64,000 bases of DNA from Holdemania massiliensis AP2 (GTDB lineage Bacteria > Bacillota_I > Bacilli_A > Erysipelotrichales > Erysipelotrichaceae). Positions 1 to 64,000 of this stretch are shown here, in pieces. Positions within the stretch are counted from its first letter, which is position 1; the number at the start of each line of letters is the position of its first letter. The notes under the pieces were generated by a model that saw nothing but the letters and a program-made list of their open reading frames with translations, did not search any database and was not told the DNA's origin. The stretch is taken from assembly GCF_000327285.1 (NCBI RefSeq), contig NZ_HE998570.1, forward strand, positions 86,178-150,177, written 5' to 3'. The position numbers and the translations under genes are program-made.

Positions 1-148
1 AGGCAAACCGCGCGATAAACCGCAGGCGGATGAGGGGACATCGCTTTCTCAGGCGGCTTTTTGGAACTCAAGAAACGATTTTGTTAAAATATTTACAAAA
101 AAGCCTAAATGTCTGTTGTCAAGGTGTTGATAATTTGTTATCATTCTA
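1..148. other. Unassigned left edge
   Basis: No gene can be supported here. Two plus-strand frames are open for a short stretch (one to about 126, one to about 183, the latter through the promoter), but neither has a recognisable protein or start. The right part becomes AT-rich and leads into the promoter of the first flavoprotein. It may contain the end of an upstream gene that is cut by the window. Confidence 0.4.
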
Positions 149-173
149 TCGAAGAATATTCATCGAATATAAT
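144..173 (+). promoter_or_regulatory. Promoter of the first FAD reductase gene
   Basis: A consensus -10 hexamer TATAAT lies at 168-173. The -35 region (about 144-150, TTCTAT) is weak, which suits a controlled promoter. It is 45 bases ahead of the start codon at 219. Confidence 0.6.
149..166. promoter_or_regulatory. Palindromic operator candidate (TetR site)
   Basis: TCGAaGAATATTCaTCGA is an 18-base inverted repeat with a single mismatched pair. It sits directly upstream of the -10 at 168-173, where a bound repressor would block polymerase. The TetR-family gene at 2042 is the nearest candidate ligand. The assignment is inference from position and symmetry. Confidence 0.5.
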
Positions 174-218
174 TCAATGAAATGAACTCGATGAAATTTC
201 AGAAAGGAAGAGAAAGAA

Positions 219-1829
219 ATGAAAGGAACAAAGAAATTACTCTGTCTGACCCTCAGTCTGGTTTTGATGGGAATGACCGCCTGCAGCACTCAGAACACAC
301 CGGCGCCTTCTGCAGAACCTTCAGGGGATCCGCAGACCACATCCGCAGCCCTGCAGGACAGCGATGTCGACGTTTTAGTCATCGGAGCTGGAGGAGCTGG
401 TTTAAGCGCCGCGGTATCGGCTTCGGAAAACGGAGCCAGCGTCATCGTTGTTGAAAAAATGTCGATCATGGGCGGCAATACGCTGCGCAGCGGCGGCGCT
501 TTCAACAGCTATGATCCGGAAGGTCAGGCCAGCACCAAAATGGATGATTCATTGAAAGCGACGGTCGAGAAGCTGCTCGCCGTTGAACCGATCAATGATG
601 CGCATAAACAGCTGATTGAAGACGTTCAGAAACAATATGATGAATATTTGGCTTCCGGTTCGGATTCGTTATTCGACTCTCCGGAATGGCATGCGCTGCA
701 GACCTTGGATGCCGGCGATTATATCGGCAACGTTGATCTGATTCTGACGCTGACCCGCAACACATTGGATACGAAAAAGTGGCTGACAACCAACGGGACA
801 GTCTGGGATCCGACAATCCGCACGGTTATCGGCGCGCTGTGGAATCGTTCAGCACAGACGACCAATGGCTCCGGCGCGGATTTCATTCAGGCCTTAAGCA
901 CTCAGGCTGAGAAAAACGGCGCTCAGATTTATTTGGATACCAAAGCTGAAAGCTTATTGCAGGAGGACGGAAAAGTTACGGGTGCAACTATTACTAACGC
1001 GGACGGCCAAACCGTAACGGTCAATGCGAAATCCGTCGTCATGGCGACCGGCGGATTTGCGGCTAATGTCGATATGCGGGTTGAATACAATACCGAATGG
1101 GCGGACCTCGGCGAATCCATCGCCACCAACAATCATCCAGGCGCGACCGGCGACGGCATTGTAATGGGTGAAGCCGTTGGAGCAGACCTGGTCGATATGC
1201 AGTGGATTCAGCTGATGCCGCTGTTCCCGGTCAGCGGAGGCGGCATCTCCGGTTATGTCAACAACGCAATCTATGTCAACAAAGAAGGTCAGCGGTATGT
1301 CAACGAGGATAACCGCCGTGACGTTCTGGCTCAGGCTGCTTTGAATCAGACGGATAAACTGTTCTTTGTGATCAACGACCAGACAGAAATTGACAGTGTT
1401 CAGATTCCGCAGGATAAACTGGATTACATGGTGGAAGCCGGAATGTTGTTCAAGGGTGAAACCGTCGAAGAACTCGCTGAAAATATGGGCGTACCGGCCG
1501 AAAATCTGAAAAAGACAATTGAGGATTACGGGAAAGCCGTCGATGCTCAGAAGGATGAATTCGGACGTTCTACCTGGGGCGCACGGCTGGATAATCCGCC
1601 GTACTATGCCGCTTCCTATACCCCGGCTGTGCATCATACGATGGGCGGTTTAAAAATCAATACGGAAGCTCAGGTTCTGAATGCGGCCGGAGAAGCGATT
1701 CCAGGCTTCTATGCAGCAGGTGAGGTAACCGGCGGAATTCACGGAACCAACCGTGTCGGCGGCAACGCTGTTCCGGATGCGTTGGTTTTCGGTAAAATCG
1801 CAGGCGCAAACGCAGCAGTTCAGAAATAA
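219..1829 (+). CDS. Exported FAD-dependent reductase lipoprotein (fumarate/urocanate reductase family)
   Basis: Predicted flavoprotein of 536 residues that would reduce an unsaturated organic acid outside the cytoplasm. The N-terminus is a lipoprotein signal with lipobox MTAC (Cys22). A dinucleotide-binding motif VIGAGGAGLSAA follows near residue 54. The C-terminal half carries the family active-site signatures: a RRD segment (NEDNRRDVLAQ), HHTMGG, and GTNRVGGN followed by DALVFGKIAG, which match the substrate-binding His and Arg regions of flavocytochrome c fumarate reductases. Unlike its four relatives in this window it has no FMN-binding domain, so electrons must arrive from a separate protein. 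A TetR gene follows after a terminator, and a palindrome lies in its promoter. The fumarate-reductase-like core is clear; the substrate is unknown. Confidence 0.85.
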   Translation: MKGTKKLLCLTLSLVLMGMTACSTQNTPAPSAEPSGDPQTTSAALQDSDVDVLVIGAGGAGLSAAVSASENGASVIVVEKMSIMGGNTLRSGGAFNSYDPEGQASTKMDDSLKATVEKLLAVEPINDAHKQLIEDVQKQYDEYLASGSDSLFDSPEWHALQTLDAGDYIGNVDLILTLTRNTLDTKKWLTTNGTVWDPTIRTVIGALWNRSAQTTNGSGADFIQALSTQAEKNGAQIYLDTKAESLLQEDGKVTGATITNADGQTVTVNAKSVVMATGGFAANVDMRVEYNTEWADLGESIATNNHPGATGDGIVMGEAVGADLVDMQWIQLMPLFPVSGGGISGYVNNAIYVNKEGQRYVNEDNRRDVLAQAALNQTDKLFFVINDQTEIDSVQIPQDKLDYMVEAGMLFKGETVEELAENMGVPAENLKKTIEDYGKAVDAQKDEFGRSTWGARLDNPPYYAASYTPAVHHTMGGLKINTEAQVLNAAGEAIPGFYAAGEVTGGIHGTNRVGGNAVPDALVFGKIAGANAAVQK

Positions 1830-1867
1830 ATCCAGCAATCATCACGACATAGAATAGAGGACGTACA

Positions 1868-1910
1868 TGCCTCCCGCGGTTTTCTTAAGAAGCTGCGGGA
1901 GGTTTTTCTG
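1868..1910 (+). terminator. Rho-independent terminator
   Basis: Perfect 8-bp stem CCTCCCGC (1870-1877) with GCGGGAGG (1895-1902), followed by TTTTT. It ends the flavoprotein transcript. Confidence 0.85.
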
Positions 1911-1989
1911 TCTGTTCTGGAAAGTCCGTTGAAAGCAGTCATATCCGCTGGCCCAGGCTTTTAAGCAGAAGGTGAGGATGTCTTGTTGT

Positions 1990-2018
1990 TTGACACCTCT
2001 TCTGCGTTTCATTATAAT
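1990..2018 (+). promoter_or_regulatory. Consensus sigma-A promoter of the TetR gene
   Basis: TTGACA (1990-1995), 17-base spacer, TATAAT (2013-2018). Both hexamers are perfect matches. The start codon follows 23 bases after the -10, so the leader is very short. The regulator therefore has its own strong promoter, separate from the flavoprotein. Confidence 0.85.
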
Positions 2019-2041
2019 AAGATAGAGAATGAGGCACAGCT

Positions 2042-2758
2042 ATGGAAAAAATGACAAGCCGTCAGGAGCAGAAGATCAGAACGCAGCAGAAGATTGTAGA
2101 AGCCGCCAACACCTGTTTTATTCGTAAAGGAATGGCCTATACGCTGATTACTGATATCTGTGAGGAAGCCGAAGTTTCGGTGGGAACGTTTTATCACTAT
2201 TTTAATAATAAAAATGATTTAATTATCAGCCAGTTTAAAAAATTTGATATGGGATTTTTAGAGGTCGCACATCGGTTGATCGACAATCCGGATGCCTGGG
2301 ACAGTTTAATTCAGTTTGCCCATTTTTTCAGCCGGGATGCGTCAGTTTCAGATAAAACGCTGACCTTGGAATACTTAAAGGCGCGGGTTTCTCTGACTGT
2401 GGAGCAGCTGTTTCCGCGCAATCGTCCGTATTTTATCATCCTGTGTACTGTGATTTATAACGGTCAGGTTCGCCGGCAGCTTCGGGCTGATCAAACACCG
2501 CAGCAGCTGGCTGATCTGGTGATGGCGGCGACCCGCGGCTATAATTTTGACTGGGCGAGCATGGACGGGGCGTATGATCTGCATTTGCGCATGCAGCAGG
2601 ATATGCCGATCTTATTTGAGGGGTTCCGTTATCGTGAGGAATATCCGTACCAGCTGTGCGATCCGGCCGCCGTCATTCCAGTTCAGAATGTACCGAAGCT
2701 TTATGAACAGGAAACTGCGCAGCTTCGGGAGTATTGCGAAAGCCGGCTGCTGAGGTAG
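2042..2758 (+). CDS. TetR/AcrR family transcriptional regulator
   Basis: DNA-binding protein of 238 residues. The N-terminal helix-turn-helix is typical: about residues 12-60, with DICEEAEVSVGTFYHYF leading into NKNDLI. The remaining C-terminal helical domain, which binds ligand and dimerises, is not recognisable as a specific subfamily. It is transcribed from a perfect promoter directly downstream of the FAD reductase at 219. The 18-base palindrome at 149-166 in the reductase promoter is its most likely operator. The natural inducer could be the reductase's substrate. The family is certain; the target is inferred from context. Confidence 0.85.
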   Translation: MEKMTSRQEQKIRTQQKIVEAANTCFIRKGMAYTLITDICEEAEVSVGTFYHYFNNKNDLIISQFKKFDMGFLEVAHRLIDNPDAWDSLIQFAHFFSRDASVSDKTLTLEYLKARVSLTVEQLFPRNRPYFIILCTVIYNGQVRRQLRADQTPQQLADLVMAATRGYNFDWASMDGAYDLHLRMQQDMPILFEGFRYREEYPYQLCDPAAVIPVQNVPKLYEQETAQLREYCESRLLR

Positions 2759-2822
2759 ATGTTTGCCGGAACAACAGGCTGTCAAATCCGACCATGACTT
2801 TAAATAATCTAAATTGATATTG

Positions 2823-2866
2823 GAAATCCGTTCTTTTTCCTTGAAACTGCGGATTTCTTTTTTACT
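2823..2866 (+). terminator. Rho-independent terminator after TetR
   Basis: Stem GAAATCCG (2823-2830) with CGGATTTC (2850-2857), followed by a run of six to seven T. Because it ends transcription here, any coding start upstream of about 2870 for the next gene is improbable. Confidence 0.85.
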
Positions 2867-2891
2867 TTATACTAAGGCGGACTTGCGACGT

Positions 2892-4274
2892 GTGCAGAAG
2901 GGTCAGCTCACTGCGGTTCTGCTTTGCGGCTGCAGCGTGCAGGAAGGGCCGGAGCTGCCGCAGCCTTCCATAGTTCCCACATCCACGCCGAGTCCAGAAA
3001 CGAATGAGAAAGAGGATTCATCAAAGCCGCGCTGGCTGCGGGATATGGACACTGCTCTTTACGAATTCAGCCATGATTATCAGCTGGAGATGACAGATTC
3101 TGCTTGGGTTTTCACAGATGATCTGAAGCAAGGCGATATTGTGGTGAACCTGATCAACGAGGAAATCACGTTTGACTTTCCGGATGTCACAATTGAATAC
3201 AAGAAGAAAGACCGCGTCATGAAAACCGCTGTGTTCTCGGCGCAGCTGAACATGCGGTTGGACGGGTCGGATTTTTCCTGGCAGTCCGCAGTGGATACGG
3301 AAGACCGGCAGCATTATCCAATTCAATTTGATCCGAAGAAGATTGAAATTCAGGATGGGGAAAGTGGGTCTTCAACGAAGGGGCAGAAGATGAATTTCTC
3401 ACCGTCGCTGTATGGTCAATGTCTGAGCTATATGAAGCGATACTGGAATCAATCGGTCGTTCAGCAGGCGCTGATCGAGCAGGCTGTCAAGGCAAGTCAA
3501 TCGCATACAAACTCAAACGCCGGGACAGTGAATGTCGAAAGACCTTTGGATAAAATGGTTAATATTTTGGAACTCGGTTCAATAACTCCGGATATTACGC
3601 TGGAAGTTGAGATGAATTTCAATGAAATCACGGATATATCTTTGTCGGAAGCCAATAAGCTGCAGCGCACGCTGTATTTGTTTACGGTGATGAAGCGGGG
3701 CTTTGATGATCCGTCAAAGATTGATTGGGAAGCACTGGCGCCGAGTTTAATGAGTATGATTCCTAACTATGGCTGTGATGGTAAGTATTGCAAAGATCGC
3801 GAGGGTCAGGTACGTTTTGCGGACTTTGCGATCCCGGAAGGTTATGGCGCGTTGGCGACGCAGCCAGAGATGAATCGGGCGGCCAAAGTTTTAACAGGTC
3901 AGGACTTTGTTTATGATGATTATGAAAATCGCAAACTGAGCAGCGGTGCTGTTTACAGTCAGAGTGCCAACAGCTACATCACTTATTCACGGGAAGGCGA
4001 CTGGATGCCGGCCAGTCCGGGAATCATGATTCTGGATCAGACGAAAAAGGACAATCGAATCACCGTGGATTTTGTTGCCTATCGTGTGGAGTGGAAAGAT
4101 AATGAACTGTTTGTTGAAGGTGTGAAGGTTGCGGAGGTGAAAGGAAACAATGCCAATCCGCAGATCGTTCAGACCGTCAAGGAAAATCTGGACCGGTTGC
4201 CGCATTGGACCGCGGAACTAGAAGATACCGGCGATGAACATTTTTATCGGCTGATTAGGGCTTCCCGAAAGTAG
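2892..4274 (+). CDS. Putative lipoprotein of unknown function
   Basis: The frame is open from 2814, but a terminator lies inside 2823-2866, so I place the start at the GTG at 2892, preceded by AAGGCGG at 2874-2880. This gives about 460 residues. The short N-terminus (VQKGQLTAVLLCGC) looks like an abbreviated lipoprotein signal with a Cys at residue 14, followed by a Pro/Ser/Thr/Glu-rich linker (PSIVPTSTPSPETNEKED). The body has many alternating beta-type segments and two conserved-looking cysteines (NYGCDGKYC). I do not recognise the family. The signal peptide is shorter than usual and has Cys at lipobox position -2, so the N-terminus may be eroded. It stands alone between two terminators. 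Confidence 0.6.
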   Translation: MQKGQLTAVLLCGCSVQEGPELPQPSIVPTSTPSPETNEKEDSSKPRWLRDMDTALYEFSHDYQLEMTDSAWVFTDDLKQGDIVVNLINEEITFDFPDVTIEYKKKDRVMKTAVFSAQLNMRLDGSDFSWQSAVDTEDRQHYPIQFDPKKIEIQDGESGSSTKGQKMNFSPSLYGQCLSYMKRYWNQSVVQQALIEQAVKASQSHTNSNAGTVNVERPLDKMVNILELGSITPDITLEVEMNFNEITDISLSEANKLQRTLYLFTVMKRGFDDPSKIDWEALAPSLMSMIPNYGCDGKYCKDREGQVRFADFAIPEGYGALATQPEMNRAAKVLTGQDFVYDDYENRKLSSGAVYSQSANSYITYSREGDWMPASPGIMILDQTKKDNRITVDFVAYRVEWKDNELFVEGVKVAEVKGNNANPQIVQTVKENLDRLPHWTAELEDTGDEHFYRLIRASRK

Positions 4275-4323
4275 GCGTTTCATTCCGTTTTTTCCCTGAG
4301 CTGAAAAAGAAAACAATACCGAG

Positions 4324-4353
4324 CTGTCTGCCCTAAGCAGGCAGTTCTTTTCG
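4324..4353 (+). terminator. Rho-independent terminator
   Basis: Stem CTGTCTGC (4324-4331), loop CCTAA, GCAGGCAG (4337-4344, one G-U pair), then TTCTTTT. It separates the lipoprotein gene from the tmk operon. Confidence 0.8.
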
Positions 4354-4445
4354 TTGCCCAAAGACGAAGAACAGGAAGGGAAAGGTTGTGGCGTAATGGT
4401 GGATAACCGTGATATAATAGCACAAGAGATCAAGGGTGAAAGCAC

Positions 4446-5081
4446 ATGAAAAAAGGATTTTTTATTACATTTGAAGGCCCGGACGGCAGCGGAAAAACCA
4501 CAGTCAGCACCGCAGTGGCAAAACGCCTGCAGGAAAAGGGCATCGATACGGTATATACTCGGGAGCCGGGAGGGATTGAGATCGCGGAACAGATTCGCTC
4601 CGTGATTTTGGATCCGGCCAATACGGCGATGGACAGCAAGACGGAAGCCTTGCTTTACGCTGCAGCCCGGCGTCAGCATCTGATTGAAAAAGTGCTGCCG
4701 GCACTGGCCGCCGGCAAGGTTGTGATCTGTGATCGGTTCGTCGACAGTTCCCTGGCTTATCAGGGCGTTGGCCGGAATCTTGGCATCGAGGAAGTGCTGT
4801 CGATCAATGAATTTGCGATTGAAGGCCATTGGCCGGATAAAACCTTATATCTGGATCTGACTGCGCAGCAGGGGCTGGATCGAATTGCAGGCCGGCAGAA
4901 CAAGGATCGGCTGGATCAGGAAAAAATCGATTTCCATCTGCGTGTCTGCGAAGGCTATCAACAGGTACGCGAGCGTTTTCATAACCGGATGATCGTGATC
5001 GACGCGTCAAAACCGGCAGATCAGGTGATCGACGCCTGTTTGGAAGCGATTGGAGCGCTGATTGACCGTGAAGTTCGCTGA
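4446..5081 (+). CDS. tmk: Thymidylate kinase
   Basis: Phosphorylates dTMP to dTDP with ATP for DNA synthesis. At 211 residues it has the normal length. The P-loop GPDGSGKTT is at residues 11-19, the DR motif is in VICDRFVDSSLAYQG, and the TREPGG dTMP-binding segment is present. It is the first gene of a compact operon with holB, ricT and rsmI. A TATAAT at 4413-4418 lies 28 bases ahead of the start, with no good -35. This order matches the tmk-holB-ricT-rsmI segment of Bacillus. The genes usually found between them there (darA, yaaR, yabA) are absent. Confidence 0.96.
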   Translation: MKKGFFITFEGPDGSGKTTVSTAVAKRLQEKGIDTVYTREPGGIEIAEQIRSVILDPANTAMDSKTEALLYAAARRQHLIEKVLPALAAGKVVICDRFVDSSLAYQGVGRNLGIEEVLSINEFAIEGHWPDKTLYLDLTAQQGLDRIAGRQNKDRLDQEKIDFHLRVCEGYQQVRERFHNRMIVIDASKPADQVIDACLEAIGALIDREVR

Positions 5082-6063
5082 ACGGCTTGCGGTTCAGCAG
5101 CCAGTGGTTTATCAAACGCTGAAGCACGCCTTAGTCCAGAAGAAGCTGGCCCATGCGTTTTTGTTTGTCGGACAAAAGGGAACGCCAAGATTGGAAACAG
5201 CACTGCTGCTGGCACAGAGCTTGATCTGTTCGCATGTTCATGAAGGTTTTGCCTGTGAAGAATGCGATGAGTGCCGGCGGGTTGCTGAAGAAAACTATGC
5301 TGACCTGATCGTTTTGGATGGCGCGGCCAAGTCGATTAAGAAAGACGAAATTCTAAGTCTGCAGGAGCGGTTTAACAAAACCGGACTGGAACGCAGCGGT
5401 CAAAAAGTCTATATTCTCAACAACGCGGAAAACACGACGCCGGAAGCCTTGAACAGCCTGCTGAAATTTCTCGAAGAGCCGCAGGGCTCGGATACGCTGG
5501 CGATTCTGATTGTAGAAAATCAGGACCGCATTCTGCCGACAATTGTTTCCCGCTGTCAAACCCTGACGTTCCGGCCGCTGACGCAGCGTCAGATCCATCA
5601 GATCGCCTTAGAAGAACAACTGGATGAAACCGACGGCTATCTGTTGTCGCATCTGATCCGCGATGTGGATCAGATCAAGGCCACGGCTGAGGATGAAGCG
5701 TATCAGAACGGAATGCTGATGATGCGAAGGTTTATCCGGGAATTTCCTGTACGGGAAGAAGAAGTGCTGGTCTGGATGCAGACCGAGTATCTGGGAAGCA
5801 AGGATAAAGAGAAGGATAAGCGAACCTTTGGTTATTTTCTCGATTGTCTGCTTCAATTTTTCCGTGATGCGGCGGTAGGGCATACCGAAGGCCCGGCCTG
5901 GATGGCCGAGGAAGTGGTCAAATGGAATCAGCGTCCGCTGCGGCTGGATCGTCTGATCATTGTTTTATTAGAATGCCGGGACAAGCTGTCCCGCAGTTAT
6001 AATCTGCCGTTATTGGCGGATCAGTTAATCTATCAAATGAAGGAGGGAATGATTCATGAGTGA
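5062..6063 (+). CDS. holB: DNA polymerase III delta-prime subunit
   Basis: Clamp-loader subunit of 333 residues. It overlaps tmk by 20 bases. The chosen start is TTG at 5062, because GGAG at 5052-5055 is six bases ahead of it; GTG at 5068 is the alternative. The zinc-finger cysteines are visible (SLICSHVHEGFACEECDEC). The helix LLKFLEEP and the SRC motif (PTIVSRCQTL) are typical of delta-prime and gamma/tau. The P-loop is degenerate: GQKGTPRLE replaces the Lys-bearing motif. This fits a delta-prime subunit that does not hydrolyse ATP. The tmk-holB-ricT context supports the call. Confidence 0.92.
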   Translation: MTVKFAERLAVQQPVVYQTLKHALVQKKLAHAFLFVGQKGTPRLETALLLAQSLICSHVHEGFACEECDECRRVAEENYADLIVLDGAAKSIKKDEILSLQERFNKTGLERSGQKVYILNNAENTTPEALNSLLKFLEEPQGSDTLAILIVENQDRILPTIVSRCQTLTFRPLTQRQIHQIALEEQLDETDGYLLSHLIRDVDQIKATAEDEAYQNGMLMMRRFIREFPVREEEVLVWMQTEYLGSKDKEKDKRTFGYFLDCLLQFFRDAAVGHTEGPAWMAEEVVKWNQRPLRLDRLIIVLLECRDKLSRSYNLPLLADQLIYQMKEGMIHE

Positions 6064-7381
6064 GAATCAGGAAGCAGCGGTAACGACGGAAGAAGTCAAA
6101 CCTGTTGCACCGGCGTACCGCTTTGTCGTTTCAGTGCGGTTTAAGAATTCACGGAAGGCTTACAGCTTCGGCACTGACGATGAAACGCTGGAATATGGAG
6201 ATTATGTCGTTGTAGAAACGGTCCGCGGCGTGGAAATGGGTGAGATTATCAGCAATCTTCGCGATGTATCCATGCATACTCAGAATACACCGTTGAAACC
6301 GGTGCTGCGCAAGGCCAGTCGGCGTGACCGGGAGATGTATGCTGAAAATAAAGATCTGGCAAAGGAAGCTCTGACCCGTTGTCAGGAAGCGGTAGCGCGT
6401 CTGAAGCTGGATATGAATTTGATCAGCTGTGAGTACACGCTGGATCGAAGCAAGATTATCTTTGTCTATGTCGCGGATGAACGCGTTGATTTCCGTGAAC
6501 TGTTAAAGGAGCTGGCCGGTATTTTCAAATGCCGGATTGAGCTGCGTCAGATCGGGCCGCGGGATAAAGCTAAGATTATCGGCGGCTTGGGAACCTGCGG
6601 GATGGAAACGTGCTGTTCACGGTTTATGGACGATTTTGACGTCGTGTCGATCAATATGGCGAAAAATCAGCTGTTGGCACTGAATATTCAGAAACTTTCC
6701 GGACAGTGCGGCAAATTGATGTGCTGTCTGAAATTTGAAGATGAAAATTACAAGCAGCTGCGCGCCGGCTTGCCGAAGATGAACGCCCAGGTTGAATATG
6801 AAGGCAAGCTGTACCGCGTGACGTCGATGAATGTGATCAACGGCACAGCCAAGCTGGAAAACCGTGAAAACGTGCAGTTCATCGCCTTGACGGATTTAAT
6901 GGAAAAGGGTGTATTCCGCCGTCCGGAAGCTCAGAATGCCAAGAACAAAGAAAAAGAAGTTCGTCCGGAGCGCAAAGAGGAACGCAAGGAAAACGACCGC
7001 AAGGAAAGTCCGGAACGCCGTGGGGAAAATAAGGATGCCCAGCGCAGGGAAGAACGGAAAGCGAACGATAAAAAGCCGGCGGAAGAAAAGAAGCCGGAAC
7101 GCAAAGAGGGCGTAAAACGTCCTGTGGAGAAGAAGGCAGAAAAGAAAGCGGAAGAGCGAAAAGCTGAGGATCAACGTCCGGAGCGCAAACCGCAGGAGAA
7201 CCGCAGAAATCAAAAGCCGCGTGAGGGCGTTAAAGAAATGAAGTCTGAGGCCGAAGTCAAGCCGCAGACCACGGAAGGCGAAGGCAAACCGCAGGAGCAT
7301 AAACGGCCGAATCGGCGCCGTCGGCATCCGGGCCGTCGGGAGGGACAGCCGAAAAATGAAACGGGAGAGGGTCAGAAATGA
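6056..7381 (+). CDS. ricT: RicT/YaaT (PSP1 domain) iron-sulphur protein with long charged tail
   Basis: 441 residues; overlaps holB by 8 bases and is preceded by AAGGAGGG. Residues about 20-270 form the PSP1 domain. It holds the cysteine pattern GTCGMETCC and SGQCGKLMCCLKFE, which in Bacillus RicT binds an iron-sulphur cluster with RicA and RicF in the complex that promotes RNA maturation by RNase Y. Residues about 300-441 are an unusual tail rich in Lys, Arg, Glu and Pro, with repeated ERKEE and KKAE-type units and a basic RRRRHPGRR near the end. Such a tail is not part of the core family and probably contacts RNA or a partner. No ricA or ricF gene is visible nearby. Confidence 0.9.
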   Translation: MSENQEAAVTTEEVKPVAPAYRFVVSVRFKNSRKAYSFGTDDETLEYGDYVVVETVRGVEMGEIISNLRDVSMHTQNTPLKPVLRKASRRDREMYAENKDLAKEALTRCQEAVARLKLDMNLISCEYTLDRSKIIFVYVADERVDFRELLKELAGIFKCRIELRQIGPRDKAKIIGGLGTCGMETCCSRFMDDFDVVSINMAKNQLLALNIQKLSGQCGKLMCCLKFEDENYKQLRAGLPKMNAQVEYEGKLYRVTSMNVINGTAKLENRENVQFIALTDLMEKGVFRRPEAQNAKNKEKEVRPERKEERKENDRKESPERRGENKDAQRREERKANDKKPAEEKKPERKEGVKRPVEKKAEKKAEERKAEDQRPERKPQENRRNQKPREGVKEMKSEAEVKPQTTEGEGKPQEHKRPNRRRRHPGRREGQPKNETGEGQK

Positions 7382-8229
7382 TTCGGCAGCAAAGTTTTTC
7401 CAATGAAAAACCAACGTTGTATCTCGTTCCAACGCCGATTGGCAATCTGGATGAAATGACGCCGCGGGCGATTGAGATTCTGCGCACGGTGGATGTGATC
7501 GCCGCCGAGGATACCCGCAATACGATGAAGCTGCTTCAAGTTTTTGATATCCATACCCGTCTGATCGCTCACCATTCCCACAATGAACGGGAAAGTGCGA
7601 AGGGTTTGCTGAACCTGCTCGAACAGGGACAATCGGTGGCCGTGGTTTCCGATGCTGGTTATCCGTTGATTTCCGATCCGGGTCAGAATATTGTCGAACA
7701 GGTCACCGCCGCAGGCTACAATGTTGTCCCGGTGTCCGGCTGCAGCGCTTCGATTAATGCGTTGGTGGCTTCCGGGTTAAAGGCACAGCCATTCTTGTTC
7801 AAAGGCTTTCTTTCCAGCAATGACCGTGAATGTGTGCGGGAGCTGGAAGGGATGAAAGCCTTGCCGTTTACGATGATTTTCTATGAAGCACCGCATCGGA
7901 TCGAACGCATGCTGGGACATTGCCTGGATGTGTTCGGCGACCGCAAAGCTTGTTTGGCACGGGAAATCACGAAGCGGCATGAAGAATTTCTGCGCGGTAC
8001 GCTCAGCGAGCTGAAAGATGCCGCCTGCGGTCTTAAAGGCGAAATGGTCGTCGTGATTGAAGGCTGTGCTGAAGAAAGTGAACCGGCAGTCGATATGGCG
8101 CTGATCACGGAACAGATCAACGAACGGATTCAATCCGGAATGTCAGCTTCGGAAGCGATTAAGCAAATTGCCAAGGAAGCCGGAATTTCCAAAAACGAAG
8201 TCTATCGGGTTTATCATCAGGAATCCTAA
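7378..8229 (+). CDS. rsmI: 16S rRNA (cytidine(1402)-2'-O)-methyltransferase
   Basis: Methylates C1402 of 16S rRNA at the 2'-O position, tuning the ribosomal P site. At 283 residues it has the normal length. Signature segments are LYLVPTPIGNLDEMTPRA, IAAEDTRNT and VVSDAGYPLISDPG, all in the N-terminal tetrapyrrole-methylase-like fold, with a small C-terminal helical extension (about 230-283). The start ATG overlaps the ricT stop (ATGA), so the two are translationally coupled. It is the last gene of the tmk operon and is followed by a strong terminator. Confidence 0.95.
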   Translation: MIRQQSFSNEKPTLYLVPTPIGNLDEMTPRAIEILRTVDVIAAEDTRNTMKLLQVFDIHTRLIAHHSHNERESAKGLLNLLEQGQSVAVVSDAGYPLISDPGQNIVEQVTAAGYNVVPVSGCSASINALVASGLKAQPFLFKGFLSSNDRECVRELEGMKALPFTMIFYEAPHRIERMLGHCLDVFGDRKACLAREITKRHEEFLRGTLSELKDAACGLKGEMVVVIEGCAEESEPAVDMALITEQINERIQSGMSASEAIKQIAKEAGISKNEVYRVYHQES

Positions 8230-8280
8230 AATAAAGCTCTTTCTCCAGCGGCAGCATGTCATAGGAGAAAGAGCTTTTAT
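8230..8280. terminator. Bidirectional terminator
   Basis: Perfect 14-bp stem AAAGCTCTTTCTCC (8233-8246) with GGAGAAAGAGCTTT (8264-8277). T runs on the plus strand and A runs on the left side let it serve rsmI and the convergent gene at 8376. Confidence 0.85.
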
Positions 8281-8375
8281 GCTTAATAAATGCAGGGCTT
8301 AAGGGGACGGCTGTTCGATCACTCTTGATAATATTTACTTCTTCAGCGTGACAAAGGAAAGGCAAAGCCTGATGC

Positions 8376-8669
8376 TTACTTTGCGGTCTGGCGCATTGCG
8401 GTTTGCAGGCTTCTTAACAACAGAAGGCAGAAACCCACAAGTCCCACTGTGAAAAGCGTTAGAAATACGGCGGTGGTCATGGACTGGCGCTGCAAAGCAA
8501 TCCAAGCCTGAAAACCCAGCCATCCGGAAAAACCAATCAGAAAAAGAAATACCAGCGATGTAAGGAAAAGACCCGCTGCCCGCAGCGGCCGCGGCAAGGA
8601 TGGGGACCTGGCGGTACGATCCAGAAGCAGAATCATCAGATGAACAAGAAAATCGAAAATCGGATTCAT
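8376..8669 (-). CDS. Small two-helix membrane protein
   Basis: 97 residues with two clear hydrophobic helices: about residues 31-55 (AAGLFLTSLVFLFLIGFSGW) and 64-85. They are separated by a short loop and flanked by basic ends. The ribosome binding site AGAGGTGAT just upstream is strong, which supports real translation. No family is recognised. It is a monocistronic gene convergent with rsmI and shares the terminator at 8230-8280. The function is unknown. Confidence 0.65.
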   Translation of the reverse strand: MNPIFDFLVHLMILLLDRTARSPSLPRPLRAAGLFLTSLVFLFLIGFSGWLGFQAWIALQRQSMTTAVFLTLFTVGLVGFCLLLLRSLQTAMRQTAK

Positions 8670-8773
8670 GGGATCACCTCTTTCTTTTGGTCTTTGTTAT
8701 CTTAATCATAACAAGGGATACCCCGTTTTTTCTATTATTTTTAGAGGCTTATTCGCGTATTTTCTTTCTATAC

Positions 8774-9667
8774 TCAATTTTCGTTATAGGCACGATCAAT
8801 CAGCGTTTTCGCTTTTTCGAAGTCAGCTTTGTTTTTCAAATGCAATTCAACTGCACCGCAGCCCCAATGACCAATGTTGGTAACATCGCGGGAAAAGCCT
8901 TCCTCGAAAATCACTGTATTCACATCAAGAGGAAGATTGATAACCAGTTTCTTTTTCAAAGCAACCACCGTAACAATATTACGAATTTTCTTGAATGCTG
9001 CATACAGTTTCAGATGAGATTCGTTGATATCATCACCAAGACTTAAAATGAAGTTGGACAAATCCTGATAAAGCAGTTTAATTTCTTTATCCGCTCCGGC
9101 AATCTGTTCCTCAAAGGTTTTATCTGTGGATTTCGGCTTGTTAACAGCATTCTCCTCATGAATGACCGAAGCAATATTTTCATTGATTTGCTCAAACATC
9201 AGTAGGTCTTTACCAAACTTTTTATAACGGATCAGGCTGATATTGCGATTCATCTGTTTAATTGCGGATTCATCATATTTTGTAAAATCACTTGCGATAC
9301 AAATGACACGCGGCATTGTCCAATCAATCTTGTCAGCGAAAGTTAAGCCAAGTTTATTTATAACAAGAACCTTAAAGCTATCCTTATGATCCAGCAGCCA
9401 GTTTAAATAAAACAGACCCTGATTAATAACATTTTCTTTCATCGACCGCTTATACTCGAAGATAACGGGGCAGTGATTTTCATCTATTCCAATGCTGTCC
9501 ATGCGGCCGCCGTCTGTTGTCCGATATTCGGAGGCAAGGAACGTAACGCCGAAAAAAGCACTCATATTATTTTCAATTACAGTTTGCAATTCCTTTTCAA
9601 GGTTGACTGTACTGCTCTGATATTCTTTGACCTTTCCGCTTATATTGAATAATTTAATATCCGCCAT
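8774..9667 (-). CDS. DUF5655-like protein with nuclease-like N-terminal domain
   Basis: 297 residues starting at ATG 9667, preceded by GGGGAGG. An in-frame TTG at 9685 would place that ribosome site inside the protein, so I reject it. Residues about 15-130 look like a restriction-endonuclease-fold domain: a Glu in the first helix, then GRMDSIGID and VIFEYKRS, giving the D...ExK pattern. The C-terminal part (FILSLGDDINE onwards, about 190-297) resembles DUF5655, a domain of unknown function. The gene starts one base after the stop of the upstream ATPase gene, so the two form an operon and may act together. The function is inferred only to the level of a possible nuclease. Confidence 0.7.
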   Translation of the reverse strand: MADIKLFNISGKVKEYQSSTVNLEKELQTVIENNMSAFFGVTFLASEYRTTDGGRMDSIGIDENHCPVIFEYKRSMKENVINQGLFYLNWLLDHKDSFKVLVINKLGLTFADKIDWTMPRVICIASDFTKYDESAIKQMNRNISLIRYKKFGKDLLMFEQINENIASVIHEENAVNKPKSTDKTFEEQIAGADKEIKLLYQDLSNFILSLGDDINESHLKLYAAFKKIRNIVTVVALKKKLVINLPLDVNTVIFEEGFSRDVTNIGHWGCGAVELHLKNKADFEKAKTLIDRAYNEN

Positions 9668-9668
9668 T

Positions 9669-10979
9669 TTATTTTTCCTCCCCAATCCGTGTTATTTGTT
9701 CTATTTGGTACAGCGGCAGATTAATAAGCCAATCTTCTTTTTTGAAATCAGCCATGGATGTTCGGACAGAGATTCCCGGAGAAAATTTCTCATGGTAAAA
9801 TTTCAGACTTTTAGCTTTAAGATTGACCTCAGCCTTAACTTCAATTGGAATGATTTGTTCACCCGTATCCACTACGAAATCAATCTCACAGGAGCCTCTG
9901 TCATTGGTGTAATAGTAAATGCCTAAATCTTCAAGGGTTTTAAGCTGCTGGCAAACATACTGTTCAGTAAGGGCGCCCTTGAACTCAATAAAGAGATCAT
10001 TGCCGTCCAGCAAAGTGTGCGGGTGAAGTCCAACCAGGCATCCAAGTAAACCAACATCAACGACGAACAGCTTGAAGGCCTTTAAGTCTTCGTAAGCTTT
10101 CAAAGGGATGCCTGCAGTATTAACCCGGCTGATCTTATGGACAAGACCGCAGTCGCAGAGCCACATCAAGGCCTCTTCATATTCTTTGGCACGGGCGCCT
10201 TCACGAATAAGACCATAGATAAATTTTTTGTTTTCTTTCGCAAGCTGAGAAGGTATGCTGTTCCATAACATACGAATCTTTGGAACAATAACGTTGGGGG
10301 CATGCTTGGAGAAATCTTGTTCATAAGCTTCAAGAATTCCCTTTTGTATTTCACGAACTTCATTGAAATCTTTGTTTTCCGCAAAGCTTTGTACAGCCTC
10401 AGGCATACCTCCCACAAAGAAATAGTGCTTTAAGGCGTCAATATAGGTTTGTTTAAAACTTGTTATCATCTGAAAATCATGACTGTCAAGAAGTTCGGAA
10501 AAGCGCTGCTTGCCGGTTGCCATCAGGAACTCCTTAAAAGTGAGAGGATAAAGCTTTAAAAAATTGACTTTGCCAACCGGAAAAGATGTACCTTCATGCA
10601 AAGCGATTCCAAGCAGGGAACCTGCGCAGATGATATGATATTGGGGTGCGTTTTCGCAGAAATATTTGAGCGAGGCCAGAGCACGCGGAACTTCCTGGAC
10701 TTCATCAAAAATCAGCAGCGTGTTGTTTGGGTCAATTTTGCGGCCTGAATACAATTCCAAGCCCAATATTAAACGATCTGTATCTAAATCCGAAGCAAAC
10801 AGTTCCGCCATTCTGGAATTTGAATCAAAGTTAATATATACGGTATCTGCATAGGCCTGTTTGCCAAACTCCTTCATCAGCCAAGTCTTCCCTACCTGCC
10901 GTGCTCCTTCAATAATTAAGGGCTTCCGGCGCGGACTGGCTTTCCATTTTATTAATTTTTCAATCGCAGTTCGGTACAT
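9669..10979 (-). CDS. AAA-type ATPase, DUF4143 family
   Basis: 436 residues from ATG 10979, with GGGAGAGG five bases ahead; the in-frame GTG at 10985 lies in the spacer. The Walker A motif is GARQVGKTWL (about residues 27-36) and Walker B is LLIFDEVQE. The C-terminal DUF4143 part ends in a nuclease-like segment, CEIDFVVDTGEQIIPIEVKAEV, with Asp, Glu and Lys in a PD-(D/E)XK arrangement. Members of this family are common and poorly understood. Some are thought to be defence-related or toxin-like. It forms an operon with the nuclease-like gene at 8774. A second member lies at 41912. Confidence 0.85.
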   Translation of the reverse strand: MYRTAIEKLIKWKASPRRKPLIIEGARQVGKTWLMKEFGKQAYADTVYINFDSNSRMAELFASDLDTDRLILGLELYSGRKIDPNNTLLIFDEVQEVPRALASLKYFCENAPQYHIICAGSLLGIALHEGTSFPVGKVNFLKLYPLTFKEFLMATGKQRFSELLDSHDFQMITSFKQTYIDALKHYFFVGGMPEAVQSFAENKDFNEVREIQKGILEAYEQDFSKHAPNVIVPKIRMLWNSIPSQLAKENKKFIYGLIREGARAKEYEEALMWLCDCGLVHKISRVNTAGIPLKAYEDLKAFKLFVVDVGLLGCLVGLHPHTLLDGNDLFIEFKGALTEQYVCQQLKTLEDLGIYYYTNDRGSCEIDFVVDTGEQIIPIEVKAEVNLKAKSLKFYHEKFSPGISVRTSMADFKKEDWLINLPLYQIEQITRIGEEK

Positions 10980-10985
10980 GTACAC

Positions 10986-11290
10986 CTCTCCCTTATCTGA
11001 GTATAGGATCAGAATACCGCATAATTACATAAAATACAACGATATTTAGATAGAATATAACACTTTTTACAACGAAAAATGTTGGTATATGACAAAAAAT
11101 ACGAGGAAAACCGAATGACAGCTCGCTTATGCTTGTCTTCTGCTTTGGCCTTTCCGTTTTTGCCGCCTGTAAAAGAGCTCATTCCCGCGGTCTTTTATGC
11201 TTCATTCCCCCAGATCTAAGTTCGTTTTCTTGCAGCTGAATTTGATGATGGAAATGCCTTTGCAGCGCAGCGGTTCAGTTTGGGTATCCG
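10986..11290. other. Intergenic region between ATPase operon and AraC gene
   Basis: The left 60 bases hold the minus-strand promoter of the ATPase operon. The rest is AT-rich to about 11110, then mixed. I see no open frame with a ribosome site and no clear terminator hairpin for the AraC gene ending at 11291. Confidence 0.5.
11011..11039 (-). promoter_or_regulatory. Promoter of the ATPase/nuclease pair
   Basis: On the minus strand, TTGTAT (11034-11039), 17-base spacer, TATTCT (11011-11016). It is 32 bases ahead of the start at 10979. Confidence 0.6.
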
Positions 11291-12154
11291 CTAAGGTTTT
11301 CGATAGTATATTCTCCGATACGCATTGGGCGTCAGGGAAAACGTCGCCTTAAACTGTTTGGAAAAATAACTGGGATGCAGATAATGCAGCTGTTCTGATA
11401 TCTGACGGACTGATAAATCCGGATCGGCAAGCAGCGTCAGCGAGCGGTATAACCGATGCTGAATAATTAAGGACTGCGGCGACAGCTGAATGATAGCCAG
11501 TGTGCAACGACAGAGATAACTTTGAGAAACATGCAGGCGGTCGCAATAATCCTGAACGCTTAACGCTTCATCGGATTTTTCCAGTTCATATAAAAATTTC
11601 TCTGCGGTGGAAAGCATGGCGCTGTCTGCGCTGGCCGAGATAAAGGGGCCTTGATTATTTTTGAGCATCATGACCGCAAGCAGGCTGATTAAATGTTGAA
11701 GACCTAAAACATAACCGGCATTCTGTTTTTCCGCGTTGTCAATCCAATAACTGATCAGCTCAAAAGTCGGATCATCAATCAGCTGCTTAAACCAGAGCTG
11801 ATGGTGAAATAAGGTCAGCCATTGTTCCTGATTGAACAAGCCGCTGACTTGAAAAAGCAGCTCATAAGTTTCTAATGAATCCGTGATGAACTGAGCGCTG
11901 TGAAGCAGATAAGGCGGAATCAGGAATAAATCGCCAGGCCCGGCATGAAAGGTCTGACCTTGAATGGTGACGGAGCATTCTCCCTGCCGGATCACCGCCA
12001 GCTTGATATGAGGAATCAGGACATTGGACAACTGACGAACACGGTTCTGAAAAGTATGCCGGTAAGCGAAAATCTGATATTGATATTTCTGCAGAACAGA
12101 GGAAACAGAATCCGAACAGCTTTGATCAGGTATTAATAAATTGCGGTATTTCAT
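11291..12154 (-). CDS. AraC family transcriptional regulator with cupin sensor
   Basis: 287 residues. The N-terminal half is a cupin-like ligand domain (GPGDLFLIPPYLLHSAQF near residues 90-110). The C-terminal AraC helix-turn-helix pair begins near residue 185 (LSVQDYCDRLHVSQSYLCR) and ends with the second-helix signature YFSKQFKATFSLTPNAYR. AAAGGAG lies ahead of the start. It is divergent from the lipoprotein at 12277 with a 122-base shared region, so it probably activates that gene. The ligand is unknown; cupin-AraC proteins often sense sugars or small organic acids. Confidence 0.88.
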   Translation of the reverse strand: MKYRNLLIPDQSCSDSVSSVLQKYQYQIFAYRHTFQNRVRQLSNVLIPHIKLAVIRQGECSVTIQGQTFHAGPGDLFLIPPYLLHSAQFITDSLETYELLFQVSGLFNQEQWLTLFHHQLWFKQLIDDPTFELISYWIDNAEKQNAGYVLGLQHLISLLAVMMLKNNQGPFISASADSAMLSTAEKFLYELEKSDEALSVQDYCDRLHVSQSYLCRCTLAIIQLSPQSLIIQHRLYRSLTLLADPDLSVRQISEQLHYLHPSYFSKQFKATFSLTPNAYRRIYYRKP

Positions 12155-12276
12155 TGGCTGGATTCTCCTTTAACTCATTATATCGAAGTTCTGAATTTTA
12201 TCCTAGTCGGTCTGATTGGAATCTTGTGTGAAAATAAACAATATGACATGATAAGAACATAGAAAGAGGGAAGATT

Positions 12277-13083
12277 ATGAAGAAATTAGGAATGTTGTTT
12301 TTGGCAGCTTTGCTTCTGGCAGGCTGCAGCACAGCTCCGGCTCAGAAAACCGATGCGGAGTTGGAAGCGGAAGGCTGGGTTAAGAATCCGGAAGCCAACG
12401 GTTATATCAAAATGGAAGACGCGTTGACGACGGCTTCGGTAGCCATTGATGAAAGTCAGCAGCTGAGTCAGCCGGAAATCCGCGACCTGGCTCTGGATTA
12501 TCTGCGGGGCTGGCCGTTAAAAACCGATGAAGCAGGTCAGACTATCTATGCTTATCGTGAAATGTATCAAATCGCTACCTCCTACAATAATGAGCCAGGG
12601 CTGTCCTCGGTCGAATTTGTTCTGGATCCTCAGACGATGAAGCTCTATGCTTCCAGTGAAAAAGGCACTGAAAAATGCGTGCATATCGCAAAGAATCCGA
12701 AGGTTGTTCTGTATTGGTACAAGCAGATTCCGGAAGAAGAATACATTGCCTATAAAAATGATTATTTCAACTCCTACGGCGTTCAGATCAAAGGCACAGC
12801 GAAGCTGATGGATCCAGCCTCGGAAGAAGCACAGAAAGCAGCGGCGTTATATCTGGAAACTTTGTATGGTGCGGAAGGTTGGGCCGCGATGGGCGAAAAG
12901 CAGCCGACGATCATCGCCAAACTGTTGGAAGTCAATGACTGGATTGAAATTGATCCGACTGAATACGTAGTGAATTCACTGCAGTGGACCTACAACAAAG
13001 AGGGCAGCACACGTCCAGAATGGTATGATCCAGAAAGCCCGTACTTCGGCAAATCTGTCCGCCAAGTCTATTACGTTCATTAA
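12277..13083 (+). CDS. Lipoprotein with pyridoxamine-5'-phosphate-oxidase-like flavin fold
   Basis: 268 residues with lipobox LAGC (Cys17). The segment from about 85 to 155 resembles the split-barrel FMN-binding fold: PGLSSVEFVLDPQTMKLYAS, then SSEKGTEKCVHIAKNPKVVL, the pattern of pyridoxamine-phosphate-oxidase-like proteins. A conserved-looking C-terminal half follows. Most such proteins are cytoplasmic, so an exported, lipid-anchored version is unusual. It may be an extracellular flavin- or haem-binding redox protein. A weak promoter, TTGTGT-17-CATGAT (12224-12252), lies in the region shared with the divergent AraC gene. The fold call is moderate; the reaction is unknown. Confidence 0.7.
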   Translation: MKKLGMLFLAALLLAGCSTAPAQKTDAELEAEGWVKNPEANGYIKMEDALTTASVAIDESQQLSQPEIRDLALDYLRGWPLKTDEAGQTIYAYREMYQIATSYNNEPGLSSVEFVLDPQTMKLYASSEKGTEKCVHIAKNPKVVLYWYKQIPEEEYIAYKNDYFNSYGVQIKGTAKLMDPASEEAQKAAALYLETLYGAEGWAAMGEKQPTIIAKLLEVNDWIEIDPTEYVVNSLQWTYNKEGSTRPEWYDPESPYFGKSVRQVYYVH

Positions 13084-13090
13084 GGAAAGA

Positions 13091-13118
13091 AAGCGGGAAG
13101 CCTATCCCGTTTTCTTTT
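13091..13118 (+). terminator. Rho-independent terminator
   Basis: Short stem CGGGA (13094-13098) with TCCCG (13105-13109), extended by A-T pairs, then TTTTCTTTT. Confidence 0.65.
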
Positions 13119-13207
13119 GCGCCTGCCATAAGATCCGCTGCGATCCTCCACAGGAAAAGCGGAAGCTCAATAATGAAAAAATTCGGATTAAAATGCCGGT
13201 AGACCCC

Positions 13208-13235
13208 TTGACGATCTAAAAACTTATGTTATAAT
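13208..13235 (+). promoter_or_regulatory. Promoter of perR-rbr
   Basis: TTGACG (13208-13213), 16-base spacer, TATAAT (13230-13235). The -10 overlaps the inverted repeat at 13232-13252, so repressor binding would occlude the promoter. Confidence 0.8.
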
Positions 13236-13252
13236 GATAACAGTTATCGTTA
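13232..13252. promoter_or_regulatory. Fur/PerR-family operator
   Basis: TAATGATAAC-A-GTTATCGTTA is an inverted repeat with one mismatched pair. Its core TGATAAC-A-GTTATC follows the 7-1-7 pattern of Fur-family boxes. It lies across the -10 and start site of the adjacent Fur-family gene, so autoregulation is very likely. Confidence 0.75.
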
Positions 13253-13264
13253 TTAGGAGGTGAG

Positions 13265-13690
13265 ATGATGATTCGCAGGAATTCAAGGCAACGCCAGCTG
13301 ATCTTGGATGTGATGCGCGGAGAAGGAATTCACTTGAACGCTGATCAGGTTTATCAAAAAGTGAAGCAGGCGGATCCCTCCATCGGGATCGCGACCGTCT
13401 ACCGCAACTTGAATCTGTTGACGGAAATGGGCGAAATACAGAAGTTTCAGGACCGCAGTACCGGATTCATGTACGATGGAAATCCGAAAAAACATCATCA
13501 CTTCTATTGTCGATACTGTAAGCGGTATTTCGACGTTTCGTTCTCCGTGGAGGAGCAGATGATCCGCCAGGTTGAAGACCAGATGGGCGTCAGCGTGGAA
13601 GATCTGAATATTTCGTTGGAAGGCTGCTGCAACGAGTGTAAAGACAAACAGGAAAAAGAGAAAGAAAGAGGTAAAGAACAATGGAATTAA
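13265..13690 (+). CDS. perR: Fur-family regulator, probably PerR (peroxide sensor)
   Basis: 141 residues. The N-terminal winged helix is present ([13 protein letters not shown]). Zinc-site cysteines occur as CRYC and CNEC. The regulatory metal ligands of PerR can be aligned: His in GIHLNAD, Asp in MYDGN, HHH before FYC, and Asp in RYFDVSF. An Asp at that last position favours a PerR-type peroxide sensor over Fur. It overlaps rubrerythrin by 10 bases, and its own promoter carries a Fur-family box. The C-terminus ends in a charged [13 protein letters not shown] tail. The family is certain; PerR rather than Fur is likely. Confidence 0.85.
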
Positions 13691-14220
13691 AAGGATCAAG
13701 AACTGAACAGAACTTAATGAGCGCTTTTGCCGGAGAATCTCAGGCTCGCAACAAGTACACTTACTATGCGATGAAGGCTCGTGCTGAAGGCATGGAACAG
13801 ATTGCCAACATCTTTGAGGAAACCGCCCGCAACGAACAGGAACATGCGATGCTGTGGTTCAAGGCTCTGCATGGTGATCAGATCCCGACAACTGACGTCA
13901 ATCTGCAGGATGCGGCCAATGGTGAAAACTATGAATGGACGGATATGTATGCAGAATTCGCCAAAGTTGCCCGTGAAGAAGGCTTCAATAAGATCGCAGC
14001 ACAGATGGATATGGTTGCGAAGATCGAAAAGCGCCATGAAGAACGTTACCTGGCTCTGTTAAGCAATGTCAAAGAAGACAAAGTCTTCAAGAAAGAAGAA
14101 GACGTCATGTGGAAATGCCAGATCTGCGGCTATACCATGGTCGGCAAGAACGCTCCGGGTCTGTGCCCGCTGTGCGGCTATGCTAAATCCTTCTTTGAAG
14201 TTGAAAAAGCAAACTACTAA
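13681..14220 (+). CDS. rbr: Rubrerythrin
   Basis: 179 residues. Reduces hydrogen peroxide in anaerobes. The N-terminal four-helix diiron domain has [13 protein letters not shown], the EQEH ligand motif and EKRHEERY. The C-terminal rubredoxin domain shows both knuckles, CQICGY and CPLCGY. All expected iron ligands appear present. It is co-transcribed with, and overlaps, the PerR-type gene, the usual arrangement for a peroxide-inducible rubrerythrin. A strong terminator follows. Confidence 0.96.
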
Positions 14221-14231
14221 TTTCTCTGATG

Positions 14232-14260
14232 AAAAGGATCCCGCTGTGGATCCTTTTTTC
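14232..14260 (+). terminator. Rho-independent terminator
   Basis: Stem AAAAGGATCC (14232-14241) with GGATCCTTTT (14248-14257), loop of six, then more T. It ends the perR-rbr operon. Confidence 0.85.
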
Positions 14261-14339
14261 ATGGTGAAAGACAGGGACAGGACACATATTTTTCGAGGCT
14301 GATTCATACACTGAAAACAGAATCGGAGGATAGACCACA

Positions 14340-14921
14340 ATGAAAATCAGAATCCTGCAATGTGACCCGTTTGATCCGCAGGCCGAGGATCAGGTTCATC
14401 GCATCCGTCATCAGACGGGTGAGCTTATCATTGAATACATCCAAATTATAGACGCTGCCCTTTCCAAAGAAACCTGGGATCAGACGATTCTCTGCTCCTC
14501 TGCGGCGATCAGTCCGCAGCTTGCCGCCTCGTTTAAAGAACCTGTCCTGATCCTTTCCCCGCAGACGATTTCCGGCTATCCCTGCTGGAAAATTCAAAAG
14601 GGACTGATGGATCCCTGGAATGGGGAATGGCTCGTGAAGATGATCAGTCAGCTGGTTCTGCACAAGCAGCGGCTGGATCAGAATCAGGGACTGGAATTTG
14701 TTAAAGTTAAGAAGGAAAGAAAGCTCAGTGCTGAGCTGGAACATCTGCTGAAGGGGACAAAACCGAAGGATTACCCGGATGCTCTGTGGCTGTTTGTTCA
14801 GGACCGTCAGAATGATACGTTGGAATTGGATACCCAGGAACTTCCGTTTCCGGTAGAGTGCTATTGGATGAAGCAAAAGGCGGAAGTGAATGTCGCCTGT
14901 TTCCTCTATGCGGCAGCTTAG
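14340..14921 (+). CDS. Hypothetical protein
   Basis: 193 residues, cytoplasmic, with no signal or membrane segment. GGAGGATAG lies 8 bases ahead of the start, which supports translation. The sequence has an alternating strand/helix look: TILCSSAAISPQLAASF, then PVLILSPQTISGYPCW, suggesting a Rossmann-like or response-regulator-like fold. I cannot match it to a family. It is a single gene between the rubrerythrin terminator and a bidirectional terminator shared with the cold-shock gene. Confidence 0.55.
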   Translation: MKIRILQCDPFDPQAEDQVHRIRHQTGELIIEYIQIIDAALSKETWDQTILCSSAAISPQLAASFKEPVLILSPQTISGYPCWKIQKGLMDPWNGEWLVKMISQLVLHKQRLDQNQGLEFVKVKKERKLSAELEHLLKGTKPKDYPDALWLFVQDRQNDTLELDTQELPFPVECYWMKQKAEVNVACFLYAAA

Positions 14922-14982
14922 GAAATAGGTGTGGGAAAAAGAAGGATCAGGGAGCCTTAAAAACACTCTGCCTGAGCAAAGA

Positions 14983-15006
14983 AAAAGCACTCCTGTGAGT
15001 GCTTTT
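14983..15006. terminator. Bidirectional terminator
   Basis: Stem AAAAGCACTC (14983-14992), loop CTGT, GAGTGCTTTT (14997-15006). T runs on both strands let it serve the gene at 14340 and the convergent cold-shock gene. Confidence 0.85.
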
Positions 15007-15024
15007 GTCGCTTTGTCAGTGATA

Positions 15025-15225
15025 TTAAAGCTTACAGACATTCGCAGCCTGTTCGCCGCGGTCGCTCTGTACGACTTCAAAGCTGACGGCATCGCCGTCA
15101 TCCAGCGTTTTAAAACCGTCGATCTGAATCGCGGAATAATGAACGAAAACATCTTTCCCTTCATCGGTGGTAATGAATCCGTAGCCTTTTTCTGCATTAA
15201 ACCATTTTACTTTTCCTGTGACCAT
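15025..15225 (-). CDS. Cold-shock domain protein
   Basis: 66 residues, the standard length. RNA/ssDNA chaperone with both motifs: RNP1-like KGYGFITT and RNP2-like VFVHYSAI. The start [11 protein letters not shown] segment is typical. AGGAGGA precedes the start. The leader upstream is AT-rich, with a TATAAT about 90 bases ahead of the start (minus strand), giving the long untranslated leader common to this family. Confidence 0.96.
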
Positions 15226-15646
15226 GAACTGTCCTCCTATGCCACTATAATAAAAAACCCATGCGGATGGACATTAACTATCCTTCCCCATGTGAAATTA
15301 TAGTTATAGCCTCAAAATCTATCTACAATATAGCACGATTCGTTATCGGAATCAATCCGGATTTCATGGCAGATTGCGTGAAAAAGGTCTATAATTGTTC
15401 GTAATCATAATTAAATCAGGATAAGTCAGGTTCTGAAAGAAAAAGTGAGAAAGCAGCGCAAATGATCCTGAAACGGAATCGTTTCTTCTGAAAAACAGGA
15501 TCAGTCCGGCTTAATCTGTTCCTTTCATGCTTGATATGAGCATTACAATAGAAATCAAGAATGGTTTTGATTATGATGAATCTGCTGAAAAAAGTTTCCT
15601 GTTAATTTCTAAGGGAATGGGAAAAATGAATAAAGGAGTGATGAAG
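15226..15646. other. Divergent intergenic region (cold shock / flavodiiron)
   Basis: The left part holds the minus-strand leader of the cold-shock gene. A plus-strand TATAAT lies at 15390-15395, without a strong -35. A nested hairpin lies at 15464-15502. An open frame from 15527 runs into the flavodiiron gene, but its starts lack ribosome sites, so I treat this region as untranslated leader. Confidence 0.55.
15464..15502 (+). promoter_or_regulatory. Nested leader hairpin ahead of flavodiiron gene
   Basis: Outer arms GATCCTG (15464-15470) and CAGGATC (15496-15502) enclose a perfect inner stem GAAACG/CGTTTC (15470-15475, 15480-15485). No T run follows, so it is not a terminator. It may be an mRNA structure or a protein-binding element. 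Confidence 0.45.
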
Positions 15647-16840
15647 ATGACAGTCAACGAACGGTTAACGCAGGATTTAATCTGGACAGGGGTTCAGGAT
15701 GCCCAGCTGAAGGTTTTTGATATCATTATGGAAACTGAATTTGGAACAACTTATAATTCTTATCTTTTGAAGGGAACGGAAAAAACCGCCTTGATCGAAA
15801 CGGTAAAACTACCCTTCTTCGATGAATTTCAACAGAAGATTGAGAAGGTAGTTCCGCTTTGCGACGTCGATTATTTAATCGTGAATCATACAGAACCGGA
15901 TCATGCCGGATCGATTGAAAAATGTTTGGCGATCAATCCGAATCTGACCGTGATCGGCAGTCCGGCGGCACTGCAGTTTTTGAAAGAGATCGTCAACCGT
16001 GACTTTAAAGCGCTGGCGGTGAAAGAGGGGCAGACTTTGGACCTGGGTGGAAAAACATTGCAGTTTATGATCGTCCCGAATCTGCATTGGCCGGATACCA
16101 TGTATACCTGGGTTCAGGAAGATGGAATTCTCTTTACCTGTGATTCCTTCGGAGCGCATTATGCGTTTGAGGGGCTGCGGCTCAGTGAAGTTCAGGATCA
16201 CAATGGCTATGAGCGGGCATTAAAGTATTATTATGATCATATTTTAAAGCCGTTTCGGCCGTTTATGCAGAAGGCGCTGGATAAAGTTGAACCTCTGAAA
16301 CTGAATATGATTTGTCCGGGTCATGGGCCGATCTTGGACTGCAGGCTGCCGGAAATGTTTGCGCAGTATCGGAAATGGAATGCGGAGCCGCAGCTGGAAA
16401 ACAAACTGATTTTGGCTTATGTCAGCGCCTATGGATATACCGAGCAGCTGGCGCAGGCGGCAGCCCGTGGAATCGAAAGTGTTGGCTGGCAGGCTGAGCT
16501 GGTTGAACTGACGCAGACACCCGTTGCCGAAGTTGTGGAAAAGATTGAAAACGCGCGGGGATTTTTGCTGGGATCGCCGACGATTCTGGCGGAAGCCCTG
16601 CCGCCGGTATGGGCTGTTCTGTCATTGATGAATCCGGTGATTCACGGCGGCAAGTATGCCGCGGTTTTCGGCAGCTATGGCTGGAGCGGCGAAGCCTTTG
16701 CGCACCTGGAAGAACGCCTGAAACAGCTGCGAATCCAGGTTATGCCGGCATTCAAAGTCCGGTTTAAGCCATCGCCAAAACAGCTGGAAGAAGCAAAAGC
16801 TGCCGGCCGGCAATGGGTGGAGATTATTCAGAATCAATAA
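15647..16840 (+). CDS. fprA: Flavodiiron protein (oxygen/nitric-oxide reductase)
   Basis: 397 residues from ATG 15647, eight bases after AAAGGAG. Upstream in-frame ATGs, including 15641, are poorly spaced. The N-terminal metallo-beta-lactamase-like domain has all diiron ligands: HTEPDHAG (His81, Glu83, Asp85, His86), LHWPDTM, TCDSFGAH and CPGHGPI. The C-terminal flavodoxin domain (from about 255) binds FMN (YVSAYGYTEQLA). There is no extra rubredoxin or oxidoreductase domain, so it is class A. It reduces O2 to water or NO to N2O in anaerobes, using electrons from a separate rubredoxin. It lies close to perR-rbr, making an oxygen-defence cluster. Confidence 0.93.
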   Translation: MTVNERLTQDLIWTGVQDAQLKVFDIIMETEFGTTYNSYLLKGTEKTALIETVKLPFFDEFQQKIEKVVPLCDVDYLIVNHTEPDHAGSIEKCLAINPNLTVIGSPAALQFLKEIVNRDFKALAVKEGQTLDLGGKTLQFMIVPNLHWPDTMYTWVQEDGILFTCDSFGAHYAFEGLRLSEVQDHNGYERALKYYYDHILKPFRPFMQKALDKVEPLKLNMICPGHGPILDCRLPEMFAQYRKWNAEPQLENKLILAYVSAYGYTEQLAQAAARGIESVGWQAELVELTQTPVAEVVEKIENARGFLLGSPTILAEALPPVWAVLSLMNPVIHGGKYAAVFGSYGWSGEAFAHLEERLKQLRIQVMPAFKVRFKPSPKQLEEAKAAGRQWVEIIQNQ

Positions 16841-16846
16841 GCTCAG

Positions 16847-16890
16847 CGCTCAGCGGTCTGCATTATAAGCGCGGCTGAGCGGCGTTTTCA
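16847..16890 (+). terminator. Rho-independent terminator after flavodiiron gene
   Basis: Stem CGCTCAGC (16847-16854) with GCTGAGCG (16874-16881), followed by GCGTTTTC. The T run is modest. Confidence 0.6.
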
Positions 16891-16956
16891 GGAGCTTTTT
16901 ATGCAGCGAGCGGCTGCCTGAAAACAGTTATTCCTTTACCGAGGATCAGTACGTAT

Positions 16957-16990
16957 AAAACCTCCGCCAGCTGCGACGGAGGTTTTATTT
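16957..16990. terminator. Bidirectional terminator overlapping TetR stop codon
   Basis: Stem AAAACCTCCG (16957-16966) with CGGAGGTTTT (16977-16986). It overlaps the stop codon of the minus-strand TetR gene (16985-16987) and faces the flavodiiron gene on the other side. Confidence 0.75.
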
Positions 16991-17608
16991 TGATCGGTCA
17001 GTTTCCTTTTTGAGCCATTTTTCAGGGTTCACCGCGTATTTGGCAATGAACGTCTCCCGGAAGATTTCCATGGCCTGCTCGTTGGGGTTAAAGTCCAGCA
17101 TGTGATACAGCTCGTTTTCATGATTGAAGCCCTGAATCCCATAGTAATACAGATAGATAAAGCTTGTCATTTCATTGAGATTGGCATCCGGACGGATTTC
17201 ATTTTGTTCCTGAGCTGTTTTTAAAGCCGTTTTGCGCAGGGAGAACAAGTGCCTGCTGTATTTCGCGATTTCTTCCAGCGTCGGTCCTTCGCCGGTGTTA
17301 TGATCAGTATCCCGGTTAATCTTCCGATAGGAGGTGCAGTAGGCCAGATCCCGGCAGATTTTGCTGAAAACATCCAGGTCTTCCGCATAAATCCGCTGCA
17401 GATCCTGTGAGGAAATTTCCATCTGATATCGGATAGCGGCCAGATAAAGATCATTTTTATTCTTAAAATAATAATAAAGCGGACCCCGGGATAAGCCTAG
17501 GGCTTTGCCAATGTCTTCAAGATTGGTACCTTCATAACCATACAAGGTGAAATAGGTAACGGCAACGTCTAAAATTCTCTGTTTGGTTTTACTGTTTGAA
17601 TAGGTCAT
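16985..17608 (-). CDS. TetR/AcrR family transcriptional regulator
   Basis: 207 residues from the third of three consecutive ATGs (17608), the one best spaced from GGAAG. The frame extends further upstream without a plausible ribosome site. The N-terminal helix-turn-helix is clear: NLEDIGKALGLSRGPLYYYFKNKNDLY. The C-terminal domain is a helical ligand pocket of unknown specificity. It lies 350 bases downstream of the flavin reductase at 17962 on the same strand, so it may regulate that gene. An interrupted inverted repeat AGAG-TATAC-CTCT near 17712 in its own upstream region is a possible operator. Confidence 0.82.
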   Translation of the reverse strand: MTYSNSKTKQRILDVAVTYFTLYGYEGTNLEDIGKALGLSRGPLYYYFKNKNDLYLAAIRYQMEISSQDLQRIYAEDLDVFSKICRDLAYCTSYRKINRDTDHNTGEGPTLEEIAKYSRHLFSLRKTALKTAQEQNEIRPDANLNEMTSFIYLYYYGIQGFNHENELYHMLDFNPNEQAMEIFRETFIAKYAVNPEKWLKKETDRSK

Positions 17609-17961
17609 CATCATCTTCCGTTCTGTAAAAGAAATGCCGCGCCTTAAAAAACGAAGGAAAAACCATCCCCATACCACGATTACTTCTAATTATATCAATA
17701 AAGGATTTTAGAGTATACCTCTTTCAATCAATTCCTGATGGTCCAATCAAAGTCAAAAAGCCAAAGCGTCTGAAAAGGCGGAGCACCGTTTCCCCGCGGA
17801 ATCAATCAGGGAGAAGCGTAAAAGCTCAAAACAATCTTTTGAGTTGTCAATGCCGCTTATTTTCTTATTCTGCTCAGACGGGAAACAAAAAGGAAGCCCT
17901 AATTCCGGCGCTTCCTTTCTGCTTAGATATATCCTGTTTTGAATTGAATGATTTCCGCTGG
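17609..17961. other. Intergenic region, TetR leader and flavoprotein terminator
   Basis: It holds the upstream region of the TetR gene (AT-rich to about 17740, with AGAG-TATAC-CTCT near 17712), a GC-richer stretch without features, and the terminator at 17885-17917. I see no gene. Confidence 0.5.
17885..17917 (-). terminator. Terminator of the flavin reductase at 17962
   Basis: On the minus strand, AAGGAAGC (17910-17917) pairs with GCTTCCTT (17890-17897) and is followed by TTTG. The structure is also T-flanked on the plus strand. Confidence 0.7.
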
Positions 17962-19752
17962 TTATTGTCCCAGCGCGTCCTTGACGGCTTCCCGGATGCC
18001 ATTGCTGGAATTGGTAGCGCCGGAAACGGCATCAAGATCCAGATTCTGCGTTCTGATCAGCTCCGGAATGAACTGTTCTGCAGCCCCGGCATAAATATTC
18101 GCCGTTTCAGCCTGTTCTAAAACATTGATCTCAGTGATGCTTCCGTCTTTAACGATGACTTCAACCTTAATCGGACCGTTGTTGCCCTGACCTTCGCCGG
18201 TGTAAGTGCCGTCTGTGAAGCTGCCTTTGACCACTTCTGAGTCTTCCGACTGTGCCGGAGTGCGGTCAAATGGAACATGCTCGGTTAAGCCTTGGCGGTC
18301 CAGAATGTATTCGATCGCATTGCGGGCAGAGAGCCGGCCGAAGACGACGGCTTCTCCCAAACCGACAGAATAATAAGCACCCTGAACATTACCGATGACT
18401 TCCCCGGCAGCGTACAGACCCTTGATCGGCTTGCCTTCCTGGTTGAGGACGCGTCCGGTTGTGTCGGCTCTGACGCCGCCCAGTGTGTCCATAACGCCCG
18501 GTGTTAAATTCACGGCATAGTATGGTCCCGCCTTGTAGGTGTCGGCCAGCTTCACAACTTCTTCGTTGCCGATGCCGTCCGTCTTTAAGCTGCTCATCGT
18601 GGTCAGGAAAGCCTCTTGATCCACACCCATCTTTTCAGCCAGGTCTTCCAGGGTATCGGCTTTGATGACCGTGCCGCTGTTGTCGATGCCGGTCATCCGG
18701 TATTCATCAAAGAAATCCTTTTCTTCAATAGCCATGAAATTCTGATAAATCGTTTCATTGTAAACGCCGAAGCATTCCGCATCCGTTTGTTTCAGGATAT
18801 CTTCAGTAATTCGCCGATCTGAGCTGGCTTCGCTGTATTCATTGGTGAAGCGCTTGCCTTCCTTGTTGACGAAGACGACGCCGTTGTTTTTGATCGGCAG
18901 CTGCATCTGAATAGAGAACGGCGCAACTGCACAGGACAGCTGAATCAGATCCATGTTGACTAGATCCGCTCCCAGTTTTTCCGCCATAACGATACCATCG
19001 CCCATATTGCCCTGACTTGGAGCTAAATGAATGTTGGCCAGTCCAGGATTGTCATAGTTGGCGATCATTTCCGGATTGCTTTCATAACCGCCGGTCGCCA
19101 GAATGACAGCTTGGGCATCAATCGTATATTCACCGTGGGCGTCTTTGACCTGCACGCCGTTAACTCGTCCGTTTTCATCTGTTGTCAGATCGACAGCCGG
19201 ACTGTTGTAGCGGATTTCAATGCCGTTTTTCTCGGCTTGTTCTTTTAAAACACGGACTAATTCCACACCGGGAATGGTGCCGTCCGTCGGACAATGCAGA
19301 TCAGCGTAGCGGATCTTTCCCCATTCCGATCCGAAGCCGTCCAGCCATTCGATGACTTTCGGCGTTTCAATAGCGATGACGCCTGCCATATCCACATCCG
19401 CAAAGCCGGCGCCGTTCTTGATGATTTTATCCACCAACATGACCGGTGTTTCTTCTTTTCCCTGTTCGTCCATAAAGCGGGAGTTCGTACAGTTAAAGCC
19501 GCCGAAAGCCATCGTGGTGCTTCCGCCCGCAAAGGACATCTTCTCTAAAACCAGAATGTTGTCCGCGCCTTGTTCGTGCGCCTCGACCGCAGCTGCCAGG
19601 CCGGCTCCGCCTGCGCCGACGATGACGATATCAAATTGTTCGTTGCCGGATTCGGGTTGAGGGTCCGGGGTTTTTTCAGCCGGCGTATTCGCACAGCCGC
19701 CTAAGCCCAGAGCCAGACAGGCGCCCAGGGTCAGGGCAAGTAATTTCTTCAT
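17962..19752 (-). CDS. Exported flavin reductase, FAD domain then C-terminal FMN-binding domain
   Basis: 596-residue lipoprotein (GLGGC, Cys20). The FAD domain starts at VIVGAGGAGLAAAVEA (about 44). The C-terminal FMN-binding domain (about 505-596) ends with DAVSGATNSS, the motif flavinylated on Thr by ApbE. This order is the reverse of the three other two-domain reductases here. The substrate region is also divergent: MDTLGG replaces HHTMGG, and QGAYYSVGLGEAVVFGR replaces the canonical NRxGGN segment, so the substrate-binding His and Arg of fumarate reductases are missing. It probably reduces a different kind of acceptor. A weak promoter lies at 19778-19806. The TetR gene at 16985 follows, and the two-component operon lies upstream. 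Confidence 0.85.
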   Translation of the reverse strand: MKKLLALTLGACLALGLGGCANTPAEKTPDPQPESGNEQFDIVIVGAGGAGLAAAVEAHEQGADNILVLEKMSFAGGSTTMAFGGFNCTNSRFMDEQGKEETPVMLVDKIIKNGAGFADVDMAGVIAIETPKVIEWLDGFGSEWGKIRYADLHCPTDGTIPGVELVRVLKEQAEKNGIEIRYNSPAVDLTTDENGRVNGVQVKDAHGEYTIDAQAVILATGGYESNPEMIANYDNPGLANIHLAPSQGNMGDGIVMAEKLGADLVNMDLIQLSCAVAPFSIQMQLPIKNNGVVFVNKEGKRFTNEYSEASSDRRITEDILKQTDAECFGVYNETIYQNFMAIEEKDFFDEYRMTGIDNSGTVIKADTLEDLAEKMGVDQEAFLTTMSSLKTDGIGNEEVVKLADTYKAGPYYAVNLTPGVMDTLGGVRADTTGRVLNQEGKPIKGLYAAGEVIGNVQGAYYSVGLGEAVVFGRLSARNAIEYILDRQGLTEHVPFDRTPAQSEDSEVVKGSFTDGTYTGEGQGNNGPIKVEVIVKDGSITEINVLEQAETANIYAGAAEQFIPELIRTQNLDLDAVSGATNSSNGIREAVKDALGQ

Positions 19753-19777
19753 TTCTCTTTCCTCCTTGAATAAGGAA

Positions 19778-19806
19778 ATTATAAAAAAATCACAAGTTGA
19801 GGTCGA
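19778..19806 (-). promoter_or_regulatory. Possible promoter of the flavin reductase at 17962
   Basis: On the minus strand, TCGACC (19801-19806), 17-base spacer, TATAAT (19778-19783). The -10 is perfect and the -35 is fair. It allows independent transcription from the upstream operon. Confidence 0.45.
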
Positions 19807-19833
19807 GTTAAAAACCGGACATTCTGTTCAAGT

Positions 19834-21567
19834 TCAGGACATTGGCCGCGGCGGCTGAGCGGCAGCCTCCGTTCCGGCAATCCGTCCGAAGACGATACAG
19901 TCAGGAAACGAGTTACCGCCTAAGCGATTGGCGCCGTGGATCCCGCCGGTCACCTCGCCGGCCGCATAAAGCCGGGGAATCGGCTGTGTCTTTTGATCGA
20001 GAACTTGGGCGTGTTCATTGATTTCGACGCCGCCCAGCGTGTGATGCACCGTGACGGTCTTGGCGGTGGCGTAAAATGGCGGGTGATCAATTTTATTGAT
20101 TAACGTCCTGCGCTGAAAGCGGGGATCGTACTGCTGTTCAACACTGCGGTTGTAGTCATTCACGGCTGCTTCCAATACGCTGAAATCCAGTTCCAACTGA
20201 CGGGCCAGGTCTTCCAAGGTATCGGCTTTGACCACTTGTCCCATCAGCACCAGCCCCTCCAGGAAGTCGCGGTCTTCCTGCAGCGAGGAAAAATCATCGT
20301 CGGCGAGGGAATAGACAAACCCGTGATCCTGTGACCGGATCGCCTGGGCCAGTTCATCCCGGCCGGCATCCTCACGGATAAACCGATCGCCTTCGGTGTT
20401 GACTAGAATCCCGTGATTGATCGCGTTGGGAATGGAGTTGTGCAGTCCGCCGTCGTAAATATCCGCCATCGGATACAGCTCGATATATTCCATGTCGATC
20501 AGCGAAGCCCCGATGGCCTGCGCCATCACAAGACCATCGCCCACCGTTCCCGGCGTATTGCTGCAAAGCAGATCCCCGGTTAGGCTCTGATCGTACTGCA
20601 TCCGCATTTCCACATTGTAGCCGAAACCGCCGGTCGCTAAGATCACGCCCTGCCGCGCTTGGAACTGGATCGGCTGACGTTGCTGGACAGCCTGGACTCC
20701 GATCACGGCAGAACCCTCCTGAATCAGCGCTTCCGCCCGTGTATTCAGATAAAAGTCAACCTGTTCCCGAACACAGGCATCGCTCAAAACCTGAATGAAA
20801 TCTGTACCGTTATGAGCCTTGGAATAATGACCGCGGGCATGCTCGCCGCCCAGACAGTTGTCGATCACCGTGTCAATTTCTAACCCCAGCTCCTGCAAAA
20901 ACGCCAGACCCTCATCGGCTTGGGAAGTCAGGATCCGCACCAGCTCCGGTTTTGCTTTCTGATGGCCGCCGTTGAAGGTTTCTTCAAAGAAAAGCTGTTC
21001 GCTGTCCATGATCTGCAAAGGATGCTGGAGCTGATCATCCACACAGTTATACATGGCGGTAGCCCGGATTGTATTGCCGCCCAGACTGTCGGCTTTTTCC
21101 AGCACCGCAACGGAAGCCCCCTGGCGTGCGGCGCTGACGGCCGCGGCTAAGCCAGCTCCGCCTCCGCCGATGACCACCACATCATAGATTTCTGAAGCTT
21201 CCTCTTGAACTGTCGGCGTTTGGGGGCGCGCGGCATAGAGTTGTTCCTCGGTAAAGCCCTGACGTTTCAACAAGCGCTCAATTCCTTTGCGCAGTGCTTC
21301 ACAGGACTGGGTTGCTCCACTGACCGCATCAATCTGCAGCGTTTGATTTTCTAAAATCTGAGCGATGAAGTCGGCCAGGGCGGGATCTGCGATTTCCGGC
21401 GTATCCGCATGGCTCAGTACCTGAATCGCGGTAATGCGCTGATCTTCACTCAGCACTTCAATGTCCATCGGGCCTAAATAACCGTCAATTTGACAGCGGG
21501 TGGAGGAAGACGCGCAGCCGCAGCACAAAATCAGACAGAACGAGGGGATGATTTTCTTCAAGTTCAT
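19834..21567 (-). CDS. Exported FMN- and FAD-containing reductase lipoprotein
   Basis: 577 residues. The N-terminus MNLKKIIPSFCLILCCGC ends in a cysteine-rich lipobox. The FMN-binding domain comes first (about 22-100) with DAVSGATQS, the ApbE target. The FAD domain begins at VVIGGGGAGLAAAVSA (about 133). Active-site signatures are canonical for the fumarate/urocanate-reductase group: REDAGRDELAQ, VHHTLGG and GANRLGGN followed by DCIVFGRIAG. The gene overlaps the upstream solute-binding protein gene by 4 bases and is the last gene of the operon that starts at 26109. The two-component system and binding protein in that operon probably sense the substrate. Confidence 0.88.
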   Translation of the reverse strand: MNLKKIIPSFCLILCCGCASSSTRCQIDGYLGPMDIEVLSEDQRITAIQVLSHADTPEIADPALADFIAQILENQTLQIDAVSGATQSCEALRKGIERLLKRQGFTEEQLYAARPQTPTVQEEASEIYDVVVIGGGGAGLAAAVSAARQGASVAVLEKADSLGGNTIRATAMYNCVDDQLQHPLQIMDSEQLFFEETFNGGHQKAKPELVRILTSQADEGLAFLQELGLEIDTVIDNCLGGEHARGHYSKAHNGTDFIQVLSDACVREQVDFYLNTRAEALIQEGSAVIGVQAVQQRQPIQFQARQGVILATGGFGYNVEMRMQYDQSLTGDLLCSNTPGTVGDGLVMAQAIGASLIDMEYIELYPMADIYDGGLHNSIPNAINHGILVNTEGDRFIREDAGRDELAQAIRSQDHGFVYSLADDDFSSLQEDRDFLEGLVLMGQVVKADTLEDLARQLELDFSVLEAAVNDYNRSVEQQYDPRFQRRTLINKIDHPPFYATAKTVTVHHTLGGVEINEHAQVLDQKTQPIPRLYAAGEVTGGIHGANRLGGNSFPDCIVFGRIAGTEAAAQPPRPMS

Positions 21568-22844
21568 GCGGGTTCCTCCTGTAAATCCGGCAGCCGCTGA
21601 TGCAGCCGCTCTAAAAATAAGGCGTAAGCCTGTTCGCCATTCATTTCCGGCATGCCGATCATCGCACGGACAGTTTGCAGATAAACTTCTTTCAGCAGCG
21701 CTTCGTTCTCTCCCGCCGGACGGGTCTGAACTTCCGGGAAAATCTGATCCAAATACATCTTGCCGATATTCTGACCGCCGAAATCCTCCATGATCAGATC
21801 TGAATATCCCTCTTCATTGTAAGCCGGACTGTAGCTGATCAAAGTTCCGGTGCCATGATTTTTGGCATAAGCCGCACCGGAAGGCGAAAGCAGCACTGTC
21901 TGCATGAATTCCCAGGCTGTCGCGGCATGGGTGCTGGTTTTGGGAATCGCCCAGACGGTACCGCCCCAGGCAAAGCTGCCGCTGGGCGCGCGGGTAAAGC
22001 CCCAGGCTTGTCCGGTATGAAAAATACCCATGGACATCAGCCAGAGTGAGCACGGATAGAAAAACACCTGATCGGTTTCCAGCGAGTTCATCCACTGCGG
22101 CGAATACTGCTGCAGGGAGAAGACCAGGCCAGCCTCCTGCAGGGCGTCGAGAATCTGGAAGGCATTGAGGAAACGGTAGGGCTGAAGCAGCGTGTTGTTT
22201 TGAATATACGGCGTGCGTGATTGTCCAAACAACATCACGGCGGCATCTTCCAGCGAGGCAAACATGGCCCGATCTGGGAATTGTTCCTTGAACTTCATGC
22301 CCTTGCTGATAACATCGGCCCAGCTGCTGAAAACAATCCCCACCTGAACTGGATCCTCGGTTGCCAGAAACGCCTGGGCCACCGTACGGTTGTATGCGAC
22401 GCCGCTGGCGGACAAGGTGGCCGGCACAGCCCACAGATGACCGAGTTCATTTTCAAACTGAGCCAGACGAAATTCCAGAACTTCCTGCCGCGGCAGGAAA
22501 TACGGAGAGGCTTCCAGATCGAGAAACAATTCAGCACCGTTGATGCCGTCAAGCGTTTCACTTTCGAGAATGCAGATGTCCGGCAAGGGCTGATTGAGTG
22601 CCAGCGCCAGTTTAAAGCGCTGCAGATATTCACTTTTTTCAACGACGGTGTAATTAAGCGCGATATCCGGATGAGATTTCTGATACTCCGCAAACGCATC
22701 CGGCAGAAAATCATCCCAGCCCCAGACCGTAATCACTTCTTTCTGCGAGGGTTCCGGCGTCATGCGCGGCGCGGAAAAAGCTCCGTAGAGAAAAAGCGCC
22801 AGCGTCAGGGTCAGTAGAAGAAAAACAATGCGATAGGCCTTCAT
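21564..22844 (-). CDS. Extracellular solute-binding protein (family 1 type), sensor partner
   Basis: 426 residues. An N-terminal hydrophobic segment without a lipobox Cys (residues 5-22) suggests a signal anchor or cleaved peptide. The fold is that of ABC family-1 binding proteins: VITVWGWDDFLPDAFAEYQKSHP, then LPDICILES, and YNRTVAQAF. No permease or ATPase gene accompanies it. It overlaps the histidine kinase gene upstream and the reductase downstream by 4 bases each. I infer that it delivers ligand information to the kinase rather than to a transporter. A transporter elsewhere cannot be excluded. Confidence 0.85.
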   Translation of the reverse strand: MKAYRIVFLLLTLTLALFLYGAFSAPRMTPEPSQKEVITVWGWDDFLPDAFAEYQKSHPDIALNYTVVEKSEYLQRFKLALALNQPLPDICILESETLDGINGAELFLDLEASPYFLPRQEVLEFRLAQFENELGHLWAVPATLSASGVAYNRTVAQAFLATEDPVQVGIVFSSWADVISKGMKFKEQFPDRAMFASLEDAAVMLFGQSRTPYIQNNTLLQPYRFLNAFQILDALQEAGLVFSLQQYSPQWMNSLETDQVFFYPCSLWLMSMGIFHTGQAWGFTRAPSGSFAWGGTVWAIPKTSTHAATAWEFMQTVLLSPSGAAYAKNHGTGTLISYSPAYNEEGYSDLIMEDFGGQNIGKMYLDQIFPEVQTRPAGENEALLKEVYLQTVRAMIGMPEMNGEQAYALFLERLHQRLPDLQEEPA

Positions 22845-24610
22845 TGCGGGAGCCCTCCTTTCTCAATGATCGGCAGATCAAAGATGAACGCAGTACCTTG
22901 CCCCAGCTCACTTTCAACGTGCAGCGTCACAGGATCGCCGTAAAGGAATTCCAGCCGTTCGCAGACATTGACCAGCGCAATCGCATGAACACTGTTTTTC
23001 TCAGCTTCCCGATGAGCATTCAGGGCGGCAGAGCCTTGTTCAATGCGACTGGCCAATTCGGCGCTCAGTCCCACGCCGTCATCACGAACCTCGACATGCA
23101 GCTGATCGTTTTGGCGCTGAATGGATAGCGTCAGCTGTCCAGGCCCCTCTTTGGGGATGATGCCGTGGAAAATCGCATTTTCAACTAACGGCTGAAGAAT
23201 GTTTTTGGCGATCAACAGCTCGTTCAGCGCTGGGTCGATGTCGTAAACGACACTGAATTTCTGCTTGTAGCGATAATTCTGGATGGTGACATATGCCTCA
23301 ATGACCGCTCGTTCCCGTTCGATGGTGTCCATTAACAGATCCTCATGCACCGCCATGCCGTCCTGAAGGATCAGAATTAAGGCACGCACCATGTCGACAA
23401 CCTCCTGATTCCCGCCTCGGCGAGCCATCACGATGACAGAGTTTAACGTATTGTAGATAAAATGCGGATGAATTTTGGAGATCATCATGTCAAATTTCAG
23501 CTTCCTGCGGATTTTTTCATCCTCAACAGCCTGATCTAAAAGCTCATGTATGCGGACAACCATCGAATTAAAAGTATCACCCAGCATTTCCAGCTCATCA
23601 TGGCTGTGCAGGGTAATCTGGGTGTTCAGATCACCAGCGGCAAATTGATTCAAGCCGGCCGTCAATGTGGATAACGGTGCGGTAAACCGACGGACAATGC
23701 GGGAGAGAATCATCACGAATAAAAGGAAGATAAGCAGCGAGAACAAGCTGAAAAACACGATCAGAAAGGACGCCTGTCCGCGCAGTGTGGCCTTGGATCG
23801 ATAAGAGAATAAGGTATAAGGCGTACCCGCAACCGGGCTGCTCAGCAGAAATCCGCCGGGAACAGACTGCAGCGGGGAAGGGGGCTGATCGCCGGCCAGT
23901 CTGTTCAGCTGTTGTTCATTCAGCCCGGAGGGGGAAGCGATCAGAACCGTCTGATCCTGCATCAGCGTGATTTCCTGCTGGGGCAGATTCCAGGTCTGGA
24001 TCAGGGATTCCAACTGCCGCAGATCAAGCAGAATCCACAGCTCCCCGATTTTCTGCTGGGGATGAACTAAATCAGCAATCGGCGTGTGATAAGCCGCCAG
24101 ACGCAGCTGTTCCACGCCGGATTTCAGCAGGAAGGCTTCGGTAAATCCGGCTGGCTCCCTTGTTTTCTGAGATTGGGCAAGCGGATCAAAGGTATGATCA
24201 AGCGGATACAGGTTCCAGAGCACCTGATCTTCGTGGCGTATCAGAGCGCTGTGGATCAGATCCTGTACCGACAGCGTCCGGGTTAATAAATCCGCTGCCG
24301 CTTCCTTTTGGAAATAGTCCGGATCCGCGGTGTGACAGAACTGCTGCAGCTGCGGATCGGCCAACAGACTGCGGGAAAGAACTGTCAGTTCACGGATGAA
24401 GCCTTCCAGCTGCTGGGCATTCTGGCGGAGCACCTGCGCATCTTTTTTCAGATTTTCCTGGGTCAGGATGTGAGCAAAGTATTGATAAGTGACAAAGCTG
24501 GTGACGGTGGTCATCACCAGAACCAACGCGCCCAGCGCGGCAGCCAGCTTTACCGAAAGTCGGGACGGAAGCAGCGATACAAGCCAGTCCTTGATGTCTT
24601 TACGCTTCAT
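22841..24610 (-). CDS. Sensor histidine kinase, YesM type
   Basis: 589 residues. Two transmembrane helices (about 22-45 and 281-303) frame an extracytoplasmic sensor domain of about 235 residues. A HAMP domain follows (about 304-356). The His_kinase dimerisation motif is HPHFIYNTLN with probable phospho-His383. The ATPase has LQPLVENAIFHGI (N box) and DDGVGL (G box). AAAGGAG precedes the start. It overlaps the response regulator gene upstream and the binding-protein gene downstream by 4 bases. This family usually pairs with AraC-type response regulators, as here. It would phosphorylate the regulator at 24607 on sensing an external ligand. Confidence 0.92.
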   Translation of the reverse strand: MKRKDIKDWLVSLLPSRLSVKLAAALGALVLVMTTVTSFVTYQYFAHILTQENLKKDAQVLRQNAQQLEGFIRELTVLSRSLLADPQLQQFCHTADPDYFQKEAAADLLTRTLSVQDLIHSALIRHEDQVLWNLYPLDHTFDPLAQSQKTREPAGFTEAFLLKSGVEQLRLAAYHTPIADLVHPQQKIGELWILLDLRQLESLIQTWNLPQQEITLMQDQTVLIASPSGLNEQQLNRLAGDQPPSPLQSVPGGFLLSSPVAGTPYTLFSYRSKATLRGQASFLIVFFSLFSLLIFLLFVMILSRIVRRFTAPLSTLTAGLNQFAAGDLNTQITLHSHDELEMLGDTFNSMVVRIHELLDQAVEDEKIRRKLKFDMMISKIHPHFIYNTLNSVIVMARRGGNQEVVDMVRALILILQDGMAVHEDLLMDTIERERAVIEAYVTIQNYRYKQKFSVVYDIDPALNELLIAKNILQPLVENAIFHGIIPKEGPGQLTLSIQRQNDQLHVEVRDDGVGLSAELASRIEQGSAALNAHREAEKNSVHAIALVNVCERLEFLYGDPVTLHVESELGQGTAFIFDLPIIEKGGLPQ

Positions 24611-26109
24611 ACATACGGCTCCTTTAATACATCGCTGGGATAAACATGATATTTTTTATAAAATACGATCGCAAAGTATTGACTGGAGTGGAATCCGCAT
24701 TGCCGGGCCGCTTCATAAATCTTGAGATCCTTTTGTTTCAAGAGCCGCATTGCTTTCTGCAGCCGCAGATCCAACAACATCTGCGCCAAGGTCATGCCGG
24801 TTTCCTTCTTTAACAGCTTGCTTAAATATTCGCGATTCATCTGCAGGGTCTGCGAAAGATCGTCAAGAACGTTTTCATCGGCACAGTGATCCTGCAGGTA
24901 GCGGATCATAAAGTCGGTTTTGCGGCTAGTCTGCGGCTGGGGCTGAAGCGGCAGCCAACGGCGGACAAAGTCGCATAAAGCCGGATAGGTACAGATTGTT
25001 TTCCATGCTGAAAAATCCTCAGACAATTCACTGATCCTTGTTCGCTTCTGAAGCTTTTGAAGCAGGAGCTTCACAGCCAGAAGAATCTGCGGCAAAGCCG
25101 GCCGAGCCTGATCGAGAGCGTTTAAAAACGCTGTTGACGTTTGGCACAGGCTAGCCTGAGTATCGATCTGAGCTAATTGAATTTCCCAATCCGAAGCCTC
25201 ATACGGCATGGCATCCGGACATTCATGAAGCAGGGTGATGCGCTGCTCAGGAAAATAAAACAGCTGATTCTGGCGCTCATTCATCTCACGATACAATCGG
25301 CGCAGTTCAGATAGATCCTGCGCAACCGGACTGACCAACAGCCCCATCGGAGCCAGAATGTTTTCCAGGCTCTTTCGTAATGCAGTACAAAATTCATACG
25401 GAACACTGGCAAGCTGAGGATCGGCTTCCACAACAATCCAGCATTCATTGACGGATTGGAGAAAAACAAGAAAAACAGCGGTTTTGCGCAAGGGCTGCAG
25501 GGCTTGCTGAAGCTGCGCAAAAAAGTGGTCGGTCTCTTCTGTTGCTTTGAAAGAGATCAATTCATGGAACGAAGGCAGATGCCGCAGACAAACCAAACCG
25601 ATTCCGGAATGCGGGCTGCTGAATCCAACGTCGGAAAAATCAATGTGATCTCCGGTAAAAAGCAGCTGTCGAAACCGTGACTGTTCATCAAGATAACGGG
25701 AAGCTCGCTGGCGTTCTCCCTGCTCCCGCATGCCGCGCAGATTTTCGAGCAGTCCCGCTGCGGTCAGTTCGTGTTTGAGGATATAATTATACACACCCAG
25801 CGACACAGCTTCGCGGGCGTAATCAAAACGGGAAAACGCTGTCAGAAGCAGTGTTTGGACTTGCGGATCCTGCCGCCGCAGCTGCCGGATGAAAGCTAGC
25901 CCGTTTAACCGCGGCATTTCAATATCTACCAGCACCAGATCTGCCGGTGTCTGAGCCAGCCGTTTTAGCGCCTGTTCCCCATTGCCCGCCGTGCCTGTCA
26001 GAATGAAGCCCTCTGCTTCCCAATCGATCAGATCCCGCAGATCATCCAGTACAAGAAGATCATCATCAACCAGAAAAACACGGCATAAAGAAGATTCAGT
26101 CTGTGTCAT
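24607..26109 (-). CDS. Response regulator with AraC output, YesN type
   Basis: 500 residues from ATG 26109; GAGGGG five bases ahead makes the upstream in-frame ATG at 26121 unlikely. The receiver domain is residues 10-125, with acidic VDDD, phospho-acceptor Asp62 (LVDIEMP) and the conserved Lys in ILKHEL. A poorly conserved middle domain (about 140-380) precedes a C-terminal AraC helix-turn-helix pair (about 400-500: QTLQMNREYLSKLLKKETG and AARQCGFHSSQYFAIVF). It is the first gene of the operon RR-HK-binding protein-reductase and would activate it or the adjacent flavin reductase genes. Confidence 0.92.
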   Translation of the reverse strand: MTQTESSLCRVFLVDDDLLVLDDLRDLIDWEAEGFILTGTAGNGEQALKRLAQTPADLVLVDIEMPRLNGLAFIRQLRRQDPQVQTLLLTAFSRFDYAREAVSLGVYNYILKHELTAAGLLENLRGMREQGERQRASRYLDEQSRFRQLLFTGDHIDFSDVGFSSPHSGIGLVCLRHLPSFHELISFKATEETDHFFAQLQQALQPLRKTAVFLVFLQSVNECWIVVEADPQLASVPYEFCTALRKSLENILAPMGLLVSPVAQDLSELRRLYREMNERQNQLFYFPEQRITLLHECPDAMPYEASDWEIQLAQIDTQASLCQTSTAFLNALDQARPALPQILLAVKLLLQKLQKRTRISELSEDFSAWKTICTYPALCDFVRRWLPLQPQPQTSRKTDFMIRYLQDHCADENVLDDLSQTLQMNREYLSKLLKKETGMTLAQMLLDLRLQKAMRLLKQKDLKIYEAARQCGFHSSQYFAIVFYKKYHVYPSDVLKEPYV

Positions 26110-26270
26110 AACGCCCCTCATTTCCTCTGTCTTTCCAGTGTATCATAGTTCTTCGTTTCAGGCAAAATGGGCGGTTTTTCATTCAGTCGAAGACAAAGTT
26201 TCGGTGCTCTTCTGAAAGATCAGTTTTCAAGATTTGTAAAAACTGCCATACGAAAGGAGAAAAGGGAAGC

Positions 26271-26299
26271 TTGCGTTTTTGGCTGGAACATGGTAGACT
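26271..26299 (+). promoter_or_regulatory. Promoter of siderophore uptake operon
   Basis: TTGCGT (26271-26276), 17-base spacer, TAGACT (26294-26299). The first palindromic operator begins 13 bases after the -10, over the transcription start. Confidence 0.55.
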
Positions 26300-26312
26300 G
26301 AACAAGCTTAAG

Positions 26313-26328
26313 GTTAGATGTGACTAAC
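26313..26328. promoter_or_regulatory. Operator 1 (GTTAG-N6-CTAAC)
   Basis: GTTAGATGTGACTAAC followed by AAAT. The arms are identical to operator 2 at 26381. It resembles the GTTAG/CTAAC arms of DtxR/IdeR-type metal-repressor boxes. It overlaps the expected transcription start of the iron operon. Confidence 0.65.
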
Positions 26329-26380
26329 AAATGGAAAGATAGAATCGAAGGGCCATCGACTCTTTTATTTTCATGCTTAA

Positions 26381-26396
26381 GTTAGTTTAAACTAAC
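26381..26396. promoter_or_regulatory. Operator 2, perfect 16-bp palindrome
   Basis: GTTAGTTTAAACTAAC followed by AAAT, a perfect palindrome 68 bases downstream of operator 1, with the same arms and flanks (GCTTAA before, AAAT after). It lies 24 bases ahead of the first permease start. Two copies suggest cooperative repression. Confidence 0.7.
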
Positions 26397-26420
26397 AAAT
26401 ATTTAGGAAAGGAGAATGCT

Positions 26421-27425
26421 ATGCTTCTGCGAGTTAAAAGTACGCTGATCTTAACGGTGCTGCTGATGGTATGCGCAGCCGCTTCCTTATTTATCGGCGT
26501 TGTGGATTTCAGCGTGATGGACATATTCAGCGGGAATTGGGAAGCGTTTGAAATTCTGATGATTTCGCGTCTGCCGCGGCTGTTGGCGATTCTTTGTACG
26601 GGCATGGGCATGAGCGTTGCCGGATTGATTATGCAGCAGCTGTGCATGAACAAGTTTGTATCGCCGACGACCGGCGCGACAATTTCCTCGGCCCAGCTGG
26701 GAATCTTGTGCGCGTTGTTGTTTATGCCGGGATCAACCCTTTGGGTACGCGCCGGCTTTGCCTTCACGGCGGCGATCGCCGGAACGTGGATCTTCGTGGC
26801 ACTGATTCAGCGGATTCAATTTAAGGACGTTGTGATGGTACCGCTTGTCGGGATCATGTTCGGCAATGTGATCGGCGGCATTACGAATTATCTGGCCTAT
26901 AAATATGAAATGACACAGGCGTTGTCCTCGTGGCTGGTCGGTCATTTCTCACTGGTGATGAAAGGCCGCTATGAACTGGTCATGCTGGTGGTGCCGCTGA
27001 TCGCTGCCGCTTTTATCTTTGCCAATCATTTCAATATCGTGGGCATGGGCAAGGACTTTTCAAAGAATCTTGGCGTTTCTTACAATGCCGTTTTGTTTCT
27101 GGGACTAACGATCGCGGCCATGATTACCGCCAGTGTCGTCGTTATCGCCGGCAGTATTTCCTACATCGGTTTGATCGTTCCCAATTTGGTCACGATGTTT
27201 AAGGGCGATAAACTTCGCGGGACGCTGACGGATACAGCACTGTTCGGCGCGCTGTTCGTCCTGATTTCTGACATGATCGGCCGGGTTGTAATCGCTCCGT
27301 ATGAACTGCCGATTGAGCTGATTGTGGGCGTTCTGGGCAGTCTGATCTTTCTTATCCTGTTATGGATGCGGCTTAACGGCAAGGGACGATTCATCAAAAA
27401 AGCGGAAGGAGGGTGCAAGGGATGA
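26421..27425 (+). CDS. Iron-siderophore ABC transporter permease (FecCD family)
   Basis: 334 residues with about nine to ten membrane helices. Family segments include SRLPRLLAILCTGMGMSVAG near residue 50 and the coupling region GSISYIGLIVPNL. Preceded by AAAGGAGAATGCT. First gene of a four-gene operon in the order permease, permease, ATPase, binding protein, the same order as Bacillus yclNOPQ (petrobactin uptake) and the ceu/fat systems. Two metal-repressor-like operators lie upstream. The siderophore cannot be determined. Confidence 0.92.
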   Translation: MLLRVKSTLILTVLLMVCAAASLFIGVVDFSVMDIFSGNWEAFEILMISRLPRLLAILCTGMGMSVAGLIMQQLCMNKFVSPTTGATISSAQLGILCALLFMPGSTLWVRAGFAFTAAIAGTWIFVALIQRIQFKDVVMVPLVGIMFGNVIGGITNYLAYKYEMTQALSSWLVGHFSLVMKGRYELVMLVVPLIAAAFIFANHFNIVGMGKDFSKNLGVSYNAVLFLGLTIAAMITASVVVIAGSISYIGLIVPNLVTMFKGDKLRGTLTDTALFGALFVLISDMIGRVVIAPYELPIELIVGVLGSLIFLILLWMRLNGKGRFIKKAEGGCKG

Positions 27426-28390
27426 AACAGCGCAGTTTACAGATCAAAGCCCTGATTTTAATCGGCCTGGCTGTGCTGGCGGTGATCGGCTATCTGACGA
27501 TCAACGTCAATCCGAAATATGCTGCCTATGCGATGGAGCTGCGCGTGCCGAAACTGTTGGTGATGCTTGTAACCGCCTTCTGCATCGGCGGTGCTTCGAT
27601 TGTCTTTCAGACTTTGATTCAGAACAAGATCGTCACGCCCTGCCTGTTGGGAATGAATTCCCTGTATGCGCTGATTCACACGGCGGTGGTGTTCTTTCTC
27701 GGCTCCAGCAGTCTGATCGCCCGGCATCCGCAGCTGTCGTTTGTCGTCGATCTGGTGATCATGGGCGGCGCGGCGATTCTGATCTATGGGACATTGTTTA
27801 AGAAAATGAAGCATCAGATTTTATATGTGCTGCTGGCAGGCACGGTCATGTCGACCTTTTTCTCCAGCATGCAGACAACGCTGACCCGGATCATGGATCC
27901 CAATGAATACGACGCCTTATTAGGCTCGTTAGTTGCCAGCTTTTCCAACGTCAATTCCAGTCTGCTTTTGATTTCCACAGTGCTGATCACAGGCATCCTT
28001 GTCGTTCTGCGGCGGGAACTGAAGCTGCTCGATGTGCTGGCGCTGGGGAAAAATCAGGCAGTCAATCTGGGCGTTGACGTGGACAAAACTAACCGCCGGC
28101 TGCTTTTGGGCGTGACGATTCTGATCGCAATTGCGACGGCATTGGTTGGGCCGATTTCATTTCTGGGACTGATCATCGCCAATCTGTCGCGGCAGCTGTT
28201 TCAGACCTACCGCCACAGCTGGCTGATTTTCGGTTCGGCACTGCTGGGCATGATTGTCCTGGTCGGCGGTCAGCTGGCGGTGGAACACCTGTTTGCTTAC
28301 AGCATACCGATCAGCGTATTGATTACGATTGGCGGCGGTTTCTATTTTTTGGTTCTGTTATTAGGCAAAGGGAGGCAGCAGGTATGGTAA
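27422..28390 (+). CDS. Iron-siderophore ABC transporter permease, second subunit
   Basis: 322 residues. The start is ATG 27422, overlapping the previous stop as ATGA; GGAGGG lies 8 bases ahead. An in-frame GTG at 27413 would fall in the ribosome site. It is a FecCD permease with LRVPKLLVMLVTAFCIGGAS near the N-terminus and GPISFLGLIIANLSRQLF as coupling region. It forms a heterodimer with the preceding permease. Overlaps the ATPase gene by 7 bases. Confidence 0.92.
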   Translation: MKQRSLQIKALILIGLAVLAVIGYLTINVNPKYAAYAMELRVPKLLVMLVTAFCIGGASIVFQTLIQNKIVTPCLLGMNSLYALIHTAVVFFLGSSSLIARHPQLSFVVDLVIMGGAAILIYGTLFKKMKHQILYVLLAGTVMSTFFSSMQTTLTRIMDPNEYDALLGSLVASFSNVNSSLLLISTVLITGILVVLRRELKLLDVLALGKNQAVNLGVDVDKTNRRLLLGVTILIAIATALVGPISFLGLIIANLSRQLFQTYRHSWLIFGSALLGMIVLVGGQLAVEHLFAYSIPISVLITIGGGFYFLVLLLGKGRQQVW

Positions 28391-29136
28391 TTCAGCATCT
28401 GACAAAACAATATGGCAGAAAACGAGTTGTTGATGAGGTGAGCTTTGAGATTCCGCAAGGTCAGGTATTGTCGCTGATCGGTCCTAACGGGGCAGGAAAA
28501 TCGACCGTTATGGGCATGATTTCAAGACTGGTCGCCAAAGATGCCGGTTTAATTCACTTTGAAGGTCAGGATCTGACAAAATGGAACAGCCGTGAATTAT
28601 CGAAGCGGCTGGCGATCCTCACCCAGTCCAACAATATCCAAATGAAACTGACGGTTCGGGAGCTGGTCAGCTTCGGCCGGTTTCCGTACTGTCAGGGCCG
28701 GCTGCAGCCGGAAGATCAGGAAAAAGTCGACCAAGCGCTGGCTTATATGGAGCTGGATGCGATTGCCGATCAGTTTATCGACGAATTGTCCGGCGGGCAG
28801 CGGCAGCGGGCGATGATCGCGATGGTGATCGCTCAGGATACCGATTATATCTTGTTGGATGAGCCCACCAACAACCTTGACATCTACCATGCCACCAAGA
28901 TGATGAAAATTGTCCGACGGCTGTGCGATGAATTAGGGAAAACGGTAATCCTCGTCCTGCATGAGATCAATTACGCCGCGTTTTACTCGGATTATATCTG
29001 CGCATTTGTCGAGGGCAGGGTAGCCCATTTCGGAACGGTGCAGGAAGTGATCACCAAGGAAAATTTATCAGAAATCTACGGCGTTGATTTTGAAATTCAA
29101 CAGGTCGAGGGCCGGCCGTTATCCATTTACTATTAA
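28384..29136 (+). CDS. Iron-siderophore ABC transporter ATPase
   Basis: 250 residues. Walker A is GPNGAGKST (about 36-44), the signature is LSGGQRQRAMIAMVIAQ, Walker B is YILLDEPTNNLD, and the switch His is in LVLHEIN. It belongs to the FepC/FhuC-like group. It provides energy for the two permeases ahead of it. The binding-protein gene follows after 125 bases. Confidence 0.94.
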   Translation: MVIQHLTKQYGRKRVVDEVSFEIPQGQVLSLIGPNGAGKSTVMGMISRLVAKDAGLIHFEGQDLTKWNSRELSKRLAILTQSNNIQMKLTVRELVSFGRFPYCQGRLQPEDQEKVDQALAYMELDAIADQFIDELSGGQRQRAMIAMVIAQDTDYILLDEPTNNLDIYHATKMMKIVRRLCDELGKTVILVLHEINYAAFYSDYICAFVEGRVAHFGTVQEVITKENLSEIYGVDFEIQQVEGRPLSIYY

Positions 29137-29261
29137 TCGATAAGAAGCGGACTTGTCAAAAAAACGGGGGATTATGCTTAAAAGTGGAATTGCGATGAAA
29201 CGCATCCAGCGGCAGGCGCATCCCTGCGATTCGAAATTAAAAACAAAAAGGAGCAGAAGAA

Positions 29262-30227
29262 ATGAAAAAAATAACAATATTCCTGTTGGCAGCCCTGCTG
29301 ACACTTACCGGCTGTGCATCAAAACCAGAAAAGGATGGCCAGCCTGAACAGAAGCCGAATGAAACGATGACGTTGACAACCCTGAACGGAAGTCAGGAAA
29401 TGATCTCCGTGGAAGTGCCGGTCGATCCGCAGCGGATTGCCGTGTTGGATATGGCGGTTTTGGATATGCTGGATAACTGGGGCTTGGGCGATCGCGTTGT
29501 CGGGATGCCGAAGTCATCCACGGTGGATTATTTAAAAGCTTATAATGAAAATGAAGCCATTGCCAATCTGGGAACCTTAAAGGAAGTGAATATGGAAGCG
29601 CTGATGGCCAGCGAGCCGGATGTGATTTTTATCAGCGGCCGGTTAAGCGCCCAATATGAAGCGTTGTCTAAAATTGCTCCGGTCGTGTATTTGAGCACGG
29701 ATGCTCAGCTGGGCGTCGTGGAAAGTGTAAAACAGAATGCCATGAAAGTCGCATCCTTGTTTAAGATGGAAGAAAAAGCGGCTGAACAGCTGCAGCATTT
29801 TGACAGCCGGGTCGAAGCTCTGCGCCAGGCAGCCCAAGGCAAAACCGCGGTGATCGGCATGGTCACCAGCAGCAACTTTAATACTCTGGGCAATGGCAGC
29901 CGCTGTTCGCTGATCGGCAATGAAATTGGTTTTACCAATTTGGCGGACGACGTGGATTCAACGCACGGCAATGAGTCTTCCATGGAGCTGCTGGTCAAGC
30001 TGAATCCGGAATACATTTTCGTGCTGGATCGGGATTCTGCGATTAACACCGAAGGGGCAAAGCTGGCTCAGGAAGTTATGAATAACGAGCTGACCGCCAA
30101 GACGCTGGCAGCGCAGCAGGGACATATTGTTTACCTGACGCCGACGGTTTGGTATCTGGCAGAAGGCGGGATTACCGCGCTGGATGTGATGCTTCAGGAT
30201 TTGGAAGCAGTTTTACTGAGCGAGTAA
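29262..30227 (+). CDS. Iron-siderophore substrate-binding lipoprotein
   Basis: 321 residues. Lipobox LTGC (Cys18), then a periplasmic-binding-protein type III fold: QRIAVLDMAVLDMLDNWGLGDRVVGMPKS is split across the first lobe, EPDVIFISGR is typical, and a long helix joins to the second lobe (SRCSLIGNEIGF, LNPEYIFVLDRD). AAAAAGGAG precedes the start. It is most like CeuA/FatB/YclQ binders of catechol or carboxylate siderophores. It closes the operon and is followed by a strong terminator. Confidence 0.92.
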   Translation: MKKITIFLLAALLTLTGCASKPEKDGQPEQKPNETMTLTTLNGSQEMISVEVPVDPQRIAVLDMAVLDMLDNWGLGDRVVGMPKSSTVDYLKAYNENEAIANLGTLKEVNMEALMASEPDVIFISGRLSAQYEALSKIAPVVYLSTDAQLGVVESVKQNAMKVASLFKMEEKAAEQLQHFDSRVEALRQAAQGKTAVIGMVTSSNFNTLGNGSRCSLIGNEIGFTNLADDVDSTHGNESSMELLVKLNPEYIFVLDRDSAINTEGAKLAQEVMNNELTAKTLAAQQGHIVYLTPTVWYLAEGGITALDVMLQDLEAVLLSE

Positions 30228-30230
30228 AGG

Positions 30231-30276
30231 AAAAGGATGGGTTTCCACTGTTTTATGGAAATCCATCCTTTTCTCT
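30231..30276. terminator. Bidirectional terminator
   Basis: Seventeen-base stem (30231-30247 with 30256-30272, one G-U pair), A run on the left, TTTT on the right. It ends the siderophore operon and the convergent peptide-binding gene. Confidence 0.88.
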
Positions 30277-30288
30277 TATACGGAGAGA

Positions 30289-31917
30289 TTATTGCAAAGT
30301 GACATAACCGTAGAATGGCGTTGTTCCCTTCTTTGTCGCATTCTGGATCTTTTCACTTTTGAGAATCGGCGTGTTGTAGCTGAACAGCGGAATAACGTAG
30401 GCCTGTTCTTCAACAAGATATTCTTCCACCGCATGCAGAGCTTCCATATATTCGGTGTGATCGATCAGTGCCGCGGCCTCAGCAACCATTTTGTCATAAG
30501 CCGGATCATCCACGGCCGCCACCACCTGCTGGCCGGTTGTCCACAAGGTCAGAAACTGCGACGGATCATCACTGGCTGTGTAGCCGTAACGGGAAAGTTC
30601 AAAATCACCATTATCAATCTGATTATAGAAGACGCCCGATTCTACCACTTCCAATTCACAGTCGATCCCGATATTTTTCCACATCGCTTCGAGAATCTGA
30701 GCAACATCGGAATGGATAAAGGAAGAAGAATACTTATATTTGATTTTCAGCGGGTGAGTTTCATCATAGCCGGCTTCCTTTAACAAGGCTTTCGCTTGTT
30801 CTGGATCATAGGCCTGCATCGTTCCTTTCGCATCGGCTTCCTTCCGGAAATCCTGATCAATCCCATTCAGGCCGGCCGGAACATAGCCGCCCAGTGCCTG
30901 GTAGTATTGTTCCGGCCCCAAGGTTGAAGCCAGAGCCTGTTTGTCAATCGAGATCGCCAGCGCTTTGCGCACTTTTGCTTCTTTCAGTGCTTCCGGGGCA
31001 GTCGCTCCGGAATTGAGAGCAATGAAATAAGAAGTAGGTGAAGGGATATTCCAGACTTCGTTCTGATTTGGATAATTGACGCCGACATCGACAGGAACAT
31101 TCAGCGCCACATCAATTTCACCGTTTTTATATGCCAATGACTGAGCATCGCTGTCAGGCATGACGAGGAAGGTGATTTGATCCAGCGTGATTTCGTCAGC
31201 TTTGTAATAGCTGTCATTTTTGACGATCACCGCTTTTTCATTTTCGTTGCATTCGGCCAGCTGATAGGCTCCAATGCTTGGATAACCTGGCTTTAATGCC
31301 CAAGTTGAATCATGCGCATCCGCAAAGTCAGCTCTGAGCGGCGCCCAGACATTGCCGGTTAACAGATTGACAAAGAAAGCACACGGTTGTTTTAAATTCA
31401 GTACCAGCGTGGAATCATCCGGTGTTTCAACACCCTCAATTTCAATCGCGGAGGCATCCAGATTGGTGTTGGAAGCAATCTCTTCCGCGCCTTTGAGATA
31501 GGTTGTCAGATTGTAGATCGCCCAGGAATTATCTGCCCCATAAGTCAGATTTCGTAAAATCGCGTATTTGAAATCCTGGGAGGTCAGGGCCTGACCATCG
31601 CTCCAGGTCAGACCTTCCTTTAATGTTACGGTGTAGGTCAGTCCATCTTCACTGACGGTGTAATCCTCAGCCAGCTCCGGAATGACGGTGCCATTTTCAT
31701 CCTTAGTCATCAGGCTGGAAACGGTATGAGCTAAAATGTAATTGTTGACAGTTTCTGTATTGTAGCCGGGATCCAGCGTGGTGATCTGGCTGCCGACGGC
31801 AACGGTAATGGCGTTCTGTGCTGTTTGCGGGGTTGGCGAAGAGGCGGAAGGGTTAGAAGAGCAGGCAGTGCTTAGCATTAATAAGCCTGCGCAGAGAAGT
31901 AAATTGATTTTTTTCAT
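30289..31917 (-). CDS. Peptide-binding lipoprotein of ABC transporter (OppA family)
   Basis: 542 residues from ATG 31917, with AAAGG upstream; ATG 31923 is the alternative. The lipobox is STAC (Cys19). The family-5 binding fold is clear: LDPGYNTETVNNYILAHTVS, then SEDGLTYTVTLKEGLTWSDG, and ILRNLTYG. The frame stays open to 32013, but the upstream part lacks a ribosome site. No permease or ATPase genes are adjacent, so it must use a transporter encoded elsewhere. Expression is under the T-box leader at 32071-32306, which links uptake to the charging of one tRNA. Confidence 0.9.
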   Translation of the reverse strand: MKKINLLLCAGLLMLSTACSSNPSASSPTPQTAQNAITVAVGSQITTLDPGYNTETVNNYILAHTVSSLMTKDENGTVIPELAEDYTVSEDGLTYTVTLKEGLTWSDGQALTSQDFKYAILRNLTYGADNSWAIYNLTTYLKGAEEIASNTNLDASAIEIEGVETPDDSTLVLNLKQPCAFFVNLLTGNVWAPLRADFADAHDSTWALKPGYPSIGAYQLAECNENEKAVIVKNDSYYKADEITLDQITFLVMPDSDAQSLAYKNGEIDVALNVPVDVGVNYPNQNEVWNIPSPTSYFIALNSGATAPEALKEAKVRKALAISIDKQALASTLGPEQYYQALGGYVPAGLNGIDQDFRKEADAKGTMQAYDPEQAKALLKEAGYDETHPLKIKYKYSSSFIHSDVAQILEAMWKNIGIDCELEVVESGVFYNQIDNGDFELSRYGYTASDDPSQFLTLWTTGQQVVAAVDDPAYDKMVAEAAALIDHTEYMEALHAVEEYLVEEQAYVIPLFSYNTPILKSEKIQNATKKGTTPFYGYVTLQ

Positions 31918-32038
31918 ATTCATTTTCCTTTCTTGAGTTTGAAGCTTCTGGATTAAACAAGCATCGTCGGTAACGCTTCTCGGGATGATGGGTCGGGCGA
32001 TTTCGGTTGTCAACTTGAAACTGTACGATCTGGATCAT
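31853..32038 (-). CDS. Possible leader ORF between T-box and peptide-binding gene
   Basis: A 61-codon frame starts at ATG 32038, seven bases after AAAGGAG, the best ribosome site in this leader. It begins just after the T-box terminator and overlaps the first codons of the peptide-binding gene in another frame. The product (MIQIVQFQVDNRNRPTHHP, then KRYRRC) is basic, and I do not recognise it. Translation through it could control access to the start at 31917. It may also be a chance frame. Confidence 0.35.
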   Translation of the reverse strand: MIQIVQFQVDNRNRPTHHPEKRYRRCLFNPEASNSRKENEYEKNQFTSLRRLINAKHCLLF

Positions 32039-32070
32039 CCTCTCACTCCTTTCCAGAACCCATTAGGGAA

Positions 32071-32306
32071 AATAAAAATCGTCCCCAGCCTAAGCTAGAG
32101 ACGATGGATTCGCGGTGCCACTCTAATTGCCGGTCTGTTCCGGCCTCCTCAGATCCTTAACGCGGATAATCGGACTTTCCTACAGATTTCAGAAAGCCAT
32201 CTCCCAGATGCGTTTTCATCAGAATCAGTACCGCTGACCTTCCACTCTGTATCAGCTCGCTGGGGTTTTGTTCTGACTACTTTTTCTGTTCCTCGATGTT
32301 TTGTTG
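32071..32306 (-). promoter_or_regulatory. T-box riboswitch upstream of peptide-binding gene
   Basis: The minus strand carries the T-box motif AGAGTGGCACCGCG (about 32111-32124) and a terminator hairpin (GACGAT/ATCGTC arms 32100-32105 and 32078-32083) with a following T run. The stem I specifier loop has AGUA on the 5' side and GAAAACGCAU on the 3' side. By the usual GAA-N spacing the specifier would be ACG (Thr, 32211-32213); one register further it would be GCA (Ala). I cannot choose between them. Confidence 0.88.
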
Positions 32307-32311
32307 TTCTT

Positions 32312-32340
32312 AGTGTATGCGAAGGATGAAAGAATGTCAA
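32312..32340 (-). promoter_or_regulatory. Promoter of T-box/peptide-binding transcript
   Basis: On the minus strand, TTGACA (32335-32340), 17-base spacer, TACACT (32312-32317). It is correctly placed to start the T-box leader near 32305. Confidence 0.8.
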
Positions 32341-32437
32341 CAAGTTTTTGAATAAATTTTCATTTTTTAAGAAAAAGTTTTCAGAGGATAAAACAAAAAA
32401 CTCCTTGTCTGGCAAACGGACAAAGAGTTCATTGAAT

Positions 32438-33508
32438 TTAGCGGCTGAGAGAAACCTCAATCACCGTATCATAATTTCTTCCCGCAACGATCTTTGCGGT
32501 CTTTTTTGTATTGTTATACACAACCGACCACTGCGTAGCGGTTTGTTTTCCAGTATCCTCACTGATCTTATCCTGACTGACAGCTTGGAGCAGATCCATG
32601 GACTCCATTTCGGATAAGATGCCATGATTCTGAGTCAGCGTGTTTTCAAGAATTTCATAGCGATCCTGACCTTTGCCGAAACCATAGACATCTTCGCTGA
32701 TCAAAAAATTGGTCAGATATTGTAATCCATCTGGTTCTTTGCGGATGACACGCAATTCATTGTCAATGTATTCAATAACCGCGCTGTTTCCCTGCGCGTC
32801 GGCCATCTGGAAATGATAAGAAGCGTTAGCAGAAGCGTGCATGTCCATATTTTCAAGCATCGCAATCGCTTCTTCAACATTGGCTGCTTTATCTAAGAGC
32901 CAGCGCATCGCCGAGGTCGTAGTCAGATCCAGCTTGTCCGTATTTTGCTGGGTGGGTTCATCTTTGATCAGTAAGACGCCGATTGAAAAGCCCATTTCAT
33001 TCATGCCATCCATCATGACATACGGAGCAGCCAGACTCATAATTCCCGATGCAAAATTATCCGGCAGTTTATCCGCGTCATAACCTAAAACGGAAATATT
33101 TGCGACAGACAGTGAAGCATAGCCGTTTTTCGGATTGGTTTTGACGATCATGCTCGGAACATAATTTAAGTCATAATTCCGGCCGAACAGCCAGTCCCCG
33201 TCCTCTGTTTTTGCTTGAAACGTACTGCAGCCGAAATCCGGAATGTTGAACTTCAAAGGAAGTCCTTTTAAGAGATTTCCGACAACGAAGGAAACTAACT
33301 CAGAATCGCTGGAAGCTCCGCCCGATTGAACTAGTTTGTCCAAGCCGTAATCAGCTTGGTATTCAATCGAATACATCCCATAATCATCCACTTTTTTAAT
33401 CGAAGCGATGGTCTGAATTTCTTTGCCGAACATCAGTCCAAAAGCTGCGATCACGATGATCAGAACAGCCAGCAGGCCGAATAACAGGCGTTTGATTGTT
33501 TTTTTCAT
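32438..33508 (-). CDS. Membrane-anchored Ntn-type amide hydrolase (choloylglycine hydrolase-like)
   Basis: 356 residues from ATG 33508, with GGAGG upstream; the frame extends further without a ribosome site. An N-terminal transmembrane helix (about 8-27) is followed by about 65 residues, then GCSTFQAKTEDGDWLFGRNYDL. The Cys (Cys94) would be the N-terminal nucleophile after cleavage, as in linear-amide C-N hydrolases related to bile-salt hydrolase and penicillin V acylase. Further family features are NEMGFSIGVLL, a YIDNEL segment, and a C-terminal ATQWSVVYNN. Typical bile-salt hydrolases start directly with Cys2 in the cytosol. This one has a leader of 93 residues and faces outward, so it must mature by cleavage or act unprocessed. 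The substrate is unknown. Confidence 0.78.
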   Translation of the reverse strand: MKKTIKRLLFGLLAVLIIVIAAFGLMFGKEIQTIASIKKVDDYGMYSIEYQADYGLDKLVQSGGASSDSELVSFVVGNLLKGLPLKFNIPDFGCSTFQAKTEDGDWLFGRNYDLNYVPSMIVKTNPKNGYASLSVANISVLGYDADKLPDNFASGIMSLAAPYVMMDGMNEMGFSIGVLLIKDEPTQQNTDKLDLTTTSAMRWLLDKAANVEEAIAMLENMDMHASANASYHFQMADAQGNSAVIEYIDNELRVIRKEPDGLQYLTNFLISEDVYGFGKGQDRYEILENTLTQNHGILSEMESMDLLQAVSQDKISEDTGKQTATQWSVVYNNTKKTAKIVAGRNYDTVIEVSLSR

Positions 33509-33644
33509 AACTCCTCCAAATAATTTGATATACAAAACATTAAGCATTCTACCACCGATGCAGGAGGATTGCAAGTGTTTTGTAATACAAAGCATATCGG
33601 AGCGCTAACGCGAATACATCAATCTGTTGGAAGCCGGCACATTA

Positions 33645-33666
33645 AAAGGTCAGCAAGCTGACCTTT
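33645..33666 (-). terminator. Probable terminator
   Basis: Arms AAAGGTCAGC (33645-33654) and GCTGACCTTT (33657-33666) separated by two bases, so the real loop is larger. On the minus strand TTTTAATG follows. It ends the small lipoprotein gene. Confidence 0.5.
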
Positions 33667-33678
33667 CTGAAACAGAGT

Positions 33679-34035
33679 TTATTTTATTTTCTCAACCTTC
33701 ACGGTATTCAATTCGCTGTCCCCGGTAAGACTCAGTTCTCCGGTATAGGTAACCTGAACCTGATCCCCATCCTGAATCCCTTCCAGCGTTGTTCCTTCTT
33801 CTAAAGGGAAGACATAAGCATCCCGTCCGTCATCCAGGATAAACATCACATTTTTGATATCGCTGATCTTGCCGGTAATTCTTTTCTCTTCTCCATGAGT
33901 ATCCGAATTTATTGGCTCTGAAATTTCCGGCTTAGCGGAAGCTTCCGGAGCCGGGCTTGGTTTCTCTTCCTTTCCGCATCCGGCTGTACCGAGCAACAGT
34001 ACAGCTGTTAAAACGATCATCCATAATTTTTTCAT
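33679..34035 (-). CDS. Small lipoprotein of unknown function
   Basis: 118 residues. Lipobox TAGC (Cys20), then a disordered Pro/Glu/Ser linker (about 24-50) and a compact beta-rich domain (RITGKISDIKNVMFILDDGR, then GDQVQVTYTGEL) that could be an OB-like barrel. I do not recognise the family. A ribosome site AGGAGGA lies ahead of the start. It is monocistronic by appearance, between the pseudopilin and the amide hydrolase. Confidence 0.65.
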   Translation of the reverse strand: MKKLWMIVLTAVLLLGTAGCGKEEKPSPAPEASAKPEISEPINSDTHGEEKRITGKISDIKNVMFILDDGRDAYVFPLEEGTTLEGIQDGDQVQVTYTGELSLTGDSELNTVKVEKIK

Positions 34036-34137
34036 CTGAAATCCTCCTGCTCCCCATCTGGGGCTTACAGTAGATTAGAGAAAATCATCATGGAAAAAAT
34101 TGATATGCGGGAAGAATGTCATGGAGTTGTAAGAATT

Positions 34138-34929
34138 TTATTCAATATATTCAACAGGCTTCCAGCCATTATCATTCATTAATGTTTTTATTTTTTCCCA
34201 GCTTGAATTAGCGACAGAAATTCCTTTCTTACCGGTATACCATTTTTGGTCTTCTGGATTATAAATCATAGAAGTATACCAATTCCCAGTTTGGCTGTTT
34301 GAAGCAAATATAATAGAATTGGCTGAATCTAAACTACCATAAGCATCTTTATTATAACAGATTTGAATATAAAAAGGATCTTTGATGCCTGCTGCGGCAG
34401 TAATGCCTTTATCTAACTCCGGCCAACTTCCCCCATAGATTTCATCCCGCATAAAATCATAAATATGAGTATTATCCATAAATTTCCAGTTTATCAACTC
34501 TAGACGCTCCGATTCACTTAATTGACTTAAAAATTCATTGACTCCCATAACTGTATTTTGAATACCTAAGGGCGTCGTGTCTAAATTTCCTGAACTGATA
34601 CTTCCATGCTTGGAACAACGGATTAAAGTAATCAATCCTTTGATTTCAACAACACTCAATTTGCCCCCGGAAGAACATTGCGGAGTAGAAATAAAATATT
34701 CATCATCTTTGTTAGCCAATAAGTCAGTGATAGAAACGGGTTCCCCTTTGATTTCGTAGGCTTTAACCATTTCCATCACCTTTTGGCGTGTCTGCCGGCA
34801 CTGAACCTCGGCCGCCGTGGAAGTGAATCCGGTTAACCTTGGAACCAATATTAATAACAAAGCGACCAAGATCGCGATGACGACAATTAACTCAATTAAT
34901 GTGAATCCACGCTTCTTCTGTTTTCTCAT
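34138..34929 (-). CDS. Type IV pilin-like protein (prepilin-type N-terminus)
   Basis: 263 residues from ATG 34929; GAGG upstream supports this start over the longer frame to 34995. The prepilin peptidase motif is RGFTLIELIVVIAIL, cleaved after Gly10, with the Glu at mature position 5 and a long hydrophobic helix. The C-terminal domain contains three cysteines in VQCRQT, TPQCSSG and IRCSKHGS, which could bind metal or form disulphides. No pilus ATPase, platform protein or prepilin peptidase gene is nearby, so it is an orphan. Low GC compared with neighbours may indicate transfer. Confidence 0.78.
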   Translation of the reverse strand: MRKQKKRGFTLIELIVVIAILVALLLILVPRLTGFTSTAAEVQCRQTRQKVMEMVKAYEIKGEPVSITDLLANKDDEYFISTPQCSSGGKLSVVEIKGLITLIRCSKHGSISSGNLDTTPLGIQNTVMGVNEFLSQLSESERLELINWKFMDNTHIYDFMRDEIYGGSWPELDKGITAAAGIKDPFYIQICYNKDAYGSLDSANSIIFASNSQTGNWYTSMIYNPEDQKWYTGKKGISVANSSWEKIKTLMNDNGWKPVEYIE

Positions 34930-35031
34930 AATTATAACCTCGCCTCTGTAATAACCATTATAGCATGCTTTATCAGCGAAGAGATAGTGAAACAAACGTA
35001 AGAAAAAAGCAGAAAAGGCAAAGAATAAGGC

Positions 35032-35060
35032 TTTACATCGGCGATTTCTGCTACTATAAT
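35032..35060 (+). promoter_or_regulatory. Promoter of T-box metG transcript
   Basis: TTTACA (35032-35037), 17-base spacer, TATAAT (35055-35060). Confidence 0.82.
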
Positions 35061-35066
35061 TAAGGA

Positions 35067-35290
35067 CGTAAAGGTAGAGAAAAGAAGAGTAGCTTTGATA
35101 TTTTAGATTTAGAGAGCCTGGTCAGGTGAAAGCAGGACTGAAAATCAAAGCGAACATGGTCTTGGAACTGATTATCCGAACAGCGTAGGATAAGACGTGA
35201 CTTCGCGTTAAGAAGCAAGCGCATATCGAAATGATATGAAGTAAGGTGGTACCGCGCGAAATCAGCGTCCTTTCAGGGACGTTTTTTTAT
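35067..35290 (+). promoter_or_regulatory. Methionine T-box riboswitch of metG
   Basis: Stem I has AGUA followed by GCTTTGAT, and ATCAAAGC followed by GAAC and ATG: the specifier loop with AUG at 35156-35158 (Met). The T-box motif GGTGGTACCGCG lies at 35245-35256. The terminator is CGTCC/GGACG (35266-35270, 35277-35281) followed by eight T. The AUG specifier matches the downstream gene, so uncharged tRNA-Met should induce metG. Confidence 0.93.
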
Positions 35291-35310
35291 TATAAAAAGG
35301 AGGAATTTTT

Positions 35311-37239
35311 GTGAGCGAAAAATATTACATTACAACGGCCATCGCCTACACCTCAGGCAAGCCGCACATCGGCAATACCTATGAAATCGTGCTGGCCGAC
35401 AGCATTGCCCGCTATAAGAGAATGCTGGGATATGACGTATTCTTTCAGACTGGAACGGATGAACACGGACAGAAGATCGAGGACAAAGCCAAAGCTGCCG
35501 GAGTAGAGCCGCAGCAGTTTGTTGATCAGGTGGCCGGCCAGATTAAAGAAATCTGGGATCTGATGAATACATCTTATGATAAATTCATGCGGACAACCGA
35601 TCCGGAACATGAACGTCAGGTTCAGAAGATCTTTAAGAAGCTCTATGATCAGGGAGATATCTATAAGTCTGAATATGAAGGCTGGTATTGCAAACCATGC
35701 GAATCCTTCTTTACCGAAAGTCAGATTGTGGACGGAAAATGTCCGGATTGCGGCGCACCGGTCGAAAAAGCGAAGGAAGAAGCCTATTTCTTCCGGATGA
35801 GCAAGTATGCCGACCGGCTCTTAAAGCACATTGAGGAAAATCCGCAGTTCATTCAGCCGGAATCCCGTAAAAATGAGATGATCAACAACTTCATTAAACC
35901 GGGGCTGCAGGACCTGTGCGTATCCCGGACTTCATTTACCTGGGGTGTGCCTGTGGATTTTGATCCGAAGCATGTCGTGTATGTCTGGATTGACGCGCTG
36001 ACCAACTACATCACGGGTTTAGGCTTTGACTGCGACGGCAATCATGGAGAAAAGTTCAAGCGCTATTGGCCGGCCGACGTCCATCTGATCGGCAAGGATA
36101 TTCTGCGTTTCCATACGATCTACTGGCCGATTATGTTAATGGCGCTGGATCTGCCGCTGCCGAAGCAGGTATTCGGTCATCCATGGCTGCTGGTGGGAGA
36201 AGGCAAAATGTCCAAATCCAAGGGCAACGTCATCTATGCGGATGATTTAGTCCGCTACTTCGGCGTGGATGCGGTGCGGTACATTATGCTGCACGAAATG
36301 CCGTTTGCTCAGGATGGAACAGTGACTTATGAACTGATGATAGAACGGATTAATTCCGATTTAGCCAATATTCTCGGCAATCTGGTCAACCGCACGCTGT
36401 CGATGACCAACAAATACTTTGGGGGTTTGGTGCGTAAGACGCAGGTCAGCGATCCGATTGATGAGGAATTGATTGCCTTGGCGAAAGCGACGCCGGCCAA
36501 TGTTCAGAAAAAGATGGATGAGCTGCGGGTGGCGGATGCCCTGGATGAAATTTTTGCACTCTTGCGCCGAAGCAACAAATACATTGATGAAACGATGCCG
36601 TGGGCGCTGGGTAAGGATGAAACTAAAAAAGAACGCCTGGCTACCGTGCTGTATAATCTGCTGGAATGCATTCGGATTGCGGCAGTTCTGCTTGAAAGCT
36701 ATCTGCCTGAAACGTCAAAGGCGATTCTGGATCAGCTTCAGACCCAACAGCGCAGCTATGCTTCTGTGCTGACTTTCGGTCAGCTGGAAGACGGCATTCA
36801 TGTCACCTCGAAACCGCAGATACTGTTCGCGCGGATTGATGAAAAAGAAATGCTGGAAAAAATTGAAGCTGATCAGCCGAAGAAAGCAGCGGCCAAGCCG
36901 GCGGAACCAGCGAAGCCGCAGATCACAATTGACGATTTTGCGAAGATTGAAATGAAGGTGGGCCAGGTCTTGTCCTGCGAGAAGCATCCGAAAGCGGATA
37001 AGCTGCTGGTTTCTCAGATTGATATCGGTGAGGAAAAACCGCGGCAAATTGTCAGCGGCATTGCGGGCAGCTACAAGCCGGAACAGATGATCGGCAAGAA
37101 GGTTGTAGTGATTACCAATCTGGCGCCGGCGAAACTGCGCGGGGTTGAATCACAGGGTATGATTTTAGCCGGTATGGGTGAAGATCAGATCGAAGTGCTT
37201 TCCGTGGAAGCTTTACCGGTGGGCAGTATTGTTCGCTGA
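35311..37239 (+). CDS. metG: Methionyl-tRNA synthetase
   Basis: 642 residues. The start is GTG 35311 after AAGGAGG. Charges tRNA-Met. The class I signatures are KPHIGNTY (residues 17-24) and KMSKS (299-303). A zinc knuckle is present (CKPC and CPDC, about 130-150). A C-terminal tRNA-binding domain begins near residue 535 (DFAKIEMKVGQV) after an Ala/Lys/Pro linker. The T-box leader directly upstream has a matching Met specifier. In Bacillus metG follows the tmk-rsmI region; here about 27 kb of other genes lie between. A terminator follows. Confidence 0.97.
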   Translation: MSEKYYITTAIAYTSGKPHIGNTYEIVLADSIARYKRMLGYDVFFQTGTDEHGQKIEDKAKAAGVEPQQFVDQVAGQIKEIWDLMNTSYDKFMRTTDPEHERQVQKIFKKLYDQGDIYKSEYEGWYCKPCESFFTESQIVDGKCPDCGAPVEKAKEEAYFFRMSKYADRLLKHIEENPQFIQPESRKNEMINNFIKPGLQDLCVSRTSFTWGVPVDFDPKHVVYVWIDALTNYITGLGFDCDGNHGEKFKRYWPADVHLIGKDILRFHTIYWPIMLMALDLPLPKQVFGHPWLLVGEGKMSKSKGNVIYADDLVRYFGVDAVRYIMLHEMPFAQDGTVTYELMIERINSDLANILGNLVNRTLSMTNKYFGGLVRKTQVSDPIDEELIALAKATPANVQKKMDELRVADALDEIFALLRRSNKYIDETMPWALGKDETKKERLATVLYNLLECIRIAAVLLESYLPETSKAILDQLQTQQRSYASVLTFGQLEDGIHVTSKPQILFARIDEKEMLEKIEADQPKKAAAKPAEPAKPQITIDDFAKIEMKVGQVLSCEKHPKADKLLVSQIDIGEEKPRQIVSGIAGSYKPEQMIGKKVVVITNLAPAKLRGVESQGMILAGMGEDQIEVLSVEALPVGSIVR

Positions 37240-37258
37240 TCAAAACTGATGTTTGATG

Positions 37259-37305
37259 AACCGTAGGGTAACTTAAGCCAATTAAGAAAACCTTACGGTT
37301 TTTAT
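37259..37305 (+). terminator. Rho-independent terminator after metG
   Basis: AACCGTA (37259-37265) pairs with TACGGTT (37294-37300), with further pairing of TTAA elements inside, then TTTTT. Confidence 0.8.
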
Positions 37306-37375
37306 TCAGTTAGATACAAGCTCATGAAAATGCTGAAAGGTACGAAGCAGCCTCACGAAAGAGAAGGAGGAAACA

Positions 37376-38185
37376 ATGAAGAGTAGAATTAAGGAAACAG
37401 CCAACGCCATGAATGTCAGCAATGAACTGCTGCGGTATTACGAACGGCTGGGGTTGATTCATCCGCTGCGAAACGAAAGCGGATATCGCGAATACACGCA
37501 GCAGGATGTAGAGATTCTGACCGGAATTTTGCGGTATAAAAACATGGATATTCCACTGGAACAGATTAAGACGCTGATTTATGAAGGCTCTTTGGACACG
37601 TTGGAAGAAACGCTTTCGCAGAAAATAGAGGATTTCGAGTGGAACCTGAAAAAGCAGCAGGCGATCCTGCAAAGTATGATTGACTGCCGTCGGGAACTGA
37701 ACAACGTGAAAACAAGCCTTCATGAAATCGAACTGACAACCAGTCCGGCGATTGTTCGATTCTCACTGTTTTCCAAGACCCGTATCATGAGCGAAATTGC
37801 CGGCGAGAAAAACCGGCAGTTTACAAATCTGCTTCCGATATCCTTTATTTCCCCGGTCGTCCGCAAACAGGATTGGACGAATAAAAAAAGTCAAATTGAA
37901 TTTGGTTTTGGGATCGCGCTCAACGATTTTCAGGAATTTCAATTAACCTGGTTTGAGAACTATGAGAATCATCCCTCAAATCTGGCCTATTCGTTTCTGA
38001 TCGAAACCATTGGGGAGGACCGACTGAATCTGGCACATTTTCATTGGGTTTTGGAATATGTTTGCCAACAGGGTTATGAAGTGAATGGCGATTGTTGGGG
38101 TTACACGTTGGGAAACTGTGTGGGCAAGGATCAGGAACATCACCGCTTTCATCGTTTTTATCTTCCGGTCATTAAACGGGGTTGA
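37376..38185 (+). CDS. MerR family regulator with ligand-binding C-terminus
   Basis: 269 residues. The N-terminal MerR domain is complete: helix-turn-helix AMNVSNELLRYYERLGLIHP, wing GYREYTQQDVEIL, then a coiled-coil helix (about 75-115). The C-terminal domain (about 120-269) ends in HRFYLPVIK, like GyrI/BmrR-type drug- or small-molecule-binding domains. AAGGAGG precedes the start. Its stop codon lies inside the -35 of the next gene's promoter, which has a 19-base spacer with an inverted repeat. It almost certainly activates that flavin reductase gene, with the ligand presumably the reductase's substrate. Confidence 0.92.
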   Translation: MKSRIKETANAMNVSNELLRYYERLGLIHPLRNESGYREYTQQDVEILTGILRYKNMDIPLEQIKTLIYEGSLDTLEETLSQKIEDFEWNLKKQQAILQSMIDCRRELNNVKTSLHEIELTTSPAIVRFSLFSKTRIMSEIAGEKNRQFTNLLPISFISPVVRKQDWTNKKSQIEFGFGIALNDFQEFQLTWFENYENHPSNLAYSFLIETIGEDRLNLAHFHWVLEYVCQQGYEVNGDCWGYTLGNCVGKDQEHHRFHRFYLPVIKRG

Positions 38186-38212
38186 CCTTACAAACGTTGT
38201 AGGGGTTATGAT
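38182..38212 (+). promoter_or_regulatory. MerR-type promoter with 19-bp spacer and operator
   Basis: TTGACC (38182-38187), 19-base spacer (38188-38206), TATGAT (38207-38212). The inverted repeat CCTTACAA-ACG-TTGTAGGG (38186-38204, one mismatch) fills the spacer. The over-long spacer with a centred dyad is the classical layout for MerR activation by DNA distortion. Confidence 0.85.
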
Positions 38213-38238
38213 AGGAAAGTCACAAGGAGGAAATAAAT

Positions 38239-40149
38239 GTGAAGAAACTAGCGGTTTTGTTCTTGTCTGCGATGCTGCTTCTGGGGGGATGCACAACGCA
38301 GGAAAAGAAAACATCAGCGTTCAAAGCTGGAACGTACAGCGCAACGGCAGAGGGTCGAAATGGTGAATTGACGGTCGAAGTTGTTTTATCTGCGGATAAG
38401 ATTGAATCAGTCACGGTGACCTCGCATCAGGAAACAGAAGGCATTGCGGATCCAGCCATCGAAAAGATTCCCAGTGCGATTGTAGAAGCCCAGGGATTGG
38501 GAATTGACGCGGTTTCCGGCTGCACGATAACCAGTGAAGCGATTCTGGCGGCCGCCTCTTCAGCGCTGGCTTCCGCGGGCGCGGATGTGGAAGCACTCAA
38601 AGAAATTCATCTGAGTGCGGCAGCCGGTGAAGACACGGAGGAAACTGTCGATGTGGTCGTTGTCGGCGGCGGCGGAGCCGGGATTGCGGCAGCGAGCAGC
38701 GCGGCGGAACAGGGCGCCAGCGTCATTCTCGTTGAAAAAACATCGGCTTTGGGCGGCAATACGCTGGCCAGCGGCTTTGCGATGAATGCCGCGGACCCGG
38801 AATTGGAAAATCAGCTGGATGCGCTCAATGGTCAAGTTGAAACCTTGAAGGCTGTGCTTGATTATGATGAAAGTGAGTTCGGGGATTATGCAGACACATT
38901 GAAAACCTTGAAAACACAGATTAACGAATACCTTAAGGGCGATACAAGCAAAGAATTCGATTCGGTTGAATGGCATATCATTCAGACCTACCAAGCCGGA
39001 AAACGAGTCGACCTCAGCGGCGAGGAAATCAGCGGTGATTTTGATCTGGTTCGGATCTTATGTGAAAAATCATTGGAAACCTTCCATTGGCTGGGGGATA
39101 CAGTCGGCGTAGCTTTGAGTGACGAATTATCCAGTCCGGTCGGATCTCTGTGGTTAAGAGGTCATAATTTTGAAAGTAAGGAAGGCGTCTTCGCTTCGGC
39201 GCAGCAGTATATCGAAGCGCATAACGGAAAGATTTATTTAGCTACCCGGGCTACCGATCTGATTCTGGACGGGGATGCGGTCACGGGAGTGATCTGCCGC
39301 AAAGAAGATGGATCCACCTTAACGATTCATGCGAAAAATGTCATTCTGGCAACCGGCGGCTTTGGCGCCAATGGGGAAATGGTAAAAGAGTACAATACCT
39401 ACTGGCCAGCGATTCCAGAAGGCATTAAAACCACCAATGTTGCCGGGGCAACCGGCGATGGAATTGAACTGGGCCTGCAGGCAAAAGCTTCGCTGACAGG
39501 CATGGGCATGGTTCAGCTGATGCCGACAGCCAGCGCCGTGACCGGTCAGCTTGCGGACGGTCTGTTGGTGCCGAGCCAGTATTACATGTTTGTCAATCAG
39601 GAAGGGAATCGCTTTGTCAACGAATATGCGGAACGGGATGTCTTAGCCAGTGCGGCTTTAAGTCAGACCGACGGCGTTTTCTACCACATTGCCGATCAGA
39701 ATATGATCCCAACGCTGCAGAACAAAGCAACGCAGGAACAGGTCGACGCGATGGTGGAAAAGGGAATTCTGTATAAGGCAGAGAGTCTGGAAGCCCTGGC
39801 TGAACAAATCGGATGTCCGAGCGAGAATCTGATGGCTTCGGTTGAAAAATACAATTCGTATGTCGACGCGGGAAACGATCCGGATTTTGGAAAGAATGTT
39901 TTCGGCAGTAAAATTGAGACCGCCCCTTACTATGCGGTTATCGAAAAACCGAGCGTTCATCATACGATGGGCGGACTGACGATCAATACGGAAGCTCAGG
40001 TTTTAAATGAAGCTGGCGAAGCGATTCAAGGTTTATATGCCGCAGGGGAAGTGACCGGCGGTATTCATGGCGGCAACCGTGTCGGCGGCAATGCCATCGC
40101 GGACATTATGGTTTTCGGAAGAATTGCCGGAGCCAACGCCGCGAAATAA
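38239..40149 (+). CDS. Exported FMN- and FAD-containing reductase lipoprotein
   Basis: 636 residues from GTG 38239, eight bases after AAGGAGG; an ATG two bases earlier is followed by a stop. Lipobox LGGC (Cys18). The N-terminal FMN domain (about 25-115) has DAVSGCTITS, where Cys replaces the usual Ala of the ApbE target SGAT; Thr96 should be flavinylated. The FAD domain starts at VVVGGGGAGIAAA (about 139). Active-site features are canonical: NEYAERDVLAS, VHHTMGG and GGNRVGGN before DIMVFGRIAG. It follows its MerR regulator. It is the closest relative in the window to the first reductase at 219. Confidence 0.9.
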   Translation: MKKLAVLFLSAMLLLGGCTTQEKKTSAFKAGTYSATAEGRNGELTVEVVLSADKIESVTVTSHQETEGIADPAIEKIPSAIVEAQGLGIDAVSGCTITSEAILAAASSALASAGADVEALKEIHLSAAAGEDTEETVDVVVVGGGGAGIAAASSAAEQGASVILVEKTSALGGNTLASGFAMNAADPELENQLDALNGQVETLKAVLDYDESEFGDYADTLKTLKTQINEYLKGDTSKEFDSVEWHIIQTYQAGKRVDLSGEEISGDFDLVRILCEKSLETFHWLGDTVGVALSDELSSPVGSLWLRGHNFESKEGVFASAQQYIEAHNGKIYLATRATDLILDGDAVTGVICRKEDGSTLTIHAKNVILATGGFGANGEMVKEYNTYWPAIPEGIKTTNVAGATGDGIELGLQAKASLTGMGMVQLMPTASAVTGQLADGLLVPSQYYMFVNQEGNRFVNEYAERDVLASAALSQTDGVFYHIADQNMIPTLQNKATQEQVDAMVEKGILYKAESLEALAEQIGCPSENLMASVEKYNSYVDAGNDPDFGKNVFGSKIETAPYYAVIEKPSVHHTMGGLTINTEAQVLNEAGEAIQGLYAAGEVTGGIHGGNRVGGNAIADIMVFGRIAGANAAK

Positions 40150-40206
40150 AGGCAGGCAGCAGCTGGAAAACTAGGCCTGAACAAACATAGGTTATTCGAA
40201 TAGATC

Positions 40207-40262
40207 AAACCGCAGTGAGAAGGAACATCTTGGGTGTTTCCTGAACGTTGCGGTTTTTTCTT
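40207..40262 (+). terminator. Rho-independent terminator
   Basis: AAACCGCA (40207-40214) pairs with TGCGGTTT (40249-40256), with an inner GGAAC/GTTTCC helix, then TTTTC. It ends the flavin reductase transcript. Confidence 0.78.
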
Positions 40263-40305
40263 TTAGAAGCATAGCTAAAAAACAAAGTCTTCTCAAACGC
40301 AAATG

Positions 40306-40343
40306 AAAAAACGGATGCTTTGCTTTCGAGCGCGAACATCCGT
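40306..40343 (-). terminator. Terminator of S10 peptidase gene
   Basis: On the minus strand, ACGGATG (40337-40343 complement) pairs with CATCCGT (40311-40317 complement) and is followed by TTTTTC. Confidence 0.75.
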
Positions 40344-40357
40344 CTTGATGCTTGACT

Positions 40358-41770
40358 TTATTTTTCGATGGCCTGTGTGAAGAAGCGGCGCATATCTGCA
40401 GCTAATAATTTCGCACTTTCCTCACCCAGATAAGCCATGTGTCCGGAAGGATATTCTCCAACCAGAACCCGGCTTGGATCTAAATGCGAATGCGTAGCCA
40501 GATAGCGGGCATTGCCGGCTGTAGTGCACAGATCATACAGACCGCTGGCAAAGAAGACACGCAGCTTGGGATTCCGCCGCATCGCTCCGGCTAAAGCTTG
40601 GGCCGGGGAGGTCTTTGGCTTGCGCTGCCATGTTTCGTTGACGTCAAAGACCAGACCCTTGCTGCTGCGGTTGAACGTAATGTTCAGTTCCTTGCAGATT
40701 AAGGCAAAGGCGGTCTGGAAGGCCGGGGTGTATTGTCCCATGGCTGGATCATCGGCGATGACGTTGGCGTCCTGGATGGCCGGATCATCATTCCAGGTAT
40801 AGCGGCCGTCATAGAAGCCGACAGCCAGGCCCTGATCTTTTAAAAGCAGGTGAGCGAATTCCTTCTGCATGTCAATCCGCAGATGGTGACGAATCCAGAA
40901 TGCTTTCTCGATGCCGGTAAAATGTTCCAGCTTTTCGGCAATGGCTTCCTGCTGCTCTTGCGGCAAGGCGTCGCCCTGGAATAATGCGCTGAGATATTCG
41001 GTTTGGGCAAATTGCGAAGCCGCTTCGATGAACTCGCCGCGGGAAGGCTTGCCCTGGGGATGATGATAATGATGAGTGGCTGCCATCGTGATCAGATTGA
41101 CGGCAGAAGGTTCTGCCGGATTGGCTTCAAAGAAAGTGCTGCCTAAAAGCATGATGCCGCTGACCGACAGACCCAGGGTATCTGGTTTTACGGGTCCGGC
41201 TCCTAGCAATTCAGCCGCCAACAAAGCCGAGCGTCCGGTGCCGTAGCTTTCACCGGCTAACAGAATTGGGCTGTTGCGGCGGTTGTAGCGTGTCAGCCAT
41301 TGTTCGATGAACAGGGCCATAGCCTTCACGTCGCCGTCCGCGTCATAGAATTCAGCGCGGGCTTTTTCCTGAATCAGCCGGCCGAAACCAGTCCCGACCG
41401 GATCGACCAGAACCAGATCGCACAGATCGAGCAGGCAGTGCGGATTGTCTTCCAGCTCAAACGGCGGAACGGTCGGCAGATGCAGCTCATCTTCCAGCTT
41501 GATTCGCCGCGGTCCGAATAAACCGGCATGCACCCATAGGCTGGAACAGCCCGGCCCGCCGTTGTAGGCAAACAGAACCGGTCGGGTTGACGGATCTTCA
41601 ATATCGCTGCGAAAATAAGCATAGGAAAAAAGGGTTGCGGTCGGCTGACCTTCTTCATCAACAAAGAAATTATCTTCGCTGACGGTGCGGTAAGGAATCG
41701 TCTGGCCCTTTAGGACAATTGATCCCTGTGATTCAAATCTGGATTTTTCAAGACATTCTTCAATTCTCAT
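40358..41770 (-). CDS. Peptidase S10 (serine carboxypeptidase-like)
   Basis: 470 residues. Probable serine carboxypeptidase. Signatures are NGGPGCSSLW (oxyanion region, 70-79), GESYGTGR with nucleophile Ser175, and GHMAYLG with the catalytic His near the C-terminus. No signal peptide or membrane anchor is visible, so it appears cytoplasmic, unlike the secreted eukaryotic enzymes. It stands alone between two flavin reductase clusters. Bacterial S10 proteins are little studied; a role in peptide turnover is an inference. Confidence 0.88.
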   Translation of the reverse strand: MRIEECLEKSRFESQGSIVLKGQTIPYRTVSEDNFFVDEEGQPTATLFSYAYFRSDIEDPSTRPVLFAYNGGPGCSSLWVHAGLFGPRRIKLEDELHLPTVPPFELEDNPHCLLDLCDLVLVDPVGTGFGRLIQEKARAEFYDADGDVKAMALFIEQWLTRYNRRNSPILLAGESYGTGRSALLAAELLGAGPVKPDTLGLSVSGIMLLGSTFFEANPAEPSAVNLITMAATHHYHHPQGKPSRGEFIEAASQFAQTEYLSALFQGDALPQEQQEAIAEKLEHFTGIEKAFWIRHHLRIDMQKEFAHLLLKDQGLAVGFYDGRYTWNDDPAIQDANVIADDPAMGQYTPAFQTAFALICKELNITFNRSSKGLVFDVNETWQRKPKTSPAQALAGAMRRNPKLRVFFASGLYDLCTTAGNARYLATHSHLDPSRVLVGEYPSGHMAYLGEESAKLLAADMRRFFTQAIEK

Positions 41771-41911
41771 GGTATTCCCCCACTTTCAGATTCTTTATTT
41801 TTTTAGTATAACCTCAAAGGAGAGGAATGACAAGCTTGAGGGAACATCCATTCCTTTTCATTTGCCGCGAAAACAAATATAAAAGGGAATAACCCTGCAT
41901 GTCTTTTTCCT

Positions 41912-43273
41912 TTAAAATGTTGTCATATTCCCTTCGGCGAGGTCTTTTGCTACAAATGGGAAGAAATAGAACGGAACAGTCAGCAGCTTTTGTTCAAAAT
42001 TGTAGCCGAAGTTGTTTCTAGATGCCTTAATGGCATATTCAAACTTATTATGATTAGAGAATTTCTCAAGGGAATTCAGTGTTCCTTTCCCTTTTTTTAC
42101 ATCGATGGGGTATAGTTTATTATCACTCTCGACGATAAATTCAAGCTCCGCGGTGGATTTGCCTTTCCAATAGAAAAGATTGTTCCCCTTTGCAGTCAAC
42201 TCGTTTGCGATAAAGTTTTCAAAGAATATGCCCGATAGAGTGTTTTCTCTCTCGTTTGACACAAAGGATACCGAATTGATGCCGCTTTGATAAGAGAACA
42301 TACCCATATCGCAAAGAAACAATCGGAAATAACTATCTTCATCTGCAACAAGCGGCATTGTAATGTGTTCTTTAAGTTGATAGGACTGAATTACAATGTG
42401 AGCCAACGTGAGCCACTGGATGGAAGTTGCAAAATCTCTTGTTTTTGCTTTGGCTTCTACGAGGCTCGGAGAGAAGTTTTTATTTTCCTTGTTAAGTTCT
42501 TTGTAGATGTTGGAAAACAAAGCTCTTGAGCGAACGATCGCTTCCTGACTTGCTTGATAAAGCTCCATATCGACAAGATAGTTGTCATAAAGCTCTTTCA
42601 ATATCTCACGGGAAGCAAGCAGATCACCATCCTCAATATAACTGTCCACAGCTTCAGGCATACCCCCAACGAGCAAGTATCTGTAAACCTGTTCCATCGC
42701 AAGCTCGTGAATCGCTGCTTCAAGTGGCTTTTTGGCTTTGTATGCTTTTTGAATTGTATCGTACATTATTCGATTTTTGTTCATCAAAAATTCGTCAAAG
42801 GAAAGCGGATAAATCGTGATTTGATTGATCTTTCCAACCGGAAAGAGAAACTTCTCATGACTACCACCCCGTTTATGAGTTGTTCTCTGAATTTTGATTC
42901 GTATCATTGAACCGGTTGCGATGACAGGAATGTTTCTGAAATCTTGGCAAAAATATTTTAATGCCGATATGATGTTGGGGCATTCCTGTATCTCATCAAA
43001 GATAAGCAGGGTGTTCTCATCGATATGTCTGCCCTTAAGCAAAGAGAGGTATTCTATGATTTTCTCAGCGTTTGCGGTTTTTTGACAAAACTCGTTTACA
43101 TTATCATCAATTTTAAAATCAATGTAAATATAGTTATCCTTATAATATTTTTCAGCAAAAAGGTCTTTGACAAGATAGGTTTTCCCTACCTGACGGGCAC
43201 CCCAAACAATGAGAGGTTTTCGCTTTTTATTTTGAGTCCAAGCTATCAAATTTTGCATCGCAAGTCGTTCCAT
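41912..43273 (-). CDS. AAA-type ATPase, DUF4143 family
   Basis: 453 residues from ATG 43273 with AGTAGGAT upstream; an in-frame TTG at 43279 is less likely. Walker A is GARQVGKTYL, Walker B is LLIFDEIQECP. The C-terminal DUF4143 domain has a nuclease-like segment, AELEFIVESDNKLYPIDVKKGKG. It is homologous to the ATPase at 9669 but clearly divergent. Its base composition is AT-rich compared with the neighbouring housekeeping genes, as is the following 1.3 kb, which suggests transfer. No partner gene is adjacent. Confidence 0.85.
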   Translation of the reverse strand: MERLAMQNLIAWTQNKKRKPLIVWGARQVGKTYLVKDLFAEKYYKDNYIYIDFKIDDNVNEFCQKTANAEKIIEYLSLLKGRHIDENTLLIFDEIQECPNIISALKYFCQDFRNIPVIATGSMIRIKIQRTTHKRGGSHEKFLFPVGKINQITIYPLSFDEFLMNKNRIMYDTIQKAYKAKKPLEAAIHELAMEQVYRYLLVGGMPEAVDSYIEDGDLLASREILKELYDNYLVDMELYQASQEAIVRSRALFSNIYKELNKENKNFSPSLVEAKAKTRDFATSIQWLTLAHIVIQSYQLKEHITMPLVADEDSYFRLFLCDMGMFSYQSGINSVSFVSNERENTLSGIFFENFIANELTAKGNNLFYWKGKSTAELEFIVESDNKLYPIDVKKGKGTLNSLEKFSNHNKFEYAIKASRNNFGYNFEQKLLTVPFYFFPFVAKDLAEGNMTTF

Positions 43274-43942
43274 AAACAATCCTACTAACTGTTTGTTAAA
43301 ATGATTGTATCATATCTTGTACCATTTAGCATGTTATTTAGATAATTGTTTGCACTAAATGATGTGCTTTACAAATCGTTATTTGCACCTTTTAAGTTTT
43401 TTTGCAGAAAATTGACAGTGCAGTAAAGAAAAAGTGATAATCGTCTTCCTTTTTATTTTAGAGTGGCTTCTATAAATCTTCGGCACGCTGCGAACCATCA
43501 CTGACAATGATAAGAGCGTATTGTTAACTACTTACCACCTAAAGAAAGTGGGCGTGTAACTTAACGGCTTACGCCTCCAACTGTTAAATCCCATAAGATA
43601 TTATTATCTAAAGCAGCGTTACATCAAAGGGGGATTGGCAACACCCTTTACAGTAAAGATTTACTCTATTGTAACTATACGGAGTTCTTGACTATCTGTG
43701 AGATAGTTTATTCCTCCACGATCTAGTTTCATTGCTCCAATACGATCGCTTTTCTTAATCCTATTATAGGAAACCTCTTCTCAAGGCCATTGGGTGAAAT
43801 CATAGGAGTTATTAATTAATCTCAACACTTATCTTAAAAAAGAACGAATATCTTTGAACAAGAAATCTAAATTGAGTAATAGGGGATGATTATTTATAAA
43901 AACCAATAATCAGCTTTGCAGCAATACGTTAATCAAGCTGGT
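43274..43942. other. AT-rich, hairpin-dense intergenic island
   Basis: 669 bases without a full gene. Several perfect or near-perfect hairpins cluster between 43535 and 43707: CCAC/GTGG (43535, 43548), GGCGT/ACGCC (43551, 43571), AAAGGG/CCCTTT (43626, 43644), GTAAA/TTTAC (43653, 43660) and ACTATCT/AGATAGT (43691, 43701). A 39-codon minus-strand fragment overlaps the right part. The composition and layout look like the degraded end of a mobile element or a structured RNA. Confidence 0.5.
43661..43780 (-). pseudogene. Possible C-terminal fragment of a lost gene
   Basis: A minus-strand frame of 39 codons with no start codon of its own ends in a stop at 43661. The product includes YNRIKKSDRIGAMKLDRGG and ends INYLTDSQELRIVTIE, a protein-like composition. 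I cannot identify the family. A tail of a transposase is one possibility, given the hairpins just beyond its stop. Further upstream the frame is closed by a stop at 43781. Confidence 0.3.
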
Positions 43943-44623
43943 TTATTTTTTTGCATCATACGTTAACTGAGTATAGGGAATGGTAGTGTCAATAAGTGTG
44001 TGAACTTGATTTATGTTCATTCCGTAGAACTCTAAATACAGACTATTTTCAATTAAACTTAAATCGTCAACAAAAACAAAAACAACTGATCTGTATTTAT
44101 AATCTGTTTCAAATTTCTTCAATATTGTTTCAGCGATTCTCTCATAATAGGTATCATCTGAATTTCTGTCTTTTTTAGTTAAAGCTATAGCTGCGTTGAA
44201 AAATTCTCCGCCGGTCCAAAATAAAGATTTAAAATCACAATTCAGAACAGAGCTGATAAACGCTTTATTATTTTCAGTAAGTAAAATTCTTTCTTTAAAA
44301 TAAGCAAGCTCTGTTTTATCTTCCCTTACATTCTTGATCATATCCTTTTCCGGACTTAATTGATGCGTGTTATAGAAGTGATAAAAAGAATCGTCAAAAC
44401 TGATTTCATATAAATAGTTAATTTTCGTTTTGTTATTTTCTTCCAAATATGAGGCACCGATCAAATTGTTAACGGTAACTTTCACTCCATAAACTTCTTC
44501 GTAAGCATTCATGATAAGATTTGGCAGTTCTTCAATTTCGTATTCAGCAGGAGGAGCTTTAGAAATAAAAGTACATCCAGGGAAAACAGCGAATACTGTA
44601 AGAAAAACTATTAATTTTTTCAT
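43943..44623 (-). CDS. Lipoprotein of unknown function
   Basis: 226 residues. Lipobox PGC (Cys17) after a hydrophobic stretch; Pro and Gly just before Cys make it a weak but acceptable match. The mature protein is mixed alpha/beta, rich in Tyr, Phe, Lys and Asp, with no recognised domain. The gene is markedly AT-rich, like the adjacent island and ATPase. A ribosome site is poor (AGAGGG about eight bases ahead). It is probably a recently acquired accessory gene. Confidence 0.6.
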   Translation of the reverse strand: MKKLIVFLTVFAVFPGCTFISKAPPAEYEIEELPNLIMNAYEEVYGVKVTVNNLIGASYLEENNKTKINYLYEISFDDSFYHFYNTHQLSPEKDMIKNVREDKTELAYFKERILLTENNKAFISSVLNCDFKSLFWTGGEFFNAAIALTKKDRNSDDTYYERIAETILKKFETDYKYRSVVFVFVDDLSLIENSLYLEFYGMNINQVHTLIDTTIPYTQLTYDAKK

Positions 44624-44802
44624 TTTTCCCTCTGCGGCTATGGTTGAGCTTTTTTTGCTTTTGTCTTCGATCTGAATGTTAAATTATACAGTATGCCTGA
44701 CTTGAGCTGTCTTCTAACTTTCAGCTGCGTTTTTCAATCTTATAGTAAGCTGAGATATTTGATTCAGAAACTGCCTAGACTGCTGATCAATCAGCAACTG
44801 CT

Positions 44803-45693
44803 TCATCGCTGAACATTATGCTGTTTCGCTTCGGGATAATGAAGACAGACCAGAGAACCAAGAGTCTGCTTTGTCCGTTTGGCGAGGACGGTGCATTTGA
44901 CTTTCATTATAAAGTAGCGGTTCTTTTCCGGAACATCCACTAAGCATTCAAAATTGGCCTGCCCTTTGCATAAAAGCAGATCCGCTTGGTCATAGACAGC
45001 CCGAAATTCCGCACTGGTACGCGAAAGCAATGTTCCCAAGGCATCATCGCCATTGCTTAGAATCCGGGCGAATTGTCCGATTCCAGCCTGACTGGCATCG
45101 GCTTTGATCACATCGTTGACCACCGGTGCACCGCGGACAGCATAGATCAGATTCAGCTTGGGATTCAGCTGATGGATCTGTTCAAGCAGCAGCCGGTCGA
45201 TGACGACTTCACCAAAATTGTCGCCCAGCATCAGCAGGGTTTCAGACTGCAGACAATCCTGTCTCAGCGCTTCTGTCTGGTCCTCAGTAAAAGCAAGAGT
45301 CAACGAAGCGTGGAAATTGTTGAGCATTTGTTCAAAATTGGGATGATGAATCGGATTGAAATCAAACCCGTTGGCCAGCGCGTCAATCCAGAGTGCCTCG
45401 GCAAAGGGATCGGCAGCTTGATCAATCCGCTGGGCGAGGGCAGGAATTTCTGCGAGTAAGCGGGCATTGACTTTTTGGCGCAGTTCGGCATAGGGATCCT
45501 CAGTACAGACAGTCTGCTTTACTAAGCGGTAAATATCGCCAATCGCTGCCGGTGCGGGCTGTTCAAAATCCAGCGCTGCCAGTTTTGCGAAGACGGCGCG
45601 ATAAAAAGCAGGGCGTTTGGATTCGCAGATCTGTTTGGCACAACGGACCGCCTGCGACACGATGCAGGGCAGACAGGCATCCTGAATTTTCAT
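44803..45693 (-). CDS. DUF89 family metal-dependent phosphatase
   Basis: 296 residues from ATG 45693 with AGAAGG upstream; the open frame continues into the neighbouring gene and is not used. The N-terminal CLPC (Cys7, Cys10) and a helical bundle are typical of the bacterial/archaeal DUF89 subgroup. The active-site region LGDNFGEVVIDRLLLEQ has the Asp-Asn metal ligands, followed by YAVRGAPVVNDV. These enzymes remove phosphate from damaged or side-product sugar phosphates (damage control). The gene follows the flavin reductase at 45816, on the same strand but beyond a terminator. Confidence 0.85.
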   Translation of the reverse strand: MKIQDACLPCIVSQAVRCAKQICESKRPAFYRAVFAKLAALDFEQPAPAAIGDIYRLVKQTVCTEDPYAELRQKVNARLLAEIPALAQRIDQAADPFAEALWIDALANGFDFNPIHHPNFEQMLNNFHASLTLAFTEDQTEALRQDCLQSETLLMLGDNFGEVVIDRLLLEQIHQLNPKLNLIYAVRGAPVVNDVIKADASQAGIGQFARILSNGDDALGTLLSRTSAEFRAVYDQADLLLCKGQANFECLVDVPEKNRYFIMKVKCTVLAKRTKQTLGSLVCLHYPEAKQHNVQR

Positions 45694-45765
45694 GGCGCAA
45701 CCTTCTTTCTTTACCTTAAGCATAGCAGGCTGACCGAGGGAAAAGCAAGCGCGGCTGTAAGCTGA

Positions 45766-45798
45766 CAAAAAAGCGGCCGGCAGAAAGCCGAACCGCTT
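45766..45798 (-). terminator. Terminator of the flavin reductase at 45816
   Basis: On the minus strand, AAGCGG (45793-45798) and CGGC pair with GCCG and CCGCTT (45771-45776), then TTTTTG. Confidence 0.82.
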
Positions 45799-45815
45799 GA
45801 AACGAGGGGAGAAAC

Positions 45816-47627
45816 TTATTTGTTGGCTGCTGCCTGCTGACCTGCGATCCGTCCGAAATAGACGGCGCCGCCGATCGCCATGCCGCAGCATGGATATTCG
45901 TCGCCGAACAATCCGGTAAAGGCGACTTCACCGGCCGCATACAGACCTGGAATTGGGTTGTTTTCCGTATCCAGCACCTGAGCCTGAACATTGGTGACTA
46001 AACCGCCGAAGGTGACGGTTACACTTGGACGCAGTTTCAGGGCGAAGTAAGTTTCGCCTTCAACCGGCATCATGTGTTCTGCCGGCTTGCCGAAATCTTC
46101 ATCCTTGCCGCTGGCGCATAATTCGTTGTAACGGTCGATTGTTGCCTGCAGTTCAGCGGCATCGACTTCCATCAATTTAGCCAGTTCTTCAATCGAATTG
46201 GCTTTGATCGTCTTCTCTAACGACATCGCATACTGTACGGTTGGGGTTGTGTCGTTGGCTGTAGCGAGATACCAGCCGTAGCTGCTTCCGCTCTTGGCGA
46301 GGGCATTGCCGACATGATACTGATAGGTATATTCGTTGGCGACACGCTTGCCTTCGGCATTGACGATCAAGCCGGCTTCTTCATTGATGCCGACGCCGGA
46401 ATTGAAATCCAGGTAAACTGTCTGAGTCGCCGGAGCATCAAAGATCTGAGCGTTGACCTGCTTGCCCATCGTTAAGCCGTCGCCGAGGTTGCCGGCGGGA
46501 ACGGATGTTACAAAGCCTTCTGTGGATTCAGCATAACGCTGCATCATTTCCTTGTTCTGAGCATAACCGCCGGTCGCAAGGATAACGTTTTTAGCGTTGA
46601 CTGTCAGCTTGCTTCCATCGGCCTTGGTTGCGCTTAAGCCGACAATCGCTCCGTCCGCATCGGTCAGAATGGTTTCTGCAGTTGTATTGTAATAAATTTC
46701 GCCGTTGTTCTTGAGGTATTCTTCTGTCATCGGCACGGTGATGTTGCCGCCGAAGCCGTCGGTCATGCCGCCGCCGCTGTGGCCTGCCGCATTGGTGGTG
46801 TTATGAACACGCCATGGAGTTAAAGACTGATGAATGGCTTCAACGTCAAAGATCATAACGCCCATGTCTTCCAGCCACGTCATGTTTTCCACAGAATCGT
46901 TGCAGAAAGCGGTGATCATTTCATCATTGAGCTGTTCGGCAGCACCGTCCATGGTTTTCATGTAGTCCAGCATCATTTTCGGAGTATCTTCATAACCCTG
47001 CTTTTTCTGCCATTCTGTTCCGGCAGCCAAGAGCTTGCCGCCGCTGCGGGTTGTGGCGCCGCCAGTCACACCCTGCTTTTCCAGAATGATGACTTTTGCG
47101 CCGGCACGGCTCGCTTCAATGCCTGCGGCTAAACCGGCAGCACCAGCGCCGGCAATGACGACGTCAGCGTCCAGCGTCAGATCTTCCGGATTCTTTTCCA
47201 CCGGTACGTTCTTTAAGGCTTCAGCATCGCCGCCGGCTTCTGTAACCGCGCTGGCTACTGCGTTTTTGATGGCGGCAGTGGTAATTGTCGCGCCGGTGAT
47301 GTTGTCCACACCCAGTGACTGCGTTTCGACGATCTGCTTTGGCAGAACTTCTACCGGGGAAGTTTCCAGGCCGTAGCCGATACCATAAGTCTCCTGATGA
47401 CTTTTAACGGTGACATCGGTGATCGCATCGGCGCTGACGGTGACATCCACGCTGATTTCACCCTTCATGCCATTGGCAGTTCCGGTATAGGTTCCGGCTG
47501 TGTAGGATGGTTTCGCATTGGCGTCCGGGGTCGGCGCCGGCTTGTCGTTGGTGCCGCAGGCGGTCAAGGACAAGGCCAGGACTCCGCACAGAAGCAGCGC
47601 TGTGAACTTGCTTGCTTGTTTCTTCAT
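45816..47627 (-). CDS. Exported FMN- and FAD-containing reductase lipoprotein, divergent active site
   Basis: 603 residues from ATG 47627 with AAGGAG upstream. The longer frame would start inside the promoter. Lipobox LTAC (Cys24). The FMN domain (about 35-130) has NITGATITT, the flavinylation motif. The FAD domain starts at VVIAGAGAAGLAAGIEA (about 157). The substrate region differs from fumarate reductases: VTVTFGG replaces HHTMGG, the RD pair after NEY is absent, and FGDEYPCCGMAIGGAVYFGR replaces the NRxGGN segment. The paired cysteines near the FAD end are unusual. Divergent from a MerR gene whose likely operator fills a 19-base promoter spacer. Confidence 0.88.
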   Translation of the reverse strand: MKKQASKFTALLLCGVLALSLTACGTNDKPAPTPDANAKPSYTAGTYTGTANGMKGEISVDVTVSADAITDVTVKSHQETYGIGYGLETSPVEVLPKQIVETQSLGVDNITGATITTAAIKNAVASAVTEAGGDAEALKNVPVEKNPEDLTLDADVVIAGAGAAGLAAGIEASRAGAKVIILEKQGVTGGATTRSGGKLLAAGTEWQKKQGYEDTPKMMLDYMKTMDGAAEQLNDEMITAFCNDSVENMTWLEDMGVMIFDVEAIHQSLTPWRVHNTTNAAGHSGGGMTDGFGGNITVPMTEEYLKNNGEIYYNTTAETILTDADGAIVGLSATKADGSKLTVNAKNVILATGGYAQNKEMMQRYAESTEGFVTSVPAGNLGDGLTMGKQVNAQIFDAPATQTVYLDFNSGVGINEEAGLIVNAEGKRVANEYTYQYHVGNALAKSGSSYGWYLATANDTTPTVQYAMSLEKTIKANSIEELAKLMEVDAAELQATIDRYNELCASGKDEDFGKPAEHMMPVEGETYFALKLRPSVTVTFGGLVTNVQAQVLDTENNPIPGLYAAGEVAFTGLFGDEYPCCGMAIGGAVYFGRIAGQQAAANK

Positions 47628-47666
47628 TTCTTTCCACTCCTTTTTTGTTAAGGCTTTCGCAAACTC

Positions 47667-47697
47667 ATTATACAATGTCCTGTGACAGGAAGGTCAA
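47667..47697 (-). promoter_or_regulatory. MerR-type promoter with 19-bp spacer and perfect operator
   Basis: On the minus strand, TTGACC (47692-47697), 19-base spacer (47673-47691), TATAAT (47667-47672). The spacer contains the perfect dyad TCCTGT-C-ACAGGA (47678-47690). The layout is the same as at 38182 and reads toward the flavin reductase at 45816. Confidence 0.88.
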
Positions 47698-47790
47698 TCC
47701 CCTCTTTTTTGGTTTGTTTAATTCGTGTATAATGAAGAAAACAAGGTGACTATGTGAGAAATGATAGTGCTTTCACGAAAAAGAGCTAAA

Positions 47791-47815
47791 AAACCATTCC
47801 CTTAGGGAACGGTTT
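47791..47815 (+). promoter_or_regulatory. Leader hairpin ahead of MerR gene
   Basis: AAACC-A-TTCCC, loop TTA, GGGAA-C-GGTTT, between a TATAAT at 47728-47733 and the start at 47845. It lacks a clean T run, so it is a structure of unclear role rather than a terminator. Confidence 0.4.
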
Positions 47816-47844
47816 GGATGAAGAGGAAATCGAGGTGAAGCCGC

Positions 47845-48903
47845 ATGCGTATTCAACAAGTCTGCCAGCGAACGGGACTGACGAAAAAAGCGATCTATTT
47901 TTATATTGAGGAAGGTCTGGTGTCGCCGCAGCGCTGTGATGAAAATCATTACCTGGAGTTCAGTGAAGATGACGTCCGCAGTTTACAGATCATCGCGTTG
48001 TTAAGACAATGGGATATGCCGGTCAGTGAGGTTCATGAGCTGTTCGATTATCCCAGCATGACCAATTTTTATCTGCATCGCCGGCTCAACGCGCTGCGCA
48101 ATCAGCTGCTGCGGCAGCTGGGGTTAGTGCATTCCTTATCTGCGTTGTTGACGGAACTGCCGCCGCAGTACAACATGAGCAGCATGCAGGAACAGATCGG
48201 CCGCAGTACCGCGCCCAGCGAAGCCGATCAGTCAACCTTGGATCTGTTGTGTCCGGATCAGGATGCCCGCATGATCTCGATTTTTATCTGGAGTTCTTTT
48301 CTCAATGTATCGAAGAGTGAATACCGGTTGTTTCTGTGGCGGAAAATGACAGAACAGGCGCAGCAGGACTTAAAAGGATCACTGAAATATGTAGCCCGGA
48401 TCATCTATGCTTTGGATTCTGAATGGATTGAAAAAGATGCCCGGCAGAGATACCGCGATACCCAGGCGATACTCAAGCTGGATGAAACGACCTTTCCGAT
48501 CTATACGCAGAGAATCTTGGACTGCCTGCATCATTTGGTGGAGGATGATCGTGAACAGGCTTATTGGAAGCTCAATTATGAAAAGGTAACGCTGCCGCTC
48601 GTACAGTTTTTCAACGGTCCGCTGGGAACGCTGATGGCTGAGTATAATCCGGAATACCGCCTCTATCTGACAAAGATGCAGCAGCTGGTGGCGGAGGTGG
48701 TTCGGCGTCTTCAAACCGGCGGTGAACAAGCGTTGTACCAACAGCTGCAGACCCTTCTGGCAGGTCAGCTGGATATTGAAAAGGATGGGAATCTATTAGG
48801 CTATTATGCGTTTGAAATGGGACTGTACCGGAGTTTGCCTCTGGACGTTCAGCGCCGGCTGCTGATCGAGTCCAATCGGGAAGCTTCCCCGCTTTCCCGA
48901 TGA
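47845..48903 (+). CDS. MerR family regulator with large C-terminal domain
   Basis: 352 residues. The N-terminal MerR helix-turn-helix is clear (RIQQVCQRTGLTKKAIYFYI, then EEGLVSP and ENHYLEFSEDDV). The C-terminal part of about 240 residues is helical and not recognised; it is longer than in most MerR proteins and probably holds a ligand pocket. It is divergent from the flavin reductase at 45816, whose promoter has the MerR-type spacer and dyad. It is the expected activator, sensing the acceptor or a related metabolite. Confidence 0.88.
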   Translation: MRIQQVCQRTGLTKKAIYFYIEEGLVSPQRCDENHYLEFSEDDVRSLQIIALLRQWDMPVSEVHELFDYPSMTNFYLHRRLNALRNQLLRQLGLVHSLSALLTELPPQYNMSSMQEQIGRSTAPSEADQSTLDLLCPDQDARMISIFIWSSFLNVSKSEYRLFLWRKMTEQAQQDLKGSLKYVARIIYALDSEWIEKDARQRYRDTQAILKLDETTFPIYTQRILDCLHHLVEDDREQAYWKLNYEKVTLPLVQFFNGPLGTLMAEYNPEYRLYLTKMQQLVAEVVRRLQTGGEQALYQQLQTLLAGQLDIEKDGNLLGYYAFEMGLYRSLPLDVQRRLLIESNREASPLSR

Positions 48904-48950
48904 GGAAAGCTGTCTGAATTTTAGGGGAGCTTTAATGGTTTACAATAAAA

Positions 48951-49000
48951 CAGGATCAGAGCCTGAAGTGAAAAACTTCCGGAAATCTGATCCTGTTTTT
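48951..49000. terminator. Bidirectional terminator
   Basis: Stem CAGGATCAGA (48951-48960) with TCTGATCCTG (48986-48995), A run on the left and TTTTT on the right, plus an inner AAGT/ACTT helix. It serves the MerR gene and the convergent diguanylate cyclase gene. Confidence 0.88.
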
Positions 49001-49022
49001 AAGCGGGGACTAAGCAAGGGCT

Positions 49023-51320
49023 TTAACGTCTGGTGCTTTCAGACTGGCTAAGCTGAGCCTGCAGTGATTCGATTCGTTTTTCAGCCCGGCGTTTGAGCAG
49101 GAAAACGCTGAGAATTTCCGCGACATGCGTCAGCACGTCAATCTGATCCTGATCCCACAGCCGTTTTTCCTGACATTCATCGAACCCGATATAGCCTTTA
49201 ATCACACCCTGATCCTGGATCGCACATTGAAGCAAGGATTTGATGTGCTGCGGTTCAAGAATTTCAATGTGTTTTGGATCCAACGTCATGATGTCCGGAC
49301 AATAAAAGATTCCGTTCTCATCAAAATTGTCGAGATAATTGCCGTTGAGATCCTCTTCATAGGAAACCCGCTGCAGCGCGTCTTTTTCCGGAAGAATCCC
49401 GGTATTGCACCATTCGAAGGTATTGCTGCAAAAACGGTCGTCTTCACTGTTTTCAAAGATGTAAACACGGCTGACGTTGAAATGCAGACCGACAACTTCC
49501 AGAATATGTTCGATGCATTCCTCAAGATTCTGGGTGTTGTATAACGTACTGAATACATAATCGCTGACTTGCGCATAAGCATTTTTCTGATTGGTGTCGG
49601 AATCGATGCGGGTGTTGACTGCGGTCATACCGTCGCGCAGCGGGAAGGTTTCTGAGCGTAAAAGCTCACTGTAAAAGGCATAGCGGTTCTTGCCTTGATT
49701 CTTAATCGAATACAGAGCCTGATCCGCCCGCTGAAATAGCTGATGGTAGCTGAGTCGGGAGTCCGTCGTCAGGGCAATGCCGATGCTGCAGGAAACATTG
49801 GCGATCTTCTGATTGCGGATCTCAAAGGTGCGGAAGGCCTCAAGAATTTCCTGGGCTTTTCGCTCTGCCAGAGAAGGGCCGGGAATGTTTTTCAGGAAGA
49901 TGAGGAATTCATCGCCGCCGATCCGGCCTAAAATATCTTCGCTGCGGAACAGCTGATGGATTCGGGAAGTCACTTCAATTAAGAAAGCATCACCGAACAA
50001 ATGCCCCAGCGTATCATTGACATGCTTAAAATCATCGATATCGATGATCATCAAAGCATTGAAAGCCTTGGGGTATTGAGCCAGCCAGTCTTCGATCAGC
50101 CGCTGGACAGTTTCCTTATTATAATACTGGGTTAGCGCATCCTTTTGGGCTTTGTCCAGCAACAGCTGAGATTTGTATTTCTCTTCATCGATATCGGTCA
50201 GAATGCCAAGGGCTTTGACGGGATGGCCGAGAGCGTCAAACTGCGTTGTAATGCGGACACGGTACCAAATCGGCTGGTATTCCCAATCCAACAGCTGCAT
50301 TTCACCTTCAAGAACCGGCTGGCCCTGAAGAATTTGGTCGCGAAGGCTGACAAACAGATTGCGATGCTCATCGGACAGATGCAGCTTTGATTTGTTCAAT
50401 ATCATCGCCGTTGTGGCCGGCGGCGCATAACCTAGACGATGCTGCCAGTTATCCGAAAACAACAGCTGATCGGTTGCCAGATTCCATTCAAAAATGATAT
50501 CCCGGGTCTGCTTCATGATGATTTCATAACGTTCCAGACTCAGCCGCAATTCTTCCTGGATCTTTTTGGTCTCCGTAATATCGACCAGGATGCAGCAGAA
50601 ATACTGACGGCCCCATTCGTCCTGTAAATACCGGCCTTTGTCCAGCACCCAGATCGGTTTTTTATCTTTGCGCAGCAGCCGGAACTGCAGCTCTTTATCA
50701 CAGCCGTGACTGAGCTGTTCCCGCACTTCTTTCAGCGTATTTTCATAATCCCGCGGATCAATTAAGGCACGGAAGCTGTTGTTCAGCTCCGTGCTGATTT
50801 CTTCTCTTGTATAACCGGTCAATTGAAGGAAGCTGTCGCTTGTCTGCAGAAGCGTCAAAGGTTCGTCAAACAAACAATGGAAAATACCGCCCGGCATCTG
50901 ATCCGGCAAAAACGTTAAGGTCAGCTCCTGATGCTGCAGCGAATTCAAGCTGCTCTGCGCCGGGGCTGCCTGGACAAAGCAGAAAAGACCGCTGCCGCAA
51001 TCCTGAATTAAAGACAGGTACAAGGTATGCCAGTTCTCGCCCTGCATCAGGACTTTCACCGTTATGAATTGATATCGATCATCCAGCTGGGAACAGACCG
51101 GCGCCGTGGTCTGGACCAACAATTCCGAATGCCGGCGCCGCTGCTGCTGAATATGCTCATGAATAGCTTCTTTGTCGATAAAAACCGTTCCTGCCTCGGC
51201 CGAATGCCAACGAATATTTTCATCGAGGAGCGACTGCAGAGTATCCCAGTCTTGATCGACAAACAAGGACTGGATAAAACGATTTATGCAGGAGTCAACA
51301 AGGGACGCGGAGGTTTTCAT
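49023..51320 (-). CDS. Multidomain diguanylate cyclase (SnoaL-like, PAS, PAS, GGDEF, GAF)
   Basis: 765 residues, no membrane segment. An N-terminal SnoaL/NTF2-like domain (about 1-115) is followed by two PAS domains (about 150-255, 265-385) and a GGDEF domain (about 395-560). The catalytic motif GGDEF is intact (468-472), with an inhibitory-site RSED five residues before it (459-462). A GAF-like domain occupies about 585-750. It should make cyclic-di-GMP in response to cytosolic ligands. GAF after GGDEF is an unusual order. AAGGAGAT precedes the start. No c-di-GMP phosphodiesterase or receptor is seen in the window. Confidence 0.88.
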   Translation of the reverse strand: MKTSASLVDSCINRFIQSLFVDQDWDTLQSLLDENIRWHSAEAGTVFIDKEAIHEHIQQQRRRHSELLVQTTAPVCSQLDDRYQFITVKVLMQGENWHTLYLSLIQDCGSGLFCFVQAAPAQSSLNSLQHQELTLTFLPDQMPGGIFHCLFDEPLTLLQTSDSFLQLTGYTREEISTELNNSFRALIDPRDYENTLKEVREQLSHGCDKELQFRLLRKDKKPIWVLDKGRYLQDEWGRQYFCCILVDITETKKIQEELRLSLERYEIIMKQTRDIIFEWNLATDQLLFSDNWQHRLGYAPPATTAMILNKSKLHLSDEHRNLFVSLRDQILQGQPVLEGEMQLLDWEYQPIWYRVRITTQFDALGHPVKALGILTDIDEEKYKSQLLLDKAQKDALTQYYNKETVQRLIEDWLAQYPKAFNALMIIDIDDFKHVNDTLGHLFGDAFLIEVTSRIHQLFRSEDILGRIGGDEFLIFLKNIPGPSLAERKAQEILEAFRTFEIRNQKIANVSCSIGIALTTDSRLSYHQLFQRADQALYSIKNQGKNRYAFYSELLRSETFPLRDGMTAVNTRIDSDTNQKNAYAQVSDYVFSTLYNTQNLEECIEHILEVVGLHFNVSRVYIFENSEDDRFCSNTFEWCNTGILPEKDALQRVSYEEDLNGNYLDNFDENGIFYCPDIMTLDPKHIEILEPQHIKSLLQCAIQDQGVIKGYIGFDECQEKRLWDQDQIDVLTHVAEILSVFLLKRRAEKRIESLQAQLSQSESTRR

Positions 51321-51512
51321 AGAACATCTCCTTTCGCAGTATCTGGGATCATGGAACGCGGTGGTTCAGATAAGCTAAGTTTACACCGATTCGATATCGA
51401 AAGAAAGTGAGCCGGCGAAAAATTACGCAATTTGTCAGAATTGAAAAGGGGAAATCAGGCAATACGCGCGGCTTCGCTGAAAGTTCGCTTAAAATTCAGT
51501 TTACTGTCATGA

Positions 51513-51534
51513 ACAATTCAAAAACAATTCACAT
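51513..51534. repeat. Tandem 11-bp direct repeat ahead of MacA-like gene
   Basis: AACAATTCAAA (51513-51523) and AACAATTCACA (51524-51534) match at ten of eleven positions. The one-turn spacing is typical for response-regulator binding sites. It lies about 60 bases ahead of the exporter operon. Confidence 0.5.
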
Positions 51535-51587
51535 TTTCATGGGAGAATAGCGGTGCTTATTAAAGAGTGGAAAGTGAGCGTGATGAA

Positions 51588-53249
51588 ATGGAATTCCAAG
51601 AACTGCGGAAATCCCTGCATTGGAACAAAAAGAAAACGTGGATTACCGTGCTCTGCGTTTGTCTTTTGGGAGCGGGGAGTTTTTATTTTACCCGTCGGGG
51701 AACAACCCGGCGCAATAACACCCAGGCTTCGTTTGTGCGGACAACCGTATTGAAGAAAACGACCTTAAACAATTCAATCAGTTTGACCGGAACGGTGGAA
51801 AGCGCGGCGGTGTCCAATGTGACGACCAATCAGTCATTGTCCGTCAAGTCGATTCCCGTTCAGGTAGGGGACTGGGTGAAAGCCGGGGATATCATCTGTG
51901 TGCTCGACACCGAGGAAATCGACAAGAATATTGAGAAGACGCTGGAAAGTCTTCAGGAGTCTGCGGATCAGGCCAAAGAAAGCTTGGCCAGCGCTGAGGA
52001 AAATCTGACATGGGCGCAGAGTGACGCCGACAGCGCTTGGAATACGATGGCAGAAAAAGAAACCGCGATGAACAGCGCGAAGACGGCTTATGAATCAGCG
52101 CGCAGTTCTGTGGATGCCTTCCAGGCTAATGTTGATCAGGCGCAGGCTGCGTATCAAAGTTTAATGGAAGCTGAGAATGAGGCCCTTTCCCAATTGAATG
52201 CAGCGATCAGTACGGGAGAGTGTTCAGGCTTGGAGGATACGGCATGCACCGCCGGAACGAATTATCAGAATGCCAAACAGGCTTCCAAGGATGCGAAAGC
52301 CAAGGCCGAAAGTGCCCAGCAGGATTTAAAAACAGCTCAGTCCGCGATGAATTACGACGCGCTGGCGGCGGCCTATACTTCTGCGCAGACCGCTTACAAC
52401 AGCGCTGTGAATGCGTGGAACACAGCCAGAAATCAGCGGGATAACTGGGAAACGAAAGTCACGGAGGCTAAGGAAGCTCTGGAAAAAGCTTCTGCCAGCG
52501 ACGCCTTGGATGATTTATATGAAAAAAGAGAGAACTGTACGCTGCGGGCGGAAACGGCTGGAAAGGTGACGGCAATCAATGTGACGGTCGGGTCCATGGC
52601 CGGCAACAATACAACGATTGCGACAATTCAGGATACCGAAGCGCTGAAAATTTCAGTGACCATTCCGGAGTATGAAATTCAGAATGTTGAACTGGGAATG
52701 AGTGCGAAAATCACAACGGATGCGACCGAGGGTGAAATCGAAGGCACGCTGACGCAGATTTCCCCTGTGGCTTCATCCCAGAACAGCACCGGCTTCTCAG
52801 CGGAAGTGACCGTAACGACACCCAACAGCGGCTTATATGTGGGAATTAACGCAACAGTAGAGATCATCCAGTCTACGGTAGACAATGTCTTTGTCGTTCC
52901 GATTGACGCGGTAGGGACGAATGATCAGGGCGAGGCGGTTGTCTTCGTCAAGGAGTCAGGTTCCGGGGCAGAGGCGGTTTTTAAGGAAGTGAGCGTCACG
53001 ACAGGCGAGGAAAATGATTACTATATTGAAATCAGTTCTTCCCAGCTGAGCGAAGGGATGGAAGTACGCAGCAGTGCCGATCCAGAACAGGCCCAGGTCA
53101 ACATGACGGAAGGGAATGCTCAGGATTTATCCAACAATGCCGGAGTTCAGTTTGACATGGGCGGAGCTATGCCTTCCGGTGAGATGCCTTCCGGCGGCGG
53201 ACCGGGCGGAAACGGCGGCGCGCCGGGCGGCCGGGGAGGCAATGGATGA
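51588..53249 (+). CDS. Membrane fusion protein of MacAB-like exporter (HlyD family)
   Basis: About 553 residues from ATG 51588; GTG 51567 is possible, and neither has a good ribosome site. One transmembrane helix is near the N-terminus (WITVLCVCLLGAGSFYF). A lipoyl/barrel-sandwich half (SVKSIPVQVGDWVKAGD) is followed by a long Ala/Gln/Ser-rich coiled coil (about 120-300), the second lipoyl half (RAETAGKVTAINVTVGS) and a beta-barrel. The C-terminus has a Met/Gly/Pro-rich tail (GGAMPSGEMPSGGG). It links the ABC permease to the cell wall side. Overlaps the ATPase gene by 4 bases. Confidence 0.9.
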   Translation: MEFQELRKSLHWNKKKTWITVLCVCLLGAGSFYFTRRGTTRRNNTQASFVRTTVLKKTTLNNSISLTGTVESAAVSNVTTNQSLSVKSIPVQVGDWVKAGDIICVLDTEEIDKNIEKTLESLQESADQAKESLASAEENLTWAQSDADSAWNTMAEKETAMNSAKTAYESARSSVDAFQANVDQAQAAYQSLMEAENEALSQLNAAISTGECSGLEDTACTAGTNYQNAKQASKDAKAKAESAQQDLKTAQSAMNYDALAAAYTSAQTAYNSAVNAWNTARNQRDNWETKVTEAKEALEKASASDALDDLYEKRENCTLRAETAGKVTAINVTVGSMAGNNTTIATIQDTEALKISVTIPEYEIQNVELGMSAKITTDATEGEIEGTLTQISPVASSQNSTGFSAEVTVTTPNSGLYVGINATVEIIQSTVDNVFVVPIDAVGTNDQGEAVVFVKESGSGAEAVFKEVSVTTGEENDYYIEISSSQLSEGMEVRSSADPEQAQVNMTEGNAQDLSNNAGVQFDMGGAMPSGEMPSGGGPGGNGGAPGGRGGNG

Positions 53250-53968
53250 GTACGCCGCATTTGCCGGTCATCACCATGCAGGGCATCATCAAACGCTACT
53301 ATATAGGCAAGCCCAATGAGCTTGAGATTCTGCATGGGATTGATCTGCAGGTTGAACCCGGTGAATTTGTCGCTATCGTCGGCGAGAGCGGCAGCGGCAA
53401 ATCGACGATGATGAACATCCTGGGTGCACTGGACCGTCCTACCGAAGGCCATTATCGGCTTAACGGCGTTGATATTCAAACGGCCGGGGATAAAGAGCTG
53501 GCGCGGATCCGCAATCAGCAGATCGGCTTTGTTTTTCAGACATTTAACCTGATCGGGCGGATGAGCGCGCTTAAAAATGTAGAGCTGCCGATGCTTTATG
53601 CCGGCGTTGCCGCCCGGGAACGGACTGAGCGGGCCGGCCGGCTGCTGGAGCTGGTGGGCATGAGCGAACGGAAGAAACATCAGCCCAATGAACTGTCCGG
53701 CGGTCAAAAGCAGCGGGTTGCGATCGCCCGGGCCATGGCCAACGATCCTTCCTTGATTCTGGCGGATGAACCGACCGGCGCCTTGGATACAGCGACCAGC
53801 CGGATCGTGATGGATCTGTTTCATAAGCTGCATGAAGAACAGCGGAAAACGATTGTGCTGATTACGCATAACCCGGAATTGGCCGAGGAAACCCAGCGGG
53901 TGATCACCCTGCGCGATGGTCAGATCATCAGCGTTCGGAAAGGAGCGGGCGTTCATGGGCGTGCTTGA
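53246..53968 (+). CDS. ABC transporter ATPase, MacB/LolD type
   Basis: 240 residues. Walker A is GESGSGKST, the signature is [16 protein letters not shown], Walker B is [12 protein letters not shown], and the switch His is in LITHNPE. It belongs to the MacB/LolD/Bce group that works with FtsX-type permeases. It lies between the fusion protein (4-base overlap) and the permease (14-base overlap), so the three form one exporter, probably for peptides or toxic compounds. Confidence 0.94.
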
Positions 53969-55244
53969 CAATATTCTGATGGCGCTTTCCAGCTTAAAAG
54001 CCAATAAAATGCGGTCGCTGTTAACAATGCTAGGAATTATCATCGGCATCAGTTCCGTGATCGCGATCATGACGGTCGGCGACTCACTGACCGGGTCCAT
54101 CACCGACAGCATGTCCGGTATGGGCGCCAGCAACATCACCGTTTCCCTGCAGAAAAAAAGCAGCAGTTCTTCTTCCGGTTTCAGCGGCGGCACTCGGATG
54201 TACATGTTCGGTCCCAATAATCCCGATGAAGAAGATCTGATCTCGGAAGCCATGATTGCGGAATATCGATCCCTGTTTGACGGGCGTGTTACCGCTGTTT
54301 CCTGCACGGAAAGTGTCGGCAGCGGAACGATCACGCAGGCAGAGGTTTCCGGCAGCGTCAATGTCACAGGAGTGAATCCCGATGCTTTGACCGTCGAAGA
54401 TCTGGACATGATCACCGGGCGATTTATTAATGATAAAGACAATGCTGACGCTAAACGGTCAGCCGTCATTTCTGATTATCTGGCTGAAAAGCTGTACGGC
54501 TCGGTGGAAAAAGCGATGGGTGAAAAGCTGGAAGTCAGTTTGAATAACAATGTTCAGACCTTTTACGTCGTAGGAATTTATCATTATGATACTTCCAGCA
54601 GCATGATGGCGGCGCTCTCAGACAGCGACAATCTTACGACTTCGATGTATGTGCCTGCCGCTGTGGGCAAGAAGATCACCCAGGCGAATCAAGGATATCA
54701 GTCGATTACGGTTGTCGGGGCGGCCGGTGAGGACGTCGATACGCTGCTGAGCGATACCGAGGCTTTTTTCACCAGCTTTTACACCCACAATGAGACTTAC
54801 ACCATTTCCGCGTCCAGCATGAAGGAAATGCTGGAAACGATGACGGAGATGCTCGACACGGTGAAGGTGGCGATTGCCGGCATTGCGGCGATCAGTCTGC
54901 TGGTCGGCGGGATCGGCGTCATGAACATCATGCTTGTCAGCATCACGGAACGGACGCGTGAGATCGGCACCCGCAAGGCGCTGGGCGCGCCGAATCTGGC
55001 GATCCGCGTTCAGTTTATTATTGAAGCGATGATTATCTGCATGATCGCAGGTCTGTTAGGCGTCCTGTTGGGCGTAGCGATGGGAGCGGGTGCGGCTAAT
55101 CTGCTTGGGTATCCGGCTAAGCCTTCGGCCGCGGCCTGTTCGCTGGCGGTCGGCTTCAGTATGGCAATCGGCGTGTTCTTCGGTTACTATCCGGCTAACA
55201 AAGCCGCCAAGCTGGATCCGATTGACGCACTGCGGTATGAATAA
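53955..55244 (+). CDS. ABC transporter permease, MacB/FtsX type
   Basis: 429 residues from ATG 53955, with AAAGGAG upstream; the in-frame start at 53916 is inside the ATPase and not used. Four transmembrane helices: one near the N-terminus (MLGIIIGISSVIAIMTVG) and three at the C-terminus, with a MacB-type extracytoplasmic domain (about 45-300) between. The FtsX core segment is GGIGVMNIMLVSITERTREIG. It works with the ATPase ahead of it by the mechanotransmission mode known for MacB. A Ser-rich loop (KKSSSSSSGFSGG) is present in the external domain. Confidence 0.93.
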   Translation: MGVLDNILMALSSLKANKMRSLLTMLGIIIGISSVIAIMTVGDSLTGSITDSMSGMGASNITVSLQKKSSSSSSGFSGGTRMYMFGPNNPDEEDLISEAMIAEYRSLFDGRVTAVSCTESVGSGTITQAEVSGSVNVTGVNPDALTVEDLDMITGRFINDKDNADAKRSAVISDYLAEKLYGSVEKAMGEKLEVSLNNNVQTFYVVGIYHYDTSSSMMAALSDSDNLTTSMYVPAAVGKKITQANQGYQSITVVGAAGEDVDTLLSDTEAFFTSFYTHNETYTISASSMKEMLETMTEMLDTVKVAIAGIAAISLLVGGIGVMNIMLVSITERTREIGTRKALGAPNLAIRVQFIIEAMIICMIAGLLGVLLGVAMGAGAANLLGYPAKPSAAACSLAVGFSMAIGVFFGYYPANKAAKLDPIDALRYE

Positions 55245-55351
55245 GCTGGAAAATGAAGGGAATTCGATGAACCCAACGAGGCGGTAAAATAGAATAGTTT
55301 CGCTGAAATCCTGTTGTTTCCTGCTATAATAAGGAAAAGGAGATGACCGGG

Positions 55352-55921
55352 ATGCAGCGGATCGAGGCAGGATTAATTCAAAAAGCGATGAGGGAACCCT
55401 GGGAAAAGCTGAGCTTTGCGTTCACGCTGAATTTACTGACACTGGTGATCTCCTGGTTCAGCGGAACTCTATGGCTGTTATTCGCCGTTAGTTTGATCGT
55501 CGACGTCCTTGTGAGTTTGCAAGCACTCGTGCAAAAGGCGCGGGTTAAACGTTTTGTTCAAACGCTGGAACTGAATGATTCCTATCCGGTGTGCAGGCAG
55601 GCGGACAATACGTTCTTTCTGCCCAAAAAGCTTATTTCCTGGTACCGCGGACAGGGACTGTGTGTCCGCTATGAACAGATTAAAACTTGTTATCTCAATC
55701 AGATCAATGAGAATTCCCGGATGAAATTTGACAGCCGGCGTCGCAGCTGGAAATTACAGATCAATTGTCGGGATCAGCGCTATACCGTGATTGCATTGGA
55801 ACGCAAAGCGGACTGCATGTTGGTTCTGCGGTTTCTGAAAACGATGAATCCCGCACTGACGGTCTATTATGAGGTGCCGAACAAGCCGTTAACACTGGAG
55901 GAATTACCTGAATTTGAATAA
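55352..55921 (+). CDS. Membrane protein of unknown function, paralogue A
   Basis: 189 residues from ATG 55352, nine bases after AAGGAG (ATG 55343 touches the ribosome site). Two hydrophobic helices (about 22-58) are followed by a cytoplasmic domain. The core segment VKRFVQTLEL, RQADNTFFLPKKLISWY aligns with VKRFTQQLRG, RQADTTFFMEDGWLSWF of the next gene, so the two are paralogues. The C-terminus (RFLKTMNPALTVYYE, then LEELPE) also aligns. An extended -10 (TGCTATAAT, 55322-55330) is just upstream. I do not recognise the family; the soluble part may be a PH-like (YcxB-type) domain. Confidence 0.65.
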   Translation: MQRIEAGLIQKAMREPWEKLSFAFTLNLLTLVISWFSGTLWLLFAVSLIVDVLVSLQALVQKARVKRFVQTLELNDSYPVCRQADNTFFLPKKLISWYRGQGLCVRYEQIKTCYLNQINENSRMKFDSRRRSWKLQINCRDQRYTVIALERKADCMLVLRFLKTMNPALTVYYEVPNKPLTLEELPEFE

Positions 55922-55964
55922 ACCCGAATAGGCTGAACGGCAGCGGTTCGGGTTTTCTTTTACA
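55921..55964 (+). terminator. Rho-independent terminator
   Basis: AACCCGAA (55921-55928) pairs with TTCGGGTT (55947-55954), then TTCTTTT. It separates the two paralogues. Confidence 0.82.
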
Positions 55965-56049
55965 ATTTCAGTCTTTTGTATAAGAAAAGAATAATGAATA
56001 CGAGAAATAAGAAAAATATGATACAATGAAGTCAATGGAGGTGAGGGGA

Positions 56050-56616
56050 ATGAAACACATCACGGAACTCATTCAGAAGCAGATTGTCAAAAAACACAGC
56101 CGCGCCTTAATTTTCTATTTGCTTTTACTGATCATCACCGCGCTTTTAGCCTGGGTCAGCCAGTCTGTCTATATCGGCTTATTTCTTGTTGTCTGGCTGG
56201 CGGCTTTAGCTGTCCGGCTGATTCAGGCGGTTGGTGAGTTAGGTCAGGTCAAACGGTTTACCCAGCAGCTGCGCGGTCCGCAGCGTTTGCTTTACCGTCA
56301 GGCAGACACGACGTTTTTCATGGAAGACGGCTGGCTTTCCTGGTTTAATAAGCAGGGTGTACAGGGAACTTACGCAGAAATTACAATGTGCAGCTATGCT
56401 CGGGTGCCGTTAAGAAAATCCGAAAAGCTCTACGCCCCTTGTCAGCTGCAGATCAACACACAGGATGGCAGAACGACCTTAATTCAGCTGCAGAAGGACA
56501 AGGATGCAAAAACTGTTATGAGTTTTCTGAAAACTCAGAATCCAGCCATCCGTTTCTCTGAGGAAGTATCATCACGGCAGGTGAAACTGCAAGAACTGCC
56601 GGAAAAGATGGAATGA
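56050..56616 (+). CDS. Membrane protein of unknown function, paralogue B
   Basis: 188 residues from ATG 56050, with GGAGGTGAGG upstream. Two transmembrane helices (about 18-60) and a soluble domain that aligns along its length with the preceding gene, including FLKTQNPAIRF against FLKTMNPALTV and LQELPE against LEELPE. The pair results from a tandem duplication followed by strong divergence. Each copy has its own leader, and a terminator lies between them, so they may be differently regulated. Function unknown. Confidence 0.65.
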   Translation: MKHITELIQKQIVKKHSRALIFYLLLLIITALLAWVSQSVYIGLFLVVWLAALAVRLIQAVGELGQVKRFTQQLRGPQRLLYRQADTTFFMEDGWLSWFNKQGVQGTYAEITMCSYARVPLRKSEKLYAPCQLQINTQDGRTTLIQLQKDKDAKTVMSFLKTQNPAIRFSEEVSSRQVKLQELPEKME

Positions 56617-56649
56617 TTTTGTGAGATTGTGTGAAGTGGTGCAGAAATC

Positions 56650-56678
56650 TTGTCAGTATAAGAAACAACGCTTATAAT
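56650..56678 (+). promoter_or_regulatory. Promoter of MarR-ftsH operon
   Basis: TTGTCA (56650-56655), 17-base spacer, TATAAT (56673-56678). The 20-base palindrome begins 13 bases later. Confidence 0.85.
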
Positions 56679-56691
56679 CATCAATAAATAG

Positions 56692-56711
56692 ATATTCAAT
56701 GCATTGAATAT
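56692..56711. promoter_or_regulatory. Perfect 20-bp palindrome, MarR operator
   Basis: ATATTCAATG followed by CATTGAATAT, a perfect inverted repeat at the expected start of transcription and 17 bases ahead of the MarR start codon. MarR repressors commonly bind such sites in their own promoters. Confidence 0.82.
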
Positions 56712-56728
56712 TTAGAAATGGAGGAATT

Positions 56729-57163
56729 ATGAGCGAACAAGTCATGGAAATGATGACGCTGATGCGGCAGATTAACATGCGTCTGCATCGCTGCTTACGG
56801 GAAGTCTATGAACCATTGGGTCTGACAGGTCCGCAGGCGATTGTCATGCTTGAGCTGTTTCAGCAGGATGAGCAGCGGATATGTGATCTGGCGGCGGCTT
56901 CCGGCATGACCGTCAGCAACATCTCAGCGATTTGCCAGCGTTTGGAGCGCAATGGATTTCTGCATCGCGTTCGTTCGCAGAAGGATCAGCGGACAGTCCA
57001 TATCTGTCTGTCAGCCAAGGCGAAACAGCTGATTGCCGATTGTGATCAGCAGCTGCAGCTGCAAAGCGATCAGCTTTCAGCGAAAATGACGCCGCAGGAT
57101 CTGGAAGAGATCTGCGCAGGTCTGCACAAACTCAATGAGTTCTTGGATCGGGAGGATTTATGA
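56729..57163 (+). CDS. MarR family transcriptional regulator
   Basis: 144 residues. The winged helix-turn-helix is clear: ICDLAAASGMTVSNISAICQRLERNGF, then the wing RVRSQKDQRTVHICLS. Preceded by GGAGG. It overlaps ftsH by 4 bases. The promoter and perfect palindrome ahead of it indicate that it represses its own operon, so its ligand would induce the FtsH protease. The effector is unknown. Confidence 0.93.
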   Translation: MSEQVMEMMTLMRQINMRLHRCLREVYEPLGLTGPQAIVMLELFQQDEQRICDLAAASGMTVSNISAICQRLERNGFLHRVRSQKDQRTVHICLSAKAKQLIADCDQQLQLQSDQLSAKMTPQDLEEICAGLHKLNEFLDREDL

Positions 57164-59019
57164 AAACAGAAAAACCAAAAAATAAAAAACCGTTAATCTA
57201 TTATTACTTTGTGATGCTGATCGCTTTGATGGCGTTTAATCTCTTTGTGACGCCGATGATTCAGAATCAGCGGATAAAGGAAGTCGGCTACAGTGATCTG
57301 CTTGCCGCTTTGGATGAAAAGCAGGTCGATGAAGTCGAAGTCGATAATCAGACCGGAAAGATCGCCTATACGATCAAAGACAATAAGAAAAATGTCTTTG
57401 TCACCGGGATTATGCCTAACGATACGGCGCTGACGGATCGTCTGGAACAAAGCGGGGCTCAGTATACCGCGGTGATTCCGCAGCAGAATTCATTCCTCAT
57501 GGATATGCTGATGTGGCTGGTGCCGATCATCATTATTCTGGGCGTCGGACAGCTGTTCTCAAGGCAGCTGGCCAAAAAGATGGGCGCCAACACGATGACT
57601 TTCGGCAAATCCAACGCTAAGATCTATGTTTCAGCAGAAACCGGCAAGACGTTTAAGGATGTTGCCGGACAGGATGAAGCGAAGGAAGCGCTGAGCGAGA
57701 TTGTGGACTTTCTGCACAATCCGGATAAATATAAGAAGCTGGGCGCCAAGATGCCGAAGGGCGCGTTGTTAGTCGGTCCTCCGGGTACCGGCAAAACGCT
57801 GCTGGCCAAAGCCGTAGCGGGGGAAGCCAGTGTTCCGTTCTTCTCCATCTCCGGTTCGGAATTTGTGGAAATGTTTGTCGGTATGGGCGCGGCGCGGGTT
57901 CGTGATTTATTCAAACAGGCGCAGGAAAAAGCACCGTGTATCGTATTTATTGATGAAATTGATACGATTGGCAAGAAACGTGACAGTGCCAACGGCATGG
58001 GCGGCAATGATGAACGGGAACAGACCCTGAATCAGCTGTTAGCCGAAATGGATGGTTTTGACGGAAGCAAGGGCGTTGTGATTCTGGCGGCGACCAACCG
58101 TCCGGAAACGCTGGATAAGGCGTTGTTAAGACCCGGCCGGTTTGACCGGCGGATACCGGTGGAACTGCCGGATTTGAAAGGACGGGAAGAGATCCTGAAA
58201 GTGCATGTCAAGGAAATTGTTGTCAGTGAGGACATCGATTACCGCACGATTGCGCTGTCCACCTCCGGGGCTTCCGGAGCGGAGTTGGCCAACATCGTCA
58301 ATGAAGCCGCGCTGGCCGCTGTGCGCAACGGCCATACGCAGGTCATGCAGCCGGATTTTGATGAAGCTGTCGATACGGTCATCGCCGGCAAGGAACGCAA
58401 GGGCGCCGTGATTTCCGAGAAGGAAAAACGAATCATCGCCTATCATGAAATCGGCCATGCCTTAGTCGCGGCGGTTTCCAAGAATTCGGCACCGGTGCAT
58501 AAGATTACGATTATCCCGCATACCAATGGTTCGCTTGGCTATACCATGCAGGTTGCCGAGCAGGAGAGCGTGCTGATGAGCAAGGATGAAATTCTGGAAA
58601 AGATCCGCACGCTGACCGGCGGAAGAGCGGCGGAAGAATTCATGTTCAACATCGTCACTTCCGGCGCTTCCAACGATATTGAACAAGCCACACGGCTGGC
58701 GCGGGCGATGGTTGCCCAGTTAGGCATGAGCGATCAATTCGGAATGACTGCCCTGGAAACAGTCAACAACCGTTATCTCAGCGGTGATGCTTCCTTGATC
58801 TGTTCGAATGAAACCGCAGCTCTGGTGGATAAAGAAGTCATGGCGATCATCAAGAACGCCCATGCCGAAGCGCGCAAGATTCTGGAAGACAATGCGCAGC
58901 TGCTGCATGAAGAAGCGGAATATCTGCTTCAGAAAGAAACGATTACCGGCGAAGAGTTTATGGAAATATTCAGCCGTCATCAACAGCTGAAAGCTCTGCC
59001 GCAGCCCTCAGCTGAATAA
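57160..59019 (+). CDS. ftsH: ATP-dependent zinc metalloprotease FtsH
   Basis: 619 residues. Membrane-bound AAA protease for damaged or unassembled proteins. Two transmembrane helices (about 12-31 and 108-127) flank a small external domain. The AAA module has Walker A GPPGTGKT (206-213), Walker B IVFIDEID, and the second region of homology ([21 protein letters not shown] is split over two helices). The protease has HEIGH (429-433) and a downstream Asp. The usual acidic C-terminal tail is short. FtsH normally sits in the hpt-ftsH-hsp33 area; here it is in a MarR operon, so it may be a second, stress-induced copy. Confidence 0.94.
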
Positions 59020-59024
59020 AAAAA

Positions 59025-59063
59025 AGAAAGGAAAGTCCGGGTTTGGGATTTTCCTTTTTCTTT
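59025..59063 (+). terminator. Rho-independent terminator after ftsH
   Basis: AAAGGAAA-GTCC pairs with GGGA-TTTTCCTTT, followed by TTCTTTT. Confidence 0.75.
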
Positions 59064-59093
59064 TGATTTTGATGCAAAGCACAAAGCGTAATC

Positions 59094-59411
59094 TTAATGA
59101 ATAAGAAAATGCGCGGCCGCGGCGATCGCTGTTCCCAGCACCGCGGACATCACCAGCATCGGCAGCCAGGATGTTTTATCCTCTTTCACAGCCAGGATGA
59201 TCGTCGGCAAAGCCAGAATCGGCCCCATCAGTCCTTTCAGCCACCAGGCCAGTCCGGCGATCTGGGTATAGACAATCATGAAGGTCAGAACCACATAAAA
59301 CAAAAATGCGGATGCCGTCGAATAAGCGTCCAGTTTCATTTTAATCATCGGCAGAATGTCGATTGTACCGGCGATGACGCCGATCAGACAAGCAATAAAA
59401 AAGTTCATCAT
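59094..59411 (-). CDS. Small polytopic membrane protein
   Basis: 105 residues with about three to four hydrophobic helices (FFIACLIGVIAGTIDILPM, AFLFYVVLTFMIVYTQIAG, GPILALPTIILAV, MLVMSAVLGTAIAAAAHF). The strong ribosome site AAGGAGGAG makes translation likely. No family is recognised with confidence. It is divergent from the XRE-type regulator at 59613 and convergent with ftsH. Confidence 0.65.
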   Translation of the reverse strand: MMNFFIACLIGVIAGTIDILPMIKMKLDAYSTASAFLFYVVLTFMIVYTQIAGLAWWLKGLMGPILALPTIILAVKEDKTSWLPMLVMSAVLGTAIAAAAHFLIH

Positions 59412-59612
59412 TTCTCCTCCTTAAGAATCTCTTTCCTTTCATTAGACGGAGAATAAAATCGATTGTGACAAAAAAACGATCCGATAATGGAATGAAACGG
59501 CAGTCAACCTGACGTTTCCTGGCAATAAAGGACGCTCGGCGGTCAAACTCAACCGCACGTCGGTCGAAAGTCAAACTGAATTACGCTAAAATAAAGGCAG
59601 GAGGACAAAGCA

Positions 59613-60374
59613 ATGTACGAATTGGATAAGAAAGAATTTGGAGCATTCCTCGTGGAATTAAGAAAACAAAAGAAAATGACACAGAAAGAACTGGCACAGC
59701 AATTGTTTGTGTCGGATAAAGCGGTCAGCAAGTGGGAGCGGGGACTGAATATGCCGGATATTACGTTGTTGATTCCTCTGGCTCAGGCCTTGGGCGTCAG
59801 TGTGACAGAACTGCTGGAAGGCCGCCGGATGCCAAGCAACGAACCGATGAACGCCACACAGGTTGAGGCGCTGGTGAAAAAAGCCATCACGATGACGGAG
59901 GAGGATTCTCAGGTTCTCAAGCAGCGGCGTAAGACATATTGCCGGTTATTGATCGGATGTCTGATTTTGACCACTGCCGAGTTTTGGATCTTAATTAAAA
60001 GCGGCTATGGGCAGCTTGTCAGCGTCAGCAATATCGCCGTCATGGAACTGCTCAGCATTATTTTTGGAATTTATTTCTGTGTGGGAATTAAGGAAAAGCT
60101 TCCGGCTTACTACGATGAAAATTCAATCAGCGCCTATAGCGACGGCATTTTCAGAATCAATCTGGCCGGCGTTCATTTCAACAACCGCAACTGGCCGCAT
60201 ATAGTCCAAGCCGGACGGATCTGGTCGTTGATCACGATGGTTGTCATGCCTCCCTATTACGTGTGGATCGACACACTGCCGCTGCCGAACTACGGCGTGG
60301 TTTTAGCCTGGGTTCTTCCGTTTTTGGGAACACTGTTGATTCCGATGTTTTATTTAGGCAGAAAGTACGAATAA
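59613..60374 (+). CDS. XRE-type regulator with membrane domain
   Basis: 253 residues. An N-terminal helix-turn-helix of the Cro/C1 type (KMTQKELAQQLFVSDKAVSKWERGLNMPD, about 21-50) is followed by a linker (to about 105) and four transmembrane helices in the C-terminal half. It would tie DNA binding to the membrane. Similar proteins in Firmicutes sense membrane stress or act with neighbouring transporters; here a Bce-type module follows on the opposite strand. AGGAGGA precedes the start. Two direct repeats GTCAAACT(C/G)AA at 59542 and 59570 lie in its promoter region (-10 TAAAAT near 59587). Confidence 0.82.
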   Translation: MYELDKKEFGAFLVELRKQKKMTQKELAQQLFVSDKAVSKWERGLNMPDITLLIPLAQALGVSVTELLEGRRMPSNEPMNATQVEALVKKAITMTEEDSQVLKQRRKTYCRLLIGCLILTTAEFWILIKSGYGQLVSVSNIAVMELLSIIFGIYFCVGIKEKLPAYYDENSISAYSDGIFRINLAGVHFNNRNWPHIVQAGRIWSLITMVVMPPYYVWIDTLPLPNYGVVLAWVLPFLGTLLIPMFYLGRKYE

Positions 60375-60416
60375 CCAAGTTGGAAAGCCAACTTGAATTC
60401 AGCAATCGAAGAACAA

Positions 60417-60477
60417 AAGAAAAGACTGCGCCGGTCCTGATGATTTAAGCATTCAGGATTCAGGGCAGTCTTTTTTC
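60417..60477. terminator. Bidirectional terminator
   Basis: AAAGACTGC (60421-60429) pairs with GCAGTCTTT (60465-60473), with an inner CCTGA/TTCAGG helix, and T runs on both strands. It ends the XRE gene and the convergent permease gene. Confidence 0.85.
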
Positions 60478-60482
60478 TGCGG

Positions 60483-62501
60483 TTAAAATGCAACTTCTTT
60501 CTTAATGATCTGGGAAGTCATGCGATAGAAGATGAGATAGAAGATTGTAAAGAGGATGGCGCATATACTGACGCAGGTATAGGTGAAGACAGGATTGGTC
60601 AGTTTCAGTGCGACCAACAGAGTCTGCATCAGCGGCATCGCAAAGCCGGTATGAAGCAGGGCGGTGATCAAAGGAAGGAAGAAGACCAGAATGACCTGAC
60701 GGTTGATGGTTGCGGAAACCTCCTGTTCATCCATGCCGACCTTCTGCAGGATGAGGTATTGTTCACGATCATCCATCGCTTCTGAAATCTGTTTGAAGTA
60801 GATGATCAGAACCGTGGCAGTCAGAAATAACACAGAGAAGAAAACACCGACAAACAACAATCCGCCATACATGCTTCGGAATTCCTGACGGTCATAATCC
60901 AGGCAGGTCGCATAACGGACAGGCGCGTCCAGAGCGCGGACTTTCTGATTGAAAGCTTCGTAAAAGGCTGTTCGATCTTCCAATGTTCCAGCATAATTGA
61001 CGCCGATTCGTGTATTGCTTTCCCACTCGCCTTCCTGCAGATAATCCTGAACAGACATCAGCGACGCTTCGTCCGCAAAGACCAGAAATAACAGTTCACT
61101 GGAATTTGAAGTATTCGTACCCCCGCCGTTGTTGTACTTGCGGCAGGAAAAGGGCGTATCGCGCCGGATGTCCTGAACCGCATAGGTTTTTCCCTGAATC
61201 GTTAAATCCGAAAGCTGGACCTGTTCATTTCCCGTGAGTATCAGGATTTCATCTTCCTGCAGCTTGGCGGTTTGTCCGCTAATCCGCCGATACGTATCAG
61301 CCTGGATCAAAAAGACATCATAGCCATAATCAATCACCGCGCTGCGCAGGCCGACAAGATAATCGCTGGTAACAAAGGGGCTTAACACATTATCCTGCAG
61401 CTTGGAATAAGCATCGGCGTAGCTGTAAATCTGGACGTCTTCGAGAACCACGTTATTTTCCGCAGCCAGTTGTTGAGCAACTGCGGCAAGCTCATCCTGT
61501 TTGGAAGAAGTCAGCTCTCCTGTCAGCGTATAGGTCAGATCATCCGGATTGGATTCGGATAGGGCGTTATCCTCGCCGAAGAATAAGGCCGCACTCCCGC
61601 CCATCGTGACTAACAGCATCGTACTGAGGATGCAAATCGTCGTCAGACTGGCCGCATTACGGCGAATCCGATGGGACAACATCGAAACCGCGACGAAATT
61701 GTTGGGCTTGTAATAGAAGGATCTGCGTTTTTTAAGCCAGCGCAGAAAGAATGTGATTCCGGATTCAAACAAGATCGAAGTTGCAAAGATGACTAACAGA
61801 CAATCGAAAAAAAACACCATCAACGCGGTAAACATATTGTTGGTCAAGAGGGCAATAGCGTAAGCGATCCCAAGAACAATCACGCCGATTCCCGTTTTCA
61901 CAGCGAGAAATCGCACCGGTTTGTCGGCTTGTTTTTCGCTGTGAAGCAGTTCAATCGGATTGATCCGATGAATCTGAAACAAGGAAACCGCAGTTGTGAC
62001 GATAAATAATCCGAGAAAGACGACGGTTGTGCAGATCAGCGCTGTCAGGGAAAAGGTATATGGAAGCCCGTCAGGACTGTTGAGCATCCGCAGCAGGATC
62101 ATCCACATCAGCTGACCGCCGACAAAGCCCAGAATCAACCCCAAGGCCAGCGAGGCCGTCGTCTGGATCGCATTTTCCCAGAACAGAATTAGTGAAATAT
62201 GCTTTTTTTCCATGCCCAAGATCGTATATAATCCCAATTCCTTCTTGCGTTTTTTCAACAGCATCTGATGGATGGAGATCATGAACAGAATCGCAAACGT
62301 GGTGATGACGAAGACGCCCAGCTGGAAGATAAAAGCCAGCGTGGCTCCGCCACGGATTTCCGGTACATGCGGGTTAAACATCATCGTCATGATCAGAAAA
62401 TGCAGAAACACAGTCACGGTACTGGCCAGAAAAAAGGGCAGCGTGACGTTCTGCGTGCGCCTGAGATTGGACCAGGCCAGCCGGAATGCATAGTGGATCA
62501 T
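60483..62501 (-). CDS. ABC transporter permease, BceB type (FtsX family)
   Basis: 672 residues with about ten transmembrane helices and a large external domain (about 325-530) between helices 7 and 8, the BceB layout. The FtsX-type segments are RKKELGLYTILGMEKKHIS near residue 85 and DREQYLILQKVGMDEQEV near 580. With the ATPase at 62498 it forms a bacitracin/lantibiotic-type detoxification and sensing module. Overlaps the ATPase gene by 4 bases. Confidence 0.92.
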   Translation of the reverse strand: MIHYAFRLAWSNLRRTQNVTLPFFLASTVTVFLHFLIMTMMFNPHVPEIRGGATLAFIFQLGVFVITTFAILFMISIHQMLLKKRKKELGLYTILGMEKKHISLILFWENAIQTTASLALGLILGFVGGQLMWMILLRMLNSPDGLPYTFSLTALICTTVVFLGLFIVTTAVSLFQIHRINPIELLHSEKQADKPVRFLAVKTGIGVIVLGIAYAIALLTNNMFTALMVFFFDCLLVIFATSILFESGITFFLRWLKKRRSFYYKPNNFVAVSMLSHRIRRNAASLTTICILSTMLLVTMGGSAALFFGEDNALSESNPDDLTYTLTGELTSSKQDELAAVAQQLAAENNVVLEDVQIYSYADAYSKLQDNVLSPFVTSDYLVGLRSAVIDYGYDVFLIQADTYRRISGQTAKLQEDEILILTGNEQVQLSDLTIQGKTYAVQDIRRDTPFSCRKYNNGGGTNTSNSSELLFLVFADEASLMSVQDYLQEGEWESNTRIGVNYAGTLEDRTAFYEAFNQKVRALDAPVRYATCLDYDRQEFRSMYGGLLFVGVFFSVLFLTATVLIIYFKQISEAMDDREQYLILQKVGMDEQEVSATINRQVILVFFLPLITALLHTGFAMPLMQTLLVALKLTNPVFTYTCVSICAILFTIFYLIFYRMTSQIIKKEVAF

Positions 62502-63265
62502 AGGCGTTCTTCTCCTTGCCGGGTCGCCATGGATAAGGAGGCGGTGATGCGGTCATAAAAGACCTGCTGCGACTGATCGCCGCGGCACAATTCGGCAAAC
62601 AGCTTGCCGTCGCGGATAAACAATACCCGTTGGGCATGACTGGCCGCCAAGGAGCTGTGCGTGACCATAAGCAGTGTCTGACCTTGCTTGTTGAGCTGAT
62701 CAAAAATGCTCAGCAGCTGTTGGGAAGAACGGGAGTCCAAGGCTCCGGTGGGCTCATCCGCCAGAATCAGACGCGGCTGTGTGATCACCGCTCGGGCAAC
62801 GGCAGTCCGCTGCTTTTCACCGCCGGAAATTTCAACCGGATAATGCTCCAATAACGCTTCAATCCCTAAACGATCGACAACGGGTTTCAGCCGGCGCTGC
62901 ATCTCTGCCAGCGGGGTACGGGAGAGCACTAACGGCAGAAGAATGTTGTCGCGGACAGTGAAGGTGTCCAGAAGATTAAAATCCTGGAACACAAAGCCCA
63001 GCTTTTCCCGCCGGAAAGCGGCCAGATTTTTTCCCTTCACCAGCTTCATGGACTTTCCTTCCAGATAAACCTCACCGCTGGTGGGCATATCCAGCGTTGC
63101 CAGGATATTCAGCAGCGTTGATTTTCCGGATCCGGAAGCTCCCATAATCGCAACAAATTCACCAGCTTCCACGGAGAAGCTTACCCCGGCCAAAGCACGG
63201 CAAGGCTTTCCTCCGGCGCGGGTGTTATACACTTTTTGAATGTTCTCTGCACGAAGCAGTTCCAT
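62498..63265 (-). CDS. ABC transporter ATPase, BceA type
   Basis: 255 residues from ATG 63265 with GAGGG upstream; the frame continues upstream into the intergenic region and is not used. Walker A is GASGSGKST, the signature is [15 protein letters not shown], Walker B is [12 protein letters not shown], and the switch His is in MVTHSS. It pairs with the BceB-type permease, and the kinase gene lies upstream, 121 bases away. Bce ATPases of this kind protect against cell-wall-active peptides. Confidence 0.94.
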
Positions 63266-63386
63266 TTTACATCCCTCATTTCTTTCATCTGCCTCCATTT
63301 TATCGTGATCAGAAAATTCGCTCCATCGACTTAACGAACAATTTCCCAGGAAATCAAACATTTTTGTCACGATGGAAAGCACCGGA

Positions 63387-64000
63387 TCAACGATAGAAAA
63401 ACAGGTCGGATTGAGGAAAAATCAGATGAACCTGAGTCCCTTTGTCCTTTTCCGATTCCAGAACCAGCTTGATGTTTAAGGAATCCGCGGTTTTTTTGCA
63501 GAGAGTTAAGCCGATCCCGCTGGCTTTAAAATCCTGATGACCATTATATCCGGTATATCCATGCTCAAACAAACGCTGCTGATCGGCTGCGGAAATACCC
63601 TTGCCCGTGTCGGCGATGATCAGATGCGGTGCGGGATCTGACTGAAATGTTACGCTGATCGTTCCGGAATCGGTATATTTTAAAGCGTTGGACAACAGCT
63701 GTTCCACCATGAAGCCAAGCCATTTCCGGTCGGTGATCACGGTCTGGTGAAATGGAGTGAAATCCAGCTGCAGCTTTTTCAAGATAAATGGAAGCGCCTG
63801 TTTGCGGATCACTTCCGCGCAAAGTTCCCCCAGATCACAAGGTTCCAGGATTAAATCTTCTTTTAAATTCTCAATTTGGATAGCTTTGAGCGCTGTTTGC
63901 GCATATTGTTCAGTGCGCATTAAAGCCAGCTTCATCTCATTGAGATGACTGGCGGAAAGGATGTCGTCAGGTTCCAGACTTTCAATGATTAAGCTGAGCG
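63387..64000 (-). CDS. Sensor histidine kinase, BceS type (partial)
   Basis: C-terminal 204 codons, cut by the window edge at 64000. The first visible codons read without a stop (SLIIESLEPDDILSASHLNE), so the ATG at 63935 is internal. The HATPase domain has VEQLLSNALKYTD (N box), IADTGKGIS (G1) and ASGIGLTLCKKTAD (G2). There is no phospho-His in the visible part. With the BceAB-type genes downstream, it is the kinase that senses flux through the transporter. The response regulator should lie beyond the window. Confidence 0.9.
   Translation of the reverse strand, partial: LSLIIESLEPDDILSASHLNEMKLALMRTEQYAQTALKAIQIENLKEDLILEPCDLGELCAEVIRKQALPFILKKLQLDFTPFHQTVITDRKWLGFMVEQLLSNALKYTDSGTISVTFQSDPAPHLIIADTGKGISAADQQRLFEHGYTGYNGHQDFKASGIGLTLCKKTADSLNIKLVLESEKDKGTQVHLIFPQSDLFFYR

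Follow-up and report, generated by a model that had tools for sequence, protein, structure and literature searches.

A predicted MerR-type switch, with a BmrR-fold regulator, recurs ahead of flavin reductases in Holdemania massiliensis and related bacteria

What controls the flavin reductase that, in Holdemania massiliensis AP2, is encoded directly behind a gene for a MerR-family regulator? The initial annotation had read the junction of the two genes as a MerR-type promoter, with a long spacer and a dyad, serving an extracytoplasmic reductase. The locus lies in a 64-kb stretch of DNA (64,000 nucleotides, here called the window), and its features are as follows, with the basis for each in parentheses.

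37376-38185, plus strand: MerR-family regulator, 269 aa (Pfam MerR_1/MerR, AlphaFold model, BmrR fold match)
38182-38187, plus strand: -35 hexamer TTGACC (sequence)
38186-38193, plus strand: left operator dyad arm CCTTACAA (sequence, dyad scoring, identical or near-identical in five orthologues)
38188-38206, plus strand: spacer TTACAAACGTTGTAGGGGT, 19 nt (sequence)
38197-38204, plus strand: right operator dyad arm TTGTAGGG (sequence, dyad scoring, orthologues)
38207-38212, plus strand: -10 hexamer TATGAT, 19 nt past the -35 (sequence and spacer scoring of pairs)
38224-38230, plus strand: Shine-Dalgarno AAGGAGG (8 nt ahead of the GTG start at 38239)
38239-40149, plus strand: flavin reductase, 636 aa, GTG start (Pfam, TIGR01813, structure alignments)

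The layout TTGACC-19-TATGAT agrees base for base with that first described, and the TGA stop codon of the MerR gene (38183-38185) is, as had been noted, nested in the -35 hexamer. The description of the dyad stands in part: CCTTACAA/ACG/TTGTAGGG (38186-38204, centre 38195) forms seven of eight pairs, but it does not lie wholly in the spacer, since its left arm opens with the final two bases of the -35 hexamer. A generic sigma-A promoter scan (16-18 nt spacers) reported nothing at 38182-38212, as expected with a spacer of 19 nt, and as the scan gave no such site here an ordinary sigma-A promoter of that spacing was dropped. No terminator was recognised between the MerR gene and the reductase, and transcription could, judging from the sequence, read through from one into the other; ahead of the MerR gene, no promoter of convincing quality was found (best score 4.7).

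If the site were a chance resemblance, then the reductase would be served by an ordinary promoter elsewhere, or only by read-through from the MerR gene. First-order Markov simulations of the 64-kb window predict 1.48 sites of the form TTG[AC]C[CT]-N19-TANNNT, compared to three found. When at least six dyad pairs are demanded the expectation falls to 0.01 and two are found, which argues that the site is not due to chance. This result, together with an operator retained by all five orthologues and the statistics of spacer and dyad (both below), leaves chance a very improbable explanation. Both sites with at least six pairs precede reductases that adjoin MerR genes: one is 38182-38212, the other belongs to a second pair within the window.

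47667-47697, minus strand: second MerR-type promoter, TTGACC-TTCCTGTCACAGGACATTG-TATAAT, six dyad pairs (pattern scan)
47845-48903, plus strand: second MerR gene, 352 aa, differing in the C-terminal part and divergently oriented to its reductase
45816-47627, minus strand: second MerR-paired flavin reductase of the window

Further reductases of the window are without MerR neighbours: 219-1829 (plus strand), 17962-19752 and 19834-21567 (both minus strand). The first of these is the closest own-genome paralogue of the reductase under study (49% over residues 124-635) and is without FMN_bind.

A search for the dyad ahead of homologous reductases had been suggested with the initial annotation, and there the dyad is retained. 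Scanning genome contigs with the reductase gave five orthologues (the same scan with the MerR protein gave no matches): three are 79-81% identical (L210, L211 (=G207) and L213 (=G284), from Erysipelotrichaceae or Firmicutes MAGs) and two 72-73% identical (L212 and L214, both Lachnospiraceae MAGs). All five carry TTGAC[CT]TTA[CA]A, a centre and TTGTAA, with a 19-nt spacer, in surrounding DNA that is divergent; a MerR gene lies upstream in four of the five, the contig of L210 stopping there. A relative from Secundilactobacillus (46%) has neither a MerR nor such a site. The orthologous MerRs are 30-35% identical overall to the window MerR, and share with it the DNA-reading segment NxSxELLRxYERxGL (with one conservative change) and the sensor motifs LPxxFISP and DxWGxTxG.

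For comparison within the genome, upstream regions in 44 stretches around own-genome reductases were scored with one fixed generic sigma-A matrix, allowing spacers of 14-23 nt. For each of the seven further reductases that have a MerR gene immediately upstream (four co-directional and three divergent pairs, the -35 always TTGACY or TTGCCT) the 19-nt spacer was best or tied-best. With the window pair included this is true of 8/8 MerR-paired reductases vs. 3/42 others (Fisher 3e-7); the own-genome paralogues are diverse, though the pairs share ancestry and are not fully independent. Most of the remaining 42 reductases have LysR, two-component or other genes close by. Two of the three exceptions (L056 and L071) have 8-pair dyads, and their operators look like trans targets.

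The last observation bears on which regulator acts at 38182-38212: the site might be real, with another genome-encoded MerR chiefly acting there. Trans control seems to be present in the genome. The reductases of L068 (C3:83500-92500) and L071 (C3:30500-38000), ~50 kb apart, have the near-identical operator TTGACC-CGACAGTGGCTGTCGGGTY-TTTAAT; the MerR of L068 sits downstream of the L068 reductase and L071 has no adjoining MerR, so that a single regulator with two targets is suggested. The L187 MerR (3630-4421; C1:1646.6 kb) adjoins no reductase; its relative in a sister species (L184; genome G002), at 72% identity, is paired with one. An operator nearly identical to that of this paired MerR is found at L056 (C1:1108 kb), ahead of a reductase ~540 kb from L187. 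The window operator, however, is present in its exact form once in the genome, with no further match at up to three mismatches, and the match between helix-turn-helix (HTH) and operator points to a MerR of the adjacent type.

This match was evaluated over pairs: identity of the HTH and identity of the operator are correlated (Mantel r 0.56; 0.46 when dereplicated, p 2e-4). MerRs with the operators nearest to that of the window (81-94%) have DNA-reading regions 48-69% identical to the window's and sensor domains 14-30% identical. Operator identity goes with that of the sensor domain as well (dereplicated r 0.40), so shared ancestry contributes to the match. The co-variation points, indirectly, to the adjacent MerR as the probable binder of the dyad at 38186-38204, and we consider it improbable that another MerR is the principal regulator. 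Sensor-domain and reductase identity still go together once HTH identity is controlled for (partial r 0.48), which fits, and does not prove, a sensor tuned to the chemistry of its enzyme.

To extend the comparison over the order, 294 genomes were searched with a profile built from ten MerRs; inspection of 60 stretches gave 28 additional MerR/reductase pairs, which together with the eight own-genome pairs makes at least 36. The best spacer is 19 nt in 32/36 pairs vs. 3/42 own-genome reductases that lack a MerR upstream (Fisher 4e-14; this test and that above count pairs as independent although ancestry is shared, and a script assigned the gene starts and pairs). The other four pairs retain TTG[AC]CY-19-TANNNT with 5-9 dyad pairs. 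Mean symmetry over the 36 is 6.2 of 9 dyad pairs at centre 14, compared to about 2 at almost every other centre; none of 20,000 spacer shuffles matched the observed symmetry (first 13 sites minus the near-duplicate L071, n=12). A dyad centre at promoter base 14 is what we take to be the CueR register. Both the 19-nt spacer and the dyad between the hexamers, in fixed register, are found at the window site. In 5/30 co-directional pairs (the window pair at 38182-38187, L138, L147, L148 and L160) the TGA of the MerR gene falls within the TTGAC of its target's -35 in the same register. Class-level MerR matches outside the order include three ahead of a reductase, two of them with a site of the form described for the pairs.

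The fixed register also bears on the possibility that the inverted repeat works at the RNA level, forming an attenuator or terminator hairpin behind the MerR gene. Read-through RNA can indeed fold the repeat as a hairpin, but no T run follows it, folding is no better than that of shuffled sequences (z -0.35) and no Rfam family matches: on these grounds the hairpin was rejected. Nor would an RNA function explain a single register of the dyad to -35 and -10 in 36 pairs, and from transcripts of the 38182-38212 promoter the dyad would be absent. A role in RNA is hardly credible.

A MerR switch, as predicted from these sites, is thus recurrent before at least 36 MerR-paired reductases, with palindromes that differ; on this view every regulator is probably a sensor for the compound that makes its own reductase necessary. 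On a quick FastTree tree of the reductases, in which long branches are present, MerR pairing changes at least nine times (13 in the most parsimonious labelling). A single monophyletic origin of the pairing was therefore rejected: regulators appear to have been swapped repeatedly among reductases.

Related MerRs also adjoin other kinds of genes. In a sister family (L127, L128, L130, L131, L133-L135) they point away from a gene resembling a dehydrogenase, behind which comes one resembling a transporter; the operator here, of the CTCAAA-NNN-TTTGAG type, is conserved and the spacer is 19 nt. At L132, L146, L159, L164, L166, L172 and L182 they precede ~640-aa proteins that by eye are old-yellow-enzyme-type-like, again with 19-nt spacers, and at L155, L165, L176 and L180 a MerR is divergent to a ~140-aa gene, PTS IIB-like by eye, with TTGACCTGGTGGTTACCACCACC-type sites and a 19-nt spacer.

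The window regulator comprises a winged-helix HTH (residues ~1-70), a long helix (73-114) and a C-terminal GyrI-like sensor (~118-267). Pfam recognises the N-terminal MerR domain (PF13411, E 3e-14; also PF00376); the sensor domain was not detected by Pfam sequence search. A 10-sequence AlphaFold model (mean pLDDT 90.7) has the long dimerisation helix and the GyrI-like C-terminal fold; its best full-length match is BmrR (Foldseek E 5e-13; Z 14.2, 253 residues), and GyrI (1jyh) is also matched (Foldseek E 4e-5). The model thus confidently places the protein in the full-length BmrR fold. The C-terminal parts of the second window MerR (352 aa) and of the L077 MerR (340 aa) align poorly with BmrR-like sensors, and the 19-nt promoter rule therefore seems to extend over more than one sensor type.

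The nearest full-length folds of the window MerR are BmrR, EcmrR and BrlR, which PMC9909328 describes as multidrug sensors that carry a GyrI-like domain, and MATE-like genes are also found behind such sites (L136, L198, L199). The promoter could accordingly be of MerR type and the sensor, like BmrR, answer compounds that are toxic or drug-like, with the reductase detoxifying them rather than respiring them.

The reductase consists of a lipoprotein-type signal (LLGGC), an FMN_bind domain (residues 39-110; 56.6 bits) with the flavinylation motif DAVSGCT at residues 90-96, and a FAD_binding_2 / flavocytochrome c-like domain; it scores 330.7 bits against TIGR01813, over the cut-off. A lipoprotein-type protein of FMN_bind and FAD_binding_2 fits the designation 'extracytoplasmic reductase'. 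The reductase domain matches FccA/UrdA (E about 1e-70), and R466, H574 and R614 align (to 1d4c and 6t85) with conserved FccA/UrdA residues whose roles we presume to be in the active site. The QAHPT of FccA, in which we take the His to clamp fumarate, reads QLMPT (M428) in the window protein and five orthologues: the second carboxylate clamp of fumarate reductase (FccA) proper is missing, Met replacing His. The substrate is therefore probably not fumarate, and identity as a fumarate reductase was rejected because the clamp residue is not kept.

The genome contains 42 FMN_bind matches, about 50 FAD_binding_2 reductases and two ApbE genes, a set-up of the kind described for respiratory flavin reductases (PMC8238504, PMC11334425). 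A lipoprotein-type, flavocytochrome-c-like target in such a genome argues against the sensing of drugs, as does the finding that operators differ from pair to pair and that the sensors are divergent: a detoxifying system is possible and, in our estimation, rather unlikely.

The preferred reading is that 38182-38212 is very probably the promoter of the reductase and the operator of the MerR encoded upstream. MerR-family regulators activate promoters with 19-20 nt spacers, according to PMC8113463; PMC9909328 and PMC8113463 describe a MerR dimer that holds an over-long promoter inactive and, with ligand, distorts the DNA into an active promoter. At the present locus the dimer would occupy the dyad between the hexamers; with ligand absent, the 19-nt spacer would keep the two hexamers misaligned for RNA polymerase, and ligand in the BmrR-like C-terminal domain would cause MerR to kink and untwist the DNA, allowing transcription of the reductase. 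Comparative evidence and the BmrR fold of the regulator strongly support, in silico, a MerR-type switch for the reductase, as initially proposed, and with it we infer MerR binding, activation and a transcription start from this promoter. The chances that the ligand is the reductase's own electron-accepting substrate, or a close relative, appear evenly balanced; it would then probably be some small organic molecule such as an unsaturated organic acid. The further suggestion of a new ligand class for MerR is plausible, though varied organic molecules are already bound by the BmrR fold.

Comparison with known systems shows what is shared and what differs. With BmrR, the multidrug regulator of Bacillus subtilis, the window MerR shares the MerR HTH, the long coiled-coil helix, the GyrI-like sensor and the full-length fold, whereas identity is 13-16%, the target is a flavin reductase rather than an efflux pump, and the MerR gene precedes its target in the same orientation, with the operator between the two. 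The CueR/MerR metal promoters (copA, merT) have the same TTGAC -35, 19-nt spacer and dyad centre at base 14; unlike those regulators, the window MerR is without a metal-binding C-terminal loop, has a large domain of organic-ligand type and has no metal-related target. The reductase resembles FccA/UrdA in its reductase domain and the aligned R466, H574 and R614, but has FMN_bind in place of a haem domain and QLMPT where FccA has QAHPT. ApbE-flavinylated extracytosolic flavin reductases of Gram-positive bacteria (PMC8238504) have the same lipoprotein-type signal, FMN_bind and fumarate-reductase-like domain.

MerR control has no mention (0 occurrences) in two papers on flavinylated extracytosolic reductases, including PMC8238504. 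A recurring wiring of BmrR-type sensors to flavin reductases was not found in the literature searched, though 10.1038/s41564-023-01560-2 may mention it. The switch mechanism itself is textbook; the repeated wiring of BmrR-fold sensors to flavin reductases is the unusual part, and this recurrence is invisible from the single site of the initial annotation.

Gut bacteria of this kind have flavin reductases by the dozen, at the cell surface in the present one, and few of these enzymes have an assigned substrate. We tentatively suggest, at somewhat less than an even chance, a family-wide code of one acceptor, one sensor and one reductase: BmrR-fold MerRs would each recognise the electron acceptor of the neighbouring reductase, and would often be re-wired through changed operator half-sites and swaps with LysR or two-component control. 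If each reductase has a substrate-reading sensor, then the operators give a direct reporter assay for metabolites. If the code holds, sensor sequence and operator would predict which reductases have a common substrate and would serve directly as biosensors for metabolites of the gut; the role of BmrR-type regulators, familiar chiefly from drug efflux, would then widen to the choice of respiratory electron acceptors.
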